Source: Hoyosella sp. YIM 151337
GTDB lineage: Bacteria > Actinomycetota > Actinomycetes > Mycobacteriales > Mycobacteriaceae
Assembly (NCBI RefSeq): GCF_026041215.1
Contig: NZ_JAPEIQ010000021.1
Location: forward strand, 1 to 64,000
Length of the DNA: 64,000 nucleotides
Reading direction: 5' to 3'
The position numbers and the translations under genes are program-made. Each line of letters opens with the position of its first letter. Position 1 is the stretch's first letter. Under the pieces are notes generated by a model that was not told where the DNA came from, made no database searches, and saw nothing but the letters and a program-made list of their open reading frames with translations. Below are positions 1 to 64,000 of the stretch, in pieces.

Positions 1-258
1 ACACCTCCCAGTACCAGCCGGCGCTGGGAGAACCCGCCCTCCACTAAAGCCGGGGCGATTCACGGTGGTGTATTCCCCCCGATCATATGCCCGCAGCCAG
101 GGCCGCACAGTCGACTCATCCAGCCGGAACTCACGCAGCAGCCGGGTCTTCGCGCCACGCTCGGTGCAATCCTGCCAGCGGCGCACAAAATCCAACCGGA
201 ACGCCAGCGAAAAACTGCGCTTCCCAGTCAGAGACCGGCCAATCTCAACATCACTCAT
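1..258 (-). CDS. Transposase-like helix-turn-helix protein, N-terminal part
   Basis: An open frame on the minus strand begins at ATG 258-256 and runs off the left edge with no stop (86 codons visible). The product begins MSDVEIGRSLTGKRSFSL and continues with a basic helix-turn-helix-like stretch containing FRLDFVRRWQDC and DESTVRPWLRAYDRGEY. That resembles the DNA-recognition N-terminus of IS-type transposases. The catalytic part would lie outside the window, so family and integrity cannot be judged. No inverted repeat was recognised in the 117 bp between this start and the next gene. The identification is inference from general HTH character. Confidence 0.5.
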   Translation of the reverse strand, partial: MSDVEIGRSLTGKRSFSLAFRLDFVRRWQDCTERGAKTRLLREFRLDESTVRPWLRAYDRGEYTTVNRPGFSGGRVLPAPAGTGRC

Positions 259-375
259 CACGGGAATCCAATCCCCGCCCCACCCATCAAAACGGTGTCT
301 CACCACCACCCTGACAAATAGGGCATGACGCGGGCAAATTCCCAACGGGCGGGCGTACTTAGTCCAGGACCCTCG

Positions 376-1629
376 CTAATCCGACTGCAGCCCAATCGCT
401 ATCGCTTCGCCACGGGTCGACACACCCAGCTTCTTCAAGATCCGTCCCACATGGAACTTCACGGTGCTTTCACTGATTTGGAGTTCATCCGCGATCGCCT
501 TGTTCCGCTTTCCGCTGGAAAGCTGGGCCAGTACTTCACGTTCGCGGGCGTTCAGCTCGGCGAGCAGCGGTTCGTGGGACCGGGCGGCGGGTGGGTCTAG
601 CGGAAACGCGATTGTGAGGCTGCTTCCCCAGTTCGGCAACACCTCGATCGACACGTCGGCACTGAGGGTCCGCGCGCGCGGATCCAGCTGGCGGCGCAAC
701 GTATCGCTGTCGAGTGTTCCCGGACCTTGATCTCGGATGTCTACCGTGAGACTGACACCGTCGCAGTACCAGCCGATCCGTATGCGGGAGGAGCCCGATT
801 GGGCGGCGAACGCAAGTGTCCCCGTGGCGGTCATCGCTCTCGCGGCGTACGCGATCTCGCCCGGAATAGGCCGTCCACTGGCTGGTGGCGATATGTACTC
901 GAGGTCGACATTGCGGTCACGCAGCAAACTGTCGATCTCGCGACGCAGCAGCTTGAAAGCGTGGGGCGGCGCTTCTTCAGAGAGATCGCGGTCATGGGTT
1001 TGTGTCGAGCGCAGCGCGAGCAACGCTGCCGTGGCGGATTCGCGCGCGGTGACGCGCGCGCGGGCGTCGTCGAGTGCGCGCGAGCGCAGCGCCGAGAGGA
1101 TCGCGGCCAGGCTGGCTTCGTGTGCCGCGGTCAGTTCGGCGATCGTGCGTGCACGCTCGGCTGAGGCGGCTCGCGATTCCGCCAGATAATCTGGGCTCGC
1201 TTGCTCCACCTGCTGCCGGATGGACGTCGCGACCAGCCCGAAAATGGACGCGAGTTCCTCGTCGTAGGGCGCGGGTGTGCCCGGCGTCCGTGGCACCAGC
1301 ACCAGCAGGGTATCTGTTGTGTCACGAGCAACCCAGATCCAGCGCGCCTGCCCCCCGAGTTGCTTGGTGCCAGAATAGCCGCCAGCGGGCCGCGCGTCGT
1401 TCTTGATCGCTTCGAGTTCGCTGATTGTCACGGCTTCGACGATTCCAGTGTCACCCGCCACTTTGCGCGGGCGCCCAGTGCATTCCCGCGTGAAAATCAC
1501 GAGCGCACTGTGCGGCCACCGGGGCTGCAAGAACTGCGACAGCCGGTGCGCGATCTCGAAAAGTGGACCTGCTATGACCTGCCGCAATGCCCGCAGTTGG
1601 TCCGCACTGAAGGGTGGCTGAGTCGACAT
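376..1629 (-). CDS. LuxR-type transcriptional regulator with long N-terminal sensor region
   Basis: A 417-aa protein whose last 60 residues form a canonical LuxR/FixJ helix-turn-helix: LNAREREVLAQLSSGKRNKA, then ISESTVKFHVGRILKKLGV. The N-terminal 200 residues look GAF-like and are followed by an Ala/Arg-rich helical linker (about 155-215). The segment around 230-340 (IRDQGPGTLD) faintly recalls a histidine-kinase ATPase fold, but no N or G box is complete. It is divergent from the mscR operon across about 165 bp and could regulate it; no operator was identified. The DNA-binding role is secure, the signal unknown. Confidence 0.85.
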   Translation of the reverse strand: MSTQPPFSADQLRALRQVIAGPLFEIAHRLSQFLQPRWPHSALVIFTRECTGRPRKVAGDTGIVEAVTISELEAIKNDARPAGGYSGTKQLGGQARWIWVARDTTDTLLVLVPRTPGTPAPYDEELASIFGLVATSIRQQVEQASPDYLAESRAASAERARTIAELTAAHEASLAAILSALRSRALDDARARVTARESATAALLALRSTQTHDRDLSEEAPPHAFKLLRREIDSLLRDRNVDLEYISPPASGRPIPGEIAYAARAMTATGTLAFAAQSGSSRIRIGWYCDGVSLTVDIRDQGPGTLDSDTLRRQLDPRARTLSADVSIEVLPNWGSSLTIAFPLDPPAARSHEPLLAELNAREREVLAQLSSGKRNKAIADELQISESTVKFHVGRILKKLGVSTRGEAIAIGLQSD

Positions 1630-1795
1630 CTGGTTCCTGCCTGCTGACGCGTTGGTCGTCTATCCCAAAGTCTAATGAGAACTGATCGTACGGATAGACG
1701 TCTGCGCTGCGACAGACCGGTAGCTTCAGTAGTCAGATGCGCAATCGTGCATTTAAGTACAGCCCCGCACATGGCGTTTTAAGGAGTGACTGTTC

Positions 1796-2881
1796 ATGCC
1801 GCAGCAGGTTCGAGGGGTTATCGCCCGGAAAAAGGGCGCTCCCGTTGAGTTGACCGACATTGTCATCCCCGATCCCGGCCCGGGCGAAGTCGTTGTCGAC
1901 ATCGCTGCGTGCGGGGTCTGCCACACCGACCTCACCTATCGGGAAGGCGGCATCAACGACGAATTCCCGTTCCTGCTTGGTCACGAAGCTGCGGGCATCG
2001 TCGAGAGTGTCGGGCCCGGCGTCGATTCGGTTGAGGTCGGCGATTTCGTAGTGCTGAACTGGCGAGCAGTGTGCGGGCAGTGCCGCGCCTGTAAACGCGG
2101 TCGTCCGCACCTCTGTTTCAGCACGTTCAACGCGTCGCAGAAGATGACGCTCACCGACGGTACCGAACTCTCGCCGGCGCTCGGAATCGGCGCGTTCGCG
2201 GAGAAGACACTCGTCCATGCCGGCCAGTGCACCAAGGTTGACTCGACCGCCGATCCGGCCGTCGTAGGTTTGCTCGGCTGCGGCGTGATGGCCGGGCTCG
2301 GCGCCGCCGTCAACACCGGCAACGTCGGGCGTGACGACACCGTCGCCGTCATCGGCTGCGGCGGTGTGGGTGACGCAGCGATCATGGGGGCCTCGCTCGT
2401 TGGCGCGCGGAAGATCATTGCGATCGACCGGGACGACAAGAAGCTCGAGTGGGCGAAACAGCTCGGCGCTACCCACACCGTCAACGCAGCTCAAGCGGAT
2501 TCCGTGGAAGCGGTACAGGAGCTCACGGACGGTTTCGGTGCGGACGTCGTGATCGACGCCGTCGGACGGCCGGAAACCTGGAAGCAGGCCTTCTACGCTC
2601 GTGACCTTGCCGGGACCGTGGTGCTCGTCGGCGTTCCCACACCAGACATGAAACTCGAGATGCCCCTGCTTGATTTCTTCTCTCATGGTGGCGCGCTGAA
2701 ATCCTCGTGGTACGGCGACTGCCTGCCCGAGCGCGATTTCCCCACGCTCGTCGACCTGTACTTGCAGGGCCGCTTGCCACTCGAGAAGTTCGTCACTGAA
2801 CGAATCACCATCGATGACGTCGAAAAGGCATTCGACACGATGCACGGCGGCAACGTGCTCCGATCGGTGGTGGTCCTGTGA
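1796..2881 (+). CDS. mscR: S-(hydroxymethyl)mycothiol dehydrogenase
   Basis: Zinc-dependent medium-chain alcohol dehydrogenase of 361 aa that oxidises the formaldehyde-mycothiol adduct with NAD, the first step of mycothiol-dependent formaldehyde detoxification. Catalytic-zinc ligands are visible as C42 (GVCHTD) and H63-E64 (GHEAAG). The structural zinc loop is C93, C96, C99 and C107. The Rossmann signature [10 protein letters not shown] follows near residue 185. A clear AAGGAG ribosome-binding site precedes the ATG. The next gene starts inside its stop codon (GTGA overlap) and encodes a metallo-hydrolase, the same pairing known beside mycobacterial mscR. The mycothiol requirement places the host among Actinobacteria. 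Confidence 0.9.
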
Positions 2882-3510
2882 GCGGGAAGCTGCGCATCGA
2901 CCACGTCCTCACCGCCGGGGTATTCGAACTCGACGGCGGCTCCTGGGACGTCGACAACAACATCTGGCTGATCGGTGACGACGATGACGTCATCATCGTC
3001 GACGCGGCACACAACGCGAAACCGATCATCGCTGGTGTGGGCAACCGGCATGTCACCGCGGTCATCTGTACCCACGGCCACAACGACCACGTCACGGTTG
3101 CACCCCAACTCGCCGCCGAGCTGCACGCCCCCGTGCTGCTGCACCCCGGAGACGAGCAGCTGTGGGAAATGACTCATCCCGAAGAGAAGCACTGGAACCT
3201 CAGCGACGATCAGCGCATCGCCATCGCCGGTACCGAAATCGAGGTCATACACACGCCCGGACACTCGCCGGGATCCGTGTGCCTGTACGTGCCGGAAGCC
3301 AAAGCCCTATTCTCGGGTGACACGCTGTTCTCCGGCGGCCCAGGCGCGACCGGCCGGTCATTCTCCGACTTCCCCACAATTATCGGATCGATCCGTGACC
3401 GGCTGTTCACCCTTCCTGAGGACACCCGTGTGTATACCGGTCACGGTGACGGCACCACGATCGGCAGCGAAGCGCCTTATCTCGAGGAATGGATCCGGCG
3501 CGGGTATTGA
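2878..3510 (+). CDS. Metallo-beta-lactamase-fold hydrolase paired with mscR
   Basis: A 210-aa MBL-fold protein with the metal motif THGHNDH (H66, H68, D70, H71), a downstream HTPGHSPGS histidine region and a C-terminal TGHGDGT. Translation starts at GTG overlapping the mscR stop by four bases, so the two are translationally coupled. By analogy with glyoxalase-II-like enzymes and this conserved neighbourhood, it may hydrolyse the S-formylmycothiol product to formate and mycothiol. The fold is clear; the substrate is inferred from context. A strong terminator follows within 25 bp. Confidence 0.85.
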
Positions 3511-3532
3511 GTTCTCGTCTTGACACAACGCT

Positions 3533-3569
3533 AAACCCCGTAGCGAGCACCACCTCGCTGCGGGGTTTT
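3533..3569 (+). terminator. Rho-independent terminator after the mscR operon
   Basis: The arm AAACCCCGTAGCGAG at 3533-3547 pairs with CTCGCTGCGGGGTTTT at 3554-3569 across a six-base loop (one mismatch). The stem ends in a short T run. Confidence 0.85.
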
Positions 3570-3633
3570 CGCGTGCTTAATGGCATTCTTGAGAGAGGCC
3601 CGGCGTCCCCGGCAGGGCAGTGAGGATTCCGCA

Positions 3634-5139
3634 ATGGCGCGCACACAGCAGAAGGCTCCGTCCGTCGCGATCGTCGGTGCTGGCTTCGGCGGGATCGGCA
3701 TGGCCATCAAGCTCAAAGAAGCCGGTTTCTCAGACATAACCCTCTTTGAGAAAGCCGATGACCTTGGCGGAACCTGGCGTGAAAACACCTACCCCGGCGC
3801 GGCATGCGACGTTCCTTCGCACCTTTACTCATTCTCGTTCGAACTCAAACCAGACTGGGGTCGCCGGTACGCAGGGCAAAGCGAAATACTCGGCTACCTC
3901 CGCCACTGCACGGACAAGTACGACGTCAAACGGCACATCCGATTCGGCACCGAGGTAGCTGCCGCAAAGTTCAGCGAAGACGCGGGGACCTGGGCGCTCA
4001 CCCTTAAGGACGGGAGCACGCACACGGCGAACGTTCTGATCTCGGCGTGCGGGCAGTTGAGCCGCCCGGCGTATCCGCGTATCCCGGGCCTTGCGTCGTT
4101 CGGGGGCGAACTGTTCCATTCGGCCACATGGAATCACGAGTATGACCTGACGGGTAAACGGGTCGCTGTTATCGGCACGGGGGCCTCGGCGATCCAGTTC
4201 GTGCCGGCTATCGCTGCGCAGACCGAACGGCTGACTGTATTTCAGCGCAGCGCTCCGCACGTCATACCCAAAACGGACTTCGCGTATCCGCCGATACTGC
4301 AGACGGCGTTCCGGCGAGTCCCCGGCGCGCTGCGCGCAAGCCGATGGGCTACCTACGGTGAACTCGAGCCGCGAGCCCTGATGTTCACCAAGTTTCCGCA
4401 AGTCTCAGCGGTGTACGAACGCAAATTCTTGCGGAACCTTCGTCGTGAGATCCCCGATGAAGCGCTGCGCGAAAAACTGATACCTAGCGACCCGATCGGG
4501 TGTAAACGCGTGCTGCTATCCAACGATTGGTATGCCGTATTGCGCCGCCCGAATGTCCACGTGGAAACCGCCCCTATCAGCGAAATCACATCGTCCGCGG
4601 TGATCACCGCGGAGGGTGTCGCGCACGATGCTGACGCAATCATCCTTGGCACCGGATTCAAAGCCAACGACTTCCTCGCCCCGATGCGGATAACTGGGCG
4701 GAACGGCGCAGAACTCAATACCGTGTGGCGCGACGGCGCTGAAGCCTACCTCGGGATCACCGTCGCTGGCTTCCCGAACATGTTCCTGCTTTACGGGCCA
4801 AACACCAACCTCGGGCACAATTCCATCATTCTGATGCTTGAAGCACAGATTCAGTACATCCTCGACGCCGTCCGCCACCTCCGCGACGAGCAGCTCACGT
4901 GGCTCGACGTGCGACCTGAGATCCAGAACGCGTTCAACAAGACAGTGCAAGAGCGCATGGCGTCGACGATCTGGGACCGTGAGTGTACGAGCTGGTACAA
5001 AAACGCAGCCGGTAAGAACACCAATAACTGGCCGGGTTTCACCTTCGCTTACTACGCGGCGACGCGGAAACTGAATCCCGCCGATTATCGGTTCGCGCGC
5101 AACCGCGCACCCAAGATCGATTCCAGCACACGTCAGTAG
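3634..5139 (+). CDS. Flavin-containing / Baeyer-Villiger-type monooxygenase
   Basis: A 501-aa class B flavoprotein monooxygenase. The FAD motif GAGFGGIG lies at residues 15-22, the Baeyer-Villiger fingerprint FxGxxxHxxxW at 156-166 (FGGELFHSATW), and a second nucleotide motif GTGASAIQ near 181. It would insert oxygen next to a ketone or oxygenate a soft nucleophile using NADPH; the substrate cannot be read from sequence. An in-frame ATG at 3580 would add 18 residues, but it lies next to the terminator and the FAD motif position favours 3634, which has AGGA upstream. It stands alone, ending convergently with the aldo/keto reductase operon. Confidence 0.88.
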   Translation: MARTQQKAPSVAIVGAGFGGIGMAIKLKEAGFSDITLFEKADDLGGTWRENTYPGAACDVPSHLYSFSFELKPDWGRRYAGQSEILGYLRHCTDKYDVKRHIRFGTEVAAAKFSEDAGTWALTLKDGSTHTANVLISACGQLSRPAYPRIPGLASFGGELFHSATWNHEYDLTGKRVAVIGTGASAIQFVPAIAAQTERLTVFQRSAPHVIPKTDFAYPPILQTAFRRVPGALRASRWATYGELEPRALMFTKFPQVSAVYERKFLRNLRREIPDEALREKLIPSDPIGCKRVLLSNDWYAVLRRPNVHVETAPISEITSSAVITAEGVAHDADAIILGTGFKANDFLAPMRITGRNGAELNTVWRDGAEAYLGITVAGFPNMFLLYGPNTNLGHNSIILMLEAQIQYILDAVRHLRDEQLTWLDVRPEIQNAFNKTVQERMASTIWDRECTSWYKNAAGKNTNNWPGFTFAYYAATRKLNPADYRFARNRAPKIDSSTRQ

Positions 5140-5169
5140 TACGCACCCAGACGAATACCGGGTTCCGGC

Positions 5170-6024
5170 TCAGAACTCTTCGTACACCCGCGGGTCCTGA
5201 CCATTCACACGCCAGCCTGTCTCAAGCCCAGCAATCGCGGTGAGATCGCCCTCGTCCAGTTCGAAATCGAACACATCGAGGTTCTGCGCCAGCCGCTCCT
5301 GTGACGATGCTTTGGGGAAAGTCACTATGCCTTGCTGGATGTGCCATCGCAACACTATCTGCGCAGGTGAACGTCCATGCTTCTGCGCGACGGTCAACAG
5401 CGCGGGCTCGTGTAACAGGTCACCCGCATTACCCAGCGGTGACCACGCCTGTGTCACGATGCCGCGCCGCGCGTTGTCGGCGCGCTGGAACTGCTGTTGC
5501 TCACGCGGGTGCAGTTCAATCTGGTTAACGGCCGGGGTGGTCGACGAGTGTTGCGCCAATCGGTCGAGGTGTTCCGCCATGAAGTTCGACACCCCGATAG
5601 CGCGCGCCTTACCCGCTGCAAGAAGCTCTTCCATCGCATTCCATGACTCGATGTACTTCCCCACCCTCGGCAGCGGCCAGTGGATCAGGTACAGATCGAC
5701 GTATTCGAGGCCGAGCCGCTCCAGACTCGCATCGAGAGCCTTCTTAGCGGCATCGAGTCCCTGTTCGCTTCCCCGCAATTTGGTGGAGATAAAGACGTCC
5801 GCCCGAGCGAGTCCAGAGTCGCGGAAACCGCGTCCGACACCAACTTCGTTTTCGTAACTCGCTGCGGTGTCAATGAAGCGGTATCCGAGCTCGAACGCCG
5901 TGCGCACAAGCTTCTGGGTTTCGTCAACACCGATCCGGGCCGTGCCTAGCCCGATCTGCGGAATCGCCACCGGCTCAATCGTTCCGTTGCGCAAGGTGAT
6001 CTGCGGAACTGCGGGGAAACTCAC
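5170..6024 (-). CDS. Aldo/keto reductase
   Basis: A 284-aa AKR-superfamily TIM-barrel oxidoreductase. The catalytic tetrad context is visible: RFIDTAASYENE (Asp and Tyr), ISTKLRG (Lys) and LIHWPLP (His). The C-terminal NADPH-binding region contains FPKASSQERLAQN. It resembles the 2,5-diketo-gluconate reductase/prostaglandin-synthase branch. It is the last gene of the leftward PhyH/Gfo-Idh operon and its start overlaps the upstream stop by four bases. The likely role is reduction of a carbonyl intermediate made by the dehydrogenases; the substrate is unknown. Confidence 0.88.
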   Translation of the reverse strand: MSFPAVPQITLRNGTIEPVAIPQIGLGTARIGVDETQKLVRTAFELGYRFIDTAASYENEVGVGRGFRDSGLARADVFISTKLRGSEQGLDAAKKALDASLERLGLEYVDLYLIHWPLPRVGKYIESWNAMEELLAAGKARAIGVSNFMAEHLDRLAQHSSTTPAVNQIELHPREQQQFQRADNARRGIVTQAWSPLGNAGDLLHEPALLTVAQKHGRSPAQIVLRWHIQQGIVTFPKASSQERLAQNLDVFDFELDEGDLTAIAGLETGWRVNGQDPRVYEEF

Positions 6025-7055
6025 GAGGTCTGCTCCTCAACAAAAACGATGCCGAGTTCACGGCGAATCGTGTCCATTACCGACATGGTGGCGATTGAAT
6101 CCGCGAGCGGCCGAAGGGCGCTTTCCGTTCGGCCATCAGCGATGGCCCGTGCTACGGCGGCGGCCTGAAAGTGTAAGCCCTCGTGGCCGATTGCCGGTTC
6201 GGTGTAGTCGAGGCGGCGGCCATCCGGCGCTGTGACATGAAAGTCGCCTGGGATCATGAACGGACCGTCGATCGTGAGCACACCTTCGGTACCGGCGATT
6301 ACCGCGGTACTCGGAGTGAACGCGAAAAGCGTGGTGTGCACCGTAGCGAGCGTGTCATTCTGCCCTTCAATCACCGCAGCGATCTGGCCATTGACCCCGG
6401 TCGGCGCAGGTGTCCCGAATGCCTTGACCGCGGTCGGCGCACCAAGAACTGAGGTTGTGAGCGCGATCGGATACGTGCCGAGATCAAGCAGCGGCCCGCC
6501 AGCTAAATCCTGCCGGAAGATGCGGTGCCCGGGGGCGAAGTACTCGCCATAATCGGCGTCCACGGAGCGGATTTCACCCAGCACGCCATCAGCGAGTATC
6601 TGCCGGATCACATCGAACTTCGGCAGAAAAAACGTCCACAGCGCCTCCATGCAGAAAACACCCTGCGCTGCCGCGATTTCCGCGATCTCCCTGGCCTGCC
6701 CAGCGTTGAGCGCGATCGGTTTCTCAATCAGTGTGTGCTTGCGGGCCTTGAGGGCGAGCATCGCGCAGGCGTGATGGTGATTGTGGGGTGTCGCGACATA
6801 TACGACGTCAACATCGGTGTCACCAACAAGCTCGTCGTATGAACCGTGGGCCCTTTCGATCCCGAACCGCTCGGCGAACGTCGCGGCGCTCTCTGCGGTG
6901 CGGGAACCGACGGCAACCACCCGCTGACTGCTGTGTTTGTGCAGTGAGTCGACGAATCGTTGCGCGATCCAGCCGGTGCCGAGAATTCCCCAATTTAGTG
7001 CCGGAGCTTGGCGCGGGTCCGGGGTGCGTGGTGTGGGGAGGGTCGCAGGAAACAT
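6021..7055 (-). CDS. Gfo/Idh/MocA-family dehydrogenase, divergent copy
   Basis: A 344-aa NAD(P)-dependent oxidoreductase with an N-terminal Rossmann motif WGILGTGWIA and the family signature EKP (LIEKPIALNAGQ). The C-terminal half carries the DLAGGPLLDLGTYPI segment of the trans-dihydrodiol/glucose-fructose oxidoreductase branch. It is clearly different from the two tandem copies upstream. It overlaps the aldo/keto reductase by four bases and the preceding dehydrogenase by one base, so it is co-translated with them. It probably oxidises or reduces a cyclic polyol, sugar or dihydrodiol; the substrate is unknown. Confidence 0.87.
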   Translation of the reverse strand: MFPATLPTPRTPDPRQAPALNWGILGTGWIAQRFVDSLHKHSSQRVVAVGSRTAESAATFAERFGIERAHGSYDELVGDTDVDVVYVATPHNHHHACAMLALKARKHTLIEKPIALNAGQAREIAEIAAAQGVFCMEALWTFFLPKFDVIRQILADGVLGEIRSVDADYGEYFAPGHRIFRQDLAGGPLLDLGTYPIALTTSVLGAPTAVKAFGTPAPTGVNGQIAAVIEGQNDTLATVHTTLFAFTPSTAVIAGTEGVLTIDGPFMIPGDFHVTAPDGRRLDYTEPAIGHEGLHFQAAAVARAIADGRTESALRPLADSIATMSVMDTIRRELGIVFVEEQTS

Positions 7056-8050
7056 TAGATCTCCGGAACTGTAACGGCGACGGTTTTCCCGCCACCGTTC
7101 ATGGACGTGATGACAGCGTCAGCAACAGCGCTGGCTGCGAGGCCGTCGCGGGCAGACGCGAGCGGTGTGGCGGTTCCGCTGATAATTGCGCCGACCCAGG
7201 CTTGCAGCTCACGGCGGTAGGAATCCGCGAAGCGGGGGCGCCAATCCGCCGGATAGCCAGTGCCGCGACGGCCAGCAGCGTCAATAACTGTGCGGTCCGG
7301 TTTCGTCACCTGTACGGCACCCGTCTCGCACACGACTTCACAGCGGACGTCGTAGCCATATGCGGCGTTGATGAACGTTTCTGCGGTCGTCAGCACACCA
7401 TCAGCGGTACGGAGCAACATGATTTGCGGATCCTGCAGTTTCTCAGACACTCGGCTCGACCGCTTGGGCGCATGCCAGCTCACTTCGACAATCGGAGAGC
7501 CGAGAAGCCATGGCACCGTATCGAATTCATGCACTGCCGAGCCGGTGATCGAAAAAGCCGAATCGGCGCCCGGGTACGACGCCACATTGCGGTGGCTGAA
7601 ATGCACGAGCAGAGGGTTACCCAGATCGCCCGACCGAATCGTGGAACGGAGCTCAGCGAAGGCGGGATCAAATCGCCGGTTGAACCCCAAGGAGATCAGC
7701 CCTGCACCGTTCTCTGCCGCAACGACCGCCGCGGCCTCCTTTGTCGTTGGCGCCAAGGGCTTTTCGCAGAGCACCGGCTTGCCCGCCTTGACACACGCCA
7801 TCGTAAGCGCAGCGTGTGTCGAGTCATGTGAAGCGATAAGGACGGCATCGACTTCGTCATCGTTGATAAGAGCGATGCCATCCGTGGAGACAGCTGCCGA
7901 GGTGATCTCAGCGCTGAGCTGAGCGGAGCGCTCGGTGTCGATATCGGTGACTCGCGTGACGACGGCACTGGCAACCGACCTGTGCAGGGTGCGTGCATGA
8001 TCGGCGCCCATCACGCCCAGGCCAATGATCCCAACTCGTACAGCCATCAC
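7055..8050 (-). CDS. Gfo/Idh/MocA-family dehydrogenase, tandem copy 2 (inositol dehydrogenase-like)
   Basis: A 331-aa oxidoreductase with GIIGLGVMGADH (NAD-binding Rossmann motif) and CEKPLAPTTKEA (family EKP lysine). The segment SGSAVHEFD-like (ITGSAVHEFDTVPWLL) supplies the catalytic Asp/His region typical of inositol 2-dehydrogenases. It is strikingly similar to the next gene upstream, sharing RFDP, WHA, LQDPQ, CEVVCET and PADWRPRFAD, which indicates tandem duplication. Translation can begin at GTG 8050 or the adjacent ATG 8047. The latter sits inside the overlap with the upstream stop. Confidence 0.88.
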   Translation of the reverse strand: MMAVRVGIIGLGVMGADHARTLHRSVASAVVTRVTDIDTERSAQLSAEITSAAVSTDGIALINDDEVDAVLIASHDSTHAALTMACVKAGKPVLCEKPLAPTTKEAAAVVAAENGAGLISLGFNRRFDPAFAELRSTIRSGDLGNPLLVHFSHRNVASYPGADSAFSITGSAVHEFDTVPWLLGSPIVEVSWHAPKRSSRVSEKLQDPQIMLLRTADGVLTTAETFINAAYGYDVRCEVVCETGAVQVTKPDRTVIDAAGRRGTGYPADWRPRFADSYRRELQAWVGAIISGTATPLASARDGLAASAVADAVITSMNGGGKTVAVTVPEI

Positions 8051-9036
8051 ATGCTCCCTAGCGCTTTGGCGGGTGTTTCCACAGGCACGAACTCGCCTCC
8101 AGACTGCATCGACCTGATAGCCGCATCGGCGACAGCGCTCGCGACGAGACCGTCATGCGCGCCCGCCAGCGGCGAAGGGAGCCCGCCACTCACCGAATCT
8201 ACCCAAACCTGCAGCTGCAACCGGTACGCGTCCGCGAAGCGGGGCCGCCAGTCCGCCGCGTACTGCATGGCACTCCGCAGATCAGCGTCAACGACCGTCC
8301 GCGCCGGTTCAGCGAGACGCACTGCACGTGTTTCACACACCACCTCGCAGCGAATGTCGTAGCCGTAGCGCGCGTTGAGATAAGTCTCGACTGTGCTGAG
8401 CACCCCGTCTTCGGTCCGCACGAGCATCACCTGCGGGTCCTGAAGACCCGTGACACGAGGTGATTGCCTTCCGGCGTGCCAACTGACTTCAGCAACCGGG
8501 GAGTCCAGCAGCCACGCGATGGTGTCGAAGTCATGGATTGCGGAGCCCGTGATCGACATCGCGGAGTCCACTTCCGGGCAAGATTGAACGCCCCGGCTGC
8601 GAGTGTGGACTACCAGTGGTTTCTCGATCGCCGCCTTCAGTTCGGCGTATCCGGGATCGAAGCGACGCATGAACCCCAGGGAGATCAGACCGCGTCCGCG
8701 TTCGTGGGCAACAACGTCAGCGGCATCCTTCACGGTAGGCGCGAGCGGCTTCTCGCACAGAACCGGCTTCCCCGCCTCGAGACAAGCGATGGTCAGGGGT
8801 GCGTGCGTGGAGTCATGCGAAGCGATCACTACCGCGTCGACGTCCGGGGCGGCGATAAGTTCCAATCCGTCCGATGCAGCGGTAGCGGAGGGTACTTGCG
8901 CCGTGATCTCCGCCGCGCGTTCCGAATTGATGTCAGCGACGCGTGTGACGGTCGCGCCTGACACGAACCGGTGCAATGTCCGGGTGTGGTCGGTGCCCAT
9001 GTTGCCGAGACCGATCACACCAATCCCGATACTCAT
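8047..9036 (-). CDS. Gfo/Idh/MocA-family dehydrogenase, tandem copy 1 (inositol dehydrogenase-like)
   Basis: A 329-aa paralogue of the following gene with the same layout: GVIGLGNMGTDH, CEKPLAPTVKDA, SITGSAIHDFDTIAWLL and a shared C-terminal domain. The two are collinear, apart from a shorter loop near residue 140 in this copy (AAIEKPLVV against STIRSGDLGNPLLV). This suggests duplication followed by specialisation, perhaps on epimers of one cyclic polyol. It lies 16 bp downstream of the PhyH gene in the same operon. No transporter is encoded nearby. The cofactor domain is certain, the substrate is not. Confidence 0.88.
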   Translation of the reverse strand: MSIGIGVIGLGNMGTDHTRTLHRFVSGATVTRVADINSERAAEITAQVPSATAASDGLELIAAPDVDAVVIASHDSTHAPLTIACLEAGKPVLCEKPLAPTVKDAADVVAHERGRGLISLGFMRRFDPGYAELKAAIEKPLVVHTRSRGVQSCPEVDSAMSITGSAIHDFDTIAWLLDSPVAEVSWHAGRQSPRVTGLQDPQVMLVRTEDGVLSTVETYLNARYGYDIRCEVVCETRAVRLAEPARTVVDADLRSAMQYAADWRPRFADAYRLQLQVWVDSVSGGLPSPLAGAHDGLVASAVADAAIRSMQSGGEFVPVETPAKALGSM

Positions 9037-9052
9037 GAAACTCCTGTCCCTC

Positions 9053-10243
9053 TCAGTGGGTCAGCTTGCGCGCGGCTTGCGCGTGCAGAGCGTCTTGGAA
9101 AACAGCCCGCGGCCATCCCTCGCTGAGCGCGCGCCACACCAGCTCAGCTTGTGTTTCAGGGTTCAGCGACCCGACGGGCTGGTCACGGTCGAGATTCGTC
9201 GGAAACGGGTACGCCTCAGCCGATGCGAAGATGACGTTGCGCAGCAGAGCATCTGGAACACCCGCTTGACGGTATTTCAGCAACGTTGGGTAGATCGCCG
9301 CGCTGATGCGAGTCCGGTCGACGGAACCGAGCGCGCGCCCGAAGGCTGAGGAGATCTGCAACAGGTTCGCCATGCGGGCAACGTCCGCCGAGTGATTTGA
9401 GCCAGCACCGTGGAAAAGCGCCGGGTTGAAGAAGACAGCATCTGCCTTCGACAGCGGCAGTTGAACGTAGTTGTTGTCGAAGTACTCACGAAACTCGGGG
9501 AGCGCCGTTGCCAGGTATCCGGGGACATAACGCTGCGAGTATGGCAAGTACATCGTTGGCCCCGTCTCTACGGGCATGTCGCAGTGCGCGACGGCGCCCT
9601 GCAACGTCATGAGCGGCGACAACTGATGGACATGCGCCGGGAACCGGCCCGCGAGGTCCTGTTCCATGAAGCCGAGGTGGTAGTCACGGTGCGGTGACTG
9701 TGCCTTGCCCCCGGGATTCACAACGTTGAGGTCAGCGACAACCTGGTAGTTCGGTCCCAGCCACGCTGTGGCAACAAGGGGGATGATGTCGTTGGCGAAG
9801 TAGTCGGCGAACACGTTCGGATAGCGCACCGCAAGTTTTTCGAGTGCGCCCCATAGCCGGTCGTTCGCGCCCGGTGCGGCGAAATGATCGCCCTGCTTGA
9901 CACCGGCTGCGCGTTGCTCGTCAAGCAACTGGTTGAACGCGTCAGTCGCGCGGTCGATCACCGTGGTGTCCTCCCAGGCCCGCTCGAAAACGACAACCCC
10001 TGGACCTTCGAGCAGTGCGTGCGCAAGCTCCGCCTGTACGGCTTCGGTGCGCCCAGCGACAATCGCCGCGCGCATTGCCGTGTTGTAGATGGGGACGTTG
10101 CGCTCGATGCGGTCCGCGAACGGGTACTCAGCGGCATCGGTGGTTTGTTCGACGAGCGCGCGGAACGCGACGAGCGAACAATCGCCTGTCGTGAGCCATC
10201 CGGCCCGGACAGTGACAGCAGGGGCGGGCAGAGCGAGGCTCAT
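9053..10243 (-). CDS. Phytanoyl-CoA dioxygenase (PhyH)-like Fe(II)/2-oxoglutarate oxygenase
   Basis: A 396-aa member of the PhyH-like double-stranded beta-helix oxygenases. The iron triad fits H185 and D187 (SPHRDYH) with the distal H278 (LFHGAGSN). Enzymes of this family hydroxylate unactivated carbons using 2-oxoglutarate and oxygen. A longer in-frame start exists at 10300, but ATG 10243 is preceded by an ideal GGAAGGAG site seven bases upstream and is preferred. It is the first gene of the dehydrogenase operon and is divergent from the LacI regulator. It plausibly performs the initial oxidation of the unknown substrate. Confidence 0.82.
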   Translation of the reverse strand: MSLALPAPAVTVRAGWLTTGDCSLVAFRALVEQTTDAAEYPFADRIERNVPIYNTAMRAAIVAGRTEAVQAELAHALLEGPGVVVFERAWEDTTVIDRATDAFNQLLDEQRAAGVKQGDHFAAPGANDRLWGALEKLAVRYPNVFADYFANDIIPLVATAWLGPNYQVVADLNVVNPGGKAQSPHRDYHLGFMEQDLAGRFPAHVHQLSPLMTLQGAVAHCDMPVETGPTMYLPYSQRYVPGYLATALPEFREYFDNNYVQLPLSKADAVFFNPALFHGAGSNHSADVARMANLLQISSAFGRALGSVDRTRISAAIYPTLLKYRQAGVPDALLRNVIFASAEAYPFPTNLDRDQPVGSLNPETQAELVWRALSEGWPRAVFQDALHAQAARKLTH

Positions 10244-10346
10244 CGGTGTTACTCCTTCCACAGCAACAGCGCGTTGAGATCTATTCTTGAAGGACTGCAT
10301 CCCTCACACAACGGCTGAAAACCGTCAAAAACCTGTCAGGAATCGC
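10244..10346. promoter_or_regulatory. Divergent control region between PhyH operon and LacI gene
   Basis: This 103-bp region must hold both promoters and, by analogy with LacI systems, the operator. Short dyads are visible, such as ACGG-N7-CCGT (ACGGCTGAAAACCGT) and an AGATCT core, but neither is a convincing LacI-family operator by eye. Confidence 0.4.
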
Positions 10347-11369
10347 ATGCCGCATCCGTTCCGCATTCGCGAGATAGCCGAGCAATCTGGACTCAGTGAA
10401 TCGACAGTCGACCGTGTCCTCAACGAGCGCGGCAACGTCCGCGAAAGCACTGTTGAACAGGTGCGGATCGCGATAGCTGACCTCGAGCGTCAGCGCGCCC
10501 AACTGCGCATCGGCGGCCGGACATTCTTGATCGATGTCGTTGTCGATTCGCCACCGCAGTTCGCGGCGATGGTTCGAACCGCACTCGAAGCCGAGTTATC
10601 CTCCCTGCAGCCCGCAATCATCCGGGCGCGATTCCATTTCACTGAGGATGCATCGCCACCGGCGGTGAGTTCAATGCTCGCGAAGATCCGCCAGCGGAAA
10701 ACTCACGGCATCATCCTGAAAGCACCCGACTCGCCCGCAGTCGCGGAGGCGATCGACGCCGTGGGCGCGCCGGTCGTCACCCTCGTCACCGACGTCCCGG
10801 CCAGCAGGCGAGTCGACTACGTGGGGCTTGACAACCGAGCGGCGGGAGCGACCGCTGCCTATCTAATGACACAGTGGTTCGGCGAACGGCCGGGCGATGT
10901 GCTCGCGGTACGCGGCAGTGGCTTGTTCCGCGGTGATGACGAGCGGGAGATGGGTTTTCGCTCGATTCTCCGCGCTAGCGAGCCGCAACGCCGTCAGTTC
11001 GACGTTCTCGATCCCGGCGGCTCTCCCGAGCGGCTCTACCGGGATGTACGCGGACTCCTAGAACGAGAACCGGATATACGCGGTGTGTACGCGATGTACT
11101 CGATGGGGCACACCGCGATCATCCGAGCGTTCGCAGACACCGGAATCCGCTACCGCGCCTACATCACGCACGACGTCAACGACGAAACGCGCGCACTCCT
11201 GCACCGCGGCAGCATCTCAGCGGTGCTGCATCACGACCTGCGCGAAGATCTTCGCCGCGCGTGCCGGACCATTCTGCAGGCGCAGCGCGCTCTTCCCGGC
11301 CCGATCGTGTCCGCGCCATCCCCAGTCCATGTTGTGACACCCCACAACATCCCGTACGCGTTGCGCTGA
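10347..11369 (+). CDS. LacI-family transcriptional regulator
   Basis: A 340-aa regulator. The N-terminal LacI helix-turn-helix is IREIAEQSGLSESTVDRVLN (residues about 7-26), followed by a hinge and a periplasmic-binding-protein-like effector domain. The domain contains THGIILKAPD, VDYVGLDNRAAG and YITHDVND, as in sugar-responsive members. The start at 10347 has AGGA upstream and places the HTH at the usual distance; an in-frame ATG at 10287 would add 20 residues. It is divergent from the PhyH/Gfo-Idh operon and is its probable local repressor or activator. The effector is presumably the polyol or sugar consumed there. Confidence 0.88.
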   Translation: MPHPFRIREIAEQSGLSESTVDRVLNERGNVRESTVEQVRIAIADLERQRAQLRIGGRTFLIDVVVDSPPQFAAMVRTALEAELSSLQPAIIRARFHFTEDASPPAVSSMLAKIRQRKTHGIILKAPDSPAVAEAIDAVGAPVVTLVTDVPASRRVDYVGLDNRAAGATAAYLMTQWFGERPGDVLAVRGSGLFRGDDEREMGFRSILRASEPQRRQFDVLDPGGSPERLYRDVRGLLEREPDIRGVYAMYSMGHTAIIRAFADTGIRYRAYITHDVNDETRALLHRGSISAVLHHDLREDLRRACRTILQAQRALPGPIVSAPSPVHVVTPHNIPYALR

Positions 11370-11378
11370 CGCGCGCCG

Positions 11379-12203
11379 CTACATCGTCATCGCCGGCATC
11401 TCGGGTGTGAAGACTTCAAGCAGGTGTGGCTGCGCAAGCACCACCACCCCGAAGAGCGCCACAGCAGTGCCCACCACGCGGGTGAACCACGCGTCACGTG
11501 AGAGATGCTTCTCCACCAGGAAGATCAGCGCGATCCCGGCCATCCATACCAGATTCATGAGGCCAACGACGAAGAGCACAGCCATGAGCGCCCAGCAGCA
11601 GCCAAGGCAGTACAGCCCATGGGAAGCGCCCGCCCGGAACGCGCCGCTGAGACTGGCGCCGAAATTATGGGTAGCCAGGAACGTGAGCGGTGTCCTGCAC
11701 GCGTGCAGGCATGTCTGCTTCCACGGCGTGAATTGGTAGAGGCCCGCGATCACAAGCACTATCCCAGCTGCTGTAGCAATCCACGCTGTTCCGTGCGCGA
11801 CGTCACGGAAGGCCACGAGCATAACCAGCGGCACAAGCCCGGTCACTGCCCAAATCGTCAGATAACCCGCCCCGAACACCACAGTGGCGCTGACCCCATG
11901 CCCTGCCCGGCGCATCACCATCCGGTGCAGCAGAACTATCGGCGCGACCGTGGGAAACATCATCGCAACCATCATCGTGGTCCACATGCCGAGGAAGACG
12001 AAAACACCCATATCGAAGGGCATGGCGGCGCCAACCGCGGCCAGTCCCATCGTCATACCATCCATGCCTGGAGCGAGCGCGATAATGCGCCACCATGCGA
12101 TCGCGGCCAAGAGAAGCAGGGCCGCTGCTATGGCGATGGTTGCCCGGCGTTCCAGCACCGAATATGCGGTACGCGGCGTATCGCGGCGAGTTACCTCAAC
12201 CAT
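11379..12203 (-). CDS. DUF2182 integral membrane protein
   Basis: A 274-aa protein with about seven hydrophobic helices. Met/His-rich loops include WTTMMVAMMFPTVAPIVLLH and HRMVMRRAGHG, and the conserved GLYCLGCCWALM segment near residue 205 is typical of DUF2182 (predicted metal-binding membrane proteins). It is four bases downstream of the DUF1326 gene, a partnership found repeatedly in other bacteria, so the two probably act together at the membrane. The molecular function is unknown; the Met, His and Cys content suggests metal handling. It converges with the LacI gene, ten bases apart. Confidence 0.82.
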   Translation of the reverse strand: MVEVTRRDTPRTAYSVLERRATIAIAAALLLLAAIAWWRIIALAPGMDGMTMGLAAVGAAMPFDMGVFVFLGMWTTMMVAMMFPTVAPIVLLHRMVMRRAGHGVSATVVFGAGYLTIWAVTGLVPLVMLVAFRDVAHGTAWIATAAGIVLVIAGLYQFTPWKQTCLHACRTPLTFLATHNFGASLSGAFRAGASHGLYCLGCCWALMAVLFVVGLMNLVWMAGIALIFLVEKHLSRDAWFTRVVGTAVALFGVVVLAQPHLLEVFTPEMPAMTM

Positions 12204-12206
12204 GAG

Positions 12207-12833
12207 TTAAGGTTGCGCAGCTGGCGCCATGCGGTTCTCGCTCGACCATTCGACGTGCGAATAGTAGGCGTTGTTGCCCGCGTGATCGAACGTCACACCG
12301 TCCGCGTCGAGTATCAGGGTCGATGTAGTTCCAATCTGCCCGTCCTTGAAAATGAACCCATCTTTGAGCACCATATGTGGTTCGTGCTTTTCACCAGTGA
12401 CTGGGTTTTTGAAGCTTTCCATCTGAATTACGAGCTTGTCGCCCACTTGTACACGCGAATCAGTGTCCCGGTCGTCGATTTCGATAGATTCGAAGAACGG
12501 CCCGTGCACTTCGCTCACGGTCGCCGCGAGGATCTCCCATGGCAGGCCAGGGTCTTCTGCTGTGAGTATCGGCAGCAGCGCCTGCTGTTGTTCTTCGGTC
12601 GCGTCGATAAACAACGCCATCACACCGTTGCCTTCGTGAATCGCACCTGGCCATTTAACTGCGGCGGCGACCTTCGCGTCCTTTAGGTCGACGCCATCGC
12701 GCTCCCCTTCCGTGACGTAAAACCCGACGGTGCCTTCGCAGAATCCGTGGGTGGGGAAGCCGCTCATGTTGCATGGACACCCCAGCGCGCAATTGCACGC
12801 TTCGTAGTAGTTCGCTTTGATCCTCCAGGACAT
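12207..12833 (-). CDS. DUF1326 protein with N-terminal cysteine cluster
   Basis: A 208-aa protein with the DUF1326 signature at its N-terminus: EACNCALGCPCNMSG, with cysteines 13, 15, 19 and 21 in a possible metal- or cluster-binding arrangement. The rest is predicted beta-rich and soluble, with repeated acidic segments and no signal peptide or membrane helix. It is transcribed together with the DUF2182 membrane protein. Family function is not established. A metal or redox-cofactor role is inferred only from the cysteines and the partner. It is divergent from the threonine dehydratase gene. Confidence 0.82.
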   Translation of the reverse strand: MSWRIKANYYEACNCALGCPCNMSGFPTHGFCEGTVGFYVTEGERDGVDLKDAKVAAAVKWPGAIHEGNGVMALFIDATEEQQQALLPILTAEDPGLPWEILAATVSEVHGPFFESIEIDDRDTDSRVQVGDKLVIQMESFKNPVTGEKHEPHMVLKDGFIFKDGQIGTTSTLILDADGVTFDHAGNNAYYSHVEWSSENRMAPAAQP

Positions 12834-12938
12834 GTGCCCACCTCCTCATGCGAGGTCAGAGCTGCGCGCAGCCGCGCATATTGATCGTCTCACCAGCAGA
12901 TACCACGTGCAATCCCCGAAACGGGATACGCTCTGCGC

Positions 12939-13904
12939 ATGGCACTCGTCACGATCGGCGACGTCCGGAGGGCCGCGACCCGGATCTCAGAGCATGTCGT
13001 CAGAACACCACTCATTCCGTGCGCACGGCTATCTGACGCACTCGGATTGCGCGTGCTCATCAAGCCTGAGAACCTTCAGAACACAGCGAGCTTCAAGGTT
13101 CGCGGCGCGCTCAACACCATGCTGACGTGGCAAGAGAACGGCACCTTGCCCGAAGGTGTCGTGGGTTATTCCGCAGGAAATCATGCTGCGGCGGTTGCCT
13201 ACGCTGGCCAGCGGCTCGGCGTCAAGGTCATCATCGCGATGCCGTCCAACGCGGTCGAGTCCAAAGTCATCAATGTGCGCCGGTACGGCGGCGAAATTGT
13301 GTTTACCGATGATCTTTTGGGGACGTGCGAGGAGCTAGCTGCGCGTCACGGATTTCCGGCGCTGCTTCCGTTCAACCTGCCCGAGGTGATCGCCGGGCAG
13401 GGGACCGTCGGATTAGAGATAGCGGAAGACCACCCGGGGGTCGACGCTGTGATCGTTCCGGTAGGCGGCGGTGGACTGATTAGTGGCATTGGCGCAGCGG
13501 TCACGGCCCTTTCGCCAGCTACCCGCGTGATAGGTGTCGAACCCGAGATATCGAATGCGCTTGCGCTTGCGCTGCGCCATGGCGAAGTGCGGAACCTCGA
13601 TCCGGTGCGGCCGACGATCGCGGACGGATTGGCTGCCCCACGGGCTGGTGAACACACGCTGGAGAACGCTCTGCGCTATGTCGACGAAATGGCGACGGTC
13701 AGCGAGGACGCGATCACTGCGGCCTGGGCGGACATGGCGGACGCGACGAAACTGATTGTGGAACCAGCAGCAGTGGTGGGCCTCGCCGCGCTGCAAACCG
13801 GTGCAGTGACATTTCCGCCCGGATCGACAGTTGTCCTCGTTGCCTCCGGCGGGAACGCCGATCTCGTGAAACTCTCCCAGGTGCCGCGATCCACTTCCGG
13901 CTAG
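12939..13904 (+). CDS. Threonine/serine ammonia-lyase (PLP-dependent)
   Basis: A 321-aa fold-type II PLP enzyme. The Schiff-base lysine is K53 in ASFKVRGA, the substrate loop SAGNHAAAVAYA follows, and the phosphate-binding glycine loop is VGGGGLISG. The length matches the short catabolic type without a C-terminal ACT domain. It would deaminate threonine or serine to 2-oxobutyrate or pyruvate, or act on 3-hydroxyaspartate or as a racemase, which the sequence does not exclude. It lacks regulatory domains, so it is not the biosynthetic IlvA type. Confidence 0.87.
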   Translation: MALVTIGDVRRAATRISEHVVRTPLIPCARLSDALGLRVLIKPENLQNTASFKVRGALNTMLTWQENGTLPEGVVGYSAGNHAAAVAYAGQRLGVKVIIAMPSNAVESKVINVRRYGGEIVFTDDLLGTCEELAARHGFPALLPFNLPEVIAGQGTVGLEIAEDHPGVDAVIVPVGGGGLISGIGAAVTALSPATRVIGVEPEISNALALALRHGEVRNLDPVRPTIADGLAAPRAGEHTLENALRYVDEMATVSEDAITAAWADMADATKLIVEPAAVVGLAALQTGAVTFPPGSTVVLVASGGNADLVKLSQVPRSTSG

Positions 13905-13953
13905 CCCCCAGCGGTAGTGGTTTCAGTGGAGCACGCTCGGGTAGCGCTACCGT

Positions 13954-14136
13954 ATGGCTGAATATCGGATCATCAACTCGAAGCAGGAAGTCGTCGAGAG
14001 CACGAAGCTGCACGATGCGACGGAAGCCGTCGAGTGGTTCCGCAAGAACCTCCCGGAGGACTCGCTCGGCTATCGGCTGCAGGTCCTCACGGATGATGGC
14101 GATTGGGAGATGCTCGACGAGACGGAGAGCAGGTAG
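13954..14136 (+). CDS. Small conserved-type hypothetical protein (60 aa)
   Basis: A 60-aa soluble protein beginning MAEYRIINSKQEVV and ending in an acidic tail (DDGDWEMLDETESR). The composition (WFRKNLPEDSLGYRLQ) is balanced and protein-like. It is in the same direction as its neighbours, 49 bases after the dehydratase. No signal peptide, membrane segment or known motif is visible. The function is unknown. Confidence 0.65.
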   Translation: MAEYRIINSKQEVVESTKLHDATEAVEWFRKNLPEDSLGYRLQVLTDDGDWEMLDETESR

Positions 14137-14171
14137 GCCTGCCGGAACCTCCCACGTGTAACGTCGTATAG

Positions 14172-14588
14172 GTGGGACGGTCGGTTGAGGAATCCAATCG
14201 GCGCATGCTCCGGGCGCGCGACATGATCGACCGCGCCTTCGCCGAGGAACTGGACGTGTGCGCCCTTGCGCGGACCGCGCACGCGTCGGAAGCGCATTTC
14301 ATCCGCACGTTCAAAGAGACGTTCGGTGAAACACCGCACCGGTATCTCCAGCGGCGGCGTATAGAGCGGTCGATGTTCCTGCTGCGTGAAACCAGCCGCA
14401 GCGTCACCGACATCTGCTTCGCTGTCGGCTTTTCCAGTCTCGGCACGTTCAGCCGGACGTTTCGCGCAATCATGGGCGAATCCCCCACGGAATACCGGCG
14501 TCACGCAGTCGGCCTGCCGCCCGCACCGACATGTTTCGTCATGGGGTGGAGCCGGCCCAGCACCGAGCTCACACCGCCCGCAGAGTGA
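14172..14588 (+). CDS. AraC-type transcriptional regulator, DNA-binding domain only
   Basis: A 138-aa protein that is essentially one AraC/XylS domain with two helix-turn-helices. The first surrounds LARTAHASEAHFIRTFKETF; the second is the signature SVTDICFAVGFSSLGTFSRT. No ligand-binding domain is present. The GTG start at 14172 lacks an obvious ribosome-binding site; ATG 14205 is an alternative that keeps the domain. It lies about 50 bp before a VOC-family gene, a recurring AraC/glyoxalase-like pairing, so it probably regulates that gene. Confidence 0.85.
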   Translation: MGRSVEESNRRMLRARDMIDRAFAEELDVCALARTAHASEAHFIRTFKETFGETPHRYLQRRRIERSMFLLRETSRSVTDICFAVGFSSLGTFSRTFRAIMGESPTEYRRHAVGLPPAPTCFVMGWSRPSTELTPPAE

Positions 14589-14637
14589 GCAGTTTTGGAG
14601 AAGCGGCCACGTTGATGTGCTCCGTAATGTCACGGAC

Positions 14638-15090
14638 ATGGCAGATCAATTAGTAACTGGAACAACCCATTCACAGCTGTTCGTTCTCGATCAGGATGAG
14701 GCGCTGGACTTCTACGTCGGCAAACTCGGCCTTGAAGTGCAGTCCGATGCGGATATGGGCTTCATGCGCTGGCTCACCGTAGCGGTGCCTGGCAACGAGC
14801 GTCACGAGATCCTCCTCATCAAACCGGGCCCTCCGAACCATGATGAGGCCACGGCGGAACTCGTTCGCGAACTACTCACGAAGGGCGCCTTGGGTACGGT
14901 CATTTTCGGGACGGATGACTGCCACAAGACCTTCGACGAACTCACCAAGAAGGGTGTCGAGTTCACGCAAGAGCCGGTTAAGCGTTTCTACGGCATCGAT
15001 TGCGCGTTGCGGGACCCGTTCGGCAATCACGTACGAATTACTCAGCGTGCCTCAGAACCTGTCCAGGTGCCCACCAATCCGCGGTTCTGA
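14638..15090 (+). CDS. VOC-superfamily (glyoxalase/dioxygenase-fold) protein
   Basis: A 150-aa protein with two paired beta-alpha-beta-beta-beta modules typical of VOC proteins. FVLDQDEALDFYVGKLGLEV starts module one and TVIFGTDDCHKTFDELTKKG starts module two. It ends in the usual DPFGNHVRI. Metal-ligand positions (H in THSQLFV, E in the module ends) are not confidently assignable. Possible roles include glyoxalase, lyase or resistance-type binding. The ATG at 14638 was chosen because longer in-frame starts would overlap the AraC gene extensively. Confidence 0.82.
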   Translation: MADQLVTGTTHSQLFVLDQDEALDFYVGKLGLEVQSDADMGFMRWLTVAVPGNERHEILLIKPGPPNHDEATAELVRELLTKGALGTVIFGTDDCHKTFDELTKKGVEFTQEPVKRFYGIDCALRDPFGNHVRITQRASEPVQVPTNPRF

Positions 15091-15116
15091 CGCGTACCAC
15101 CGGCTACGCTCCGAGT

Positions 15117-16061
15117 ATGGCCAAGGCCGCTTCGGAAGCACCGGTGGAACTCGAGATCGGCGATCGCGTCGTCACGCTGTCCAGTCCTGACCGCGTGTAT
15201 TTTTCGCTTCGCGGCGAGACGAAACTGGACCTCGCGAAGTACTACATGTCCGTCGGGGACGGCATAGTCCGCGCGTTGAGGGAGCGTCCGTGCATGTTGC
15301 ACCGCTTCCCCGACGGCGTCGACGGGCAGAAAGTGCATCAGAAGCGGCTCCCGCGCGGCGCACCGCCGTGGGTCGAGACGGTGCGCTTGCATTTCCCCCG
15401 CTACAACCGCACCGCCGATGAACTGTGCGTTACCGAACTCGGCAGCGTCATCTGGGCCGTCCAGATGTCGACTGTCGAGTTTCACCCGTGGAACTCAAGG
15501 CGAGCCGACACCGAGAAGCCTGACGAGTGGCGGATCGACTTAGACCCGATGCCGGAATGTCCGTTCTCACGAGTCCGCCGGGCTGCGGAAGTAAGCCATG
15601 AGATACTCGACGAACTCGGTGCGGCCGGCTGGCCGAAAACCTCGGGCGGCCACGGACTTCATATCTACGTTCGCATCAAGCCAGAGCATGGATTCACTGA
15701 GGTGCGGCGCGCGGCTTTGGCTTTCGCGCGTGAAGTGGAGCGCCGGCTCCCGGATGACGTCACCACCGCATGGTGGCGACGCGACCGCGCTCCGACGGAT
15801 CTTTTCGTCGACTACAACCAGAACGCTCGCGACCACACGATGGCTGCAGCCTATTCGGTGCGAGGCAACCCGCGCGGAACGGTATCGGCGCCGTTGCGCT
15901 GGAACGAAATCCCCGACGCCGAGCCTAATGACTTCACCATCGCGACTATGCCGGAACGATTCGCCGCCCTCGGCGACCTCCACGAAGGTATTGACGACGC
16001 GGTGTTTGACATCGCGCCACTGCTGGAATGGGCAGACCGCGACGACCACGAGGAAGAGTGA
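15117..16061 (+). CDS. Stand-alone LigD-like polymerase (PolDom/Prim-Pol)
   Basis: A 314-aa archaeo-eukaryotic-primase-fold polymerase related to the polymerase domain of ligase D. Metal-binding DLDP (RIDLDPMPECPF, about 140-151), the phosphate-binding SGGHGLHIYVRI and the later Asp in DLFVDYNQN are all visible and in order. No ligase or nuclease domain is attached. Mycobacteria carry similar separate PolD enzymes that add ribonucleotides or fill short gaps in repair. ATG 15117 lies 26 bp after the VOC gene. No Ku gene is present in the window. Confidence 0.88.
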   Translation: MAKAASEAPVELEIGDRVVTLSSPDRVYFSLRGETKLDLAKYYMSVGDGIVRALRERPCMLHRFPDGVDGQKVHQKRLPRGAPPWVETVRLHFPRYNRTADELCVTELGSVIWAVQMSTVEFHPWNSRRADTEKPDEWRIDLDPMPECPFSRVRRAAEVSHEILDELGAAGWPKTSGGHGLHIYVRIKPEHGFTEVRRAALAFAREVERRLPDDVTTAWWRRDRAPTDLFVDYNQNARDHTMAAAYSVRGNPRGTVSAPLRWNEIPDAEPNDFTIATMPERFAALGDLHEGIDDAVFDIAPLLEWADRDDHEEE

Positions 16062-16084
16062 TACGAGCTGCCCCTGCTACTGTC

Positions 16085-16255
16085 ATAGCTGCCATGGTGC
16101 TCGGGAAATCGGTGTGAAACCGGTGCGGCCCTCGCCACTGTGATCGGGAGTGATTGTTCGTTCCGTGCTGAATATGGCACGGAGTCACTGCGGCCCATCG
16201 CCGCGGGAAGGCAGAACAGTCGCGCACGTCCCGTCAGCCAGGAGACCGGCCACGG
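16085..16255 (+). ncRNA. Cobalamin (adenosylcobalamin) riboswitch
   Basis: The leader between the LigD-like gene and the transporter operon carries the ordered hallmarks of a B12 aptamer. GGTGCTCGGGAAATCGGTG opens it near 16096 and GGTGCGGCCCTCGCCACTGT follows near 16122. CACTGCGG and CCGCGGGAAGGC come later (about 16186-16212). The B12 box GCCAGGAGACC is at 16237-16247. It ends about 45 bp before the start codon of the binding-protein gene, consistent with control of translation or termination by B12. No other RNA class fits. Confidence 0.9.
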
Positions 16256-16297
16256 CCAGCGTTACCCGATTCCACGAGGACCTGGAAGGCGGTCACT

Positions 16298-17341
16298 ATG
16301 ACCAACTCTGCTTTGGCGTACCTGCGTACCAGTGCGCTACTCACAACCGCAGCCATTGCGCTGAGCGCATGCGGGACCACCGAGCCTGAGCCCGCCGCGC
16401 ACACCGGCGCGGGCGACAGCCGTGACAACTGCGGGCTTGACATCGCCGTCGACGAACCGCCACAGCGTATCTACGCGGCGTACCAGCCAGCAATCGAAGT
16501 GGCACACGCGCTCGGCGTCGGAGACCGATTGATTGGCACTGCGTTTCTCGACTCAGCAGTGCTGCCCGAGTACGAGTCCGCACAGGCGGGTGCACCCTAC
16601 GTGGAGAGCTTGCCGAGCCGGGACGAACTGCTCGCGCTCAGCCCTGATTTCGTCCTTTCCGGGTTCAATGGCGTGTCCGCCGAGTCGTCCCAAAGCAGTG
16701 TCGGGACGCGCGGCAGCCTCCACGACCTTGGTATCGACACGTGGATACTCAGCCCCCTCTGCCCGAGCGCAGACGGTCTCGCGGACGAGGCGATCGATCC
16801 GGCCACAGTCCGGTTCGACAACATCTACGCTGACCTGCGCGATCTCGGTGCGCTCTGGGGGGTGGAAGAGCAAGCGGAGACCGTGATCGCCGACCTCGAA
16901 GCGCGGATCTCAGCAGTTCGTGAGGCCGTCGACGGCGCGGACCGGCCAACCGTCGCTGTGGTGACTCCACGCGCTGATGGGACCTTCAGCGCGGCTAGCG
17001 GCATCGATTTCGTCTCCCAGATCATTGAGGCCGCTGGCGGTGAAAACGTGTTCGGCGACCTCACAGAGCGGCGCAACATTCCGATCGGTGCTGAAGAGCT
17101 CATTCAGCGCAATCCCGACATCATCCTGACCAGTACGTGCTGCGATGCCGCCTACACTCGCGATGACGCGTTGCCCGACGTCGAAAAGATCGTTACCAAC
17201 CCGGCTTTCGCAAACTTGAGTGCCGTGCGGAACGAGACGGTGTTTCCGTTTCTGTTCGCTGATCGCGCCGCGAGCGTTCGGGCCGCCCACTCGACAGAAT
17301 TGGTGGCCCAACTGATCCATCCTGATCTGTTCGGGGAGTAA
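16298..17341 (+). CDS. btuF: Cobalamin ABC transporter, substrate-binding lipoprotein
   Basis: A 347-aa BtuF/FepB-type binding protein with a lipoprotein signal: a hydrophobic stretch ending in the lipobox LSAC, cysteine about residue 25. The mature domain carries the class III pattern (AAYQPAIEVAHALGVGDRLIG and SPDFVLSGFNG). This type of fold serves siderophores and B12. Here the upstream riboswitch identifies corrinoid as the substrate. It is the first gene of a five-gene operon, with two bases between its stop and the next GTG. Extracytoplasmic, membrane-anchored. Confidence 0.88.
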   Translation: MTNSALAYLRTSALLTTAAIALSACGTTEPEPAAHTGAGDSRDNCGLDIAVDEPPQRIYAAYQPAIEVAHALGVGDRLIGTAFLDSAVLPEYESAQAGAPYVESLPSRDELLALSPDFVLSGFNGVSAESSQSSVGTRGSLHDLGIDTWILSPLCPSADGLADEAIDPATVRFDNIYADLRDLGALWGVEEQAETVIADLEARISAVREAVDGADRPTVAVVTPRADGTFSAASGIDFVSQIIEAAGGENVFGDLTERRNIPIGAEELIQRNPDIILTSTCCDAAYTRDDALPDVEKIVTNPAFANLSAVRNETVFPFLFADRAASVRAAHSTELVAQLIHPDLFGE

Positions 17342-17343
17342 CC

Positions 17344-18408
17344 GTGGTCGGTGTGGCGCCCTCGCCGCAGCGCAATGCGCGAACGCAACGACATGCCGCG
17401 GGCGTCGCGAAGCGAGGGTTCACGCGCAGCGCGGGCCTGCTGGTCGCGGCGTCATTACTCGCTGCGACCTGCGTGGCATCGATCCTGATCGGCAATCACC
17501 CACTCAGCCTGGAGGAGGCTGTGCGGGCCTTCACTGATTTCCAGGGATCTGACACCGACCGGGTCGTTCGGTACATCCGGTTGCCGCGTACGCTAGCGGG
17601 CCTGCTCGCCGGTATCGCGCTGGGTCTCGCCGGGGCAGTTATGCAGGGTCTCACGCGCAACCCGCTTGCGGGCCCAGGAATCCTCGGTATCAACGCGGGC
17701 GCCGCCTTCGCCGTTGTCATCGCCTTGAGCGCGCTTGGGGTCACCGCGCTAACCGGCTACATCTGGTTCGCGTTCCTGGGCGCGGCCGTCGCGGCGGTGT
17801 TCGTGTACTTCTTGGGATCGCTCGGCTATGGCGGCACGACACCCGTGAAGCTGGCGCTGGCCGGTGCGGCATTTGCCGCGCTGGTCGGCTCACTGACGAC
17901 CGCCATCACCCTGCTCAACCGGGGCACGTTTGACGACTACCGCTTTTGGGTGGTCGGGTCGCTGACCCGCGCTGACCTCGCCTCGATATCCGCTGTCGCC
18001 CCGTTCATGCTGGCGGGTGCGCTGCTGGCGTTCGCGGTAGCGCGCACCCTCAATTCGATCGCGCTCGGTGATGACATGGCCCGTACCCTGGGCTCGCGCC
18101 TGATCCTGGTGCGAGTTTGTGGAGCTCTGAGCGTTGTCCTCCTCGCTGGCGCTGCAACGGCAATCGCCGGCCCCATCGGGTTCATCGGTCTCGTGGTGCC
18201 ACATATTGCGCGCGCCCTGAGTGGTCCGGATTACCGCTGGATTCTCGCGTGGGGCGTCGTCCTTGCACCGACGGTCTTGTTGATCGCCGACATCGCCGGC
18301 CGGATCGCCGTGGCACCCCAGGAAGTGCAGGTGGGGATCGTGACCGCACTCGTGGGGGCGCCGTTCTTCCTCTACCTGGTCCGTAACAGGAAGGTGGCCA
18401 AGCTATGA
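17344..18408 (+). CDS. btuC: Cobalamin ABC transporter permease 1 (FecCD family)
   Basis: A 354-aa FecCD/BtuC-type permease with about nine to ten membrane helices. Family landmarks include RLPRTLAGLLAGIALGLAGA (about 79-98), the NPLAGPGILGINAGA loop and the coupling segment IAGPIGFIGLVVPHIARAL. It starts with GTG two bases after the binding-protein stop. The second permease begins within its final codons (four-base overlap), so import is through a heterodimeric permease. The B12 assignment comes from the riboswitch. Confidence 0.88.
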   Translation: MVGVAPSPQRNARTQRHAAGVAKRGFTRSAGLLVAASLLAATCVASILIGNHPLSLEEAVRAFTDFQGSDTDRVVRYIRLPRTLAGLLAGIALGLAGAVMQGLTRNPLAGPGILGINAGAAFAVVIALSALGVTALTGYIWFAFLGAAVAAVFVYFLGSLGYGGTTPVKLALAGAAFAALVGSLTTAITLLNRGTFDDYRFWVVGSLTRADLASISAVAPFMLAGALLAFAVARTLNSIALGDDMARTLGSRLILVRVCGALSVVLLAGAATAIAGPIGFIGLVVPHIARALSGPDYRWILAWGVVLAPTVLLIADIAGRIAVAPQEVQVGIVTALVGAPFFLYLVRNRKVAKL

Positions 18409-19457
18409 CCGCGCTGCCCACAGGCACCATTCTCATACGCACCCACGACCACCGAATAGTGTTCCGTGCGCACCGCCGGTCGATGGTCGTCACCGCGACG
18501 CTGACAGTGCTCACGACGGCGGTCGCACTCTGGTCACTGACGGTCGGTCATTTCCCGCTGACCGCAGCGGACGTGATGCGGGTACTCACCGGCGGCGGCA
18601 CTGTGATCGAAAACAACGTGCTCTTCAGCGATCGGATGCCGCGCGTCACGGTTGCACTGCTCACCGGTGCAGCGTTCGCGTTGTCTGGTGCGATTCTGCA
18701 GCGGATCGCCTCGAATCCACTCGTCAGCCCGGACGTCATCGGTATCAACGCGGGCGCGGCGTTCGGTGCACTGATCGTCATTACCGTGATCGGCGGCGCC
18801 GGCCTCAGCATCGTGGCCGGCGCACTGACAGGCGCACTGCTGACCATCGGTCTGATCCTGGCGATCGCTAACAAGAATGGGCTCACGGGCTACCGGCTCG
18901 TGCTCGTCGGCATCGGGGTCACCGCGATGCTGTCGTCGATGATTGCCCTGGTCCTCACTCGGGCGAACATTTACCAGGCACACACGGCCGCGATGTGGCT
19001 GACCGGCAGCCTTGCAAACCGCGCCTGGACGCACGCGCTGATAATCGGGGTTGCGTGCGGCGTGCTCGTGCCCGCTTTGCTCCTGCTGTCCCGGTCGCTG
19101 CAGCTGCTCGAACTGGGTGACGAACTCGCTCACACACTGTCCGGGCAACGAGGCGGGAACCGCGTCCCGCTGGTGATCGTCGCCGTTGGATTGGCTGCGA
19201 TGGCCACGGCAGCTGCCGGGCCCATCGGATTCGTCGCGCTTGTCGCCCCACAGATCGTGCGCCGACTGCTCAAAGAGCGCAGCCCCGGGCTTGTTCCTGC
19301 CGCGGCGGCTGGGGCAGCGCTCGTCGTCAGCGCTGACCTTGCTGCCCGCACTCTCTTCCCGGCTGAACTGCCGGTCGGTGTGGTGACCGCGATCATCGGG
19401 GCGCCTGTGCTCGTCTACCTCCTCGCCCGCGCAACCAGAATCGGACACGCAGGATGA
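18405..19457 (+). CDS. Cobalamin ABC transporter permease 2 (FecCD family)
   Basis: A 350-aa second FecCD permease. It carries DRMPRVTVALLTGAAFALSGA, NPLVSPDVIGINAGA and AAGPIGFVALVAPQIVRRLL, matching the first permease in every landmark. Separate paralogous permeases are more usual in siderophore importers than in the E. coli-type B12 system, where BtuC is a homodimer. The operon may therefore have been recruited from a siderophore transporter. It overlaps both neighbours by four bases. Confidence 0.87.
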   Translation: MTALPTGTILIRTHDHRIVFRAHRRSMVVTATLTVLTTAVALWSLTVGHFPLTAADVMRVLTGGGTVIENNVLFSDRMPRVTVALLTGAAFALSGAILQRIASNPLVSPDVIGINAGAAFGALIVITVIGGAGLSIVAGALTGALLTIGLILAIANKNGLTGYRLVLVGIGVTAMLSSMIALVLTRANIYQAHTAAMWLTGSLANRAWTHALIIGVACGVLVPALLLLSRSLQLLELGDELAHTLSGQRGGNRVPLVIVAVGLAAMATAAAGPIGFVALVAPQIVRRLLKERSPGLVPAAAAGAALVVSADLAARTLFPAELPVGVVTAIIGAPVLVYLLARATRIGHAG

Positions 19458-20242
19458 CATCCCAGCTAGCAACCACGAACCTCAGCCTTGGCTACGGTAG
19501 CGACCGCACAGTCACTGACGTCAGTGTGGTCTTCCCGCCGGAGCAGACGACGGTCGTCGTCGGGCCCAACGGATGCGGCAAGTCAACGCTGCTGCGCGGC
19601 CTCGCCCGTCTGCTGAAACCACAGTACGGTGCGGTTCTCCTCGACGGCGTCAACATCAAGGACCTGCCCGCACGCACCTTCGCGCAGCGGTTAGGAATGC
19701 TCCCTCAGCAGCCAATCGCCCCCGACGGCATCACCGTCGCTGACCTCGTCGCGCGCGGGCGCCACCCGCATCAGCGATGGTTCCGGCAATGGAGCGACGA
19801 CGATAACCTCGCCGTAAAGCGTGCGATGGATGCGACGGGTGTCACGGGGCTGTCCGAACGAAGTATTGACGAGCTGTCGGGCGGCCAGAAGCAACGCGTG
19901 TGGATTGCTCTCGCCCTCGCTCAGGGACCAAGCATCATGTTGCTCGACGAGCCGACCACCTTTCTCGATCTCGCACATCAAATAGACGTGCTCGACCTGC
20001 TCCGCGGCCTTGAAGACCGCACGATCGTCGCTGTTCTGCATGACCTCAATCAGGCCGCGCGATACGCGGACCACCTCATTGCCATGAAGGACGGCCGAGT
20101 CGTCGCGCAGGGCGCGCCCGCCGAAGTCGTGCGCCCCGAGATAGTCGAGGAGGTTTTTGGCCTGTCGTGCGTTGTGATCAGCGACCCGCTTACTGGCACT
20201 CCCCTCGTAGTGCCAGCCAGCCGGAAGGTCAAGGCGCAATGA
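19454..20242 (+). CDS. btuD: Cobalamin ABC transporter ATPase
   Basis: A 262-aa ABC ATPase with Walker A GPNGCGKST, Q-loop (MLPQQPI), signature LSGGQKQR, Walker B IMLLDEPTTFLDLAH and the switch histidine VLHDLNQA. These are those of the FepC/BtuD family. It energises uptake by the two permeases encoded just upstream. The ATG overlaps the stop of permease 2 by four bases, and its own 3' end overlaps the following fusion gene by four. Cytoplasmic face of the membrane. Confidence 0.9.
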   Translation: MTSQLATTNLSLGYGSDRTVTDVSVVFPPEQTTVVVGPNGCGKSTLLRGLARLLKPQYGAVLLDGVNIKDLPARTFAQRLGMLPQQPIAPDGITVADLVARGRHPHQRWFRQWSDDDNLAVKRAMDATGVTGLSERSIDELSGGQKQRVWIALALAQGPSIMLLDEPTTFLDLAHQIDVLDLLRGLEDRTIVAVLHDLNQAARYADHLIAMKDGRVVAQGAPAEVVRPEIVEEVFGLSCVVISDPLTGTPLVVPASRKVKAQ

Positions 20243-20850
20243 GAAGCATCATCCTGGTGGCGCGTCCCACCCCGTCCGGAGTCGACATCCCCTCGGTCGC
20301 ACGGCTAGCGGAACGCGTGGGTGCGGATTACGCACTTCTGGACCACGAGGAACCGTCCATTCACACCAAACTCGATGAGGCGGCGAAGCGCGGGAGCGCG
20401 GTCACACTGGTGCCGCTGGGGATACCCCGTGATCGCTATCTGGAGACGTGGATAGCCCGTGCGGTAGCGAATTGGCGTGAGACGAGGGACTTACCTCTTG
20501 AGATCACGCTGACGAAAGGAGTCGACACCACGGAGGCTTTCGCCGCCCTCGTAGCCCGGCACGTTGAGGACGGCGGGGAGCCGATCACCGCGAGCCCGGG
20601 CGCTTTCCGCAGCCCTGCCTGGTCCGAGATACCGCAGCACGACAAACATATGCTGGTCTGCCGCGGCCCGCGCTGCACCGTCTATGGTGCCGGTGCTGTG
20701 CACCGCTCGTTGAAGCGCGCATTCCCAGACGCACTGATTACCCCAACCGGTTGCCTGACACCCTGCAACTTGGGGCCACTGGTGATCACCTATCCGGACG
20801 GTGAGTGGCATTGCAGGGTGAGCCCGTTTGACGAAATCGACACAAAATAA
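20239..20850 (+). CDS. Chelatase-like domain fused to thioredoxin-fold [2Fe-2S] ferredoxin
   Basis: A 203-aa two-part protein. Residues about 1-105 resemble CbiX/sirohydrochlorin-chelatase folds (VTLVPLGIPRDRYLETW), but the usual metal-binding histidines are not evident. Residues about 135-200 carry the ferredoxin pattern VCRGPRC (C-x4-C) followed by GCLTPCNLGP (C-x3-C), as in cobalt-pathway 2Fe-2S proteins. It is the last gene of the riboswitch operon, coupled to the ATPase by a four-base overlap. It may reduce or handle an incoming corrinoid; this is inferred from context. No signal peptide, so cytoplasmic. Confidence 0.75.
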   Translation: MRSIILVARPTPSGVDIPSVARLAERVGADYALLDHEEPSIHTKLDEAAKRGSAVTLVPLGIPRDRYLETWIARAVANWRETRDLPLEITLTKGVDTTEAFAALVARHVEDGGEPITASPGAFRSPAWSEIPQHDKHMLVCRGPRCTVYGAGAVHRSLKRAFPDALITPTGCLTPCNLGPLVITYPDGEWHCRVSPFDEIDTK

Positions 20851-21003
20851 TTACAACAATCCGCTATAAATAATGCGTACTTGCTCAAATTAATCAGAAT
20901 AAGTCATAAAATTCAAATTGCATAAGCAGCCCGCTATTCTGGTAGTAGGCAAACACTTGCCTGGTCGGGGCGAGAGATCACCTTACATATACAGGAGGCG
21001 ATC
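20851..21003 (+). promoter_or_regulatory. AT-rich promoter/leader before the secreted Gly-rich gene
   Basis: This 150-bp stretch is conspicuously AT-rich against its high-GC surroundings (for example TAAATAATGCG and AATTAATCAGAATAAGTC). A possible -35 is TTGCTC at 20881-20886, 17 bases before TCATAA at 20904-20909. It ends with a near-consensus AGGAGG ribosome-binding site just before ATG 21004. The -10/-35 choice is tentative. Confidence 0.5.
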
Positions 21004-21252
21004 ATGTCACTCTCGGCAAAGTCACGCACCAGCCTCATCGCGGCAGCCGCGGCAACCGCATTAGTGCTAAGCCCCGCGGCGGCCAGCGCGTGGTCATTCG
21101 GCCTGGGCGGCAGCGCCGGCGGCGGCGGATCAGTCAGTTGCTGCAAGAGCGGCGGCGGTTCAGTCGGCGGCGATGTCAACGTCGGCGGCAGTCTAGGAAA
21201 GTGGTCAGCGGGCGGCGGCGGCAGCGCCTCGCTCAATTTCGGCTGGGGCTGA
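21004..21252 (+). CDS. Small secreted glycine-rich protein with vicinal cysteines
   Basis: An 82-aa precursor. Residues 1 to about 29 form a Sec signal peptide (basic SAKSR, a long Ala/Leu core, AASA cleavage before WSFGLGG). The mature part of about 53 residues is nearly all Gly, Ser, Val and Ala, with one Cys-Cys pair (SVSCCKSGGG), and aromatic residues at both ends (WSFG and NFGWG). A very strong ribosome-binding site and its own AT-rich promoter suggest high expression. No family recognised. It could be a cell-surface structural peptide or a secreted bioactive peptide. Confidence 0.75.
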   Translation: MSLSAKSRTSLIAAAAATALVLSPAAASAWSFGLGGSAGGGGSVSCCKSGGGSVGGDVNVGGSLGKWSAGGGGSASLNFGWG

Positions 21253-21262
21253 TACAACACCG

Positions 21263-21297
21263 CTAATTGCGGCCAGTGACAGTCTGGCCGCAATTAG
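21263..21297. terminator. Perfect 14-bp hairpin between convergent genes
   Basis: Arms CTAATTGCGGCCAG (21263-21276) and CTGGCCGCAATTAG (21284-21297) are perfect complements around a seven-base loop. The right arm contains the lpd stop codon. The symmetric A/T-bearing ends fit a bidirectional terminator. Confidence 0.75.
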
Positions 21298-22649
21298 TCA
21301 TGCATGTGAAATGGTTTCCCGGCAAGCGCCATAAACGCTTCCCCCAGGGCTTCACTTTGGGTCGGGTGTGCGTGAATGACCTGCGCGGCCTGGCGCACCC
21401 CGCAACCGAGGCCAAGTAAAGCCTGAGCCTCTCCGATGAGTTCACTAACCCGCTCGCCAACAAGGTGGACGCCAAGAATCTCACCCGCTGCTGAGCCGAC
21501 GAGTTTCACGCCACCGCTGGTGCCGAGGATTTGGCTTTTGCCGTTGCCAGCGAGATCGTAGGTCACGGTGCGAACGTCCGGATACCGCTGTTTCGCTTGT
21601 GCTTCAGTGAGGCCAACCGCCGCCGTTTCCGGCCGGGAGTAGCTCACTCGCGGCATCTTGGCATCATCGATTGGTTCGGGTTTCAGCCCAGCGATGTCTT
21701 CCGCAACAAAAATGCCGTGCTGATAGCCCCGGTGCGCGAGCTGCGGGCCGGTAACGATATCGCCTGCGGCGTAGACACCTGGCATATTAGTTCGCAGCCG
21801 CTCATCGGTCGCTACGAAACCGTGTTCAAGGGTGATCCCCGTCGTCTCAAGTCCCTCGGTACTGGGACCACGCCCCACGGCGACCAACAGCACTTCGGCT
21901 TCAAGCTTTTCCCCGGACTCGAGGGTGACCGTGACCCAATCGTCGTGCTCTGCGACGTCCGCCACCACTGCCCGTGTCTTACCGGTAATACCGCGCCGGC
22001 GGAATGCACGCGCAACATATTTCGATACAAACTCGTCTTCGCCCGGAAGCAGCCGGTCCATCGCCTCTACCACCGTGACGCTGACACCAAGCGACGCCCA
22101 GGCGCTCGCGAACTCACACCCGATCACGCCGCCGCCAAGAACGATCGCGTCGTCGGGAAGATAACCGAGATCGAGCGCGCCATCACTGGTCATCACCCGG
22201 TCACCAAGCTGAGTACCAGCGGGAACCTTCGGATACGACCCGGTGGCCAGAACAAGATGGCTGCCGGTCACTATACGGCCGTCTACCGTCACCTCGCGGG
22301 GCCCAGTCACTTGTCCCTCGCCCTCTATCACTGTGATGCCGTGCGCGGTGATGAGTCCTCGCAGTCCACTAAACAGCCTGTCCACGACCGCATCCCGGTA
22401 CTTCCGCACTCCGCCCATATCGACGTCGGGAGTCGCGCCCTTAATCCCGAATGTCGCGGCGTCACGCACGACATCGGCCGTCTCGGCGGCATGCAACAAC
22501 GCTTTCGTGGGGATGCAGCCCTTGTGTAAACAGGTGCCGCCGATTTTCCCTGATTCGATCAGCGTGACGGGCATGCTCAATCCGGCGGCGCGAAGCGCGG
22601 TGGCGTACCCAGCGGATCCACCACCGAGAATGACAACATCGCTGGTCAT
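21294..22649 (-). CDS. lpd: Dihydrolipoyl dehydrogenase (E3)
   Basis: A 451-aa FAD flavoprotein disulfide reductase that reoxidises dihydrolipoyl groups with NAD. The N-terminal FAD motif is [13 protein letters not shown]. The redox-active pair is C40 and C45 in [13 protein letters not shown], the NAD-binding site is [11 protein letters not shown], and the C-terminal His-Glu is in [13 protein letters not shown]. It overlaps the lipoyl synthase gene by four bases, and this unit faces the acetoin dehydrogenase operon, so it probably supplies E3 to AcoABC. All catalytic elements are intact. Confidence 0.92.
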
Positions 22650-23590
22650 AGCTGCTCCTTAGTGAGAAGAGAAAGCGCGTCCCGAGCCTGCGCGTATAGC
22701 CGGCCCGCACGGTACGACGAACGAACAAGCGGACCGGACATCACGCCAAGAAACCCAATCGCGCTCGCCGCATCCGCCAGTTCGGCGAACTCTTCTGGCG
22801 GAACCCAGCGTTGCACCGGGAAATGGCGCGGCGACGGCCGCAAGTACTGCGTAATAGTGATCAGATGACAGCCCGCGGCATGCAGGTCACGCAGCGCCTC
22901 CTCAACCTCATGACGCTTCTCACCGAGTCCGAGAATGAGATTGGACTTTGTGACAAGACCGCGGTCCGCGGCGGCAGTGAGCACATCAAGTGAACGCTGA
23001 TAGGTGAACGCCGGACGGATGCGCCGGAACAGCCGGGGAACTGTTTCGACATTGTGCGCGAGCACCTGCGGGCCGGCATCGAAAACATACCCGACGAGTT
23101 CTGGAACGCCGCTGAAGTCGGGAATCAGCAACTCGACGGACGTTTCTGGGCTGTGCGCACGGACCTGACGTACCGTTTCGGCGTATAGCCAGGCCCCCTG
23201 ATCAGGCAGATCGTCACGAGCCACGCCCGTGATTGTGGCGTAGCGCAACCCCATCGAGGCGATGGACTCGGCGACGCGGCGCGGCTCATCACGGTCCAGG
23301 CCAGCGGGCTTTCCGGTATCGATCTGGCAGAAGTCGCAGCGGCGCGTGCACTGGTCACCGCCAATGAGAAAGGTCGCTTCGCGGTCCTCCCAGCACTCGA
23401 AGATGTTCGGGCACGCGGCTTCCTGACAGACCGTATGCAGGCCTTCGCGTTCCACAAGGGCGTGGAGAGACCGATACTCCGGACCCGTGCGCATTCTGGT
23501 GCGTATCCACGGAGGTTTCGCCTCGATCGGTGTTTGCGCGTTACGTACCTCGAGTCGCAGCAGGCGGCGCCCTTCCGGTGTGGCAGTCAT
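22646..23590 (-). CDS. lipA: Lipoyl synthase (radical SAM)
   Basis: A 314-aa radical-SAM enzyme that inserts two sulfurs into octanoyl groups on carrier lysines. The auxiliary cluster ligands are C55, C60 and C66 ([12 protein letters not shown]). The SAM cluster ligands are C81, C85 and C88 (CTRRCDFC). The C-terminal RSSYRAG serine ligand is present. It is co-transcribed with lpd rather than with a lipB octanoyltransferase, suggesting a copy dedicated to lipoylating AcoC. Whether the genome has a second lipA cannot be seen here. Confidence 0.92.
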
Positions 23591-23671
23591 AGCGGCGAAG
23601 GTAGAACGTGACGTGTACCACGCTCAACATCGTCTCGGCCCCCGGCGCAATCAGTGCTGGTGAGCGCCGCC

Positions 23672-23687
23672 TGCAACCCCGCGCAAC
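23672..23687 (+). promoter_or_regulatory. TGCAAC-N4-CGCAAC repeat between lipA and thioesterase genes
   Basis: TGCAACCCCGCGCAAC is a direct repeat with a 10-bp period. It matches the boxes before the acetoin reductase and acoX genes and lies in the 266-bp divergent region upstream of lipA. It may coordinate lipA-lpd with the acetoin genes. A third GCAAC half-site follows 13 bp later. Confidence 0.5.
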
Positions 23688-23856
23688 GCGCAGAACTGCC
23701 GCGCAACCGCAGTCATCCGAAGTGAAAAGACCCACTTACTCAGCAGTAACCTCAGATCACCGGACATACTGGGTGCCACGCCGGTCCATCCGGGTTGCAC
23801 CCGCGTAATCGACGCATCGCCGCGCGCGCACCGACTCCCCTCGCAAGGAAGGCGCT

Positions 23857-24351
23857 ATGAGCGATCGTCAGCGAACCCTGTACATGACCGTTTTGATGAC
23901 CCCAGATTCCGCCAACTTCAGCGGCAACGTCCACGGCGGAACGATTCTGAAGCACCTCGACGAGGTGGCGTACGCGTGCGCAAGCCGCTACGCGGGCACG
24001 TACGTGGTGACCCTCTCGGTCGATCAGGTTGTGTTCCGGCAGCCGGTGCACGTCGGCGAGCTCGTCACATTCTCCGCCTCAATCAACTGCACCGGCCGGA
24101 CCTCGATGGAGGTCGGCATCCGAGTAGAAACACAGAACATCCGCACCGGAAAGATACGGCACACCAACAGCTCGTACTTCACGATGGTCGCGGTCGACGA
24201 CTTCGGCAAACCCACTCCGGTGCCACAGTTCGAGCCGCAAACCAGTCTGGAGCGGCAGCGATTTGAGGCTGCCAAGCGGCGCCGTGCTGCCCGCAAAGCG
24301 GAAGCCTCCGCCCCGTCTCCAAATCCATCTGTGCTGGTCACCGGCAACTAG
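23857..24351 (+). CDS. Acyl-CoA thioesterase (hotdog fold)
   Basis: A 164-aa single-hotdog acyl-CoA thioesterase. The core NFSGNVHGGTILKHLDEVAY has the Asn/Asp-Gly pattern of YciA/BACH-type enzymes, and VVTLSVDQVVFRQPVHVGEL is the second conserved segment. The C-terminal about 35 residues are basic and Ala-rich (RRRAARKAEASAP). An AAGGAAGG site precedes the ATG. It would release CoA from acyl-CoA; chain-length preference is unknown. It lies between lipA and the acetoin operon, so it might recycle CoA during acetyl-CoA surplus. Confidence 0.85.
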   Translation: MSDRQRTLYMTVLMTPDSANFSGNVHGGTILKHLDEVAYACASRYAGTYVVTLSVDQVVFRQPVHVGELVTFSASINCTGRTSMEVGIRVETQNIRTGKIRHTNSSYFTMVAVDDFGKPTPVPQFEPQTSLERQRFEAAKRRRAARKAEASAPSPNPSVLVTGN

Positions 24352-24411
24352 CTAATTTCGGGCGTTTCAGATGACGCCCGTAGATGGATCCTGGCCGGGG
24401 GTGCAGGGGCT

Positions 24412-24427
24412 GCAACCCCCTGCAACT
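24412..24427 (+). promoter_or_regulatory. TGCAAC-N4-TGCAAC box before the acetoin reductase gene
   Basis: TGCAACCCCCTGCAAC is a perfect 10-bp-period direct repeat. GTCACATAGAA begins 35 bp downstream of its first base, exactly as in the acoX leader. The box also lies within a hairpin formed by TGCAGGGG and CCCCTGCA. Confidence 0.6.
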
Positions 24428-24500
24428 CTGTCAGCTGTATCTCACGTCACATAGAACGGACTCCAGCGCCCAGCACAACGCTGCGCGGGAAGGAGTCCTG

Positions 24501-25283
24501 ATGAGCACCATTCACGGCAAAGTCGCCCTGGTGACAGGGGGCGGGCGCGGCATCGGCCGAGCAATCGCGCTGCGCCTCGCCGATGACGGAGCGGACATCG
24601 CGCTCGTCGACACCAACGAACGAAACATCGAAGCCGTCGCTGCCGAAATCCGCGAGCGCGGCAAGAAAGCCACCACGGTCGTGGCCGACGTCAGTTCACG
24701 TCAGCAACTTTATGACGCCGTCGACCACGCTGAGTCGGCGCTCGGCGGCTTCGACATTATGGTCAACAACGCCGGGATCGCCCAGGTGCAGCCACTCTCT
24801 GCCGTCACCGAAGCGGAAGTACGCACCATCCTCGGCGTCAACCTCGAAGGCGTGCTGTGGGGCATTCAAGCCGCAGCGAAGAAGTTCAAGGAACGCAACC
24901 AGCCCGGCAAAATCATCAACGCGTCCTCGATCGCCGGCCACGATGGCTTCGCCATGCTCGGTGTCTATTCAGCGACAAAATTCGCGGTCCGCGCGCTCAC
25001 TCAAGCAGCCGCCAAGGAATACGCCGCCGACGGAATCACCGTCAACTCGTACTGCCCCGGCATCGTCGGCACCGACATGTGGGTGGAGATCGACGAGCGG
25101 TTCGCCGAACTCACCGGCGCACTGAAAGGCGCGACTTACAAGCAGTACGTGGAAGGCATCGCCCTCGGCCGGGCGGAAACACCAGACGACGTCGCCGGCT
25201 TCGTGTCCTACCTCGCGAGTCCAGACGCTGACTACATGACGGGGCAGAGTCCCATCATCGACGGCGGCCTGATCTACCGCTGA
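24501..25283 (+). CDS. SDR-family acetoin (diacetyl) reductase / 2,3-butanediol dehydrogenase
   Basis: A 260-aa classical short-chain dehydrogenase. The cofactor motif is TGGGRGIGRAIA (about 12-23), then NNAGIAQ, the catalytic Ser in NASSIAGHDG, and YSATK (Tyr and Lys). The C-terminus YMTGQSPIIDGGLIYR is the form found in acetoin reductases. It interconverts diacetyl, acetoin and butanediol. ATG 24501 has GGGAAGGAGT upstream; earlier in-frame starts would cross the regulatory box. It leads the acoX-acoA-acoB-acoC set, from which it is separated by a second copy of the box. Confidence 0.85.
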   Translation: MSTIHGKVALVTGGGRGIGRAIALRLADDGADIALVDTNERNIEAVAAEIRERGKKATTVVADVSSRQQLYDAVDHAESALGGFDIMVNNAGIAQVQPLSAVTEAEVRTILGVNLEGVLWGIQAAAKKFKERNQPGKIINASSIAGHDGFAMLGVYSATKFAVRALTQAAAKEYAADGITVNSYCPGIVGTDMWVEIDERFAELTGALKGATYKQYVEGIALGRAETPDDVAGFVSYLASPDADYMTGQSPIIDGGLIYR

Positions 25284-25287
25284 GCCA

Positions 25288-25303
25288 TGCAACCCCTCGC
25301 AAC
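25288..25303 (+). promoter_or_regulatory. TGCAAC-N4-CGCAAC box before acoX
   Basis: TGCAACCCCTCGCAAC starts four bases after the reductase stop codon. GTCACATAGAA begins 35 bp downstream of its first base, the same spacing as in the reductase promoter. It implies an internal promoter for acoXABC. Confidence 0.6.
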
Positions 25304-25346
25304 CCCCTTCCCCGTGTCCTGGGTCACATAGAAAAGAAGTGTGAGA

Positions 25347-26426
25347 ATGCACGAGCAGCCCGTTGTCCCTGGCAGCGCGATCGGCATCATCCCCAACCCG
25401 ATGTCGGGACGCGACATTCGCAGACTCATCGCTCAGGCCTCGGTGTTCCCCAACACCGAAAAGTCCTCGATGGTGCTGCGTATCATCCGCGCGGCCGGGG
25501 CGCTCGGCGTCGAAAAGGTGATGATGTCGACGGATAAGTTCGGCATCGCTGCCGGTGTGCTGCGCGAAATTGAACGTCTGAAGAACGCGGCCCGCTCACA
25601 GCACATCCGCTGGCCGTACGTCGAATTTCTCACACTCGATGCCGTCACCGAAACAGCCCGAGACACAACCAGATACACCGAGAAGATTGCAGCCGAATGC
25701 GCGGCCGCAGTCGTTCTCCTCGGCGGCGACGGCACCATGCGTGCGGCGGCGCCAGCACTCGGGAACACGCCGATGCTCGCGCTTAGTACGGGGACGAACA
25801 ACGCGTTTCCCGTCATGATCGAAGCCACTGTCGCCGGTATGGCGGCGGGGCTCATCGCAACTGGTCAGGCTCCCGCACCAGCGACGCGCAGCAAGCTGCT
25901 GCATGTCACGGTCACACGCACCAACGGAACCTCCGTGCGTGAAGTCGCGCTCGTCGACGTGTGCGTGAACTCGCTGAGCGATATTGGTTCACGCGCGCTG
26001 TGGAAGCCGGACACCCTCCGTGAGCTCTACTGCACTTTCGCAGAACCCCACGCGATCGGGTTGTCCGCAATCGCCGGGCAGCTCCACCCGGTCGGTCGTC
26101 ATGCCCACAACGGAGTGGGGGTGACGCTCTCCCGTGAAGGCGACACGATCCTTGCACCGATCGCGCCCGGTCTACTCGAGCCGGTCACCGTCAGCCGCGC
26201 ATACCCACTGGCACCCGGCGTACCGCATCTCGTCGCCGCGGGCAGCGGCACTATCGCGCTCGACGGTGAGCGCGAGATCGAATTCGGGCCAGCCGATCAC
26301 GTCACCGTGACGCTCGAGCACGACGGGCCGTACGTCATCGACGTGGCCGCCACCCTTTCCCACAACAGTCGGCCAGAAACGGCCCCACACCAAGTCCCCG
26401 AAGAAGTCACAGCAGGGAGGTCCTGA
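25347..26426 (+). CDS. acoX: AcoX, NAD-kinase-like protein of acetoin catabolism
   Basis: A 359-aa member of the ATP-NAD/AcoX kinase family with the glycine-rich nucleotide loop VVLLGGDGTMRAAAPALG and the following STGTNNAFP. Proteins of this type accompany acetoin dehydrogenase in several bacteria, but their reaction has not been settled. ATG 25347 has GAAAAGAAG upstream; GTG 25341 is an in-frame alternative two codons earlier. Its stop overlaps the acoA start (TGATG), so the two are translationally coupled. Cytoplasmic. Confidence 0.88.
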   Translation: MHEQPVVPGSAIGIIPNPMSGRDIRRLIAQASVFPNTEKSSMVLRIIRAAGALGVEKVMMSTDKFGIAAGVLREIERLKNAARSQHIRWPYVEFLTLDAVTETARDTTRYTEKIAAECAAAVVLLGGDGTMRAAAPALGNTPMLALSTGTNNAFPVMIEATVAGMAAGLIATGQAPAPATRSKLLHVTVTRTNGTSVREVALVDVCVNSLSDIGSRALWKPDTLRELYCTFAEPHAIGLSAIAGQLHPVGRHAHNGVGVTLSREGDTILAPIAPGLLEPVTVSRAYPLAPGVPHLVAAGSGTIALDGEREIEFGPADHVTVTLEHDGPYVIDVAATLSHNSRPETAPHQVPEEVTAGRS

Positions 26427-27442
26427 TGACGCAAACACTGTCTTCGCTGGGTCCAGATGCATCCGGTGCAACTGGGCTCAGCGAATCCCAACTTCTCGAC
26501 GCCTACCGGACGATGCGGACTATCCGCGCGTTCGAGGACCGCGTGCACGACGAATTCGCCACTGGCGACATCCCTGGGTTCGTTCACCTGTATGCCGGTG
26601 AGGAAGCGTCGGCGACGGGTGTCTGCGCGCACCTCGAACCCGGCCGCGACACCATTGCGTCGACCCATCGCGGCCACGGGCACTGCATCGCGAAAGGCGT
26701 TGACGTCAAACCGATGATGGCCGAGATCTTCGGCAAAAGAACCGGCTCTTGCCACGGCAAAGGCGGCTCGATGCATATCGCCGATCTGTCAAAAGGCATG
26801 CTCGGCGCGAATGGCATCGTCGGCGGCGGCCCGCCGCTGATCTGCGGTACCGCGCTCGCTGCAAAGCTCAAGGGCGACGGTGGCGTTGGTGTCGCGTTCT
26901 TCGGTGATGGCGCCTCTAACCAGGGCACGACGCTCGAAGCGATGAACCTCGCATCCGTCTGGAACCTCCCTGCAATCTTTGTCGCCGAAAACAACGGGTA
27001 TGCCGAGGCAACGAGCTCAACCTGGTCAGTTTCCGCCGATAACATCGCGGACCGAGCCGCCGGATTCGGGATGCCCGGGGTGATCGTGGATGGCTTCGAC
27101 TTCTTCGCCGTGTACGAGGCCGCGGGTGAAGCGATCGCACGGGCACGAGAGGGCGGCGGCCCCACTCTCATCGAAGTGAAGTTCACTCGCTACTACGGCC
27201 ACTTCGAAGGTGACCAGCAGACTTACCGCGCGAAGGACGAAGTCGCCAACGCGAAAGAAAACCTCGACTGCCTGAAGCGGTTCCGCCGCCGTGTCACTGA
27301 AACCGGCCGCCTCAGCAATGAGCAGCTCGACCTCGTCGACTCCCAGGTCGCGCAGCTCATCGATGAGTCCGTCGAAGAAGCCAAAGCCGCACCTGTGCCC
27401 ACCCCCGAGGACGTACTCACCGACGTCTACGTCAAATACTGA
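26426..27442 (+). CDS. acoA: Acetoin dehydrogenase E1 component, alpha subunit
   Basis: A 338-aa thiamin-diphosphate-dependent E1 alpha subunit. THRGHGHCIAKG, KGGSMHIADL and the ThDP motif FFGDGASNQG (ending VAENNGY) are in the expected order. Together with AcoB it cleaves acetoin into acetaldehyde and an acetyl group passed to lipoyl-AcoC. The length and the adjacent lipoyl/hydrolase E2 favour acetoin over pyruvate or branched-chain keto acids as substrate. A GGGAGG site within acoX serves its start. Confidence 0.92.
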   Translation: MTQTLSSLGPDASGATGLSESQLLDAYRTMRTIRAFEDRVHDEFATGDIPGFVHLYAGEEASATGVCAHLEPGRDTIASTHRGHGHCIAKGVDVKPMMAEIFGKRTGSCHGKGGSMHIADLSKGMLGANGIVGGGPPLICGTALAAKLKGDGGVGVAFFGDGASNQGTTLEAMNLASVWNLPAIFVAENNGYAEATSSTWSVSADNIADRAAGFGMPGVIVDGFDFFAVYEAAGEAIARAREGGGPTLIEVKFTRYYGHFEGDQQTYRAKDEVANAKENLDCLKRFRRRVTETGRLSNEQLDLVDSQVAQLIDESVEEAKAAPVPTPEDVLTDVYVKY

Positions 27443-27469
27443 CCTGCCTGAGTGAGAGGAACCACAGAA

Positions 27470-28486
27470 ATGGCTAGCCGTAAGCTCAGCTACCGTGAGG
27501 CGATCAACGAGGCGCTCCGCCAGGAGATGGAGCGCGACGAATCCGTCGTCGTCATGGGTGAGGACAATGCGGGCGGTGCTGGTGCACCTGGCGAGGACGA
27601 CGCGTGGGGCGGTGTCCTCGGTGTCACCAAAGGTCTGTACGAGAAGTTCCCCGGCCGCGTCCTGGACACCCCGATTACCGAGTCCGCCTTTATCGGCGCC
27701 GCCGTGGGTGCAGCCACGCGTGGCATGCGTCCCGTCGCGGAACTGATGTTCATCGACTTCGCCGGGGTCTGCCTGGACCAGATCATGAATCAGGCCGCGA
27801 AGTTCCGGTACATGTTCGGTGGCAAGGCTGTCACCCCCGTGACGATCCGCGCCATGTACGGAGCCGGATTGCGCGCAGCGGCCCAACACTCGCAGGCGCT
27901 CTACCCCATCTTCACGCACCTGCCAGGGCTGAAGGTGGTGTTGCCGTCGAGTCCCTACGAAGCGAAGGGGCTGTTGATTCAATCGATCCGGGACAACGAC
28001 CCGGTAATCTTCCTCGAGCACAAAGCCATGTACGACAGCACCGGCGAGGTACCGGAGGAGTCGTACACCATCCCGTTCGGTGAAGCGAACGTCGCCCGGG
28101 AAGGCGACGACGTCACGATCGTTGCGCTCGGCCGCATGGTCGGCTTCGCGCTCGACGCCGCGAAAGACCTCGAAGGTTCGGGAGTCAGCGCTGAAGTCAT
28201 CGACCCGCGCACAGTAAGCCCGCTCGACCTTGACACCATCCTCGAGTCCGTGGAGAACACCGGACGCCTCGTTGTGGTTGATGAAGCGAGCCCGCGCTGC
28301 AACATCGCGACAGACATCTCGGCGCAAGTGGTTCAAGAGGCTTTCGGTGATCTCAAGGCGCCCATCAAGATGGTGAGCCCGCCGCATACTCCGGTGCCGT
28401 TTGCTGAGTCGCTCGAGGACGCATACATCCCGTCCGTACAGGACATCGTGAATGCGGCGAAATCCGTCGCTGATTGGAGCAAATAG
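27470..28486 (+). CDS. acoB: Acetoin dehydrogenase E1 component, beta subunit
   Basis: A 338-aa transketolase-like E1 beta subunit. It carries SYREAINEALRQEM, TPITESAFIGAAVGAATRGMRPVAE in two runs, and the C-terminal domain with SPLDLDTI and VVDEASPRC. It pairs with AcoA to form the E1 heterotetramer. ATG 27470 follows GAGAGGA; six extra codons upstream are unlikely. It is separated from acoA by 27 bp and its stop abuts the acoC start, consistent with one transcript. Confidence 0.92.
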   Translation: MASRKLSYREAINEALRQEMERDESVVVMGEDNAGGAGAPGEDDAWGGVLGVTKGLYEKFPGRVLDTPITESAFIGAAVGAATRGMRPVAELMFIDFAGVCLDQIMNQAAKFRYMFGGKAVTPVTIRAMYGAGLRAAAQHSQALYPIFTHLPGLKVVLPSSPYEAKGLLIQSIRDNDPVIFLEHKAMYDSTGEVPEESYTIPFGEANVAREGDDVTIVALGRMVGFALDAAKDLEGSGVSAEVIDPRTVSPLDLDTILESVENTGRLVVVDEASPRCNIATDISAQVVQEAFGDLKAPIKMVSPPHTPVPFAESLEDAYIPSVQDIVNAAKSVADWSK

Positions 28487-29584
28487 ATGAGCGACATCCA
28501 GCGCGTCACCATGCCAAAGTGGGGACTGTCGATGGAGTCGGGCAAGGTCACGGAATGGCTGGTCAAACCAGGCGATACGATCGCCGAGGGCGACCCGATC
28601 TGCGAGATCGACACCGACAAGATCGCCGGTGAACTCGAATCCACGTGGGAGGGCACAGTTCGCGCCCTCGTCGTGGAGGTGAACGAAGACGTGCCGGTTG
28701 GCGGCACAATCGCGGTCGTCGCTCCCACCGAGGTGTCCGACGATGAGATCAATGCCGTTGTGGCGGAAGCTCGAGAGCAACTCGCTGCCGGTGGCATCGA
28801 GGACGATTCTGGGCCGAAGCTCGCGACCGTCACCGTCCATGACCGGCAGATCTCCTACGCATCGCTCGGCGAAGGCGATGGCACGCCGATTGTGTTTGTC
28901 CACGGCTACGGTGGTGACAAGAACTCCTGGCTGTTCGTGCAGGAACCGCTTTCTGCTGATCGCGTGACGTACGCGCTTGACTTGCCTGGCCATGGTGCAT
29001 CGTCGAAAGATGTGGGTGATGGCTCCCTGGAGGGCCTCGCGAAGTCGGTACTCGGTTTCCTCGATGAACTCGGCCTGGACAAGGCCCATCTCGTCGCACA
29101 TTCGATGGGCGGCGCGGTGGCCGTAATCGCGGCCGGCCATGCACCCGACCGCGTTGCTTCGCTGACGCTGATCTCCCCCGCCGGTCTGGGGCCCGAGATC
29201 AACACCTCGTACATCGAGGGCTTCGCGTCTGCCGAGACGCGGCGAGAACTGAAGCCGCATTTGCAGCAGCTGTTCGCGGATGCGGGTCTGGTGAACCGCC
29301 AGTTAATCGATGACCTGCTGAAATACAAACGCCTCGACGGTGTCGACGAAGCGCTGTCGAAGCTCTCGACCACACTGACGAGCGGAAATGTCAGCGTCGC
29401 GGACGAGCTGACCCGCTTCAGCGGACAGGTCGTGGTGGTGTGGGGTGCCGCGGACAAGATCGTGCCAATCTCGAATGCGGCCGGTCTGAGCGACGTTCGC
29501 CAAATCGAGGAAGTCGGACACATGGCACACATGGAGTCCCCAACCTCAGTTGTCAGCGCTATTCGCGACGCACTTACGGTGTGA
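28487..29584 (+). CDS. acoC: Acetoin dehydrogenase E2: lipoyl domain fused to alpha/beta hydrolase
   Basis: A 365-aa protein. Residues 1-80 form a lipoyl domain with attachment lysine K45 in EIDTDKIAGE. Residues about 125-365 form an alpha/beta hydrolase fold with VHGYGGDKNSW and the nucleophile elbow AHSMGGAVA (S206). This replaces the usual CAT-type acetyltransferase core and marks the Cupriavidus/Pseudomonas type of acetoin dehydrogenase. No peripheral-subunit-binding domain is evident. It accepts the acetyl group from E1 and delivers it to CoA. Lipoylation by the nearby LipA and reoxidation by Lpd are inferred. Confidence 0.92.
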   Translation: MSDIQRVTMPKWGLSMESGKVTEWLVKPGDTIAEGDPICEIDTDKIAGELESTWEGTVRALVVEVNEDVPVGGTIAVVAPTEVSDDEINAVVAEAREQLAAGGIEDDSGPKLATVTVHDRQISYASLGEGDGTPIVFVHGYGGDKNSWLFVQEPLSADRVTYALDLPGHGASSKDVGDGSLEGLAKSVLGFLDELGLDKAHLVAHSMGGAVAVIAAGHAPDRVASLTLISPAGLGPEINTSYIEGFASAETRRELKPHLQQLFADAGLVNRQLIDDLLKYKRLDGVDEALSKLSTTLTSGNVSVADELTRFSGQVVVVWGAADKIVPISNAAGLSDVRQIEEVGHMAHMESPTSVVSAIRDALTV

Positions 29585-29602
29585 TGTGGGGCACAATGAG
29601 AG

Positions 29603-30898
29603 GTGATGACCGATACGATGCCTGAACCGGCAGTAGCGGCGGGGGAAGATCCCCGCCGCTATGCACAACTGCTTTCTAGCGTCTACGACGCGGTGATGAC
29701 GGGCGCCCGTCCACCGGCCCGTCCGCGCGAGATTGTCGCGGATTCCTGGCGGCGCCTGCAGCGCATCGGGATCAACCCCGACCATGGCGCAACGGCCCGG
29801 CCCGTGAGCGGCGACGAACTGGACGAGCTGCGGAAAGCGTCCGGGCTAGCGGAAGTGTACGACGGCATTTCACATGCGCTGGAAAGCATCACGGCCGACA
29901 CCGAGAACATACTCGTGGTTGCCGACCGCGCGGGCCGAGTCCTGTGGCGAGCGGGCCCGAGCCCGGTACTCACGCATGCGGACCGGCTCGGCTTCATTCT
30001 CGGGGCAAACTGGTCAGAATCTACTGTCGGCACCAATGCGATCGGTACGGCGCTCGTGTCCCGCCGTTCGGTTCAGATCTTCTCCGCCGAGCATTACGTG
30101 CGCACGCATCATGCGTGGACGTGTGCGGGCGCACCCGTCCGTGATCCCCGCGACGGGCGGGTGCTCGGCGCCATAGATGTGAGTGGGCCAGCGCGGACGG
30201 TGCATCCCACAACGATCGCACTGGTCGATGCTGTGGCGAAGCTGACGGAATCGCAGCTGCGCGAGGTTCATAGAAAGTCCCTTGACCGGCTGCGCGCCGT
30301 GGCCGCCCCGGTGCTCGCCAAGTCGGGCGGGCCTGCGCTGGCAATTGACGCGCACGGCTGGGTCGCAGCAGTGGAAGGCATCGCACCGCAAAACCGGCTC
30401 GCGCTGCCCGACCAGCTCACGGCCGGGCAAACCTGGCTGCCGGCGCTCGGGTTGTGTGTCTGCGAGCCGATCCCCGGTGGCTGGCTCGTCCGCCCCGCCC
30501 GGGAGGGGGCGCAGGACATTCAGCCAACGTCGGTCGACATCGACCTGCGGACGAACTCGCCGCAACTCACCGTCGCGGGACCTTGCGGCAACTGGACCAC
30601 CACACTGACTCCGCGCCACGCTGAAATTCTCTACATACTCGCCACGCATCGCGCGGGCTGCACCGCGCGTCAGCTCGCGGAACACCTCTTCGGTGATCCG
30701 AGCCGTGCGGTGACCGTGCGGGCTGAACTGCTGCGGCTGCGCCGCCACCTCGGCGCGGTTGTTCTGGGGCAGCCGTACCGCTTCGATCCGGGTGCGCACG
30801 TGGCCGTGCAGATTCCGGACGATCCGGCACAACTGCTGCCCGCCTCGATCGCACCCGCTGTAGTGCTGGCGAAAACGGAACTCACCCCCGCAGGCTAA
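29603..30898 (+). CDS. AcoR-like GAF regulator with winged-helix C-terminus
   Basis: A 431-aa regulator. The N-terminal half matches the AcoR sensor: REIVADSWRRLQRIGINP, then a GAF domain with ESTVGTNAIGTAL and HHAWTCAGAPVRDP. AcoR proteins continue with an AAA+ sigma54 domain. Here instead the C-terminus is a short winged-helix-like region (HAEILYILATH, then VTVRAELLRLRRHLG), so it would work with ordinary sigma factors. It begins 18 bp after acoC and is probably cotranscribed. It is paralogous, with identical length, to the gene beside the aldehyde dehydrogenase. Confidence 0.85.
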   Translation: MMTDTMPEPAVAAGEDPRRYAQLLSSVYDAVMTGARPPARPREIVADSWRRLQRIGINPDHGATARPVSGDELDELRKASGLAEVYDGISHALESITADTENILVVADRAGRVLWRAGPSPVLTHADRLGFILGANWSESTVGTNAIGTALVSRRSVQIFSAEHYVRTHHAWTCAGAPVRDPRDGRVLGAIDVSGPARTVHPTTIALVDAVAKLTESQLREVHRKSLDRLRAVAAPVLAKSGGPALAIDAHGWVAAVEGIAPQNRLALPDQLTAGQTWLPALGLCVCEPIPGGWLVRPAREGAQDIQPTSVDIDLRTNSPQLTVAGPCGNWTTTLTPRHAEILYILATHRAGCTARQLAEHLFGDPSRAVTVRAELLRLRRHLGAVVLGQPYRFDPGAHVAVQIPDDPAQLLPASIAPAVVLAKTELTPAG

Positions 30899-30999
30899 GA
30901 AATCATCCAGGGGTGGCGAAGCGCCGTTTACATGATTGCGCTGGCAGCAGTTGGCCTGCGAGAGTCAGAGTGGTTCGCAGCAAAGAGAGCGGAGTACTG

Positions 31000-31461
31000 A
31001 TGACACAACCTGCCACACAGAAGCGCGGTCGCCGGATCGCGATGACGAAAGAGGAACTAGACGCGTTCCTCGCAGAGGAGCGCACCTGCCGGGTCGCGAC
31101 CGTTAGCCCTTCAGGACCGCACGTCACCCCGTTGTGGTTTGTGTGGGACGGTGATTTTCTCTGGATCTACTCGCTGACCAAAAGTCAGCGCTGGACGGAC
31201 GCTGTGCGTGACCCCCGCGTCGCGGTCGCCGTTGACGCAGGCATCGAATACATGGAGCTTCGCGGCGTTGAGATCGTCGGGGAAGTCGAGGTGGTGGGTG
31301 AAGCGCCGCGCAAGGGAGCCGACGTCCCGGAGCTGACGCAACCGGAATCGCTGTTCGCAAAGAAGTACTTCGGCATCGAGGACATGCCACACGATGGACG
31401 CCACGGCTGGCTTCGCCTGCGTCCTGCAACGATCCGCAGCTGGGACTTCAGGAAGCTGTGA
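31000..31461 (+). CDS. PPOX-class flavin/F420-binding split-barrel protein
   Basis: A 153-aa pyridoxamine-phosphate-oxidase-like split barrel with EELDAFLAEERTCRVATVSP, PHVTPLWFVWDGDFLWIYS and the C-terminal WLRLRPATIRSWDFRKL. Actinobacterial proteins of this size often bind F420 or FMN and reduce small molecules; the cofactor cannot be decided here. ATG 31000 follows GGAG; about 29 additional codons upstream lack a ribosome-binding site. It converges with the TetR gene and their ends overlap by 14 bp. Confidence 0.8.
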   Translation: MTQPATQKRGRRIAMTKEELDAFLAEERTCRVATVSPSGPHVTPLWFVWDGDFLWIYSLTKSQRWTDAVRDPRVAVAVDAGIEYMELRGVEIVGEVEVVGEAPRKGADVPELTQPESLFAKKYFGIEDMPHDGRHGWLRLRPATIRSWDFRKL

Positions 31462-32020
31462 TCCGGGCAGCCAGGTCCTGTATCCGTGCGTCAAGCTCAG
31501 CGGGTGACACCTTGCACTCAGCGGCAAGGCGGCGCCGCAACAGCGCATAGCCGACCATAAGCGCAACCAGCAGGGCATACAGTGCTGCAGGGTCAAAGTC
31601 GGCACGTAGTCGCCCCAATTGTTGTTCACGCTCGAAGGTGCGCTGTATGGCGCCCGCGCTGAACAGCAGCGCGCCCGGTGGCTGCCCGTCCAGCAGCAGC
31701 AGAGCCAATGCTCGGAAGGCATCGTGTCGCCCGGCCGCCGCTTTCAGCATCTGGGTGGTCAGGGCCGCCACCGTGGTCTGCGGGACGAGGCTTGGCACCA
31801 GATTCGAATCGACGTACTGGTTGAGAGCCTCGCTGATCAGGCTTCGGCCGGTCCCAAAATAGTGGTACACGAGCCCCCGATTCACACCGGCAGCTTCAGC
31901 GATCTTCCGGATGCTGAATCCCTGCAAGGGACCCTCGCGCAGCACAACGGCCGCGGCTGCCTGTTCGAGAAGTTCGGCTGTCTTGTCCTGGACAAATGCT
32001 GGTCCTGCGCCCCGCCACAT
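31448..32020 (-). CDS. TetR-family regulator of the methyltransferase divergon
   Basis: A 190-aa TetR protein. The N-terminal helix-turn-helix is FSIRKIAEAAGVNRGLVYHY (about 34-53) and the rest is an all-helical ligand domain. The start at ATG 32020 has a GGGGGG stretch just upstream; an open frame extends to 32194 but would cover one operator. It is divergent from the methyltransferase gene, and two copies of a palindrome lie between them, so it probably represses both genes. The inducer is unknown. Confidence 0.87.
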   Translation of the reverse strand: MWRGAGPAFVQDKTAELLEQAAAAVVLREGPLQGFSIRKIAEAAGVNRGLVYHYFGTGRSLISEALNQYVDSNLVPSLVPQTTVAALTTQMLKAAAGRHDAFRALALLLLDGQPPGALLFSAGAIQRTFEREQQLGRLRADFDPAALYALLVALMVGYALLRRRLAAECKVSPAELDARIQDLAARITAS

Positions 32021-32106
32021 AGCAATCCCCCCTGTTGGCTCGGGGCCATTATGCGTCAGAGGTCGGACAAAAACGGCGGCCCGGCAGTCCCGGCACCTCA
32101 CCGAGC

Positions 32107-32127
32107 GGTTTAGCACATCGCTAAACC
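32107..32127. promoter_or_regulatory. Palindromic operator 1 for the TetR regulator
   Basis: GGTTTAGC-ACATC-GCTAAACC has perfect 8-bp arms around a 5-bp spacer, a usual TetR operator architecture. It lies 87 bp upstream of the TetR start codon. Confidence 0.75.
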
Positions 32128-32184
32128 AGCAGATGCGGTATTGGGTTCCTGCCGCCCGCGCCTGAGACCCCTGTTTAATCCGGC

Positions 32185-32203
32185 GGTTTAGCACATCGCT
32201 AAA
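32185..32203. promoter_or_regulatory. Palindromic operator 2, near the methyltransferase promoter
   Basis: This repeats operator 1, 78 bp away: GGTTTAGC-ACATC-GCTAAA. The two copies share 21 identical consecutive bases (32105-32125 and 32183-32203). It lies 56 bp before the methyltransferase start codon. Confidence 0.75.
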
Positions 32204-32258
32204 GGGCGTGCAGCGACTAGGCTTGGCATGTCACACACCCCGCCACAAGGAGGTTGCC

Positions 32259-32876
32259 ATGGGGTTTTACGGTGACCATGTTCTGCCGCGCATTATCAAC
32301 GTCGCGTGCGGCATGAAAATGAGCGACCCCCAGCGGCGCCGCGTGTGCGCGGACCTGTCGGGCGACGTCGTTGAGATTGGGTTTGGCTCCGGACTCAACG
32401 TTCCGTTCTATCCATCGAACCTCCGTAAGGTTGCTGCGATCGAGCCTGCCGATGTTGGTTGGAAGCTCGCACAGAAACGAGTGCGGAATTCGCCCGTCAA
32501 AATTGAACGTTCCGGGCTCGACGGGCAGGCCCTCCCGCTGCCCGACAGCAGTTTCGACACAGCACTGTCAACGTGGACGCTCTGCACGATCCCGGATGTC
32601 GTGACCGCTCTCAAAGAGGTCCGGCGGGTACTCAAACCTGGCGGCACCTTGCACTTCGTCGAACACGGAAAGGCGCCGGACGCGGACGTCCGGAAATGGC
32701 AAGACCGATTGAACCCGATTCAGCAGCGGCTATTCGGCGGCTGCAACTTGAATAGGCCGATCGTCAGCCTTATCGAGGAAGCGGGTTTCACGATCAAAGA
32801 AGTCGACCAGTTCTATGAAGATGGCGCGCCCAAATTCATGGGCGCACTATCACTCGGCACCGCGACAGCGTCCTGA
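32259..32876 (+). CDS. Class I SAM-dependent methyltransferase
   Basis: A 205-aa methyltransferase with motif I VVEIGFGSGLNVPFY, acidic AIEPADVGW in motif II, ALPLPDSSFDTALSTWTLC (motif IV) and LKPGGTLHFVEHG (post-IV). It is of the UbiE/Methyltransf_11 type that methylates small molecules or lipids. The start is fixed by CAAGGAGG seven bases upstream. It is controlled by a divergent TetR with twin operators, which suggests inducible modification or detoxification. The substrate is unknown. Confidence 0.87.
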   Translation: MGFYGDHVLPRIINVACGMKMSDPQRRRVCADLSGDVVEIGFGSGLNVPFYPSNLRKVAAIEPADVGWKLAQKRVRNSPVKIERSGLDGQALPLPDSSFDTALSTWTLCTIPDVVTALKEVRRVLKPGGTLHFVEHGKAPDADVRKWQDRLNPIQQRLFGGCNLNRPIVSLIEEAGFTIKEVDQFYEDGAPKFMGALSLGTATAS

Positions 32877-32925
32877 CACATCCGAAAGGCGCTGCGCTGC
32901 TGAACGTTTCCAGATGTGTCAGGAC
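32870..32925. terminator. Hairpin spanning both stop codons of convergent genes
   Basis: GTCCTGACACATC (32870-32882) is complementary to GATGTGTCAGGAC (32913-32925), 13 bp perfect with a 30-base loop. The left arm contains the methyltransferase stop and the right arm the DUF779 stop. There is no T tract, so a shared termination or decay signal is inferred. Confidence 0.55.
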
Positions 32926-33403
32926 TCCAAACCGGGGACTGGGCAGGCGTCAGCGACGTCGATGACGATCTGCCCAGGCTCCGCTGGCCCCGGTCGTGCG
33001 CCAGATTTCCAGCTAGCACCGTCCAGCACCGACTGACCGGCTAGCGTGTCGAGTTCTTCCACTGTGAACGCTCGTCCCCTGCTCAAGAAACGCACACCTT
33101 CGGGCGCTTCGAGGCTAAATCCGGACCCGCGACCAGGTACAACGTCAAGGACGAGCTGGGTGTGCTTCCATGCCTCGAACTGTGTACCCGAGATAAAAAC
33201 GGGAACCCCGTCCGGTACGTCACCGAGTTCGAGCACGCCTAAAAGCACGTCACGCTCCCCGACGATGAAGTCCCCGACGGGGTAGCACATCGGCGCTGAA
33301 CCGTCACAGCACCCACCAGATTGATGGAGCATTAACGGGCCGTGGCGGCCCGTGAGCTGCCGAAGCAGATCACGAGCCGCCACTGTCATCACCACTCGGT
33401 GCA

Positions 33404-33404
<1 letters not shown>
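32919..33404 (-). CDS. DUF779 protein coupled to aldehyde dehydrogenase
   Basis: A 161-aa DUF779 protein with the cysteine-containing HQSGGCCDGSAPMCYP (about 27-42) and the segment FISGTQFEAWKHTQLVLDVV. DUF779 genes usually sit directly after acetaldehyde-type aldehyde dehydrogenases. Here too, its ATG overlaps the dehydrogenase stop by one base (TGATG). The function is unknown; the Cys-Cys and His context may bind metal. The C-terminal 35 residues (KSGARPGPAEPGQIVIDVAD) extend past the domain. Confidence 0.85.
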
Positions 33405-34927
<1,523 letters not shown>

Positions 34928-34980
34928 GGACTCCTCCAGTGTTTGTGGGTTGTGATCCACGACACTAGGTGCCATAACGT

Positions 34981-34995
34981 TGCAACTCAGTTGCA
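34981..34995 (-). promoter_or_regulatory. TGCAACT-G-AGTTGCA dyad before the aldehyde dehydrogenase gene
   Basis: A perfect palindrome of 7-bp arms built from the same TGCAAC half-site as the acetoin boxes, but inverted. A second direct TGCAAC starts 11 bp after the first on the coding strand. It is 54-68 bp upstream of the start codon. Confidence 0.5.
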
Positions 34996-35005
34996 CGAAC
35001 GGGAG

Positions 35006-36301
35006 CTACCGCGAAAGTTCGCGATCCAGCCGTTCAATCCGGGCCTTGACCTGGCAGAACATTGGGGCAGCCGGATCCAGCGAACTCATGTACGCAGTGA
35101 GCGCAGTGATGTCGTCGCGGCCGTGAACCGAGGACGTCCAGCGTGCGAGGAGCTCCGGATCGCCCGCGCGCAACAGCGATGCCTGGACGCGCACATGCAG
35201 TTCCTCGCGCAGATCGACGATGCCCGGCGCGTAGGACTCTGGCAGCGCTGGCCCGGTGTAGGCGCGCAACGCGGCACGAACATCGCCGCGGTCGAGCGCT
35301 GAACGCACTTCCGCCACGTCTGTGCGCAGATCACATTGCAGGCGATATGGCCGCGACCCCAGCCGGTCCGCACCGATCACCTTCCGCAAGCGTGACAGTT
35401 CCGCACGCACCGTGACGTCGTCTAGTTCTTCCTCGTCGAGCAGAACCGCGAGCCGCTGCGACGTCAGCCCTTCGGGGTGCTCCGCGAGCAAGAGCAGGAT
35501 CTCAGCGTGGCGTCGGGAGAGTTTGTGATGATCGGTCCCCTCATGCAGCACGGGGCGCGCCGCACCCAGCGTCTCCAGCCTGGGCACGGCCTCGGAGAGC
35601 CCCTGCGGCGAACGCATCAGGTGCAACCGCAACTCCGTCTCCGCTGCCATGACGGTAGCCCTGACCAGCTGCAGCACTTCAGGCGCCGCGACACGCGGAC
35701 CGCCCGTGATATCGATAGCGCCGATGATCCGGCCGGACAGCGGATCATGGACCGGCGCAGCGGAGCAACTCCACTCGTGCACAGATCGGTTGAAGTGCTC
35801 GGTTCCAAAAATCTGCACCGAGTGGTCGAGCGCGAGCGCAGTGCCCGGCGCGTTTGTGCCGACCCGCTCCTCACTCCAGTCGGCGCCCTCGACGAAACTC
35901 ATTGACGTTGCGCGTTCACGAGCGCGGCGATCACCCTCCACCCAGAGCAACCTGCCCCGCTCGTCCGACATGGCGACGAGAAGTTCGCTGTCGGCGGCAT
36001 CTTCGACGAGCAGCTTCCGCACAACCGGACGGATAAGTGACATCGGATGCGCTGCCCGGTATGCGTTGAGCTCGGCGTCGACGAGCAGGTCGGTCTGATT
36101 GACCGTCTCGGGAGATATACCCCGCTGCTTCGCGCGCAGCCACGACTCACGAACCACCTGGCGCACCGATGCGGGCGCAGCGCCGTTCGGCGTGGCAAGG
36201 AACTCTTGCCACGCCTCCGACAGTTCTCGCGCGAGTTGTGTGACATCGCCGCCCGGCGGCAGCGCGAGCCACGGATTGGCGGCGGACCGCGGTTGCGTCA
36301 T
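35006..36301 (-). CDS. GAF regulator with winged-helix C-terminus, aldehyde dehydrogenase-linked
   Basis: A 431-aa paralogue of the regulator after acoC. Sensor signatures correspond one to one (REVVRESWLRAKQRGISPET; EERVGTNAPGTAL; VHEWSCSAAPVHDP). So does the C-terminal region (HAEILLLLAEHPEGLTSQRL; VTVRAELSRLRKVIG), again with no AAA+ sigma54 domain. An extra helical tail of about 80 residues follows (RADVRA-type ARALRAY segment). It sits between butanediol dehydrogenase and aldehyde dehydrogenase genes on the same strand and probably activates them. The effector may be acetaldehyde or acetoin, by analogy. Confidence 0.85.
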   Translation of the reverse strand: MTQPRSAANPWLALPPGGDVTQLARELSEAWQEFLATPNGAAPASVRQVVRESWLRAKQRGISPETVNQTDLLVDAELNAYRAAHPMSLIRPVVRKLLVEDAADSELLVAMSDERGRLLWVEGDRRARERATSMSFVEGADWSEERVGTNAPGTALALDHSVQIFGTEHFNRSVHEWSCSAAPVHDPLSGRIIGAIDITGGPRVAAPEVLQLVRATVMAAETELRLHLMRSPQGLSEAVPRLETLGAARPVLHEGTDHHKLSRRHAEILLLLAEHPEGLTSQRLAVLLDEEELDDVTVRAELSRLRKVIGADRLGSRPYRLQCDLRTDVAEVRSALDRGDVRAALRAYTGPALPESYAPGIVDLREELHVRVQASLLRAGDPELLARWTSSVHGRDDITALTAYMSSLDPAAPMFCQVKARIERLDRELSR

Positions 36302-36363
36302 GAAATTGGGTGCCTCCTCCTCTCCGAGAGTAACCTACGTCACTCCTCTGTAGGGGAGGCCAT

Positions 36364-37410
36364 TCATAAAGCTGGGTCTATCAGGACTTTCATCTTCTTC
36401 CCCGCGTGCAGCGCGTGGAAGCCCTCATCGATGACCTGTTCGATCGGAATTGTCGTGACCCAGCCTGTGGTGTCGTAATGCCCTTGCGCCATGAGGCCGA
36501 TCACGGCTCGGTAGTCATCGCCCGTATAGCAGAGCGACCCCTGGATGCGGGACTCGTTCATCACCAAGTTGAGGAGCGGAGTTTCGAGCGGCTTTTCGTA
36601 TATCGCGACGCTGACGAGTGCCTTGTGCGCGCCGATGCACTGCAGTGCTGTCGCCACGGCGGGCTGCACACCGGCCGCGTCGTACGCAGCAGCGACACCG
36701 TTTCCGCCCGTGTGGTCCCGGATGAACTCCGGTATATCCGTCGCTGCCGGGTCCAGCGTGCGGGCCCCGAGGTTCTCGATCGACGCCCGCCGCACCGGGG
36801 AGGGCTCGACCACATACACATCGTCGAGTCCCAGACCCTTCAGCGCGAACCACACGCCGATGCCAATTGGCCCAGCGCCCATCACCAGCGCGGAATCGCC
36901 GGGACGAACAGCACCGAGTCTCGCCGCGTGATACGCCACTGACATAGGCTCGACCAGAGCTCCCATCTGCAGTGACACCGACTCTGGGAGTTTGTGCAGC
37001 ATATTTTGCGGAACGATCGTGGCCTCCGCCATGCCACCGTCGGCCATGAGGCCGTGGAATCCGATCGACTGGCAAATGTTGTAACGCCCAGATTGGCACG
37101 GGCCGCACCTGCCGCACCGATAGATCGGCTCGATTGCGACGCGGTCGCCTTCCGCGAAACCCTCCACGCCAGCACCAAGTTCGGTGATGGTTCCGGAGAA
37201 CTCGTGCCCAAGCACCAGCGGTGCCTGCTTTCCCGTGAGCGCATGCGGCTCGGTAGGGATGAAGATTGGGCCCGCGAAGAATTCGTGAAGATCGGTCCCG
37301 CAGATTCCATTGAATCCCACACGGACCTTGACCTCACCTTCTCCCGGCGCCGGTTCCGGGATGTCATCGATGGTGACTTTGTTCGGTCCGTAGTACACAG
37401 CAGCGCGCAT
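36364..37410 (-). CDS. 2,3-butanediol dehydrogenase (zinc, medium-chain)
   Basis: A 348-aa zinc MDR enzyme of the (R,R)-butanediol dehydrogenase type. Catalytic-zinc residues are in GICGTDLHEF and LGHEFSG. The four structural cysteines are in YRCGRCGPCQSGRYNIC, and the Rossmann loop is MGAGPIGIGVW. It oxidises butanediol to acetoin, feeding AcoABC. ATG 37410 has GGAAAGGA upstream; the open frame continues for 118 codons but those lack homology-like sequence. The gene is upstream of the GAF regulator with a 62-bp gap. Confidence 0.9.
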   Translation of the reverse strand: MRAAVYYGPNKVTIDDIPEPAPGEGEVKVRVGFNGICGTDLHEFFAGPIFIPTEPHALTGKQAPLVLGHEFSGTITELGAGVEGFAEGDRVAIEPIYRCGRCGPCQSGRYNICQSIGFHGLMADGGMAEATIVPQNMLHKLPESVSLQMGALVEPMSVAYHAARLGAVRPGDSALVMGAGPIGIGVWFALKGLGLDDVYVVEPSPVRRASIENLGARTLDPAATDIPEFIRDHTGGNGVAAAYDAAGVQPAVATALQCIGAHKALVSVAIYEKPLETPLLNLVMNESRIQGSLCYTGDDYRAVIGLMAQGHYDTTGWVTTIPIEQVIDEGFHALHAGKKMKVLIDPAL

Positions 37411-37477
37411 CAGCGTGTCCTTTCCTCGCGTCGGCTGATTAACTACGTCTATATGAGCTGGATCACACCCCGGGAGA

Positions 37478-37493
37478 GTTGCACGGAGTTGCA
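37478..37493 (-). promoter_or_regulatory. TGCAAC-N4-TGCAAC box before butanediol dehydrogenase
   Basis: On the coding (minus) strand this reads TGCAACTCCGTGCAAC, a perfect 10-bp-period repeat in the same orientation as the acetoin boxes. About 40 bp on is TATAGA, a -10-like sequence in the same relative place as CATAGA in the other two promoters. Confidence 0.6.
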
Positions 37494-37563
37494 GTTCGCT
37501 TGCGGGCCAGTTGCGCACACCTGCAACAATCAGAACACCGTGCGCCGACTGCGAAGGAGCAAC

Positions 37564-38394
37564 GTGAACACCTGGCCGGCAAAGTGGCCGCACCCGCGCA
37601 CCCGTAAACGCGATGTGGCGGTCCTTGCGATTCTCGCGGCGGCGGTGCCAGGCTCGGTCGTCGTGGGGGTCATCGGACTCAGTGACGGCCGGCCGCAGGT
37701 TCTCGCCTTCGGAATTCTCATCGCGGTGCTGTTCGCGCTCGCTTTTGTGTATCACCTCCTGCATTCAGCTCGTCCCCAGCGGTGCCTCGGGGACATCAGC
37801 GTGACGAGGAACCGGGACGGCGAAGCCGTTACACGAATTCGGCGGTCACCGGTGCTTTTTCACCTGCGCACAGCCCTGATGGCTGGGCTGACGGTGCTGT
37901 TCACGGCGTCAGCGGTCGACCACTACTTCGCTGAAGAAGGCACTGCGGCCGTCCTGGGAACGCTTATTTATATCCTCATCGCCGTCTTCTTCGGCTCCTA
38001 CCTGCTCGCGGTGGCAACACGCGGCCTCGCTCCTGGCTATGTAGATCTCTCACCCCACGGAATCGTTAACCGCGGCTGGAGTTTTGAAGCGCACATGCCG
38101 TGGCGAAACGTCCTTACTGTGCAGGCTGAGCACGATAGGAACCACCCGCAGGTGCTCGTCATAGGCGATCCAGAACGGGCGTGGAAGCACGACTACACCG
38201 TGCGGTTGTGGCGTATCGACCGGCTCACCGTCGTCCCGATGCTGGACATCGACACACGCAAGTTCCGGATACCTCCTGAAGTGCTGTACCAGGCGCTTTC
38301 GCACTACTTCGACAGCGCGGATTCCCGCCGTGAGCTCGGTACCCAAGCCTCAGTGGACCGCTTCAGCCGCTGGTGGCCGGTCCCCGTCTCCTAG
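37564..38394 (+). CDS. Membrane protein of unknown function, four predicted helices
   Basis: A 276-aa protein. Two hydrophobic helices lie at about 18-70 (VAVLAILAAAVPGSVVVGVI; FGILIAVLFALAFVYHLL) and two at about 100-150 (ALMAGLTVLFTASAV; LGTLIYILIAVFFGSYLL). A C-terminal soluble beta-rich part of about 120 residues follows (YVDLSPHGIVNRGWSFEAHM). GTG 37564 follows GAAGGAG; longer in-frame starts would overlap the divergent butanediol gene. The tail has a PH-like or YdbT-like feel, but this is not secure. No operon partner. Confidence 0.7.
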   Translation: MNTWPAKWPHPRTRKRDVAVLAILAAAVPGSVVVGVIGLSDGRPQVLAFGILIAVLFALAFVYHLLHSARPQRCLGDISVTRNRDGEAVTRIRRSPVLFHLRTALMAGLTVLFTASAVDHYFAEEGTAAVLGTLIYILIAVFFGSYLLAVATRGLAPGYVDLSPHGIVNRGWSFEAHMPWRNVLTVQAEHDRNHPQVLVIGDPERAWKHDYTVRLWRIDRLTVVPMLDIDTRKFRIPPEVLYQALSHYFDSADSRRELGTQASVDRFSRWWPVPVS

Positions 38395-38484
38395 CAGCTC
38401 AATTTACCTGCGGGTGTCATCTAAAACGTCCAGTTTCGACCGGTTTTGGGTCACACCCACAGATAGATTTGGGAGGCCGGGTGT

Positions 38485-39642
38485 TCAGCGGTGCGCGGCC
38501 CGGCGCGCTAACGACCACCATGCGAGGACGAGGTCGTGAGTGCTCGCCCGGATGTCGAGGCCAGTGATTTCACGGAACCGACCCAGCCGGTAGCGGACGG
38601 TGTTCCGGTGCACGTGCAGTTTTTCCGCCGCTACATCGACATTCTGATCGCACTCGAGCAGCGTCCACACCGTCTGTTCGATCTCACGATTGGCCTCGTT
38701 GTCGCTATCCAGGTAGCGGAAGTGCTGCTGCTCAACCGCGATGGCGAGCTCGTCAGCCATGAGCGCGAGGGGCAACGGCCCAAGCTGATCGAGGGTTACC
38801 ACGCCTGTCCGGCCGAATGCCGCAGCAGCGTCCAGCGCGACACTCGCCGAACGGAACGCGTCGGCGACATCACGCAAGTACACTGCGGGCCCGACAGCCG
38901 CCAGAGCCCCGTCGGGAAGGGCAGGAACCTGCGGGACCAGGCCAACAAGGTCGTCTTCAAGGACCGCTAGCATAGGGCGGTGATGCGTGGTGCTGCCCGT
39001 CCGGCGGATCGCGACCGAAAGCCGTTCTTCGTCTCTCGCGCCGTCTGGATGTGCACGCAGCGGGTGGTAGCGCACGGCTGGATCGAGGCCGAACAAGCGG
39101 GCCTCAGTAGCAAGCCTGGCTGATGCCAATGTGCCATGCAGCGCGGCTCGAAGGAAGTCGGCACGACGGCCGCTCTCACGCAGCCCCGCGTCGACGGCGA
39201 TCTCGCGCTGGATCTCGGCGATTACCCCAGTCGCGTCGGTCACGAACTGCCACGCGAAGTCGTGCACTCGCAGCATCGTCGCTGCGTCAAGGTGGAGGTC
39301 TGCGGCAATCGCGTCGGCCTCATGGAGCAGATACCGTGCGGCTAGCTGAATGCTGCGAGTAAGCGCACCGAACGGGAAGCCCTGCTCGGCGCGGCGCCGC
39401 GCCAAGTCCGCCAGCGGCTCCAGCCGACTCGCGTCGACCTGCAATGACACCACGTGGGTGATGACGTCGCGCATGAGCGCCACGGTCGCACCGCGCACAT
39501 CCTCTTCCGGCAGCACGTCGTATTCCGGTATTTCCCGGCGCAGCAGCGACACCACCGCGTCGGTTCGTTCATCGAGGTGGGTGAGCAGGGCGTCAGCCAG
39601 GTTTGGGAGCGCTGGGTGAGCTGGCTCTGGCGACGCGGTCAT
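38485..39642 (-). CDS. PucR/CdaR-family transcriptional regulator
   Basis: A 385-aa regulator ending in the PucR helix-turn-helix: VAAEKLHVHRNTVRYRLGRF followed by TGLDIR. The middle holds the GGDEF-like CdaR sensor region. The N-terminal 160 residues are a helical domain rich in Arg/Leu (LTRSIQLAARYLLHE). Such proteins regulate catabolic or purine genes; no target is obvious here. The only nearby gene on the same strand is the upstream YhgE-like gene, 50 bp away, so the two may be in one transcript. Confidence 0.85.
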   Translation of the reverse strand: MTASPEPAHPALPNLADALLTHLDERTDAVVSLLRREIPEYDVLPEEDVRGATVALMRDVITHVVSLQVDASRLEPLADLARRRAEQGFPFGALTRSIQLAARYLLHEADAIAADLHLDAATMLRVHDFAWQFVTDATGVIAEIQREIAVDAGLRESGRRADFLRAALHGTLASARLATEARLFGLDPAVRYHPLRAHPDGARDEERLSVAIRRTGSTTHHRPMLAVLEDDLVGLVPQVPALPDGALAAVGPAVYLRDVADAFRSASVALDAAAAFGRTGVVTLDQLGPLPLALMADELAIAVEQQHFRYLDSDNEANREIEQTVWTLLECDQNVDVAAEKLHVHRNTVRYRLGRFREITGLDIRASTHDLVLAWWSLARRAAHR

Positions 39643-39692
39643 GGCGCGATACTAGCCAGCTCACCACTGTGCTCATTGGTCTTCCCGCCAAA

Positions 39693-41618
39693 TCAGGGAC
39701 TGGCGAGTGCAAGTGCGTCTGTCTGACCAGCGACTCCCGCCTCTTCCCTGACCTTCGCCACGTGCCGGCGATGGGCAAGGTACTGAGCCAGCAGCCCGAT
39801 CACGGTAATACCGAGCATCGTCGCAACCGCTGACGCGAAGCCGGGGCTGCCGTTGAACGCCGCGATCAGGCCATCACGGGTGTACGACATCGGCGCGATC
39901 GGGTGCAGTGCCCGCAATGGCCCGGGGATCGTTTCGAGCATCCAGACACCACCGAACGAGAACACTTGCAGCATCCACGCCGCGAGGGTGACGAGAGTGC
40001 CTGCCGCATAGCCGAAGATGCGGAACGCAGCGCCCGTGAGTGAGACGGACATCAAGGTCGCCAAGGCGACGACAACCATCACCTGGCTCAGGCTGGCCGG
40101 CGCGGGCGCCGGAGTCACGACGGACCACACCACTGTTCCGAGCACTGCCATCGCCGCGAGGCTGACCCCGGCTACGGCGAACAGTCGCCGAACGGGGCGC
40201 TTGGGGTGCGCACCGCCGGAAAACGCCGCGCCCCTTTCTTCACCCGACGCCCGGAACGACATCCACACCAGCAGCGCCACGAGAGCGGAAGACACCGATA
40301 GCAGCACCGGAACCGCGCCCGGCCCCAGCTTCGATGTTCCCGGAACGGTCTTGTCGGCGACATTGTTCGTGTCTAGCGCGACGGGTGTACTCACCAGCGA
40401 TGCCAGTTGGGCGCGTGCTGATTCGTCACCCAGGTCAGGTACGCGTTGCGCACCCGCGCCGAGGCCGTCCGCGAGTTGTCCAGCGCCGTCATCGAGCTGG
40501 CGAGCGCCGTCCTGCAACCGGGGAAGGTTCGATGAGAGTTCGCCAACGCCCGCCTCGATGCGTCCCAGACCATTAGAGAGGGTCCTCGCGCCCGTGGCGA
40601 GTTCCGCACCGCCCGCAGTGAGCGTCTCGACCCCCGACCGGTACTGCGCCGTGGGATCGTTGAGCTGCCGCGCAAGCTCCGCGCCACCGGCGTTGAGCTG
40701 AGCTATGCCGTCAAGCAGCTGCTCTACCTTGCCGAGCACGGCAGCACCTTCGCTGCCCACCGGGTCGGGAAGCACCGCAAGCTGGCCCTGCAACGCACGC
40801 ACTCGCCCAGCGAGCGTGCCGTCGGGGTCGACGGTGCCAGCAAGCGTGTTCAGTCCATCGGAGAGACGCTGTGCGCCATCGCCTAGCTCCCCGGTGCCGG
40901 TACGCAGCCGGACGAGCCCGTCAGCGAGCTGCTCGGCACCATCGGCCAAACGAGCACCACCGGCCGCAGCCTCGCTGACGCCGGGAGCGAGCTGGCCCGT
41001 TACCCCAGACGCAAGCTGGTCAACACCCCCTGATAGCTGACCAGTTCCGTCGGCGAGGCGGTCAGCCCCGTCCGCAGCGTCACGGATGCCACCGCCCAGA
41101 TCGTTCATGCCGGTCAAGACAGTGCCGACGGTGCGGCTCGACGTCGACTTCAAGACAGCAGCGTTCAGTGTCGCCATCACGCGAGTACCTACGGTTGACG
41201 CCATCGTCGTGTTGTTGTCGTTGTATGTGACTTTGATTGCCGCAGGTTCGGTGACCCCGCTCGACAGGCCCGCGAGAGTGCTGCTGAAGTTCTCCGGAAT
41301 CTCGACGATGAAGTAATAGTCTGCCGCTCTCAGTCCCTCAGCTGCCCGTTCCGCGTCGACAACTTGCCAATCCAGCGCACCGCCGTCGAGCAACGTGTGG
41401 ACGATGTCAGCGCCAGCGTGGATGGTGTTGTCACCAGTGCCTGCGGGCTGGTCGGCGTTGACGAGCGCGACCGGCAGATCTTTCAGCTTCTCGGTCGGGT
41501 TGTACATTGCCCACATGAAGAGGGCGGCGAACGCCAGCGGCAAGGTGATGCAGAGCGAAAGCGCAATTCGCATTAGCCGCGAGCGCTGCCAGCGCGAGAC
41601 GGGTCGGGACGAGTGCAT
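39693..41618 (-). CDS. YhgE/Pip-type membrane protein
   Basis: A 641-aa protein of ABC-2/YhgE-Pip architecture. One membrane helix is near the N-terminus (SLCITLPLAFAALFMWAMYN), with a periplasmic domain of about 400 residues and five or six C-terminal helices. The periplasmic part has a long series of short heptad-like repeats (LADGTGQLSGGVDQLASGV; LADGAEQLADGL; LGDGAQRLSDGL) typical of the family. Homologues act in phage reception, type VII-like export or envelope functions. ATG 41618 follows GGAG. The role here is unknown. Confidence 0.85.
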   Translation of the reverse strand: MHSSRPVSRWQRSRLMRIALSLCITLPLAFAALFMWAMYNPTEKLKDLPVALVNADQPAGTGDNTIHAGADIVHTLLDGGALDWQVVDAERAAEGLRAADYYFIVEIPENFSSTLAGLSSGVTEPAAIKVTYNDNNTTMASTVGTRVMATLNAAVLKSTSSRTVGTVLTGMNDLGGGIRDAADGADRLADGTGQLSGGVDQLASGVTGQLAPGVSEAAAGGARLADGAEQLADGLVRLRTGTGELGDGAQRLSDGLNTLAGTVDPDGTLAGRVRALQGQLAVLPDPVGSEGAAVLGKVEQLLDGIAQLNAGGAELARQLNDPTAQYRSGVETLTAGGAELATGARTLSNGLGRIEAGVGELSSNLPRLQDGARQLDDGAGQLADGLGAGAQRVPDLGDESARAQLASLVSTPVALDTNNVADKTVPGTSKLGPGAVPVLLSVSSALVALLVWMSFRASGEERGAAFSGGAHPKRPVRRLFAVAGVSLAAMAVLGTVVWSVVTPAPAPASLSQVMVVVALATLMSVSLTGAAFRIFGYAAGTLVTLAAWMLQVFSFGGVWMLETIPGPLRALHPIAPMSYTRDGLIAAFNGSPGFASAVATMLGITVIGLLAQYLAHRRHVAKVREEAGVAGQTDALALASP

Positions 41619-42062
41619 GAAACTACTCCAGTTGGTGGGGTCGGTGACCCTGCCCAGAGCCGACGGACTGTGACATGGGCGCATACCACCGCAGCGGCAT
41701 GATTCGGGTCATACAAAGCTTTCGCCCGAATGCCGCAAAAGACCATGGATGGCGTGCCAAACACGTACGCACCGAATTGTTGGGGATGACAAATAGCGAC
41801 TAACAACGAGTAAACATGCTCGGTGTGAATGACCTGATGACGCGCGACGACCGACCACAGCGCAGCGTCGCCCGATGCAGACAGTGCGTCGCGACGTGCC
41901 GATCTGCTTGAGCGATCTAGAAATGCTTATCGCCGGTACGGGCCGACGACGAACCTGCCGGTCACCTTCGCGGCACACTCAGCGATGGCGCCACGCGAGA
42001 GGAACTCGCCGAAGCATCGCGCAGGCGGCATTCGACGAGTTCAAAGCCTATGCCCCAGGAAC
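41619..42062. other. 444-bp gap, possibly with a decayed small gene
   Basis: No intact gene is evident. Between about 41840 and 42066 on the plus strand, protein-like fragments appear in different frames: ADLLERSRNAYRRYG, DGATREELAEASRR and AAFDEFKAYAPGT-stop. They could be pieces of one small gene broken by two or more frameshifts. The 200 bp nearest the YhgE gene hold its promoter but no recognisable element. Confidence 0.35.
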
Positions 42063-42230
42063 TTAGCCGCGAGGATCCTGGAGGTCAGGATCATCGTCAG
42101 CGGGAGGTTCGGGGTCTCGCCACTCTTCGACGCGTGACGACTGATCGCCCTGCCCCTGGATCAGTGATTGTTCTTCATGCTTCAGCTCTTCATCGACGCG
42201 TGGGCTGTGTTTTCCCTGTCCGCGTTCCAT
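42063..42230 (-). CDS. Small acidic protein (55 aa)
   Basis: A 55-aa frame from ATG 42230 to TAA 42063. The product begins MERGQGKHSPRVDEELKHE and ends EWRDPEPPADDDPDLQDPRG, a soluble, strongly acidic, Pro/Asp-rich protein. It resembles small conserved actinobacterial proteins with a DEEL core and an EEWRDPEP tail, recalled from general experience. AAGGGGTGAT upstream could act as the ribosome-binding site. Function unknown; the tail is likely disordered. Confidence 0.65.
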   Translation of the reverse strand: MERGQGKHSPRVDEELKHEEQSLIQGQGDQSSRVEEWRDPEPPADDDPDLQDPRG

Positions 42231-42411
42231 TTGACATCACCCCTTACCTCGTTGCTGGTCTTGGGGTACCTTGCCCGCGACGGCATTAAACGACGCAGTG
42301 CGGTTCAGCGGCAGCGAACGTCCGCAGCGGGACGCGTGACACGCTAGGTTGAATCGCGGGACCCGGGCGTGTCCAGTCCGGGGGCCGGGACCAGCCGAAG
42401 CGAGGTACACA

Positions 42412-43906
42412 ATGTCAGCACCTGATGCTGCCTCTCAGCCCGACACTGCGTTCTCGCACCCGACTCGGATGTCGGCGCAGCAAATCGCAACCGCCATCCG
42501 CAGCGGCGATCTCACTGCCCGCGCGGTCGTCGAGGCACACATCGAAGTTTTGAAACGGCACCGGGCACTCAATGCGGTCGCGAAACCCCGCTTCGACGCA
42601 GCGCGGCGCGAAGCTGACGAAGCAGACCAGGCAGTCGCGCAGGCGACGGCTACTGACACTCTCCCGCCACTGCTGGGCGTTCCAGTGACCGTCAAAGAAC
42701 TGATCGCCGTCGCCGGTATGCCGAACACGGGGGGGCTTTCCGCACCGTCGGCGAGTCCGGCCACGCGCCGACGCACCCGCAGTCGCGCGCTTACGCGAAG
42801 CCGGGGCAATCATCGTCGCAATCACCAACGCGGCCGGCCCCCTGTACTGGATCGAAACCAACAACCCCCTCTACGGCCGGGTGAACAATCCGTACGATCC
42901 GCGTCGCACCGCCGGGGGCTCATCGGGGGGTGATGGCGCTGCAGTATCGATCGGTGGCGCGCCGGTGGCGCTTGGTTCGGACCTCGGCGGCTCACTGCGC
43001 GTACCGGCGTTCTTCAACGGGGTCTTCGCACATCTCCCATCCGTGGGCCTGGTGCCCAATACGGGTCACTTCCCGATGACGGCCGGTGGCGTGCGCCGCT
43101 CGCTGTATCTCGGCCCGATCGCCCGCCATGCCGAGGATCTGCACCCCGTCTTACAGGCGATGGCCGGTCCGCACGAATCCGACCCCAATAGCGCTCTGCT
43201 GGAACTGGGTGACCCAGCAACGGTGCCGCTCGAGGGGATGCGGGTCTATTTGTCGACGGCATCCTCGCTCTCACAGCCACGCCGGGAGGTTGCGGAAGCA
43301 CGTGAGCGCGCTGCCGCGTCCCTCGAGCGCGCTGGCGCTCATGTCACAGATCTGCCGCTGCCTGAGCTTCGCTGGGCGATGGGCTACGCGCTCGCGACCA
43401 TCGCCGGGGAGATGGACTTCGCCGCCACCGTGGAGGAAGTACTGGGAACCGCGATCCCGCGGCGATACTCATTGCGGCGTATCCCGCGCAATGCCGTTCT
43501 CACGCTCGCAAGCGCACCTGTTGCCGCACTGCGGCTCGCGGAGACAGCGCCGGCGCGCACCGTTCGCACTCGCGCGGTACGGAGGCTGGTGAGCGCGGCG
43601 CGCCGGGCGTCGGAGCAGATCACGACCACTATCGGCGATGGTGTTTTGCTGCATCCGCCGTTCCCGCGTCTCGCGCCGCGTCACTACACCACGTACGGCC
43701 AGCCGTGGCTGCTCGCAAATACGGCAGCGTTCAATTTCCTTGGCTTGCCAGCGACACAGGTTCCCATGGGCATCAGCCCGAGTGGCCTGCCTACCGGCGT
43801 TCAGGTCAGCGCAGCACCTGGTAATGATCATGTCGCGATCCGCGTCGCGCAGCATTTGGAGCGCGTCACGGGCGGGTGGACGCCACCCCCGTCGCTCGAC
43901 AGTTAG
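42412..43906 (+). pseudogene. Amidase-signature hydrolase interrupted by a +1 frameshift
   Basis: The two halves of one amidase (about 497 aa) are in different frames. The first part (from ATG 42412, GCGAGG upstream) holds the catalytic Lys95 in VPVTVKELIAVAGMPNTGG and then becomes Arg-rich nonsense. The second continues DAPAVARLREAGAIIVAITN and carries GGSSGGDGAAV with the serine loop GSDLGGSLR, so the whole catalytic triad exists across the break. The shift maps to or just after a G7 run at 42729-42735; one G fewer restores the frame. Sequencing error, true mutation or phase variation cannot be separated here. Confidence 0.8.
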
Positions 43907-44157
43907 CACAGGAAAACATCGCGAAATTAGCGATTCCTGCAAAATTCGGTGAATAGTATTTTGCACGTTCGAGCGGCGCACGGGTTTACTACTCGTCAGT
44001 AAGGTGTCACGTTTGGTGCTGACGCCGGCCGCCACTTCGTAAAAAAGGCGGCCCAGCATCCCTCGCTCCTTACCCGCCGGTAATTTACCCGCAGGTACAC
44101 GTTTGAATCAGCGCAGGTAGGCGCTACTTCCCGGTAACAAAACAATCGTGACGAAAG

Positions 44158-44173
44158 TGTGATTTGATTCACG
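44158..44173. promoter_or_regulatory. CRP/FNR-type binding site
   Basis: TGTGATTTGATTCACG matches the TGTGA-N6-TCAC consensus of CRP-family regulators, including mycobacterial Crp. It lies about 500 bp upstream of the carboxylase start codon. Confidence 0.5.
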
Positions 44174-44308
44174 TATTCACCCATGTGTACTGCATAACAG
44201 CGCATTCCGTCCGAAACCTGGGTGAACCGCATGAAAAGCCCCGTTGATCCCATTTGGTTACATGTGACAATCTGTTCGCCATGTTGCATGATTGTGGTGC
44301 CGGACGGC

Positions 44309-44328
44309 CGGTATCGAATTCGATACCG
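44309..44328. promoter_or_regulatory. Perfect 20-bp palindrome
   Basis: CGGTATCGAATTCGATACCG is perfectly self-complementary with no spacer, within non-coding DNA. The symmetry and location suggest an operator for a dimeric regulator. The protein is unknown. Confidence 0.55.
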
Positions 44329-44673
44329 ATGATGCACTCAAGGTTGATTGCAGCCGCGCCACTATGCGGTCTGCCGGCAGCGCGCGTGGCGCGCAAAACC
44401 TTTGGCAGCGTTGCATTTCAAGCATCACTATCGTGCGCCCCGATCCGCCCCGCCGGCGATCGGGCAGAGCGGCTGCGCGCCGACGGTAACCTCCGTGCGC
44501 GCGGCACTTCCCTCAGCGAAGAGCGCGGCACGCCGTAGCGGCCCACCACACCCGCAGGCAGCAGCTACACGCGCCGCTCGCGGCCACACCAGGCACAGGC
44601 TTACCGGACGACGGCGTCCAGATATACGGCTCAACAAACGTCGTCACTAGGTTCCACAAGAAACGGGGCAGGG

Positions 44674-47600
44674 ATGTTCAAACGGATAGCGATAGTCAAC
44701 CGCGGTGAAGCCGCAGTTCGACTCATCAGGGCAGTACGCGAACTCAACGCCGAGCACAACTACGGCATCAGGGTTATCGCGCTCCACACCGAAGCCGAGC
44801 GCGGCGCACTGTTTGCGCGCCAGGCCGACGAAGGTGTCACCCTTCGTCCGTCAGCCACAGCGGCAACCCCGTATCTCGACCACGCAGAACTCGAACGTGC
44901 ACTCACCGAAGCAAAGGCGGACGCCGTTTGGGTCGGCTGGGGGTTTGTCGCTGAAGATCCTGCATTCGCAGAAGTATGTGCGCGCCTCGGCATTACCTTC
45001 ATCGGACCCAGCGCTGACGCGATGCGTCTGCTCGGCGACAAAGTTGAGGCAAAACTCCTCGCCGAAAAGGTCGGCGTCCCCGTCGCGCCGTGGAGTGGTG
45101 GACCAGTCTCCACACGCGCCGACGCCCGGCGCCATGCGCAGGCAATCGGCTACCCCCTGATCATCAAGGCGCGCAGCGGTGGTGGCGGCCGCGGCATCCG
45201 CAAGGTGTACGCCGAAGACGAACTCGAACTGGCTCTCGAGCGCACGCAGGGCGAAGCACAGCGCTCCTTCGGTGACCCCGTGGTGTTTATCGAGCGGCTC
45301 GTCACCGAAGCCCGTCACGTCGAGGTGCAGTGCATCGCCGACGCGCACGGCAACGTGTGGGCCCCGGGCGTGCGCGACTGCTCCATTCAGCGCAAGAACC
45401 AGAAGGTCATCGAGGAGTCGGCGTCGCCACTGCTGACCAAGGAGCAGGCCGACCATCTGCGGCAGGTCTCCGCTGAACTCGTGCGTGCGGCAGGTTACTG
45501 CGGTGCAGCCACGGTCGAGTACCTTTACCAGCCAGAGCAGAAGATCTTCACATTCCTCGAAGTCAACACCCGGCTGCAGGTCGAGCACCCGATCACCGAA
45601 GCCACCACTGGCCTCGACCTCGTGAAACTGCAGATCCACGTTGCGAACGGTGGCGAACTGGCTGGCGAATGCCCGCCGGAGTTCGGTCACGCTGTGGAAG
45701 CACGCCTGAACGCTGAGGACGCCGACAACGGCTTCGCCCCAGCCCCTGGCTCGGTGCAACTGCTCAAGTTCCCGCTGGGTTCGGGACTGCGCGTCGACAC
45801 CGGGATCGCGCAGGGCGACGTCATCCCGCCGGACTACGACTCAATGGTCGCCAAGATCATCGCGTGGGGCCACGACCGCTCGGAAGCGCTCGCGCGGCTG
45901 CGCACCGCCCTTCGCGAAACGACCGTTGTTCTGCACGGCGGCACAACGACGAAGTCCTTCCTGCTCGACCTGCTCGACCGCGACGAAGTGATTTCGGCTT
46001 CGGCGGACACCGGCTGGCTCGACCGCACTGGCGTGGGCACATCCAGCGACCAGACTGCCGTGCCGTCAAATACAGCCGCATCAGCCCTGCTGGCGACGGC
46101 TATCGAGGTGTACGACGCGGAGGAAGCCGTTGAACGCGGTGCATTCCGGGCCTCTGCGCGTGGCGGCCGGCCACGCGCGAGTCACGCCATCGGCCGGAAG
46201 GTCGAACTAAGCTACAAGAACCACGCATACAGCCTTTTCGTGACGCAAATCGGGCCGGGACGGTACCGCGTCGAGGGTGATGCAGGCGATCTAGAGGTCG
46301 ACCTCGAGCGCCTCAGCGAGTTTGAAAGCCGCCTTACCGTCGCTGGCACACGCCACCATGTCGTCGCGGTCAAGGGGCCCGCTCACTACCTGGTCGAGGT
46401 CGACGGTGTGAGCCACCAGATCAGCCAGGACGAAGCCGGCGTGGTGCGTGCACCAGCCCCAGCTGTTGTGGTCGCTGTACCGGTCGCTGAAGGCGATGAA
46501 GTCGATACCGGGGACACCCTCGTTGTACTCGAATCCATGAAAATGGAGACGGCTGTACGCGCCCAGGTAGCGGGCCGCGTTCGCGAGGTATTCGCGGTCG
46601 TGAACTCACAGGTCGACGCGGGCGCGCCGCTCATCCGGGTTGATGCGCACAGCGAAGCGGCAGAGACTGTGGAGACGGTTAGCGTGGAGTTCCCAGCGCC
46701 GGCCGAGGCCCAATGTGATGCGCTGGATCTGCTGGATCAGCTCGGCGCGCTCATCACCGGCTACGACGTCGATGCGACGCGCGCGCGCTCGCTGCTTGCA
46801 CGTTACGAACGACTGCGCAGCGCACAAACGCAGCATCCGGACTCTGACGGTGCCGTTGTGCACGCGGAACTCGCTCTGCTGTCGACCTTCGCGGATATCT
46901 GCGAGATCTCGCGTAACCGCCCAATCAATGGCGACTTCGAATCGGATGAACGCGTCCACAGCCCCCGAGAGCACTTCCACACATACCTGAAGTCATTCGA
47001 CGCTGACATCGAGGGCCTCCCTGAGTCGTTCAAGGCACGACTCAGCCGCGCGCTGCGCCACTACGGTGTTGTCGACCTGACGCCAACCCCGGAACTCGCC
47101 GAGGCGGTCTACCGGCTCTTCCTCGCGCTGCAGCGCATGGAGAACCAGATCCCTGTCATCTCGGCATTGCTCGAGCGCTGGCTCACCACCACCTCGACGA
47201 CACTTCCGCAGGAACTCGAAGAAGTACTCGACCGGCTGATTGTTGCCACCCAGCTGCGGTACCCGCTCGTCGGTGACCTCGCCCGTAACGTACGTTTCCG
47301 CATCTTCGACGAGCCGGTGATCAGCAAGGCGCGCAGCGAAGTCGCCGACCGTGTTCGCGGTGCACTCGAATACCTCGCGGAGAACCCGGACGCCAGTGAC
47401 TACACGCAGCGTGTCCGGGAGCTGACTCGTACGCCGGAACCACTGATCGACCTCCTCGCAGGCCGCATCGAACGGCCCGGGCCTTTGCTCGAAGTCATCA
47501 CGCGGGCGTACTACAAGATTCGCGAGCTCGAAGACGTCAAGGCGTTTGAGCGTGACGGCCAGCAGTTCGTCACCGGAAGTTTCCAGCTCTTGGAAGACCG

Positions 47601-50133
47601 GATCAGCCTGGTGTCGACCGTTGGCGACTACGAACGGCTCACCGAAGCGCTGCAGGCTATCGACGCGGTCGCGCCCGCTGACCGTTCGAACCTCGTGGTC
47701 GACCTCTACCTGTCGTGGACGGGTGCGCCCGCCGATTCTGATCAGATCGCTGCGACGCTGCTCGAAAAGCTCACCGGCACACTGACGGTGCGCCGCTTCA
47801 CTGTCACTGTGTTCGGCGACGGCAGCGCAAGCCGCCAGTTCACCTTCCGGCCAGAAAATGGGGGCCTGCGCGAAGACCGCATCATTCGCGACATGCACCC
47901 GCTCACGGGCCAGCGCCTCGACCTGTGGCGTTTGAAGAACTTCGACGGAGTTCGCGTGCCCAGCGCACCCGACACCTTCTTGTTCCACCTGAAGGCCAAG
48001 GAAAACCCGGCTGACGAGCGGCTCATTGCGCTCGCTGAGGTGCGCGACGCCACGCTGCTGCGTGACGAATCCGGTCGCGTGGTCTCGATGCCCTCCTTCG
48101 AACGCGCACTCGCGGCGTGCCTCGACGGTGTTCGCCGGGCACAGGCGAAGCGGGGCAACAAGCGCCGCCTCGACGCCAACCGCGTGATGATGTACTACTG
48201 GCCCACACTCGACATCAGCCTCGACGAGGTACGCACCGTCGCCAGCAACCTCACCCCGCTGACGGTGGGCGCAGGCCTCGAAGAGATCACCGTCATTGTG
48301 TGGATGCCGGGCGAAGGCAACGAACTGGTGAAGCGCGCGCTGCGCTTCTCCTACCGCACCGGTGACGGGGTCGTTCTCAACATCACCGAGCCGCCCACCG
48401 AGCCGCTGCAGCCGATGGACGCCTACACGCAGAAGGTCCGCAGCTCGCGAGCACGCGGCACGGTCTACCCGTACGAGCTCATCCCGCTGCTCGCCGGCCC
48501 GGAAGGCAGCTTCGTCGAATACGACTTCGACGAGACCGGTACGCTCGTCCCGGTCGAGCGGCCATACGGCGCAAACACGGCCGGCCTCATCGTGGGTAAG
48601 GTCACGACGCCGACGCCGCGCTACCCCGAGGGCATGACCCGCATCGCCCTCTTCGGCGATCCCACCAAGGCGCTCGGCACTGTGGCCGAAGGCGAGTGCT
48701 CACGCCTCGTTGCCGCAGTCGACCTCGCTGAGGAACTGGGTGTGCCGGTCGAATGGTTTGCGCTTTCTTCTGGCGCGACGATCTCGATGGACAGCGGTAC
48801 CGAGAACATGGACTGGGTGTCGCGTGGTTTGCGCAGGCTGATCACCTTCACGCAGAAGGGTGGCGAGGTCAACGTCATCGTCACCGGTATCAACGTGGGC
48901 GCGCAGCCGTACTGGAACGCTGAAGCCACAATGCTCATGCACACCAAGGGCATTCTGGTGATGACGCCAGACAGCGCGATGGTACTTACCGGTAAGAACT
49001 CGCTTGACTACTCCGGTGGTGTCTCCGCTGAAGACAACTTCGGCATCGGTGGTTACGACCGCGTCATGGGACCGAACGGTGAAGCCCAGTACTGGGCCCC
49101 CAACCTCACCGCGGCGTGCGAAATTTTGTTCGCACACTACGATCACGCATACACGCTGCCCGGTGAGCAGTTCCCGCGCCGTGCAGCCACTACCGACCCG
49201 ATCGAGCGCGACGTCCGCACCTACCCGCACGTCCACCCGGGCAGCGACTTCACGACAGTCGGTGACATCTTCTCGTCCGAGAAGAACCCGGAGCGCAAGA
49301 AGCCGTTCGACATTCGGACCGTCATGCGGGCTGTTGTCGACCAGGACCACGGTGTGCTGGAACGGTGGGCGGACATGGCCGACGCGGACACGTCCGTGGT
49401 CTTCGACGCGCACCTCGGTGGACAGCCGGTGACGGTCATCGGTATCGAGTCCCGCGCCATCTCCCGCAAGGGCTGGTTCCCGGCCGACGGGCCTGACCAG
49501 TGGACGTCTGGCACGCTGTTCCCAGCATCGTCGAAGAAGACAGCACGAGCGATCAACGCGGCATCCGGTAGCCGGCCGCTGGTCGTGCTCGCAAACCTGT
49601 CTGGTTTCGATGGTTCTCCGGAATCGCTACGCAACATCCAGCTCGAGTACGGCGCCGAGATCGGCCGGGCGATCGTCAACTTCGACGGCCCGATCGTCTT
49701 CTGCGTGGTCTCCCGCTACCACGGTGGTGCGTTCGTGGTGTTCTCGAAGGCATTGAACGACAACATGGAAGTTCTTGCCGTCGAAGGATCCTTCGCCTCG
49801 GTTATCGGTGGTGCACCAGCTGCCGCAGTGGTGTTCTCACGTGAGGTGAACAACCGCACATCCGCCGACCCAACTGTCCAGGATCTGGAAGCGAAGCTGG
49901 CTGCCGCAGAGGACCAGGCCGACAAGGCGCACCTCCGGGTGCAGCTGGCCGCGCAGCGTTCTGCGGTGCGGTCTGAGAAGCTCGGTGAGGTCGCCGCTGA
50001 GTTCGAGGCGATCCACAACATCCAGCGCGCCCAGCGCGTCGGGTCGGTGGACGCGATCATTCCGGCAGCCGAACTGCGCCCGCACATCATTGGTGCGGTC
50101 CAGCGCGGCATGGCCCGGGCCCTGAAGGGATAA
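44674..50133 (+). CDS. Single-chain multidomain biotin-dependent acyl-CoA carboxylase
   Basis: An 1,819-aa protein carrying a whole carboxylase. Residues about 1-450 are biotin carboxylase (ARSGGGGRGIRKVYAEDELE ATP-grasp loop; FLEVNTRLQVEHPITE). Residues about 590-660 are the biotin carrier domain, with biotinyl Lys623 in ESMKMETA. About 700-1250 is a large helical central region, and 1300-1800 the carboxyltransferase (YPEGMTRIALFGDPTKAL; SSGATISM; LTGKNSLDYSGGVS). Order and central region recall eukaryotic acetyl-CoA carboxylase rather than the split actinobacterial AccA/AccD enzymes. The acyl-CoA substrate is not evident. Monocistronic, with its own terminator. Confidence 0.88.
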   Translation: MFKRIAIVNRGEAAVRLIRAVRELNAEHNYGIRVIALHTEAERGALFARQADEGVTLRPSATAATPYLDHAELERALTEAKADAVWVGWGFVAEDPAFAEVCARLGITFIGPSADAMRLLGDKVEAKLLAEKVGVPVAPWSGGPVSTRADARRHAQAIGYPLIIKARSGGGGRGIRKVYAEDELELALERTQGEAQRSFGDPVVFIERLVTEARHVEVQCIADAHGNVWAPGVRDCSIQRKNQKVIEESASPLLTKEQADHLRQVSAELVRAAGYCGAATVEYLYQPEQKIFTFLEVNTRLQVEHPITEATTGLDLVKLQIHVANGGELAGECPPEFGHAVEARLNAEDADNGFAPAPGSVQLLKFPLGSGLRVDTGIAQGDVIPPDYDSMVAKIIAWGHDRSEALARLRTALRETTVVLHGGTTTKSFLLDLLDRDEVISASADTGWLDRTGVGTSSDQTAVPSNTAASALLATAIEVYDAEEAVERGAFRASARGGRPRASHAIGRKVELSYKNHAYSLFVTQIGPGRYRVEGDAGDLEVDLERLSEFESRLTVAGTRHHVVAVKGPAHYLVEVDGVSHQISQDEAGVVRAPAPAVVVAVPVAEGDEVDTGDTLVVLESMKMETAVRAQVAGRVREVFAVVNSQVDAGAPLIRVDAHSEAAETVETVSVEFPAPAEAQCDALDLLDQLGALITGYDVDATRARSLLARYERLRSAQTQHPDSDGAVVHAELALLSTFADICEISRNRPINGDFESDERVHSPREHFHTYLKSFDADIEGLPESFKARLSRALRHYGVVDLTPTPELAEAVYRLFLALQRMENQIPVISALLERWLTTTSTTLPQELEEVLDRLIVATQLRYPLVGDLARNVRFRIFDEPVISKARSEVADRVRGALEYLAENPDASDYTQRVRELTRTPEPLIDLLAGRIERPGPLLEVITRAYYKIRELEDVKAFERDGQQFVTGSFQLLEDRISLVSTVGDYERLTEALQAIDAVAPADRSNLVVDLYLSWTGAPADSDQIAATLLEKLTGTLTVRRFTVTVFGDGSASRQFTFRPENGGLREDRIIRDMHPLTGQRLDLWRLKNFDGVRVPSAPDTFLFHLKAKENPADERLIALAEVRDATLLRDESGRVVSMPSFERALAACLDGVRRAQAKRGNKRRLDANRVMMYYWPTLDISLDEVRTVASNLTPLTVGAGLEEITVIVWMPGEGNELVKRALRFSYRTGDGVVLNITEPPTEPLQPMDAYTQKVRSSRARGTVYPYELIPLLAGPEGSFVEYDFDETGTLVPVERPYGANTAGLIVGKVTTPTPRYPEGMTRIALFGDPTKALGTVAEGECSRLVAAVDLAEELGVPVEWFALSSGATISMDSGTENMDWVSRGLRRLITFTQKGGEVNVIVTGINVGAQPYWNAEATMLMHTKGILVMTPDSAMVLTGKNSLDYSGGVSAEDNFGIGGYDRVMGPNGEAQYWAPNLTAACEILFAHYDHAYTLPGEQFPRRAATTDPIERDVRTYPHVHPGSDFTTVGDIFSSEKNPERKKPFDIRTVMRAVVDQDHGVLERWADMADADTSVVFDAHLGGQPVTVIGIESRAISRKGWFPADGPDQWTSGTLFPASSKKTARAINAASGSRPLVVLANLSGFDGSPESLRNIQLEYGAEIGRAIVNFDGPIVFCVVSRYHGGAFVVFSKALNDNMEVLAVEGSFASVIGGAPAAAVVFSREVNNRTSADPTVQDLEAKLAAAEDQADKAHLRVQLAAQRSAVRSEKLGEVAAEFEAIHNIQRAQRVGSVDAIIPAAELRPHIIGAVQRGMARALKG

Positions 50134-50148
50134 CTTCCCACAGAAACG

Positions 50149-50191
50149 AACACCACCCCTTTGTGCACGCACAAAGGGGTGGTGTTTTCTT
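50149..50191 (+). terminator. Strong Rho-independent terminator after the carboxylase
   Basis: AACACCACCCCTTTGTGC (50149-50166) and its perfect complement (50169-50186) form an 18-bp stem with a two-base loop, followed by a T-rich tail. It also serves the convergent response-regulator gene. Confidence 0.9.
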
Positions 50192-50242
50192 TCCCGTCGA
50201 CGTCGAGGCCCCCCGACCGAGAGACGTGCGGATCGTTCGGGG

Positions 50243-50923
50243 TCAATCGGTGAATCGGTACCCCATCCCGGGCTCGGTAAGCAGGTTCTTGGGGCGCGAC
50301 GGATCGGCTTCGAGCTTGCGGCGCAACTGCGCCATATACACGCGAAGGTAGTGAGTTTCGTTGTTGTACGACGGCCCCCACACTTCGCGCAGGATCTGTT
50401 TCTGCGTCACCAGCCGACCCTTGTTACGCACGAGCAGCCCAAGTATCGACCACTCCGTTGGTGTCAAATGCACGTCCTCGCCATTCTTTTTCACAAGGCG
50501 CGCACCCAGGTCGATGGAGAGGTCGCCAGCTGTGACGACGGCCTCCTGCTGCGGTGCCGAGTTCTGGCCCCGCCGCACGGCAGCGCGCAGGCGGGCCAGG
50601 AACTCGTCCATACCAAAAGGCTTGGTGACGTAGTCGTCTGCACCTGCGTCGAGTGCGGCAACCTTGTCTCCAGAGTCGGTACGGGCGGAAAGCACAACAA
50701 TCGGCACGGACGACCACCCGCGAATCCCGTGAATGACCTCTGTTCCATCGATATCGGGCAGACCGAGATCAAGGATCACCACGTCTGGCTTCTCTGACGC
50801 AACGGCGCGCAGTGCCGCTGAACCGTCGGACGCGGTCTTCACGGCGTAGCCGTGCGCAGCCAGACTGATGCGCAGTGCGCGAAGAATCTGGCGCTCATCG
50901 TCAACGACGAGGACGGTCGTCAT
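50243..50923 (-). CDS. kdpE: KdpE-like response regulator
   Basis: A 226-aa OmpR-type response regulator. The receiver domain has DDE near the N-terminus, the phosphoacceptor D52 in VVILDLGLPD and the conserved Lys in YVTKPFG. The winged helix carries LTPTEWSILGLLVRNKGRLV and YLRVYMAQLRRKLE, as in KdpE. ATG 50923 overlaps the kinase stop by four bases and gives the standard receiver start. It probably controls the adjacent potassium transporter. No kdpFABC operon is in the window, so the target may differ from the classical Kdp pump. Confidence 0.87.
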   Translation of the reverse strand: MTTVLVVDDERQILRALRISLAAHGYAVKTASDGSAALRAVASEKPDVVILDLGLPDIDGTEVIHGIRGWSSVPIVVLSARTDSGDKVAALDAGADDYVTKPFGMDEFLARLRAAVRRGQNSAPQQEAVVTAGDLSIDLGARLVKKNGEDVHLTPTEWSILGLLVRNKGRLVTQKQILREVWGPSYNNETHYLRVYMAQLRRKLEADPSRPKNLLTEPGMGYRFTD

Positions 50924-52377
50924 TCCGCCACCGCTTCCCGATAGTCGACGGCGGGAAGCACACACGTCACCGTGAGACCTCCGCCTGGTGTCTGCGAGGC
51001 ACTGATCGTGCCATTCATTGCTTCAATGAACCCCTTCGCCACCGACATTCCCAGGCCGATGCCAGTCGTCACGTTGCGGTCACCTAGACGCTGAAAAGGT
51101 GCGAATGCCGCCTGTTCGGTGCCCTGCACCAAGCCTGGCCCGTGATCGACCACGTCCAGCACCAGAGTCCCTGCCTGTTCCCGAGCCTGGAGGGTGACGT
51201 CAGCACTTCCGTGCCGCAGGGCGTTGTCGACCAGATTCGCGATAACCCGTTCAAGCAGACCGCCATCCGCTCGAACCTCCGGCAACCCCTCGGGAATAGC
51301 CACCTTCACATCGTCGCTGCCCGGCACGCTGCGCAATGCGCGCGCCACTGAATCTTCTATGTCAATAGCGCCGATGTTCGGCCGCACAGCACCAGTGACC
51401 AGACGCGATGAGTCGAGAAGATTGTCCACCAAGCCGCTGAGCAGAGAGATGGACTCGTCAGCAACGCTGAGGAGTTCACTCTTGTCGTCGGCGGACAATG
51501 TCAGCTGTTCGTCCCTGAGCGATCCCACCGCTGTCCTCAGCGAGGTCAAAGGGGTTCGCAGGTCGTGCCCGAGCGCTGACAGAAGCCCGTTGCGCAGTGC
51601 AGCGGCGTCAGCCTGGCGCTCCGCCTCTGCAGCAGTGGCCGCCATCCGCTGATGGCGCAGGGCCAGTACCGCCTGAAATCCTGCGGTCTCCAAGACTGCC
51701 CACTCGTCGCCAGCGAGCTCGCGGCCGCGCAGTATCAGTCGCACCCCGTCGCTCACCTGTACTGCCTGCACATCAACGGTCTTCGTGATCGCACTCGCTG
51801 GCCCCAGCGCGACAGCGGTCGTCTGCCAGCCGTGCTGACCGGCCTCTTCCAGCGCGACCTTTTCCAGCCCAAAGCTCTCGGCGATCTTTGCGAGCAGGCG
51901 ATTCGCAGGATTGTCCTCGAACAAGATGGTCCGTGCGAACGAGAAGAGCAGCGCGGCTTCTGTTCGCGCGCGTTCCGCTTCGGCGGCGCGAACAGCGGAT
52001 CTGTTGACGACGACGGCGACGAGCACTGCTACCGCCACCATGACGCTCAGGGTGATGATGTTGGCTGCGTCAGCGATGAAGGGGGTGTGAAACGGCTCGG
52101 TGAAGAAGAAATTGAGTAGCGCGGCACTGATCGCCACGGTCGCCAGAGCTGGCAGCAGGCCGCCAACCAGTGCAGCGACCACGATGCCGAGGAGAAAAGT
52201 CATTGCGATGTTCGCGAACGCCACATGCTCTTTAAGCGGTATGAACGCCAGCGTGAGCACAGCGGGCAGTACGACCGCCGCGAACCAGCCGCTGCGGCGC
52301 CGGAAATTCGACAGGGCGGATTGGCCCGTCCTCACTGGTCGCATCAGAACACTGCCTGGCTCATCAACGGCTGCCAT
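50920..52377 (-). CDS. KdpD-like sensor kinase lacking the N-terminal KdpD domains
   Basis: A 485-aa histidine kinase. It starts with four closely spaced helices (DUF4118-type: AAVVLPAVLTLAFIPL; IAMTFLLGIVVAALVGGLLP) and a GAF-like region. The phosphoacceptor is H271 in LGHDLRTPLTSL, and the ATPase boxes are NLVDNALRHGSA, VVDHGPGLV and GIGLGMSVAKGF. This equals the C-terminal half of KdpD; the usual cytosolic N-terminal Walker and USP domains, about 370 residues, are absent. The gene is 18 bp after the Trk-type transporter and overlaps the response regulator. Confidence 0.87.
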   Translation of the reverse strand: MAAVDEPGSVLMRPVRTGQSALSNFRRRSGWFAAVVLPAVLTLAFIPLKEHVAFANIAMTFLLGIVVAALVGGLLPALATVAISAALLNFFFTEPFHTPFIADAANIITLSVMVAVAVLVAVVVNRSAVRAAEAERARTEAALLFSFARTILFEDNPANRLLAKIAESFGLEKVALEEAGQHGWQTTAVALGPASAITKTVDVQAVQVSDGVRLILRGRELAGDEWAVLETAGFQAVLALRHQRMAATAAEAERQADAAALRNGLLSALGHDLRTPLTSLRTAVGSLRDEQLTLSADDKSELLSVADESISLLSGLVDNLLDSSRLVTGAVRPNIGAIDIEDSVARALRSVPGSDDVKVAIPEGLPEVRADGGLLERVIANLVDNALRHGSADVTLQAREQAGTLVLDVVDHGPGLVQGTEQAAFAPFQRLGDRNVTTGIGLGMSVAKGFIEAMNGTISASQTPGGGLTVTCVLPAVDYREAVAE

Positions 52378-52395
52378 CCCTCTAGCTTCGCAGCA

Positions 52396-53907
52396 TCAAC
52401 CCACGATCGGACGTTCCTCTGGCAGTTCATATCGGCGCGGCCGTTCCTGCAACGCGAGCGCGGAGGCCAGCATGATCGGACCCACCCGTCCGAGCAGCAT
52501 CAGGACTACTAGGACGAGATGCCCTGCCGCAGGCAGGTCAGCAGTGATTCCCATGGACAGCCCGACGGTTCCGAATGCGGAGATCGCCTCGAACAGAACG
52601 AGATCAACCTCGTGGTCGCTGAGTGCAAGCAGCGCGACGGTCGATCCGATGACAGCGGCAACTCCCAACAGCGCTACGGTGAGCGCCTGCCGCTGCACGG
52701 ATTCAGCGATCTTGCGCCCCATGACGTGGACTGTGGGCTGCCCGCGCAGTTCAGCATAAATGACGAAGCCAAGCAGGGCGAAGGTCGTAACCTTGATACC
52801 GCCTGCCGTGCCGGCACTCCCACCTCCGATGAACATCAGCGCATCGGTAATCAGGATCGTCTCCGGACTCATGTCACCGACTTCGAGGGAATTGAAGCCC
52901 ACCGTGCGCGGGGCCAGCCCCTGGAAGGCTCCCGCCAGGATCTTCTCACCGATGTTGAGTGGCCCCATTGTCGCTGGGTTCGTCCACTCGAAACCCATGA
53001 CCGCGACAATTCCCACCAGTGCGAGTACCGCGTGGGTGAGCACGGTGATCTTGGTGTGCACGGTCCAGCGCCGATTGGCTGACGCATGGTGCGAACGTGC
53101 TTCCCTCACCATCTGCCGGACGTACTTGCCGACCTCGAAGAGCACTGGGAAACCCAGCGCACCCAGCGTAAACGCAACCATCAGCGGCACCATGATGACG
53201 GGATCCCCAACAAACTGCATGACGCTATCGGCTTGGAGCGCGAAACCTGCGTTGTTGAACGCTGAAATGGCATGGAACAAAGCGAAACCCACGGCCGAGG
53301 GCAGAGAATCGGTATACATCGTGTAGTACCGCACGCCGAGGATCAATGCGGCGGCAAGCTCGATCAGCACACTCAGCCGTACGATACCGATGACTACGCG
53401 GCGAACCTCGCCCAGCCGCAGATTCTTCGTCTCGGTATGGGCAATGAGCTGCATTCGCATGCCCATGCGGCGCGCAACCAGTAGTCCCAGCAGCGACGCG
53501 AACGTCATGATGCCCAGGCCGCCGAGCTGGAAGAGACCCGCAATCACGGCCTGACCGAACACCGACCAGTAGGTTCCAGTATCGACGACGATCAATCCTG
53601 TGACACACACCGCGGAAGTAGCGGTGAACAGGGCTGAGACAGGATCCGTCCATTCACCCGAAGCCGATGATACGGGCAGCATCAGCAGCACGGTTCCGAC
53701 GAGGATCGCTCCCGTGAAGCCACCGACGACAACTCGCGCTGGATACTTTCCGAACGTCTTAACAGTTCGGCCGGCTACTCCGCGCGTCCTGTTGTAGAAC
53801 ACCGTTTGATCCGCCCCAAATTCTCGCCGCAGTCTTTCCTGGGCAGGCCCGTGTTCACCGGAGCCCGCAGGAGAAAGCTTGCCGCAGCGCTCATCTTTCG
53901 CAGCCAT
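52396..53907 (-). CDS. TrkH/KtrB-type potassium transporter
   Basis: A 503-aa potassium-translocating membrane protein with four pore repeats. The selectivity-filter glycines are in TSAVCVTGLIVV, AISAFNNAGFAL, APRTVGFNS and SAFGTVGLSMG. Basic cytosolic loops separate them. ATG 53907 gives the usual N-terminus; an open frame extends to ATG 54018, and neither start has a good ribosome-binding site, so the start is uncertain. It lies first in an operon with the KdpD/KdpE-like pair. The regulatory RCK partner (TrkA/KtrA) is not encoded here. Confidence 0.88.
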   Translation of the reverse strand: MAAKDERCGKLSPAGSGEHGPAQERLRREFGADQTVFYNRTRGVAGRTVKTFGKYPARVVVGGFTGAILVGTVLLMLPVSSASGEWTDPVSALFTATSAVCVTGLIVVDTGTYWSVFGQAVIAGLFQLGGLGIMTFASLLGLLVARRMGMRMQLIAHTETKNLRLGEVRRVVIGIVRLSVLIELAAALILGVRYYTMYTDSLPSAVGFALFHAISAFNNAGFALQADSVMQFVGDPVIMVPLMVAFTLGALGFPVLFEVGKYVRQMVREARSHHASANRRWTVHTKITVLTHAVLALVGIVAVMGFEWTNPATMGPLNIGEKILAGAFQGLAPRTVGFNSLEVGDMSPETILITDALMFIGGGSAGTAGGIKVTTFALLGFVIYAELRGQPTVHVMGRKIAESVQRQALTVALLGVAAVIGSTVALLALSDHEVDLVLFEAISAFGTVGLSMGITADLPAAGHLVLVVLMLLGRVGPIMLASALALQERPRRYELPEERPIVG

Positions 53908-54061
53908 CTGAAGGGCGGAATTGACGGGTTGTTGACGGCTGACGCTGGGGTTTTTACGCGTCCTTAGCGCCAGCGCAGCGGTGTGCAGCACGCCTTTACG
54001 GACGCAAATCCCGGTCATCGAGGCAGCTAATGCCTATACTTCCCCCAACCACGGAGGAGTG

Positions 54062-54124
54062 ATGAGGGGTGGATTTGCGCGATGCACGCACACGTCCACG
54101 ACCCGCCCGCTCGCCTTCCACTGA
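54062..54124 (+). CDS. Possible 20-codon leader ORF overlapping the NRPS start
   Basis: A 20-codon frame (MRGGFARCTHTSTTRPLAFH, then stop) starts three bases after GGAGGAG, which is too close for ordinary use of that site. It overlaps the NRPS start out of frame, its ATG lying 20 bp earlier. The same purine site is 22 bp from the NRPS ATG, too far. Either the leader is translated and couples to the NRPS, or it is incidental. Confidence 0.3.
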   Translation: MRGGFARCTHTSTTRPLAFH

Positions 54125-57100
54125 CGGCCGCCCAGCACGCGATCTGGGTGGCACAATCTCTCAGCCCTTCCGTACCGTTCTCCGTCGCAGTCTGGGCTGA
54201 CCTTTCCGGCCCGATCGACCCGGTCCGGCTCCGCGCAGCAACACTAGCGGCGCTGCGCAGCGCCGAGTCGCCGCTGCAGGTAATTCAGCCCGGTGACGAA
54301 GGCGTGTGGCAGGTCCCCGTTGCCTTCTTAGAAGACACCTTTGTCCAGCTCGATTTCGGCGGCGTCTCTGATCCAGGAGCGGCGGCGCGGGCTTGGATGC
54401 ATAGGGACCTGAACACCCCGGTTGATGTGACCGCGGACGGACTCTGCAGGGTTGCGCTCGCTACAGTCGGCCCGGACCGGCACTTCTGGTACGCAAGATT
54501 CCATCACATCCTGCTCGACGGCCACGGAGCCGCTCAGATCCTGCGCCACATAGCCGCCCGCTATAACGGCGAACACCCACCTGCGATGACGCCGCTGCAC
54601 GGCATCGTCACGTCGGACGCCGCGTATTCCGCGAGCACGCGACATGAGCGTGACCGTGCGTTCTGGGCACGATATGTGGAGTCATTTCCCGAGCCGCTCA
54701 CCCTCGGGTCCCCCGCAGCGCAGTGCAGCGCTGTGAACCACACCGCCGCAGCGCCGCTGCCTCCGGGCATATCCTCACACACCACCGCACTGGCCGCACT
54801 CACCGCTTACCTGGGGCGGGTGACCGGTCGCCAGGACGTCGTCGTTGGCTTGCCAGTATCCGCTCGGACCTCAGCCGTGCTGCGCAACGGGGCCGGGATG
54901 GTCGCGAATGTTGTACCCCTGCGCGTCGCCGTCGACCCGGCGTCTGCGCTTACGGAACACAGCAGGGTGCTGCACTCGGAACTGGGTCGTGTACTGCGAC
55001 ATCACCGATTCCCGCAAGCCGAGATCCACAGTCTGCTCGCGCGGCCCGAATACGGCAGAATGTTCGGTCCCGCCGTCAACCTACTGCGTACCGGGGACGT
55101 GGTGACACTTGGGCAGGCCCGCGGAAGCGCCCACATCCTCTCGACCGGACCCGTCGACGATGTCGCGATCAACCTGTGTCTGACGCCCGCTGGAGTGCGG
55201 GCGGAGTGGGAAACGAACCCGTACCGGCACTCTCAATCGGACACCGATGCGTGGTGTGCCGATTTCGCAGACTTCGCCGGGTTCTATGCAACACACGGAC
55301 GCGGCCGCACGCTCGGCACTGTCAGCCGAATCAGCGGGCGTCGCGCCGCGGCTCTGGCCAGGAGCGGACTCGGCGCGCCCGCCCGTCATGACACGACAGC
55401 GGACGTGATCGCTCAAATCGGACAGGTAGATCCAACGGCAATCGCCGTTGAGACGACACACGGCACACTCACCTACGGCCAGCTGCGCGATCACGCCAGG
55501 AAACTCGCAGACCGACTCGGACAAAACGGCGCGGGCCCCGGCGCCGTGGTCGCTTTGCACTTGCCCCGTTCACCCGAGTGGATTATCGCCATGCTCGCGG
55601 CATGGACTGCCGGGGCTGGCTACCTGTCGCTCAGCCCCGACGATGCGCCTGAATACACCGCGACAGTCGCGCGCGCAGCGGGCGTACACGTGACCGTCGG
55701 CCCCGGCCTTACGATCGGCACAGCGGTGCACACGCCGACGGCCGTGTCCCCCGCCGGCATCGCATGGGTGGTGACGACGTCCGGGACATCGGGACAACCC
55801 AAAACGGTCCGGGTGCCGCAGGCCGCCGCCATCAACACCGTCACGTGGTACCGCGACGAAGTGGGAATCACCGGGGCAGATCGGGTTTTGGTCGCCAGCG
55901 CACCGACCTTTGACCTTACACAGAAAAACATCTGGGCAGCACTCACCTGTGGTGCCACGCTCCTGCTCGCGGCTCCCGCGTTCGACCCCGCCGAGGTTGT
56001 GCGGCTGGCGGCAGCAAAGGCAGCGACGGTTCTGAACCTTGCCCCCTCAGCGCTGCGGGTCGTGCAGGAGGCCGATACTAGCCGCACGCTGCACCGGCTG
56101 CGCGTACTTATACTGGGCGGCGAGGCTCTGCATCTCGCTGAGGTTGCGCCGCTTCGCGCTTCCGGTGTGCGCGTTATCAATTCGTACGGCCCATCGGAGG
56201 CCGCGGACGTCGTGTGCGCTGCTGATGCCCCCATGAGCTGCTCTCCGCGCCCGCAGGCGAGCGTCCCCATCGGCCGTCCACTGCCTGGGGTGCGGCTCCA
56301 CGTCCTCGATTCAGCGTTGCACCCAGTGGGGTCCGGCCAGACCGGCGAACTGTATATCGGCGGTGTCTGTCTGGCCCATGGCTACACCGACGCGCCTCTC
56401 ACCGCGCAGCGTTTCATCGCGAACCCGTTCGGCAGTGGTGAACGTTTGTACCGCACTGGGGATTTGGCACGGTGGGGCGCGGATGGCCAGCTGGAGTTCC
56501 GTGGGCGCACTGATCTCCAGCTCAAGGTGCGCGGCGTGCGCGTCGATCCGGAAGCCATCGAATCATTGTTGCGCGGACAACCTGGTGTGGAAGACGCGGT
56601 AGTCGTCGTTCGTCCCCGCACTGCCGCCGTGGTTGCCTATGTGACTACAGGAGCCACCGCCGTAAATACCGATGCTCCCCAAAACCTGCTGGCCGATCAG
56701 CTTATTCGAACACTCTCGACTCAACTGCCGCGCCATATGGTTCCCTCGATAGTGGTACCGATGCGTGAATTTCCGCTGACACGCAGCGGAAAGATCGATC
56801 GCGCAGCACTTCCCGCACCGCCGTCAGCGCCCGCGCGGGCTCCTGAGACGCGCGCTGAACGTGTCCTCTGCGAGGCCGCAGCGGACGTGCTTGGACTCCA
56901 ATCCGTGAACCCAGGGGACGCCTTCTTCGTCCTCGGTGGCGACAGCATCCTCGCGCTGCAGTTAGTGGCGCGCGCCCGCTCCCTTGGCATCCTCATCACG
57001 ACGCGGGACGTTTTCGAGCAGCGCACGCTGGCGCGTATCGCGAGCGTATCCAGCTGCGTTGCGCCCGTACCCGGGCTCGCCGAGCTCCCAGGTGCTGGGA

Positions 57101-60100
57101 CCGGATGGGCTCCCCTCACCCCGATCATGAAGTGGCTGTTTGAGCGTGGCGGGCAAGCCGACCGCTGCACGCAGGCCGTACTGCTGCACGCGCCCTCCGA
57201 GTTGACCGCGACGACGCTCACGGCAGCGCTACGGACACTGCTCGATCATCACGACATCCTGCGGGCGACCATCACTGCGAACGGCATCCACATTCCTCCC
57301 TCCGGCACGCTGAGCGCGAAAAGCCTCGTCAAGGTAGTCGACTCCCACGCCCCTGGTACACCATTCTCGACCTGCGTCCACAGCGAATTGCATGACGCCG
57401 CGGCACGGCTGAACACGGAACGTGGCGTATTGCTGCAGGCCGTGTTGTTCACGAACGGCGAGCGAGACGGCGACAGCCACGTGTTGCTTGTCCTCCATCA
57501 TTTCGCCGTCGATGGAGTGTCGTGGCGCATCCTGATCCCGGATCTCGCTGCGGCCTGGCTAAGTACACAACATGCTGCGCCACCGCAGTTGCCACCAGCT
57601 GGCACCTCCTTCCGCCGCTGGGCACACGGTCTCGCACAAGGCGTGTCACATCGGCGCAGCGAAATCAGCGATTGGCGGTCAGTGATCAGCGATGACGGCT
57701 GGCACATCGGTCGTCGCCCTCTCGACCCCCGGATCGACACCTGTGACACGGTGGCACGACTGGAATTCACGCTCCCCCCGGAACTCACAGACCTCGCGCT
57801 GCGGGTAGCAGCCGAGTCGGTACACGGCACCGCTGAGGACGTCCTCATTGCCAGCCTGGCAATCGCGATCCTCTCCTGGCGGCGGCGCGGGCGCATCACA
57901 GTGATGGCTGAACGGCACGGACGTGACGAAAACGCGGTGCCCGGCGCTGATCTCAGCCGTACCGTTGGGTGGTTCACCTCGCTCGTCCCGGTAGTCGTCG
58001 AACTTGGTGCTATCGATGTCCGCGATGCCCTTCGGGGCGGCGAGGCCGCGGGTACCGCGCTCAAGCGGGTGAAAGAGCAGTTACGTGCGCACCACGGCAC
58101 CGGTATCGGCTACGGCATGCTGCGCTACCTGGCGGACGATACGGCGCTGGACGCGCCGCCGCCGCAGATACTCGTGAATCACCTCGGTCAACTCGGCCCG
58201 TTCACCCCCGGTGACTGGGCGCCTTCTTCCGCGGCGGGCGTTCTGCTCGCGACCACAGACCCCGCGAGTGCGGCGCCAGCCGCACTCGAAGTGACATCAT
58301 ATGTGGCTGTAGAACACTCGTTGCGGCAGTTGGTAATTCAGCTCGGCTATGTCACCACGCTGCTTAGCAGTGACGATGCTGAGCAGCTCGCGGCACACTG
58401 GCGATCCGCCCTTCACGGTATCGCGCTCTACGCCCAATCACCGGAGGCAGGCGGGCTTACGCCATCCGATGTCCTTGCCACCGTTACACAGACCGAACTA
58501 GACACCCTCTGCTCGGAATACCCTGGAACAGAAGATATCTGGCCGCTCACCCCGCTCCAGGAGGGCTTGCTCTTCCAAGCGCAGCTCGCCGGTGAGGAAG
58601 CTGACCCGTACGTCGTACAGGTCATCCTCGAGATCGGGGCCACCCCCGATCCCCTGCATCTCGAACGAGCATTCACCGTGTTGCTCGAAAGGCACCCCCA
58701 ACTCGGGGTATCGTTCGCGACAACCGCCAGCGGGCACCCTGTTCAAATCATCGCTGGCGGGGCTCGCGTTCCAGTACACGTGGTGGATCTGGCGGCCGGA
58801 CATGATGCCGCCGAGCCTGAGACAGCATTACGACGGGCTATTGATGCAGATAGAGCCACTCCGTTCAATCTGGCTAAGGGCCCGCCCATCAGAGTGACTT
58901 TGATCCGGTCCGGCAGCCGCACGGGCGGTCAGGACCGTCACTGTCTGGTTCTGACCCACCATCACATCATCTTGGACGGGTGGTCGACACCGCTATACCT
59001 GCGGGAGGTGTTCGCTGCGTGCCACGCGGGGCGCAACACCACCGTGCCGCCGCTACGGAGATACCTCGAGTGGCTGGATACGCGCGACCGCGAAACCTCA
59101 CTCCGGGCCTGGCGCGGGGCGCTCCGGGACATCGAATCACCAACGTTGCTCGCTGCTGAGCCGGCGACGGCGACGCGCAGCGAGCTGCGACACACCTTCG
59201 ATGCCACCACCACGGCTGCGGTGAGTGCCCTCGCGCGGCGGTGCTGCGTCACCGTAAGTACGGTTGTACAGGCCGCCTGGGCCTTCGCACTGGCAGCCGA
59301 AACTGGTGAGCAGACTGTCGTTTTCGGTACGGCTGTGTCAGGCCGGCCACCGTCAGTGAGTGGCGTTGAGGAGATGATCGGACTTCTTATCAACACTGTT
59401 CCCGTTGCGCTGCGCATCCATCCGGGCGAGACGTTCGCCGAGCTGCTCACTCGCTTTCAGAAAGAACAAGCAAACCTGCTCGAGCACCACCACACCAGCC
59501 TTGCCGAAATCCACTCGATTGCGCCTGCCGCACGGTTCGATTCGCTGCTCGTGTTCGAGTCGTACCCCGTTGAACCGGCGCAGCCCTTCGCCGCAGCGCC
59601 GTGGCGCGTCAACTCGGCGGATGTGCGCGACGGATCGCACTACCCGTTCACGCTCGTGACCTTCACTGGTCAGCAGTTGGCGCTGGAGGCCCGCTTCGAT
59701 GAGGGATCCGTGACCCGCGCGCGAGCCCAGCGACTGGTGCAGCGCGTCGCCCGGCTGCTGGAAAGCGCTGACAACCTCGACGATCAGCTCGTGGGTGCCT
59801 TCGATGTTTGTTCCACCGAAACGGCTCATCTCAAGCCAGTTCGCGGCGCTGACGGTACGCCGCCCGTACCGTTAGCGCACCTATTCGGTGCGGCCGTCGC
59901 ACAGCACGCGGACCGCATCGCGATCGTCGACGGCGCCCGAACACTGACGTACCAGGAACTCGACGAGTGGTCGACGCGACTCGCGCGCTGCCTGCAGGCC
60001 CGCGGTGCCGGTCCAGAAGTGGTTGTAGCCATTGCCGTACCGCGCTCCGCCGAGTACGTGGCCGCGATGCTCGCGGTCACGAAGACCGGCGCGGCGTTCC

Positions 60101-62970
60101 TGCCGGTTGACCCTCACTACCCCCAGGCTCGGATCACGATGCTGCTCGAGGACTCTGGCGCCGCACTGGGCATCACCATGGCCGCGCAGCACACGCTACT
60201 TGTGGGCCGCGCCGAGTGGATGGTGCTTGATTCACCCGTCGTCGAGCACGAGTCACAGGATCAGAACACCGGCGCGCTGCCCGTCGCTACCCACCCCGAT
60301 AGTGCGGCATACGTCATCTACACATCCGGATCGACAGGCACTCCGAAAGGCGTTGTTGTCACGCACCGCGGGCTGGCGAGCTTCACACAAGAACAGTTCG
60401 AACGCTACGACATGCAGAGCGACTCCCGGATCCTGCATTTCGCGTCACCGAGTTTCGACGCGTCCATCCTGGAATTTCTGCTGGCATTAGGAGCTGGCGC
60501 GACGCTGGTGATCGCGCCCGAAGGTATCGCTGGTGGCGCGGAGCTCACACAACTCCTGCTAGCTCAGCGCGTCACACATGCGTTTCTCACGCCGGGAGTC
60601 CTTGAGACACTCGGCGGGTCTGAAGCGAGCGCAGACCTCTCGTCTCTTCAGACACTCATCGCTGGCGGCGAGCCCGTTCCAGCACAGATAGTGACCGACT
60701 GGTCCTGCGGGCGCCGGTTCTTCAACGGTTACGGACCCACCGAAACCACGATCATGGCAACAATTTCGGATGCGCTGTGGGTCAGCGGTGTGCCCGTGAT
60801 CGGCCCACCAGTACGCGGCGCGTCCGTCGCTGTACTGGACTCAGCACTGCGACCGGTACCGGAAGGGGTCCCGGGTGAGCTCTACATCATGGGGGCAGGC
60901 CTAGCACGGGGTTACCACGCCCGATCCGGCCTCACCGCCACCCGTTTCATCGCAAGTACCTGTGGACAGCCAGGCGAGCGCATGTACCGAACCGGCGATC
61001 GGGGCATCTGGCTGCGTGATTCGGACGGACAGCTGACGTTGCAGCACATCGGCCGCACCGATGCTCAGGTGAAGCTGCGTGGCTTCCGTATCGAACTCGG
61101 TGAAGTGGATGGCCATTTGCGGGAACACCCGGCGGTTCGCTCCGCGGCGACAGTGCTCGCCACCGGTCCTGACGGCACGGACTTTCTCGCGTCCTATGTC
61201 GTCACGAGCGACAGCCGCTGCGACGCGGAAGTCCTCAGGCGTTTCCTCCGCCAACGTGTACCGTCCCACCTCGTACCCGCCGCTATCAGCATTCTCGACG
61301 AACTGCCCCTCACCGCGAACGGCAAGGTCGACCGCCAGCGGCTGCCCAGCCCTGCTGCCGAAAAACCGGCAGGCGGCGCGACCGCGCCACGCAATGCGGC
61401 TGAGGCGGCCGTGGCCAACGCGTTCGAAAGAGTCCTTCTGCGCGCCGTGCCGGGCGTCGAATGTGAATTTTTTGACCTCGGCGGTAATTCGCTGTCTGCC
61501 ACAAGGGTCATCGCGCAGGTAAATGACGCCCTTCGGGTCCAGCTCGGCGTCCGCGACGTTTTCGACAATCCCACCGTCGCGGCGCTTGCCGCGCGAGCCA
61601 CTGCCAGCCAGACGGGCACCCCGAACGCCGACACTTCGGGCGGCGGTGGTCCCGAAAACACACGCCCCGCCCATATTCCGCTCGCACCGTCACAGCAGCG
61701 CATCTGGTTCGCTAACCGGCTCGACGCGAACTCCCCGGCTTACAACGTGGCGTTCACGCTGACACTGACCGGTGACGCAGACAGTCTTGACCTCGCCGCG
61801 CTCCACACTGCTCTCACGGATCTCTGTGCCCGGCACGATGTGCTGCGCACCATCTACCCGGACACGCCCAGCGGACCCACACAGCACGTTCTTCCGCCCA
61901 CACCACCGCGCCTTGAAGTCGTCACCGTGGGGACTGCCGAGCTCGAAGAGCTTCGCGACTCGGCCGTAAACCGCGGCTTCGATATCAGCCGTGCCGCGCC
62001 CTTCCGGGCGGTCCTGTTTGACACGGGAGATCCGGGAGTATGGGTATTGCTGATTGTGGGCCATCACATCGCCATCGACGGCGCGTCGCTTGCGCCGCTG
62101 GCCCGCGACCTCATCACTGCCTACGTGGCACGCCGAGCGGGGAAGGAGCCCGCTTTCCCAACGCTGCCACGACAATTCATCGACTACGCGCTGTGGCACC
62201 GCCGCATGCTGGGTTCACCCGCTGATCCGAGCAGCCTCGCTGCTCGCCAACTCGCCTTCTGGACGCGCACCCTCGACGGATACACACCACGACCGTTGCT
62301 CCCCGAAACTGCCACCGGGGCATCCACACGCGCCGAAATCGTCGAATTCGCCATCGGTGCAGCCGTGTGTGACAACATCTCAGCACTTGCACGCGCAACG
62401 GGTACCTCGCCGTTCATGGTGCTGCACGCGACGCTCGCCCTTCTGCTCGCCCGGGTCAGCGGCCAGCACGACATTGTCATCGCCACTCCTGTGCACGGGC
62501 GTGGCGGCCCCGAGTTCGACGACCTAGCAGGGATGTTCGTCAACACGGTCGCGCTCCGCAGCCGTATAGCCCCCTCGGGCACATTCCGTGATGTCCTGAG
62601 TGACACACGAGCGGCCGCGCTAGCCGCGTTCGACAACGCGGACGTCCCGTTTGACACCGTGGTGAAGGAATGCAGACTGTCCCAAACTCGGTTCGCTGAC
62701 GTCATGCTGACTCTGAACAACACCGGACCAGTGGACATATCGCTGCCGGGGCTCACCGTGACTGCGCAGCCTGCGGCAGTCGCGGCGGTGAAGAATGGTG
62801 TGACGATCGAGGTGACTGAAGAGCATTCGGCCACGGGTGACGTCCGCGCTCTCGCGGTGCGCGTAATTTACGACGCTTCCCGATTCCACGCGGCTGCGAT
62901 GGCGCGCTTCGCGCAACGTTACCAGCGGATGCTGCGAACGGTGGCCGCAGAGGCTGGCTCAGCGGGATAG
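54082..62970 (+). CDS. Non-ribosomal peptide synthetase, C-A-T-E-C-A-T-C
   Basis: A 2,962-aa NRPS. C1 (HHxxxDG at 141-147) is followed by A1 (about 450-925; TSGTSGQPKTV, YRTGDLARW), T1 (Ser955 in LGGDS) and an epimerisation domain (HHxxxDGVSW at 1139; VGWFTS). Next come C2 (H1627-H1628), A2 (about 1925-2410; YTSGSTGTPKGV), T2 (Ser2470 in LGGNS) and terminal C3 (H2661). All active sites are intact. It would join two residues, the first as the D-form, onto something presented to C1. The 10-residue codes read by eye are DLKNIGSDVK (A1) and DALFIGGIMK (A2, hydrophobic residue likely); both are tentative. There is no thioesterase, and no MbtH or loading gene nearby. Confidence 0.9.
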   Translation: MHAHVHDPPARLPLTAAQHAIWVAQSLSPSVPFSVAVWADLSGPIDPVRLRAATLAALRSAESPLQVIQPGDEGVWQVPVAFLEDTFVQLDFGGVSDPGAAARAWMHRDLNTPVDVTADGLCRVALATVGPDRHFWYARFHHILLDGHGAAQILRHIAARYNGEHPPAMTPLHGIVTSDAAYSASTRHERDRAFWARYVESFPEPLTLGSPAAQCSAVNHTAAAPLPPGISSHTTALAALTAYLGRVTGRQDVVVGLPVSARTSAVLRNGAGMVANVVPLRVAVDPASALTEHSRVLHSELGRVLRHHRFPQAEIHSLLARPEYGRMFGPAVNLLRTGDVVTLGQARGSAHILSTGPVDDVAINLCLTPAGVRAEWETNPYRHSQSDTDAWCADFADFAGFYATHGRGRTLGTVSRISGRRAAALARSGLGAPARHDTTADVIAQIGQVDPTAIAVETTHGTLTYGQLRDHARKLADRLGQNGAGPGAVVALHLPRSPEWIIAMLAAWTAGAGYLSLSPDDAPEYTATVARAAGVHVTVGPGLTIGTAVHTPTAVSPAGIAWVVTTSGTSGQPKTVRVPQAAAINTVTWYRDEVGITGADRVLVASAPTFDLTQKNIWAALTCGATLLLAAPAFDPAEVVRLAAAKAATVLNLAPSALRVVQEADTSRTLHRLRVLILGGEALHLAEVAPLRASGVRVINSYGPSEAADVVCAADAPMSCSPRPQASVPIGRPLPGVRLHVLDSALHPVGSGQTGELYIGGVCLAHGYTDAPLTAQRFIANPFGSGERLYRTGDLARWGADGQLEFRGRTDLQLKVRGVRVDPEAIESLLRGQPGVEDAVVVVRPRTAAVVAYVTTGATAVNTDAPQNLLADQLIRTLSTQLPRHMVPSIVVPMREFPLTRSGKIDRAALPAPPSAPARAPETRAERVLCEAAADVLGLQSVNPGDAFFVLGGDSILALQLVARARSLGILITTRDVFEQRTLARIASVSSCVAPVPGLAELPGAGTGWAPLTPIMKWLFERGGQADRCTQAVLLHAPSELTATTLTAALRTLLDHHDILRATITANGIHIPPSGTLSAKSLVKVVDSHAPGTPFSTCVHSELHDAAARLNTERGVLLQAVLFTNGERDGDSHVLLVLHHFAVDGVSWRILIPDLAAAWLSTQHAAPPQLPPAGTSFRRWAHGLAQGVSHRRSEISDWRSVISDDGWHIGRRPLDPRIDTCDTVARLEFTLPPELTDLALRVAAESVHGTAEDVLIASLAIAILSWRRRGRITVMAERHGRDENAVPGADLSRTVGWFTSLVPVVVELGAIDVRDALRGGEAAGTALKRVKEQLRAHHGTGIGYGMLRYLADDTALDAPPPQILVNHLGQLGPFTPGDWAPSSAAGVLLATTDPASAAPAALEVTSYVAVEHSLRQLVIQLGYVTTLLSSDDAEQLAAHWRSALHGIALYAQSPEAGGLTPSDVLATVTQTELDTLCSEYPGTEDIWPLTPLQEGLLFQAQLAGEEADPYVVQVILEIGATPDPLHLERAFTVLLERHPQLGVSFATTASGHPVQIIAGGARVPVHVVDLAAGHDAAEPETALRRAIDADRATPFNLAKGPPIRVTLIRSGSRTGGQDRHCLVLTHHHIILDGWSTPLYLREVFAACHAGRNTTVPPLRRYLEWLDTRDRETSLRAWRGALRDIESPTLLAAEPATATRSELRHTFDATTTAAVSALARRCCVTVSTVVQAAWAFALAAETGEQTVVFGTAVSGRPPSVSGVEEMIGLLINTVPVALRIHPGETFAELLTRFQKEQANLLEHHHTSLAEIHSIAPAARFDSLLVFESYPVEPAQPFAAAPWRVNSADVRDGSHYPFTLVTFTGQQLALEARFDEGSVTRARAQRLVQRVARLLESADNLDDQLVGAFDVCSTETAHLKPVRGADGTPPVPLAHLFGAAVAQHADRIAIVDGARTLTYQELDEWSTRLARCLQARGAGPEVVVAIAVPRSAEYVAAMLAVTKTGAAFLPVDPHYPQARITMLLEDSGAALGITMAAQHTLLVGRAEWMVLDSPVVEHESQDQNTGALPVATHPDSAAYVIYTSGSTGTPKGVVVTHRGLASFTQEQFERYDMQSDSRILHFASPSFDASILEFLLALGAGATLVIAPEGIAGGAELTQLLLAQRVTHAFLTPGVLETLGGSEASADLSSLQTLIAGGEPVPAQIVTDWSCGRRFFNGYGPTETTIMATISDALWVSGVPVIGPPVRGASVAVLDSALRPVPEGVPGELYIMGAGLARGYHARSGLTATRFIASTCGQPGERMYRTGDRGIWLRDSDGQLTLQHIGRTDAQVKLRGFRIELGEVDGHLREHPAVRSAATVLATGPDGTDFLASYVVTSDSRCDAEVLRRFLRQRVPSHLVPAAISILDELPLTANGKVDRQRLPSPAAEKPAGGATAPRNAAEAAVANAFERVLLRAVPGVECEFFDLGGNSLSATRVIAQVNDALRVQLGVRDVFDNPTVAALAARATASQTGTPNADTSGGGGPENTRPAHIPLAPSQQRIWFANRLDANSPAYNVAFTLTLTGDADSLDLAALHTALTDLCARHDVLRTIYPDTPSGPTQHVLPPTPPRLEVVTVGTAELEELRDSAVNRGFDISRAAPFRAVLFDTGDPGVWVLLIVGHHIAIDGASLAPLARDLITAYVARRAGKEPAFPTLPRQFIDYALWHRRMLGSPADPSSLAARQLAFWTRTLDGYTPRPLLPETATGASTRAEIVEFAIGAAVCDNISALARATGTSPFMVLHATLALLLARVSGQHDIVIATPVHGRGGPEFDDLAGMFVNTVALRSRIAPSGTFRDVLSDTRAAALAAFDNADVPFDTVVKECRLSQTRFADVMLTLNNTGPVDISLPGLTVTAQPAAVAAVKNGVTIEVTEEHSATGDVRALAVRVIYDASRFHAAAMARFAQRYQRMLRTVAAEAGSAG

Positions 62971-63813
62971 CCGACTCTCGATTGCTTCCATCCGGGCATT
63001 CATGCTGCGCAACAGGTCGAGCATTTCCTCGCGCTCCTCGTGCGCGATCTTGTCTGCTTTCGCACGTTCGGTGCGCTGTTCCATTTCGTGCACCTCTTGT
63101 GTCGCACTGACGATGATGGCGATGAAGAGGTTCAGCACCATGAAACTCGAAATCAGAATGAAGGGCACGAAATAGACCCACGCGTACGGGAACTCTGTCA
63201 TCACCGGTCGCGCGATACCCATGGACCAGCTTTCCAGGGTCATCACTTGGAAAAGGCTGTAGATGCTGCGCCCAAGCGTGCCGAACCACTCGGGGAATCG
63301 CTCACCGAACAGCTCCGTGCCCATCACGCCGAAGATGTAGAACATCATGAGCAGCAACGCGGCGGACCAGCCGATTCCCGGCATCGCCTGCATCAGCGAT
63401 TCCACCAGCATGCGCAGTCGTTTTACCGTCGACAGCAAGCGCAGCACACGCAAAATGCGCAGTGTGCGGAGGATAGCGAGCGGCCCGGACGCGGGAATCA
63501 GCGATATCGCGATGATGAGAAAGTCGAAGATGTTCCAGCCGGATTTGAAGAATCGCGGACCGAACGCCACGAGCTTAATGAGTATCTCGATGACGAAAAC
63601 AGCAAGGATCGACTGGTTGAGTGCCATGAGAATAGACCCGGCCGCCTCGCGTGCCGAGTCCGAGGTTTCGATCCCCAAGATGACAGCATTGATAAGAATC
63701 AGGGCAGTAATAATTCGCCGGGCTGTCTGGGACTCGATGCCCTCACCGAGTCGGACGCGCCACCCGGGTCCACCAGGCTGCATCACTGTCCGGTTCTCCG
63801 TCTGTACTGCCAT
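62959..63813 (-). CDS. Bacterial voltage-gated sodium channel (NaChBac-like)
   Basis: A 284-aa six-helix channel subunit. S4 (about 114-135) has arginines every third residue (R116, R119, R122, R125). The pore helix is followed by TLESWS at 192-197, close to the NaChBac filter TLESWAS, which favours sodium. S6 is LISSFMVLNLFIAIIVSA, with a C-terminal coiled coil (EMEQRTERAKADKI; LLRSMNARMEAIESRL). One subunit would form a homotetramer. Its 3' end overlaps the convergent NRPS by 12 bp. The start at ATG 63813 has no strong ribosome-binding site. Confidence 0.88.
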   Translation of the reverse strand: MAVQTENRTVMQPGGPGWRVRLGEGIESQTARRIITALILINAVILGIETSDSAREAAGSILMALNQSILAVFVIEILIKLVAFGPRFFKSGWNIFDFLIIAISLIPASGPLAILRTLRILRVLRLLSTVKRLRMLVESLMQAMPGIGWSAALLLMMFYIFGVMGTELFGERFPEWFGTLGRSIYSLFQVMTLESWSMGIARPVMTEFPYAWVYFVPFILISSFMVLNLFIAIIVSATQEVHEMEQRTERAKADKIAHEEREEMLDLLRSMNARMEAIESRLSR

Positions 63814-63909
63814 GTGTGTCGACCACCCCTTGTTTCCCTGCGCGCGGAGCTTAGCGGAAAATCCGGCGCCAGGGCATTTGGGCCGTGCACAGCCGCTAGC
63901 ATCGGGGGC

Positions 63910-64000
63910 GTGGACCGCACAGCGTTACGCGAGGAAGTCAGTACCCGATGGCGCGCTGCCGTGCCCAGTCTTGAAGAGTTCGTGCGGATCCCCGCGCTCT
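63910..64000 (+). CDS. M20-type peptidase/dipeptidase, N-terminal fragment
   Basis: From GTG 63910 the frame is open to the right edge: 30 codons, product begins VDRTALREEVSTRWRAAVPS and continues LEEFVRIPAL. The arrangement of a helical lead-in followed by L-x-x-F/L-V-R-I-P is the usual start of M20/ArgE/DapE-family metallopeptidases. No catalytic residue is in view, so this is a tentative identification. Confidence 0.5.
   Translation, partial: MDRTALREEVSTRWRAAVPSLEEFVRIPAL

Follow-up and report, generated by a model that had tools for sequence, protein, structure and literature searches.

Most nonribosomal peptide synthetases (NRPSs) of Rhodococcus are described as starting with a C-starter domain (PMC5550956), and the genome paper of A. 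subflavus mentions NRPS in a legend (PMC3743902). The starter condensation (C) domain of RzmA from P. rhizoxinica (RzmA-Cs; PDB 7C1H and 7C1K) is described as accepting acyl-CoA (PMC7804268). C domains that close a line by taking an amine, with no normal chain extension, have also been described: putrescine is added by the C domain of glidonin module 13, and a C-terminal C domain is a proposed route for malleobactins and bicornutin A (PMC10587159). Nearer to the gene discussed here is a line in its own genome, that of Hoyosella sp. YIM 151337 (4.9 Mb, 48 contigs). This line, on contig C34, consists of two subunits of 6757 and 5015 aa and starts with Cs-A(DLKNFGSDVK)-T-E-C-A(DALFVGGIMK)-T-C, after which a serine-type code follows. 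The same start is common to H. subflava and two Lolliginicoccus-like genomes. The corresponding lines measure 6761 and 5630 aa in H. subflava, which we take the comparison genome very likely to be, and 6778 and 6775 aa in G047 and G022, respectively, both of which appear to be Lolliginicoccus-like.

The window, i.e., the whole stretch of 64,000 nucleotides that was analysed, contains an NRPS gene at 54082-62970 (+ strand, ATG start, 2962 aa), here called the orphan. Pfam recognised four Condensation, two AMP-binding, two PP-binding and two AMP-binding_C stretches in the protein, and detected neither a thioesterase nor a reductase nor any additional domain; the order of the motifs, together with home-built profiles, gave the domain order C-A-T-E-C-A-T-C, so that the anatomy claimed in the preliminary description, including the lack of a thioesterase, was confirmed. 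The motif series is far beyond chance: HHILLDG141 in C1 (54112-55341), adenylation motifs at residues 563-808 in A1 (55408-56820), LGGDSI948 in T1 (FFVLGGDSI; 56857-57051), HHFAVDG1139 with GYGMLR1343 and VNHLG in the epimerisation (E) domain (57106-58422), HHIILDG1627 in C2 (58537-59769), residues 2078-2324 in A2 (59884-61353), LGGNSL2463 in T2 (FFDLGGNSL; 61402-61599) and HHIAIDG2661 in C3 (61672-62943), all on the + strand. We consider it probable, although by no means certain, that the orphan is the starter subunit, truncated at its 3' end, of a lipopeptide-type synthetase as found in related Mycobacteriales; it stands alone at a site that is NRPS-free in two congeners.

The orphan and modules 1-2 of the C34 line have the same eight-domain order, and their adenylation codes are identical at 18 of 20 positions (9 of 10 in each A domain). 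Ten residues per A domain, located with the help of the motifs and taken to be the code positions, gave DLKNIGSDVK for A1 and DALFIGGIMK for A2. The string DLKNFGSDVK is reported as homoserine by antiSMASH 4.1.0 and not by 5.1 (PMC7524897), and DLKNVGSDVK and DLKNLGTDVK appear in a listing for homoserine or its lactone (PMC12283262). From this homoserine-type code, homoserine is the predicted substrate of A1. Because a literature search on six A2-like code strings returned no substrate in print, a hydrophobic residue at A2 is something that we only infer. In trees, A1 fell into an 11-member DLKN clade (support 0.95), and A2 paired with module 2 of a second Lolliginicoccus-like line (support 0.95). 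The order Cs-A(Hse)-T-E-C-A(DALFxGGIMK)-T-C is thus common to the C34-type lines and the orphan; the C34-type lines, however, go on with a Ser code and further modules, whereas the orphan ends 8 aa after C3, and the C34 line, the only one of its type checked in this respect, carries on its second subunit a thioesterase that the orphan lacks. A1 and A2 of the orphan are 43% and 52% identical to those of the C34 line (42-52% against C34-type lines overall), compared with 65-68% (A1) and 75-78% (A2) between the Hoyosella C34-type lines and the two Lolliginicoccus-like ones (67-68% and 77-78% for the C34 line itself), and the orphan is therefore not a recent C34 copy. By these comparisons it is an old relative of the C34-type line, and a homologue of its starter part only rather than a full C34-type member.

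The class names starter, L-C-L and D-C-L are applied here to the C domains of the orphan as we understand them. Against solved structures, C1 scored 176 bits with RzmA-Cs, 142 with ObiF1, 139 with CDA-C1 and 115 with EntF, all of which we take to be starter C domains, and 44 with TycC and 38 with VibH; RzmA is the best solved match, although its acyl length is not transferable to C1 of the orphan. C1 also lay in a 26-member starter clade (support 0.967) that includes the starter domains of the C34 and C45 lines, and outside this clade stood the starter C domain of the siderophore-type line on contig C19. Judged by sequence, C1 is a starter-type condensation domain, as in Cs-initiated lipopeptide-type NRPS starter subunits, and the acyl uptake claimed earlier for C1 is supported by the solved-structure ranking; that the donor would be a fatty acyl group follows from the C1 type only. 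A DHB siderophore starter was considered and rejected: the C19 line has four modules and is accompanied by isochorismate-synthase-like, SDR and aryl-ligase-like genes, the starter of that line does not group with C1, and neither an aryl starter nor DHB genes were found near the orphan, which accordingly does not belong to the DHB siderophore NRPSs.

The active site of E domains is described as the His of HHxxxDG and the Glu of EGHGRE (PMC7551626), and the orphan E domain keeps both residues. Its EGHGRE motif reads ERHGRD and its NYLG motif reads NHLG, with Y in all 13 other E domains of the set. The D-residue of the preliminary description is therefore upheld, although two other E positions are unusual. 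C2 grouped by identity and in the tree with C domains that follow E domains (12 members, support 0.93), i.e., with the D-C-L type, and a second residue after the D-residue, which had likewise been claimed, is supported. In the proposed mechanism, C1 would take a fatty acyl group and join it to L-homoserine activated by A1, the E domain would invert the homoserine of the acyl-Hse, and C2, as a D-donor type, would couple the acyl-D-Hse with the A2-activated residue. At most, the resulting acyl-D-Hse-X chain would end as a thioester on T2, without an assigned acceptor.

That chain would next meet C3, for which a special releasing or transferring role had been proposed. C3 had 46 solved matches, namely 5u89 (228 bits), PCP-C didomain structures (about 170), Txo2 (165) and RzmA-Cs (41) among them, with VibH absent from the 46; the best matches are ones that we take to be of the elongation type. 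In the tree, which contained no named amine-type reference, C3 fell within a clade (support 0.86) whose 41 members are C domains from internal positions or split modules; it had a single partner there, L176 (support 0.87), and the nodes below had weak support. C3 resembles an ordinary elongation domain, and the special role was not borne out. The plainer possibility that the preliminary description had allowed for, ordinary C1 and C3 domains with a partner synthetase encoded elsewhere, fits C3, but C1 is of the starter type and no dedicated partner was found. C3 would originally have been the elongation C domain of module 3 and should pass the chain to an A-T pair.

An unlikely alternative is that C3 works as a release domain, joining acyl-D-Hse-X to a small nucleophile, for instance a free putrescine-like amine, to give a capped lipodipeptide. 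C3 aligns over its length, its HHIAIDG motif and the reading frame are intact, and the amine-taking terminal C domains of glidonin module 13, malleobactins and bicornutin A are published precedents (PMC10587159) that, as C3 of the orphan does, occupy a line end without normal chain extension; glidonin, however, has C-A*-T-TE at its line end, whereas the orphan ends in C3. The position of C3 inside the elongation clade argues against such release, as does the lack of a recognisable amine-supply gene in the 20 flanking ORFs that were scanned, and the short tail and borrowed stop codon described below suggest loss instead.

In related genomes, subunits regularly end in C or C-A*. Fourteen subunits in related loci end in C, C-A*, C-T or C-A*-T: that of C34, its H. 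subflava counterpart, three Lolliginicoccus-like subunits, and L085, L086, L087, L088, L200, L201, L203, L204 and L208; L199, L202 and the Lolliginicoccus-like G047:C24, which are cut by a contig or sequence edge, were left out of this count. An A-first subunit was observed after 5 of the 14 (C34, H. subflava, one Lolliginicoccus-like, L203 and L204). For two of the Lolliginicoccus-like subunits and for L087, the edge of the sequence examined is no more than 2.4 kb away, no NRPS frame was present within 3.5-21.5 kb downstream of L085, L086, L088 and L208, and the next frame after L200 and L201 has T and C and no A hit. The Mycobacteriales starter subunits L085, L086, L087, L203 and L204 consist, like the orphan, of a starter C domain, two modules and a terminal C domain. 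Unlike the orphan, they have no E domain in module 1 and extend for 132-325 aa after the last C domain (132 in L203), and L203 and L204 are directly followed by an A-first subunit, which is not so for the orphan. A conserved split module was also observed, in which the first subunit ends in C-A (degenerate, no carrier) and the second begins with A-T (L043/L044, which is the C34 line; L197/L198; L191/L192); it occurs in two Hoyosella genomes and one Lolliginicoccus-like genome, with a similar arrangement in other family members, and its degenerate A domain may be a docking element.

Counted stop to stop, the 14 subunits have 132-542 aa after their last C domain, compared with 8 in the orphan, in which C3 ends at residue 2954 and the protein at residue 2962. 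This difference is one of the grounds for reading the orphan as truncated. A short tail is not by itself abnormal, however: the two stand-alone C proteins of the same genome have 121 and 23 residues after the C domain, the latter in the C19:288 kb protein. The tail also bears on the suggestion, quite doubtful in our view, that the orphan acts in trans as an alternative starter for the 5015-aa C34 second subunit, with C3 passing on acyl-D-Hse-X and three modules being skipped. That subunit begins directly with A-T and is presumably fed by the terminal C-A* of the 6757-aa subunit, and the orphan offers the same type of chain start as the C34 line. Yet the natural partner carries, behind its last C domain, a C-terminal tail of 398 aa (a degenerate A) that is missing from the orphan, C3 is not particularly close to that last C domain (40.6% identity, as with several other domains), and the genes lie on different contigs.

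The site itself provides further evidence. On the left, a trkH-like K+ transporter gene (52396-54018, - strand) flanks the orphan, and nucleotide homology to H. subflava ends near 53758, with a weaker protein match reaching further up; on the right, an ion channel gene (62959-63813, - strand), syntenic in congeners, encodes a protein that is complete to its stop codon and 86% identical to that of H. altamirensis and 81% to that of H. rhizosphaerae. The gene order acc (a 1819-aa biotin-carboxylase-like protein, so named from its sequence), response regulator, kinase, trkH, channel, M20 peptidase, permease is common to this genome and H. subflava, and H. altamirensis has the same order without regulator, kinase and trkH. 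The interval at 50243-54018 of the window, holding the two-component pair and trkH between acc and channel in the former two genomes and absent in H. altamirensis, thus appears to be variable. Only 118 bp separate trkH from the channel gene in H. subflava, where YIM 151337 has an NRPS-holding interval instead; no NRPS is present at the same locus in H. subflava or H. altamirensis, and tblastn with the orphan (E 1e-20) gave no hit in the five channel loci tested.

At the right junction, the last stretch of the orphan (62944-62970) encodes the 8-aa tail and a TAG stop, and the last 12 bases of the frame (TCA GCG GGA TAG, 62959-62970) are the antisense of the last codons of the channel gene, so that the stop codon of the orphan lies inside its neighbour. 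The homology of C3 runs through its last helix and stops in the would-be linker to A, both placed, as we assume, from the known fold. A misjoin in an NRPS region at 62959-62970, i.e., an assembly artefact, seems very improbable: the assembly is in 48 contigs, but both flanks are in the order of the congeners, and read confusion is unlikely since the A domains of the orphan are at most 52% identical to other A domains compared. A transposon or site-specific insertion was rejected, as no shared word of at least 9 bases, direct or inverted, was found between 53701-54120 and 62901-63060, and the left border had no homology to the upstream regions of the other NRPS loci compared. Foreign base composition was rejected as well, with a GC content of 0.65 in the orphan and 0.63-0.65 in the other NRPS lines, and so was a defence role, with no PADLOC match.

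The physical isolation of the gene, a point of the preliminary description, was borne out. No NRPS tailoring gene was recognisable by Pfam among 20 neighbouring ORFs (10 in the window and 10 in the next 20 kb), and on the 296,553-base contig the only NRPS C domains, and the only NRPS A domains above the cutoff, are those of the orphan. The ABC-2 type membrane protein at 39693-41684 of the window is also present at this locus in the NRPS-free H. subflava. Elsewhere, an iron alcohol dehydrogenase gene (L042:6935-8227, + strand) is 98.8% identical to that of H. altamirensis, with neighbours at 80-91%, which suggests a possible recent transfer.

Isolation in the genome as a whole is a different matter. 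There is no partner NRPS on the contig, but three further NRPS lines are present on contigs C34, C45 and C19, and a thioesterase ends the C34 and C45 lines, the two line ends that were scanned. The earlier statement that no MbtH is nearby is correct, and the sole MbtH of the genome is on another contig (C25:80056), not at any NRPS line; two ABC half-transporter genes lie within about 4 kb of it. All 31 C hits of the genome belong to the C34, C45 and C19 lines, the orphan or two stand-alone C proteins (C45:334 kb and C19:288 kb), and all 22 over-cutoff A hits belong to these lines, the orphan or a Pls/PosA-type protein (C3:155 kb); those inspected among 43 below-cutoff A hits were one at C21, the C19 aryl ligase and the fragments into which the degenerate A domain of C34 is split. 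The sole multi-module A-first NRPS is the 5015-aa C34 second subunit, which is already paired. On these 31 C and 22 over-cutoff A hits, a separate partner synthetase for the orphan was rejected, and none of them represents a free 3' remainder of the gene. Two of the other proteins deserve mention in their own right: the Pls/PosA-family synthetase on contig C3 (L169:4819-8772, - strand; TIGR02353, 692 bits; code DAESIGTVVK), and a stand-alone 643-aa C-domain protein on C45 (L051:7973-9904, - strand) beside two UvrD/PD-(D/E)XK helicase-nuclease genes, of which 611-aa frames matching the C1 query more weakly in both other Hoyosella genomes may be relatives.

Searches beyond this genome used samples that overlap and in which few candidates were scored per genome. 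C1-A1 (E 1e-120) gave 6 matches in a sample of 396 genomes of the phylum, and with two candidates scored per genome and congeners not among the matches, the best non-self match, at 574 bits, was the genome's own C34 line, and the next genome reached 455. With C1 alone (E 1e-60), 106 of 201 family genomes matched, with best identities of 38-42%; no match above 36% was found in two congener genomes, and a C1 pattern scan of genome contigs, which finds close relatives only, returned 27 pattern matches, none confirmed. A1 (E 1e-95) matched 3 of 397 order genomes, including its own, at 47% at best, level with the C34 line, and C3 (E 1e-98) matched no other genome of the 397. Among 72,556 plasmid records, 2869 matched the complete orphan protein, none of them at 60% identity or more, and the 15 matches listed were 33-39% identical. 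An intact parent line did not turn up in the genome samples or plasmid records searched.

Another idea, which we consider rather unlikely, is that the orphan is a complete, independently acquired NRPS of an unsampled lineage with a separate partner or release enzyme. Long branches (0.67-1.12) for its six catalytic domains and the absence of a close relative in any sample are consistent with it. Its base composition matches that of the genome, however, and C2, A1 and A2 group with Hoyosella and Lolliginicoccus-like lines, a weak argument as the E and post-E C sets hold only these two groups; E itself groups with Hoyosella/Lolliginicoccus-like domains in one analysis and with a siderophore E domain in the tree. 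In a conservation test, which gave a mixed picture, we counted how many of the positions shared by 90% or more of the remaining domains in a set are kept in the orphan, after dropping A domains below 300 bits or 440 residues, C domains below 150 bits or 380 residues and T domains below 55 residues. Ranked from the bottom, A1 (76 of 91 positions) was second of 75, the lowest being the aryl ligase, E (68/85) was second of 14 and C2 (13/17) was first of 89; A2 (85/89) ranked 17, C3 (16/17) 24 and C1 (17/17) 70, and T1 (8/9) ranked 17 of 69 and T2 (8/8) 56. That A1, E and C2 are among the most deviant of their sets fits relaxed constraint, and it also fits a distant lineage.

Truncation of a starter subunit, our preferred explanation, is suggested by several lines of evidence: the 8-aa tail with a stop codon supplied by the channel gene, the copying of the order and codes of C34 modules 1-2 by a protein whose C3 looks like an elongation domain, and a congener locus without NRPS in combination with the lack of a free 3' fragment in the genome. 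In the simplest reading, the gene would have lost its 3' part on joining this spot, and the frame now ends in the neighbour. Since the A-T pair is missing, as is everything further down the line, the thioesterase included, the product would at best be slowly hydrolysed off, or the gene would make nothing. Several observations count against truncation. The 2962-codon frame is intact, and all eight domains have core motifs and coding-type base composition, so the gene may still be under selection; these features argue for recent truncation or continuing use. A-domain identity to C34 is low and no intact parent was found, the best identities of C1 (38%) and C3 (42%) are to domains outside Hoyosella, and short convergent overlaps can arise without truncation.

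A further reading, which we regard as improbable, is that the orphan is a compact stand-alone synthetase repurposed after losing its line. It would make an N-acyl-D-homoserinyl-X lipodipeptide, which C3 would release either to a free amine or by way of the hydroxyl group of homoserine, as a small signal- or surfactant-like molecule. Positive evidence for a new release chemistry of C3 was not obtained, and the most likely reading is that of an orphaned fragment rather than a novel enzyme type. If active, it would be a minimal natural maker of acyl-D-homoserinyl dipeptides and would allow a test of an ordinary elongation C domain acting as a release domain. If truncated, it would represent a case of an assembly line breaking at an inter-module point with an intact starter unit left behind, and a warning against inferring new release chemistry from nothing more than a terminal C domain.
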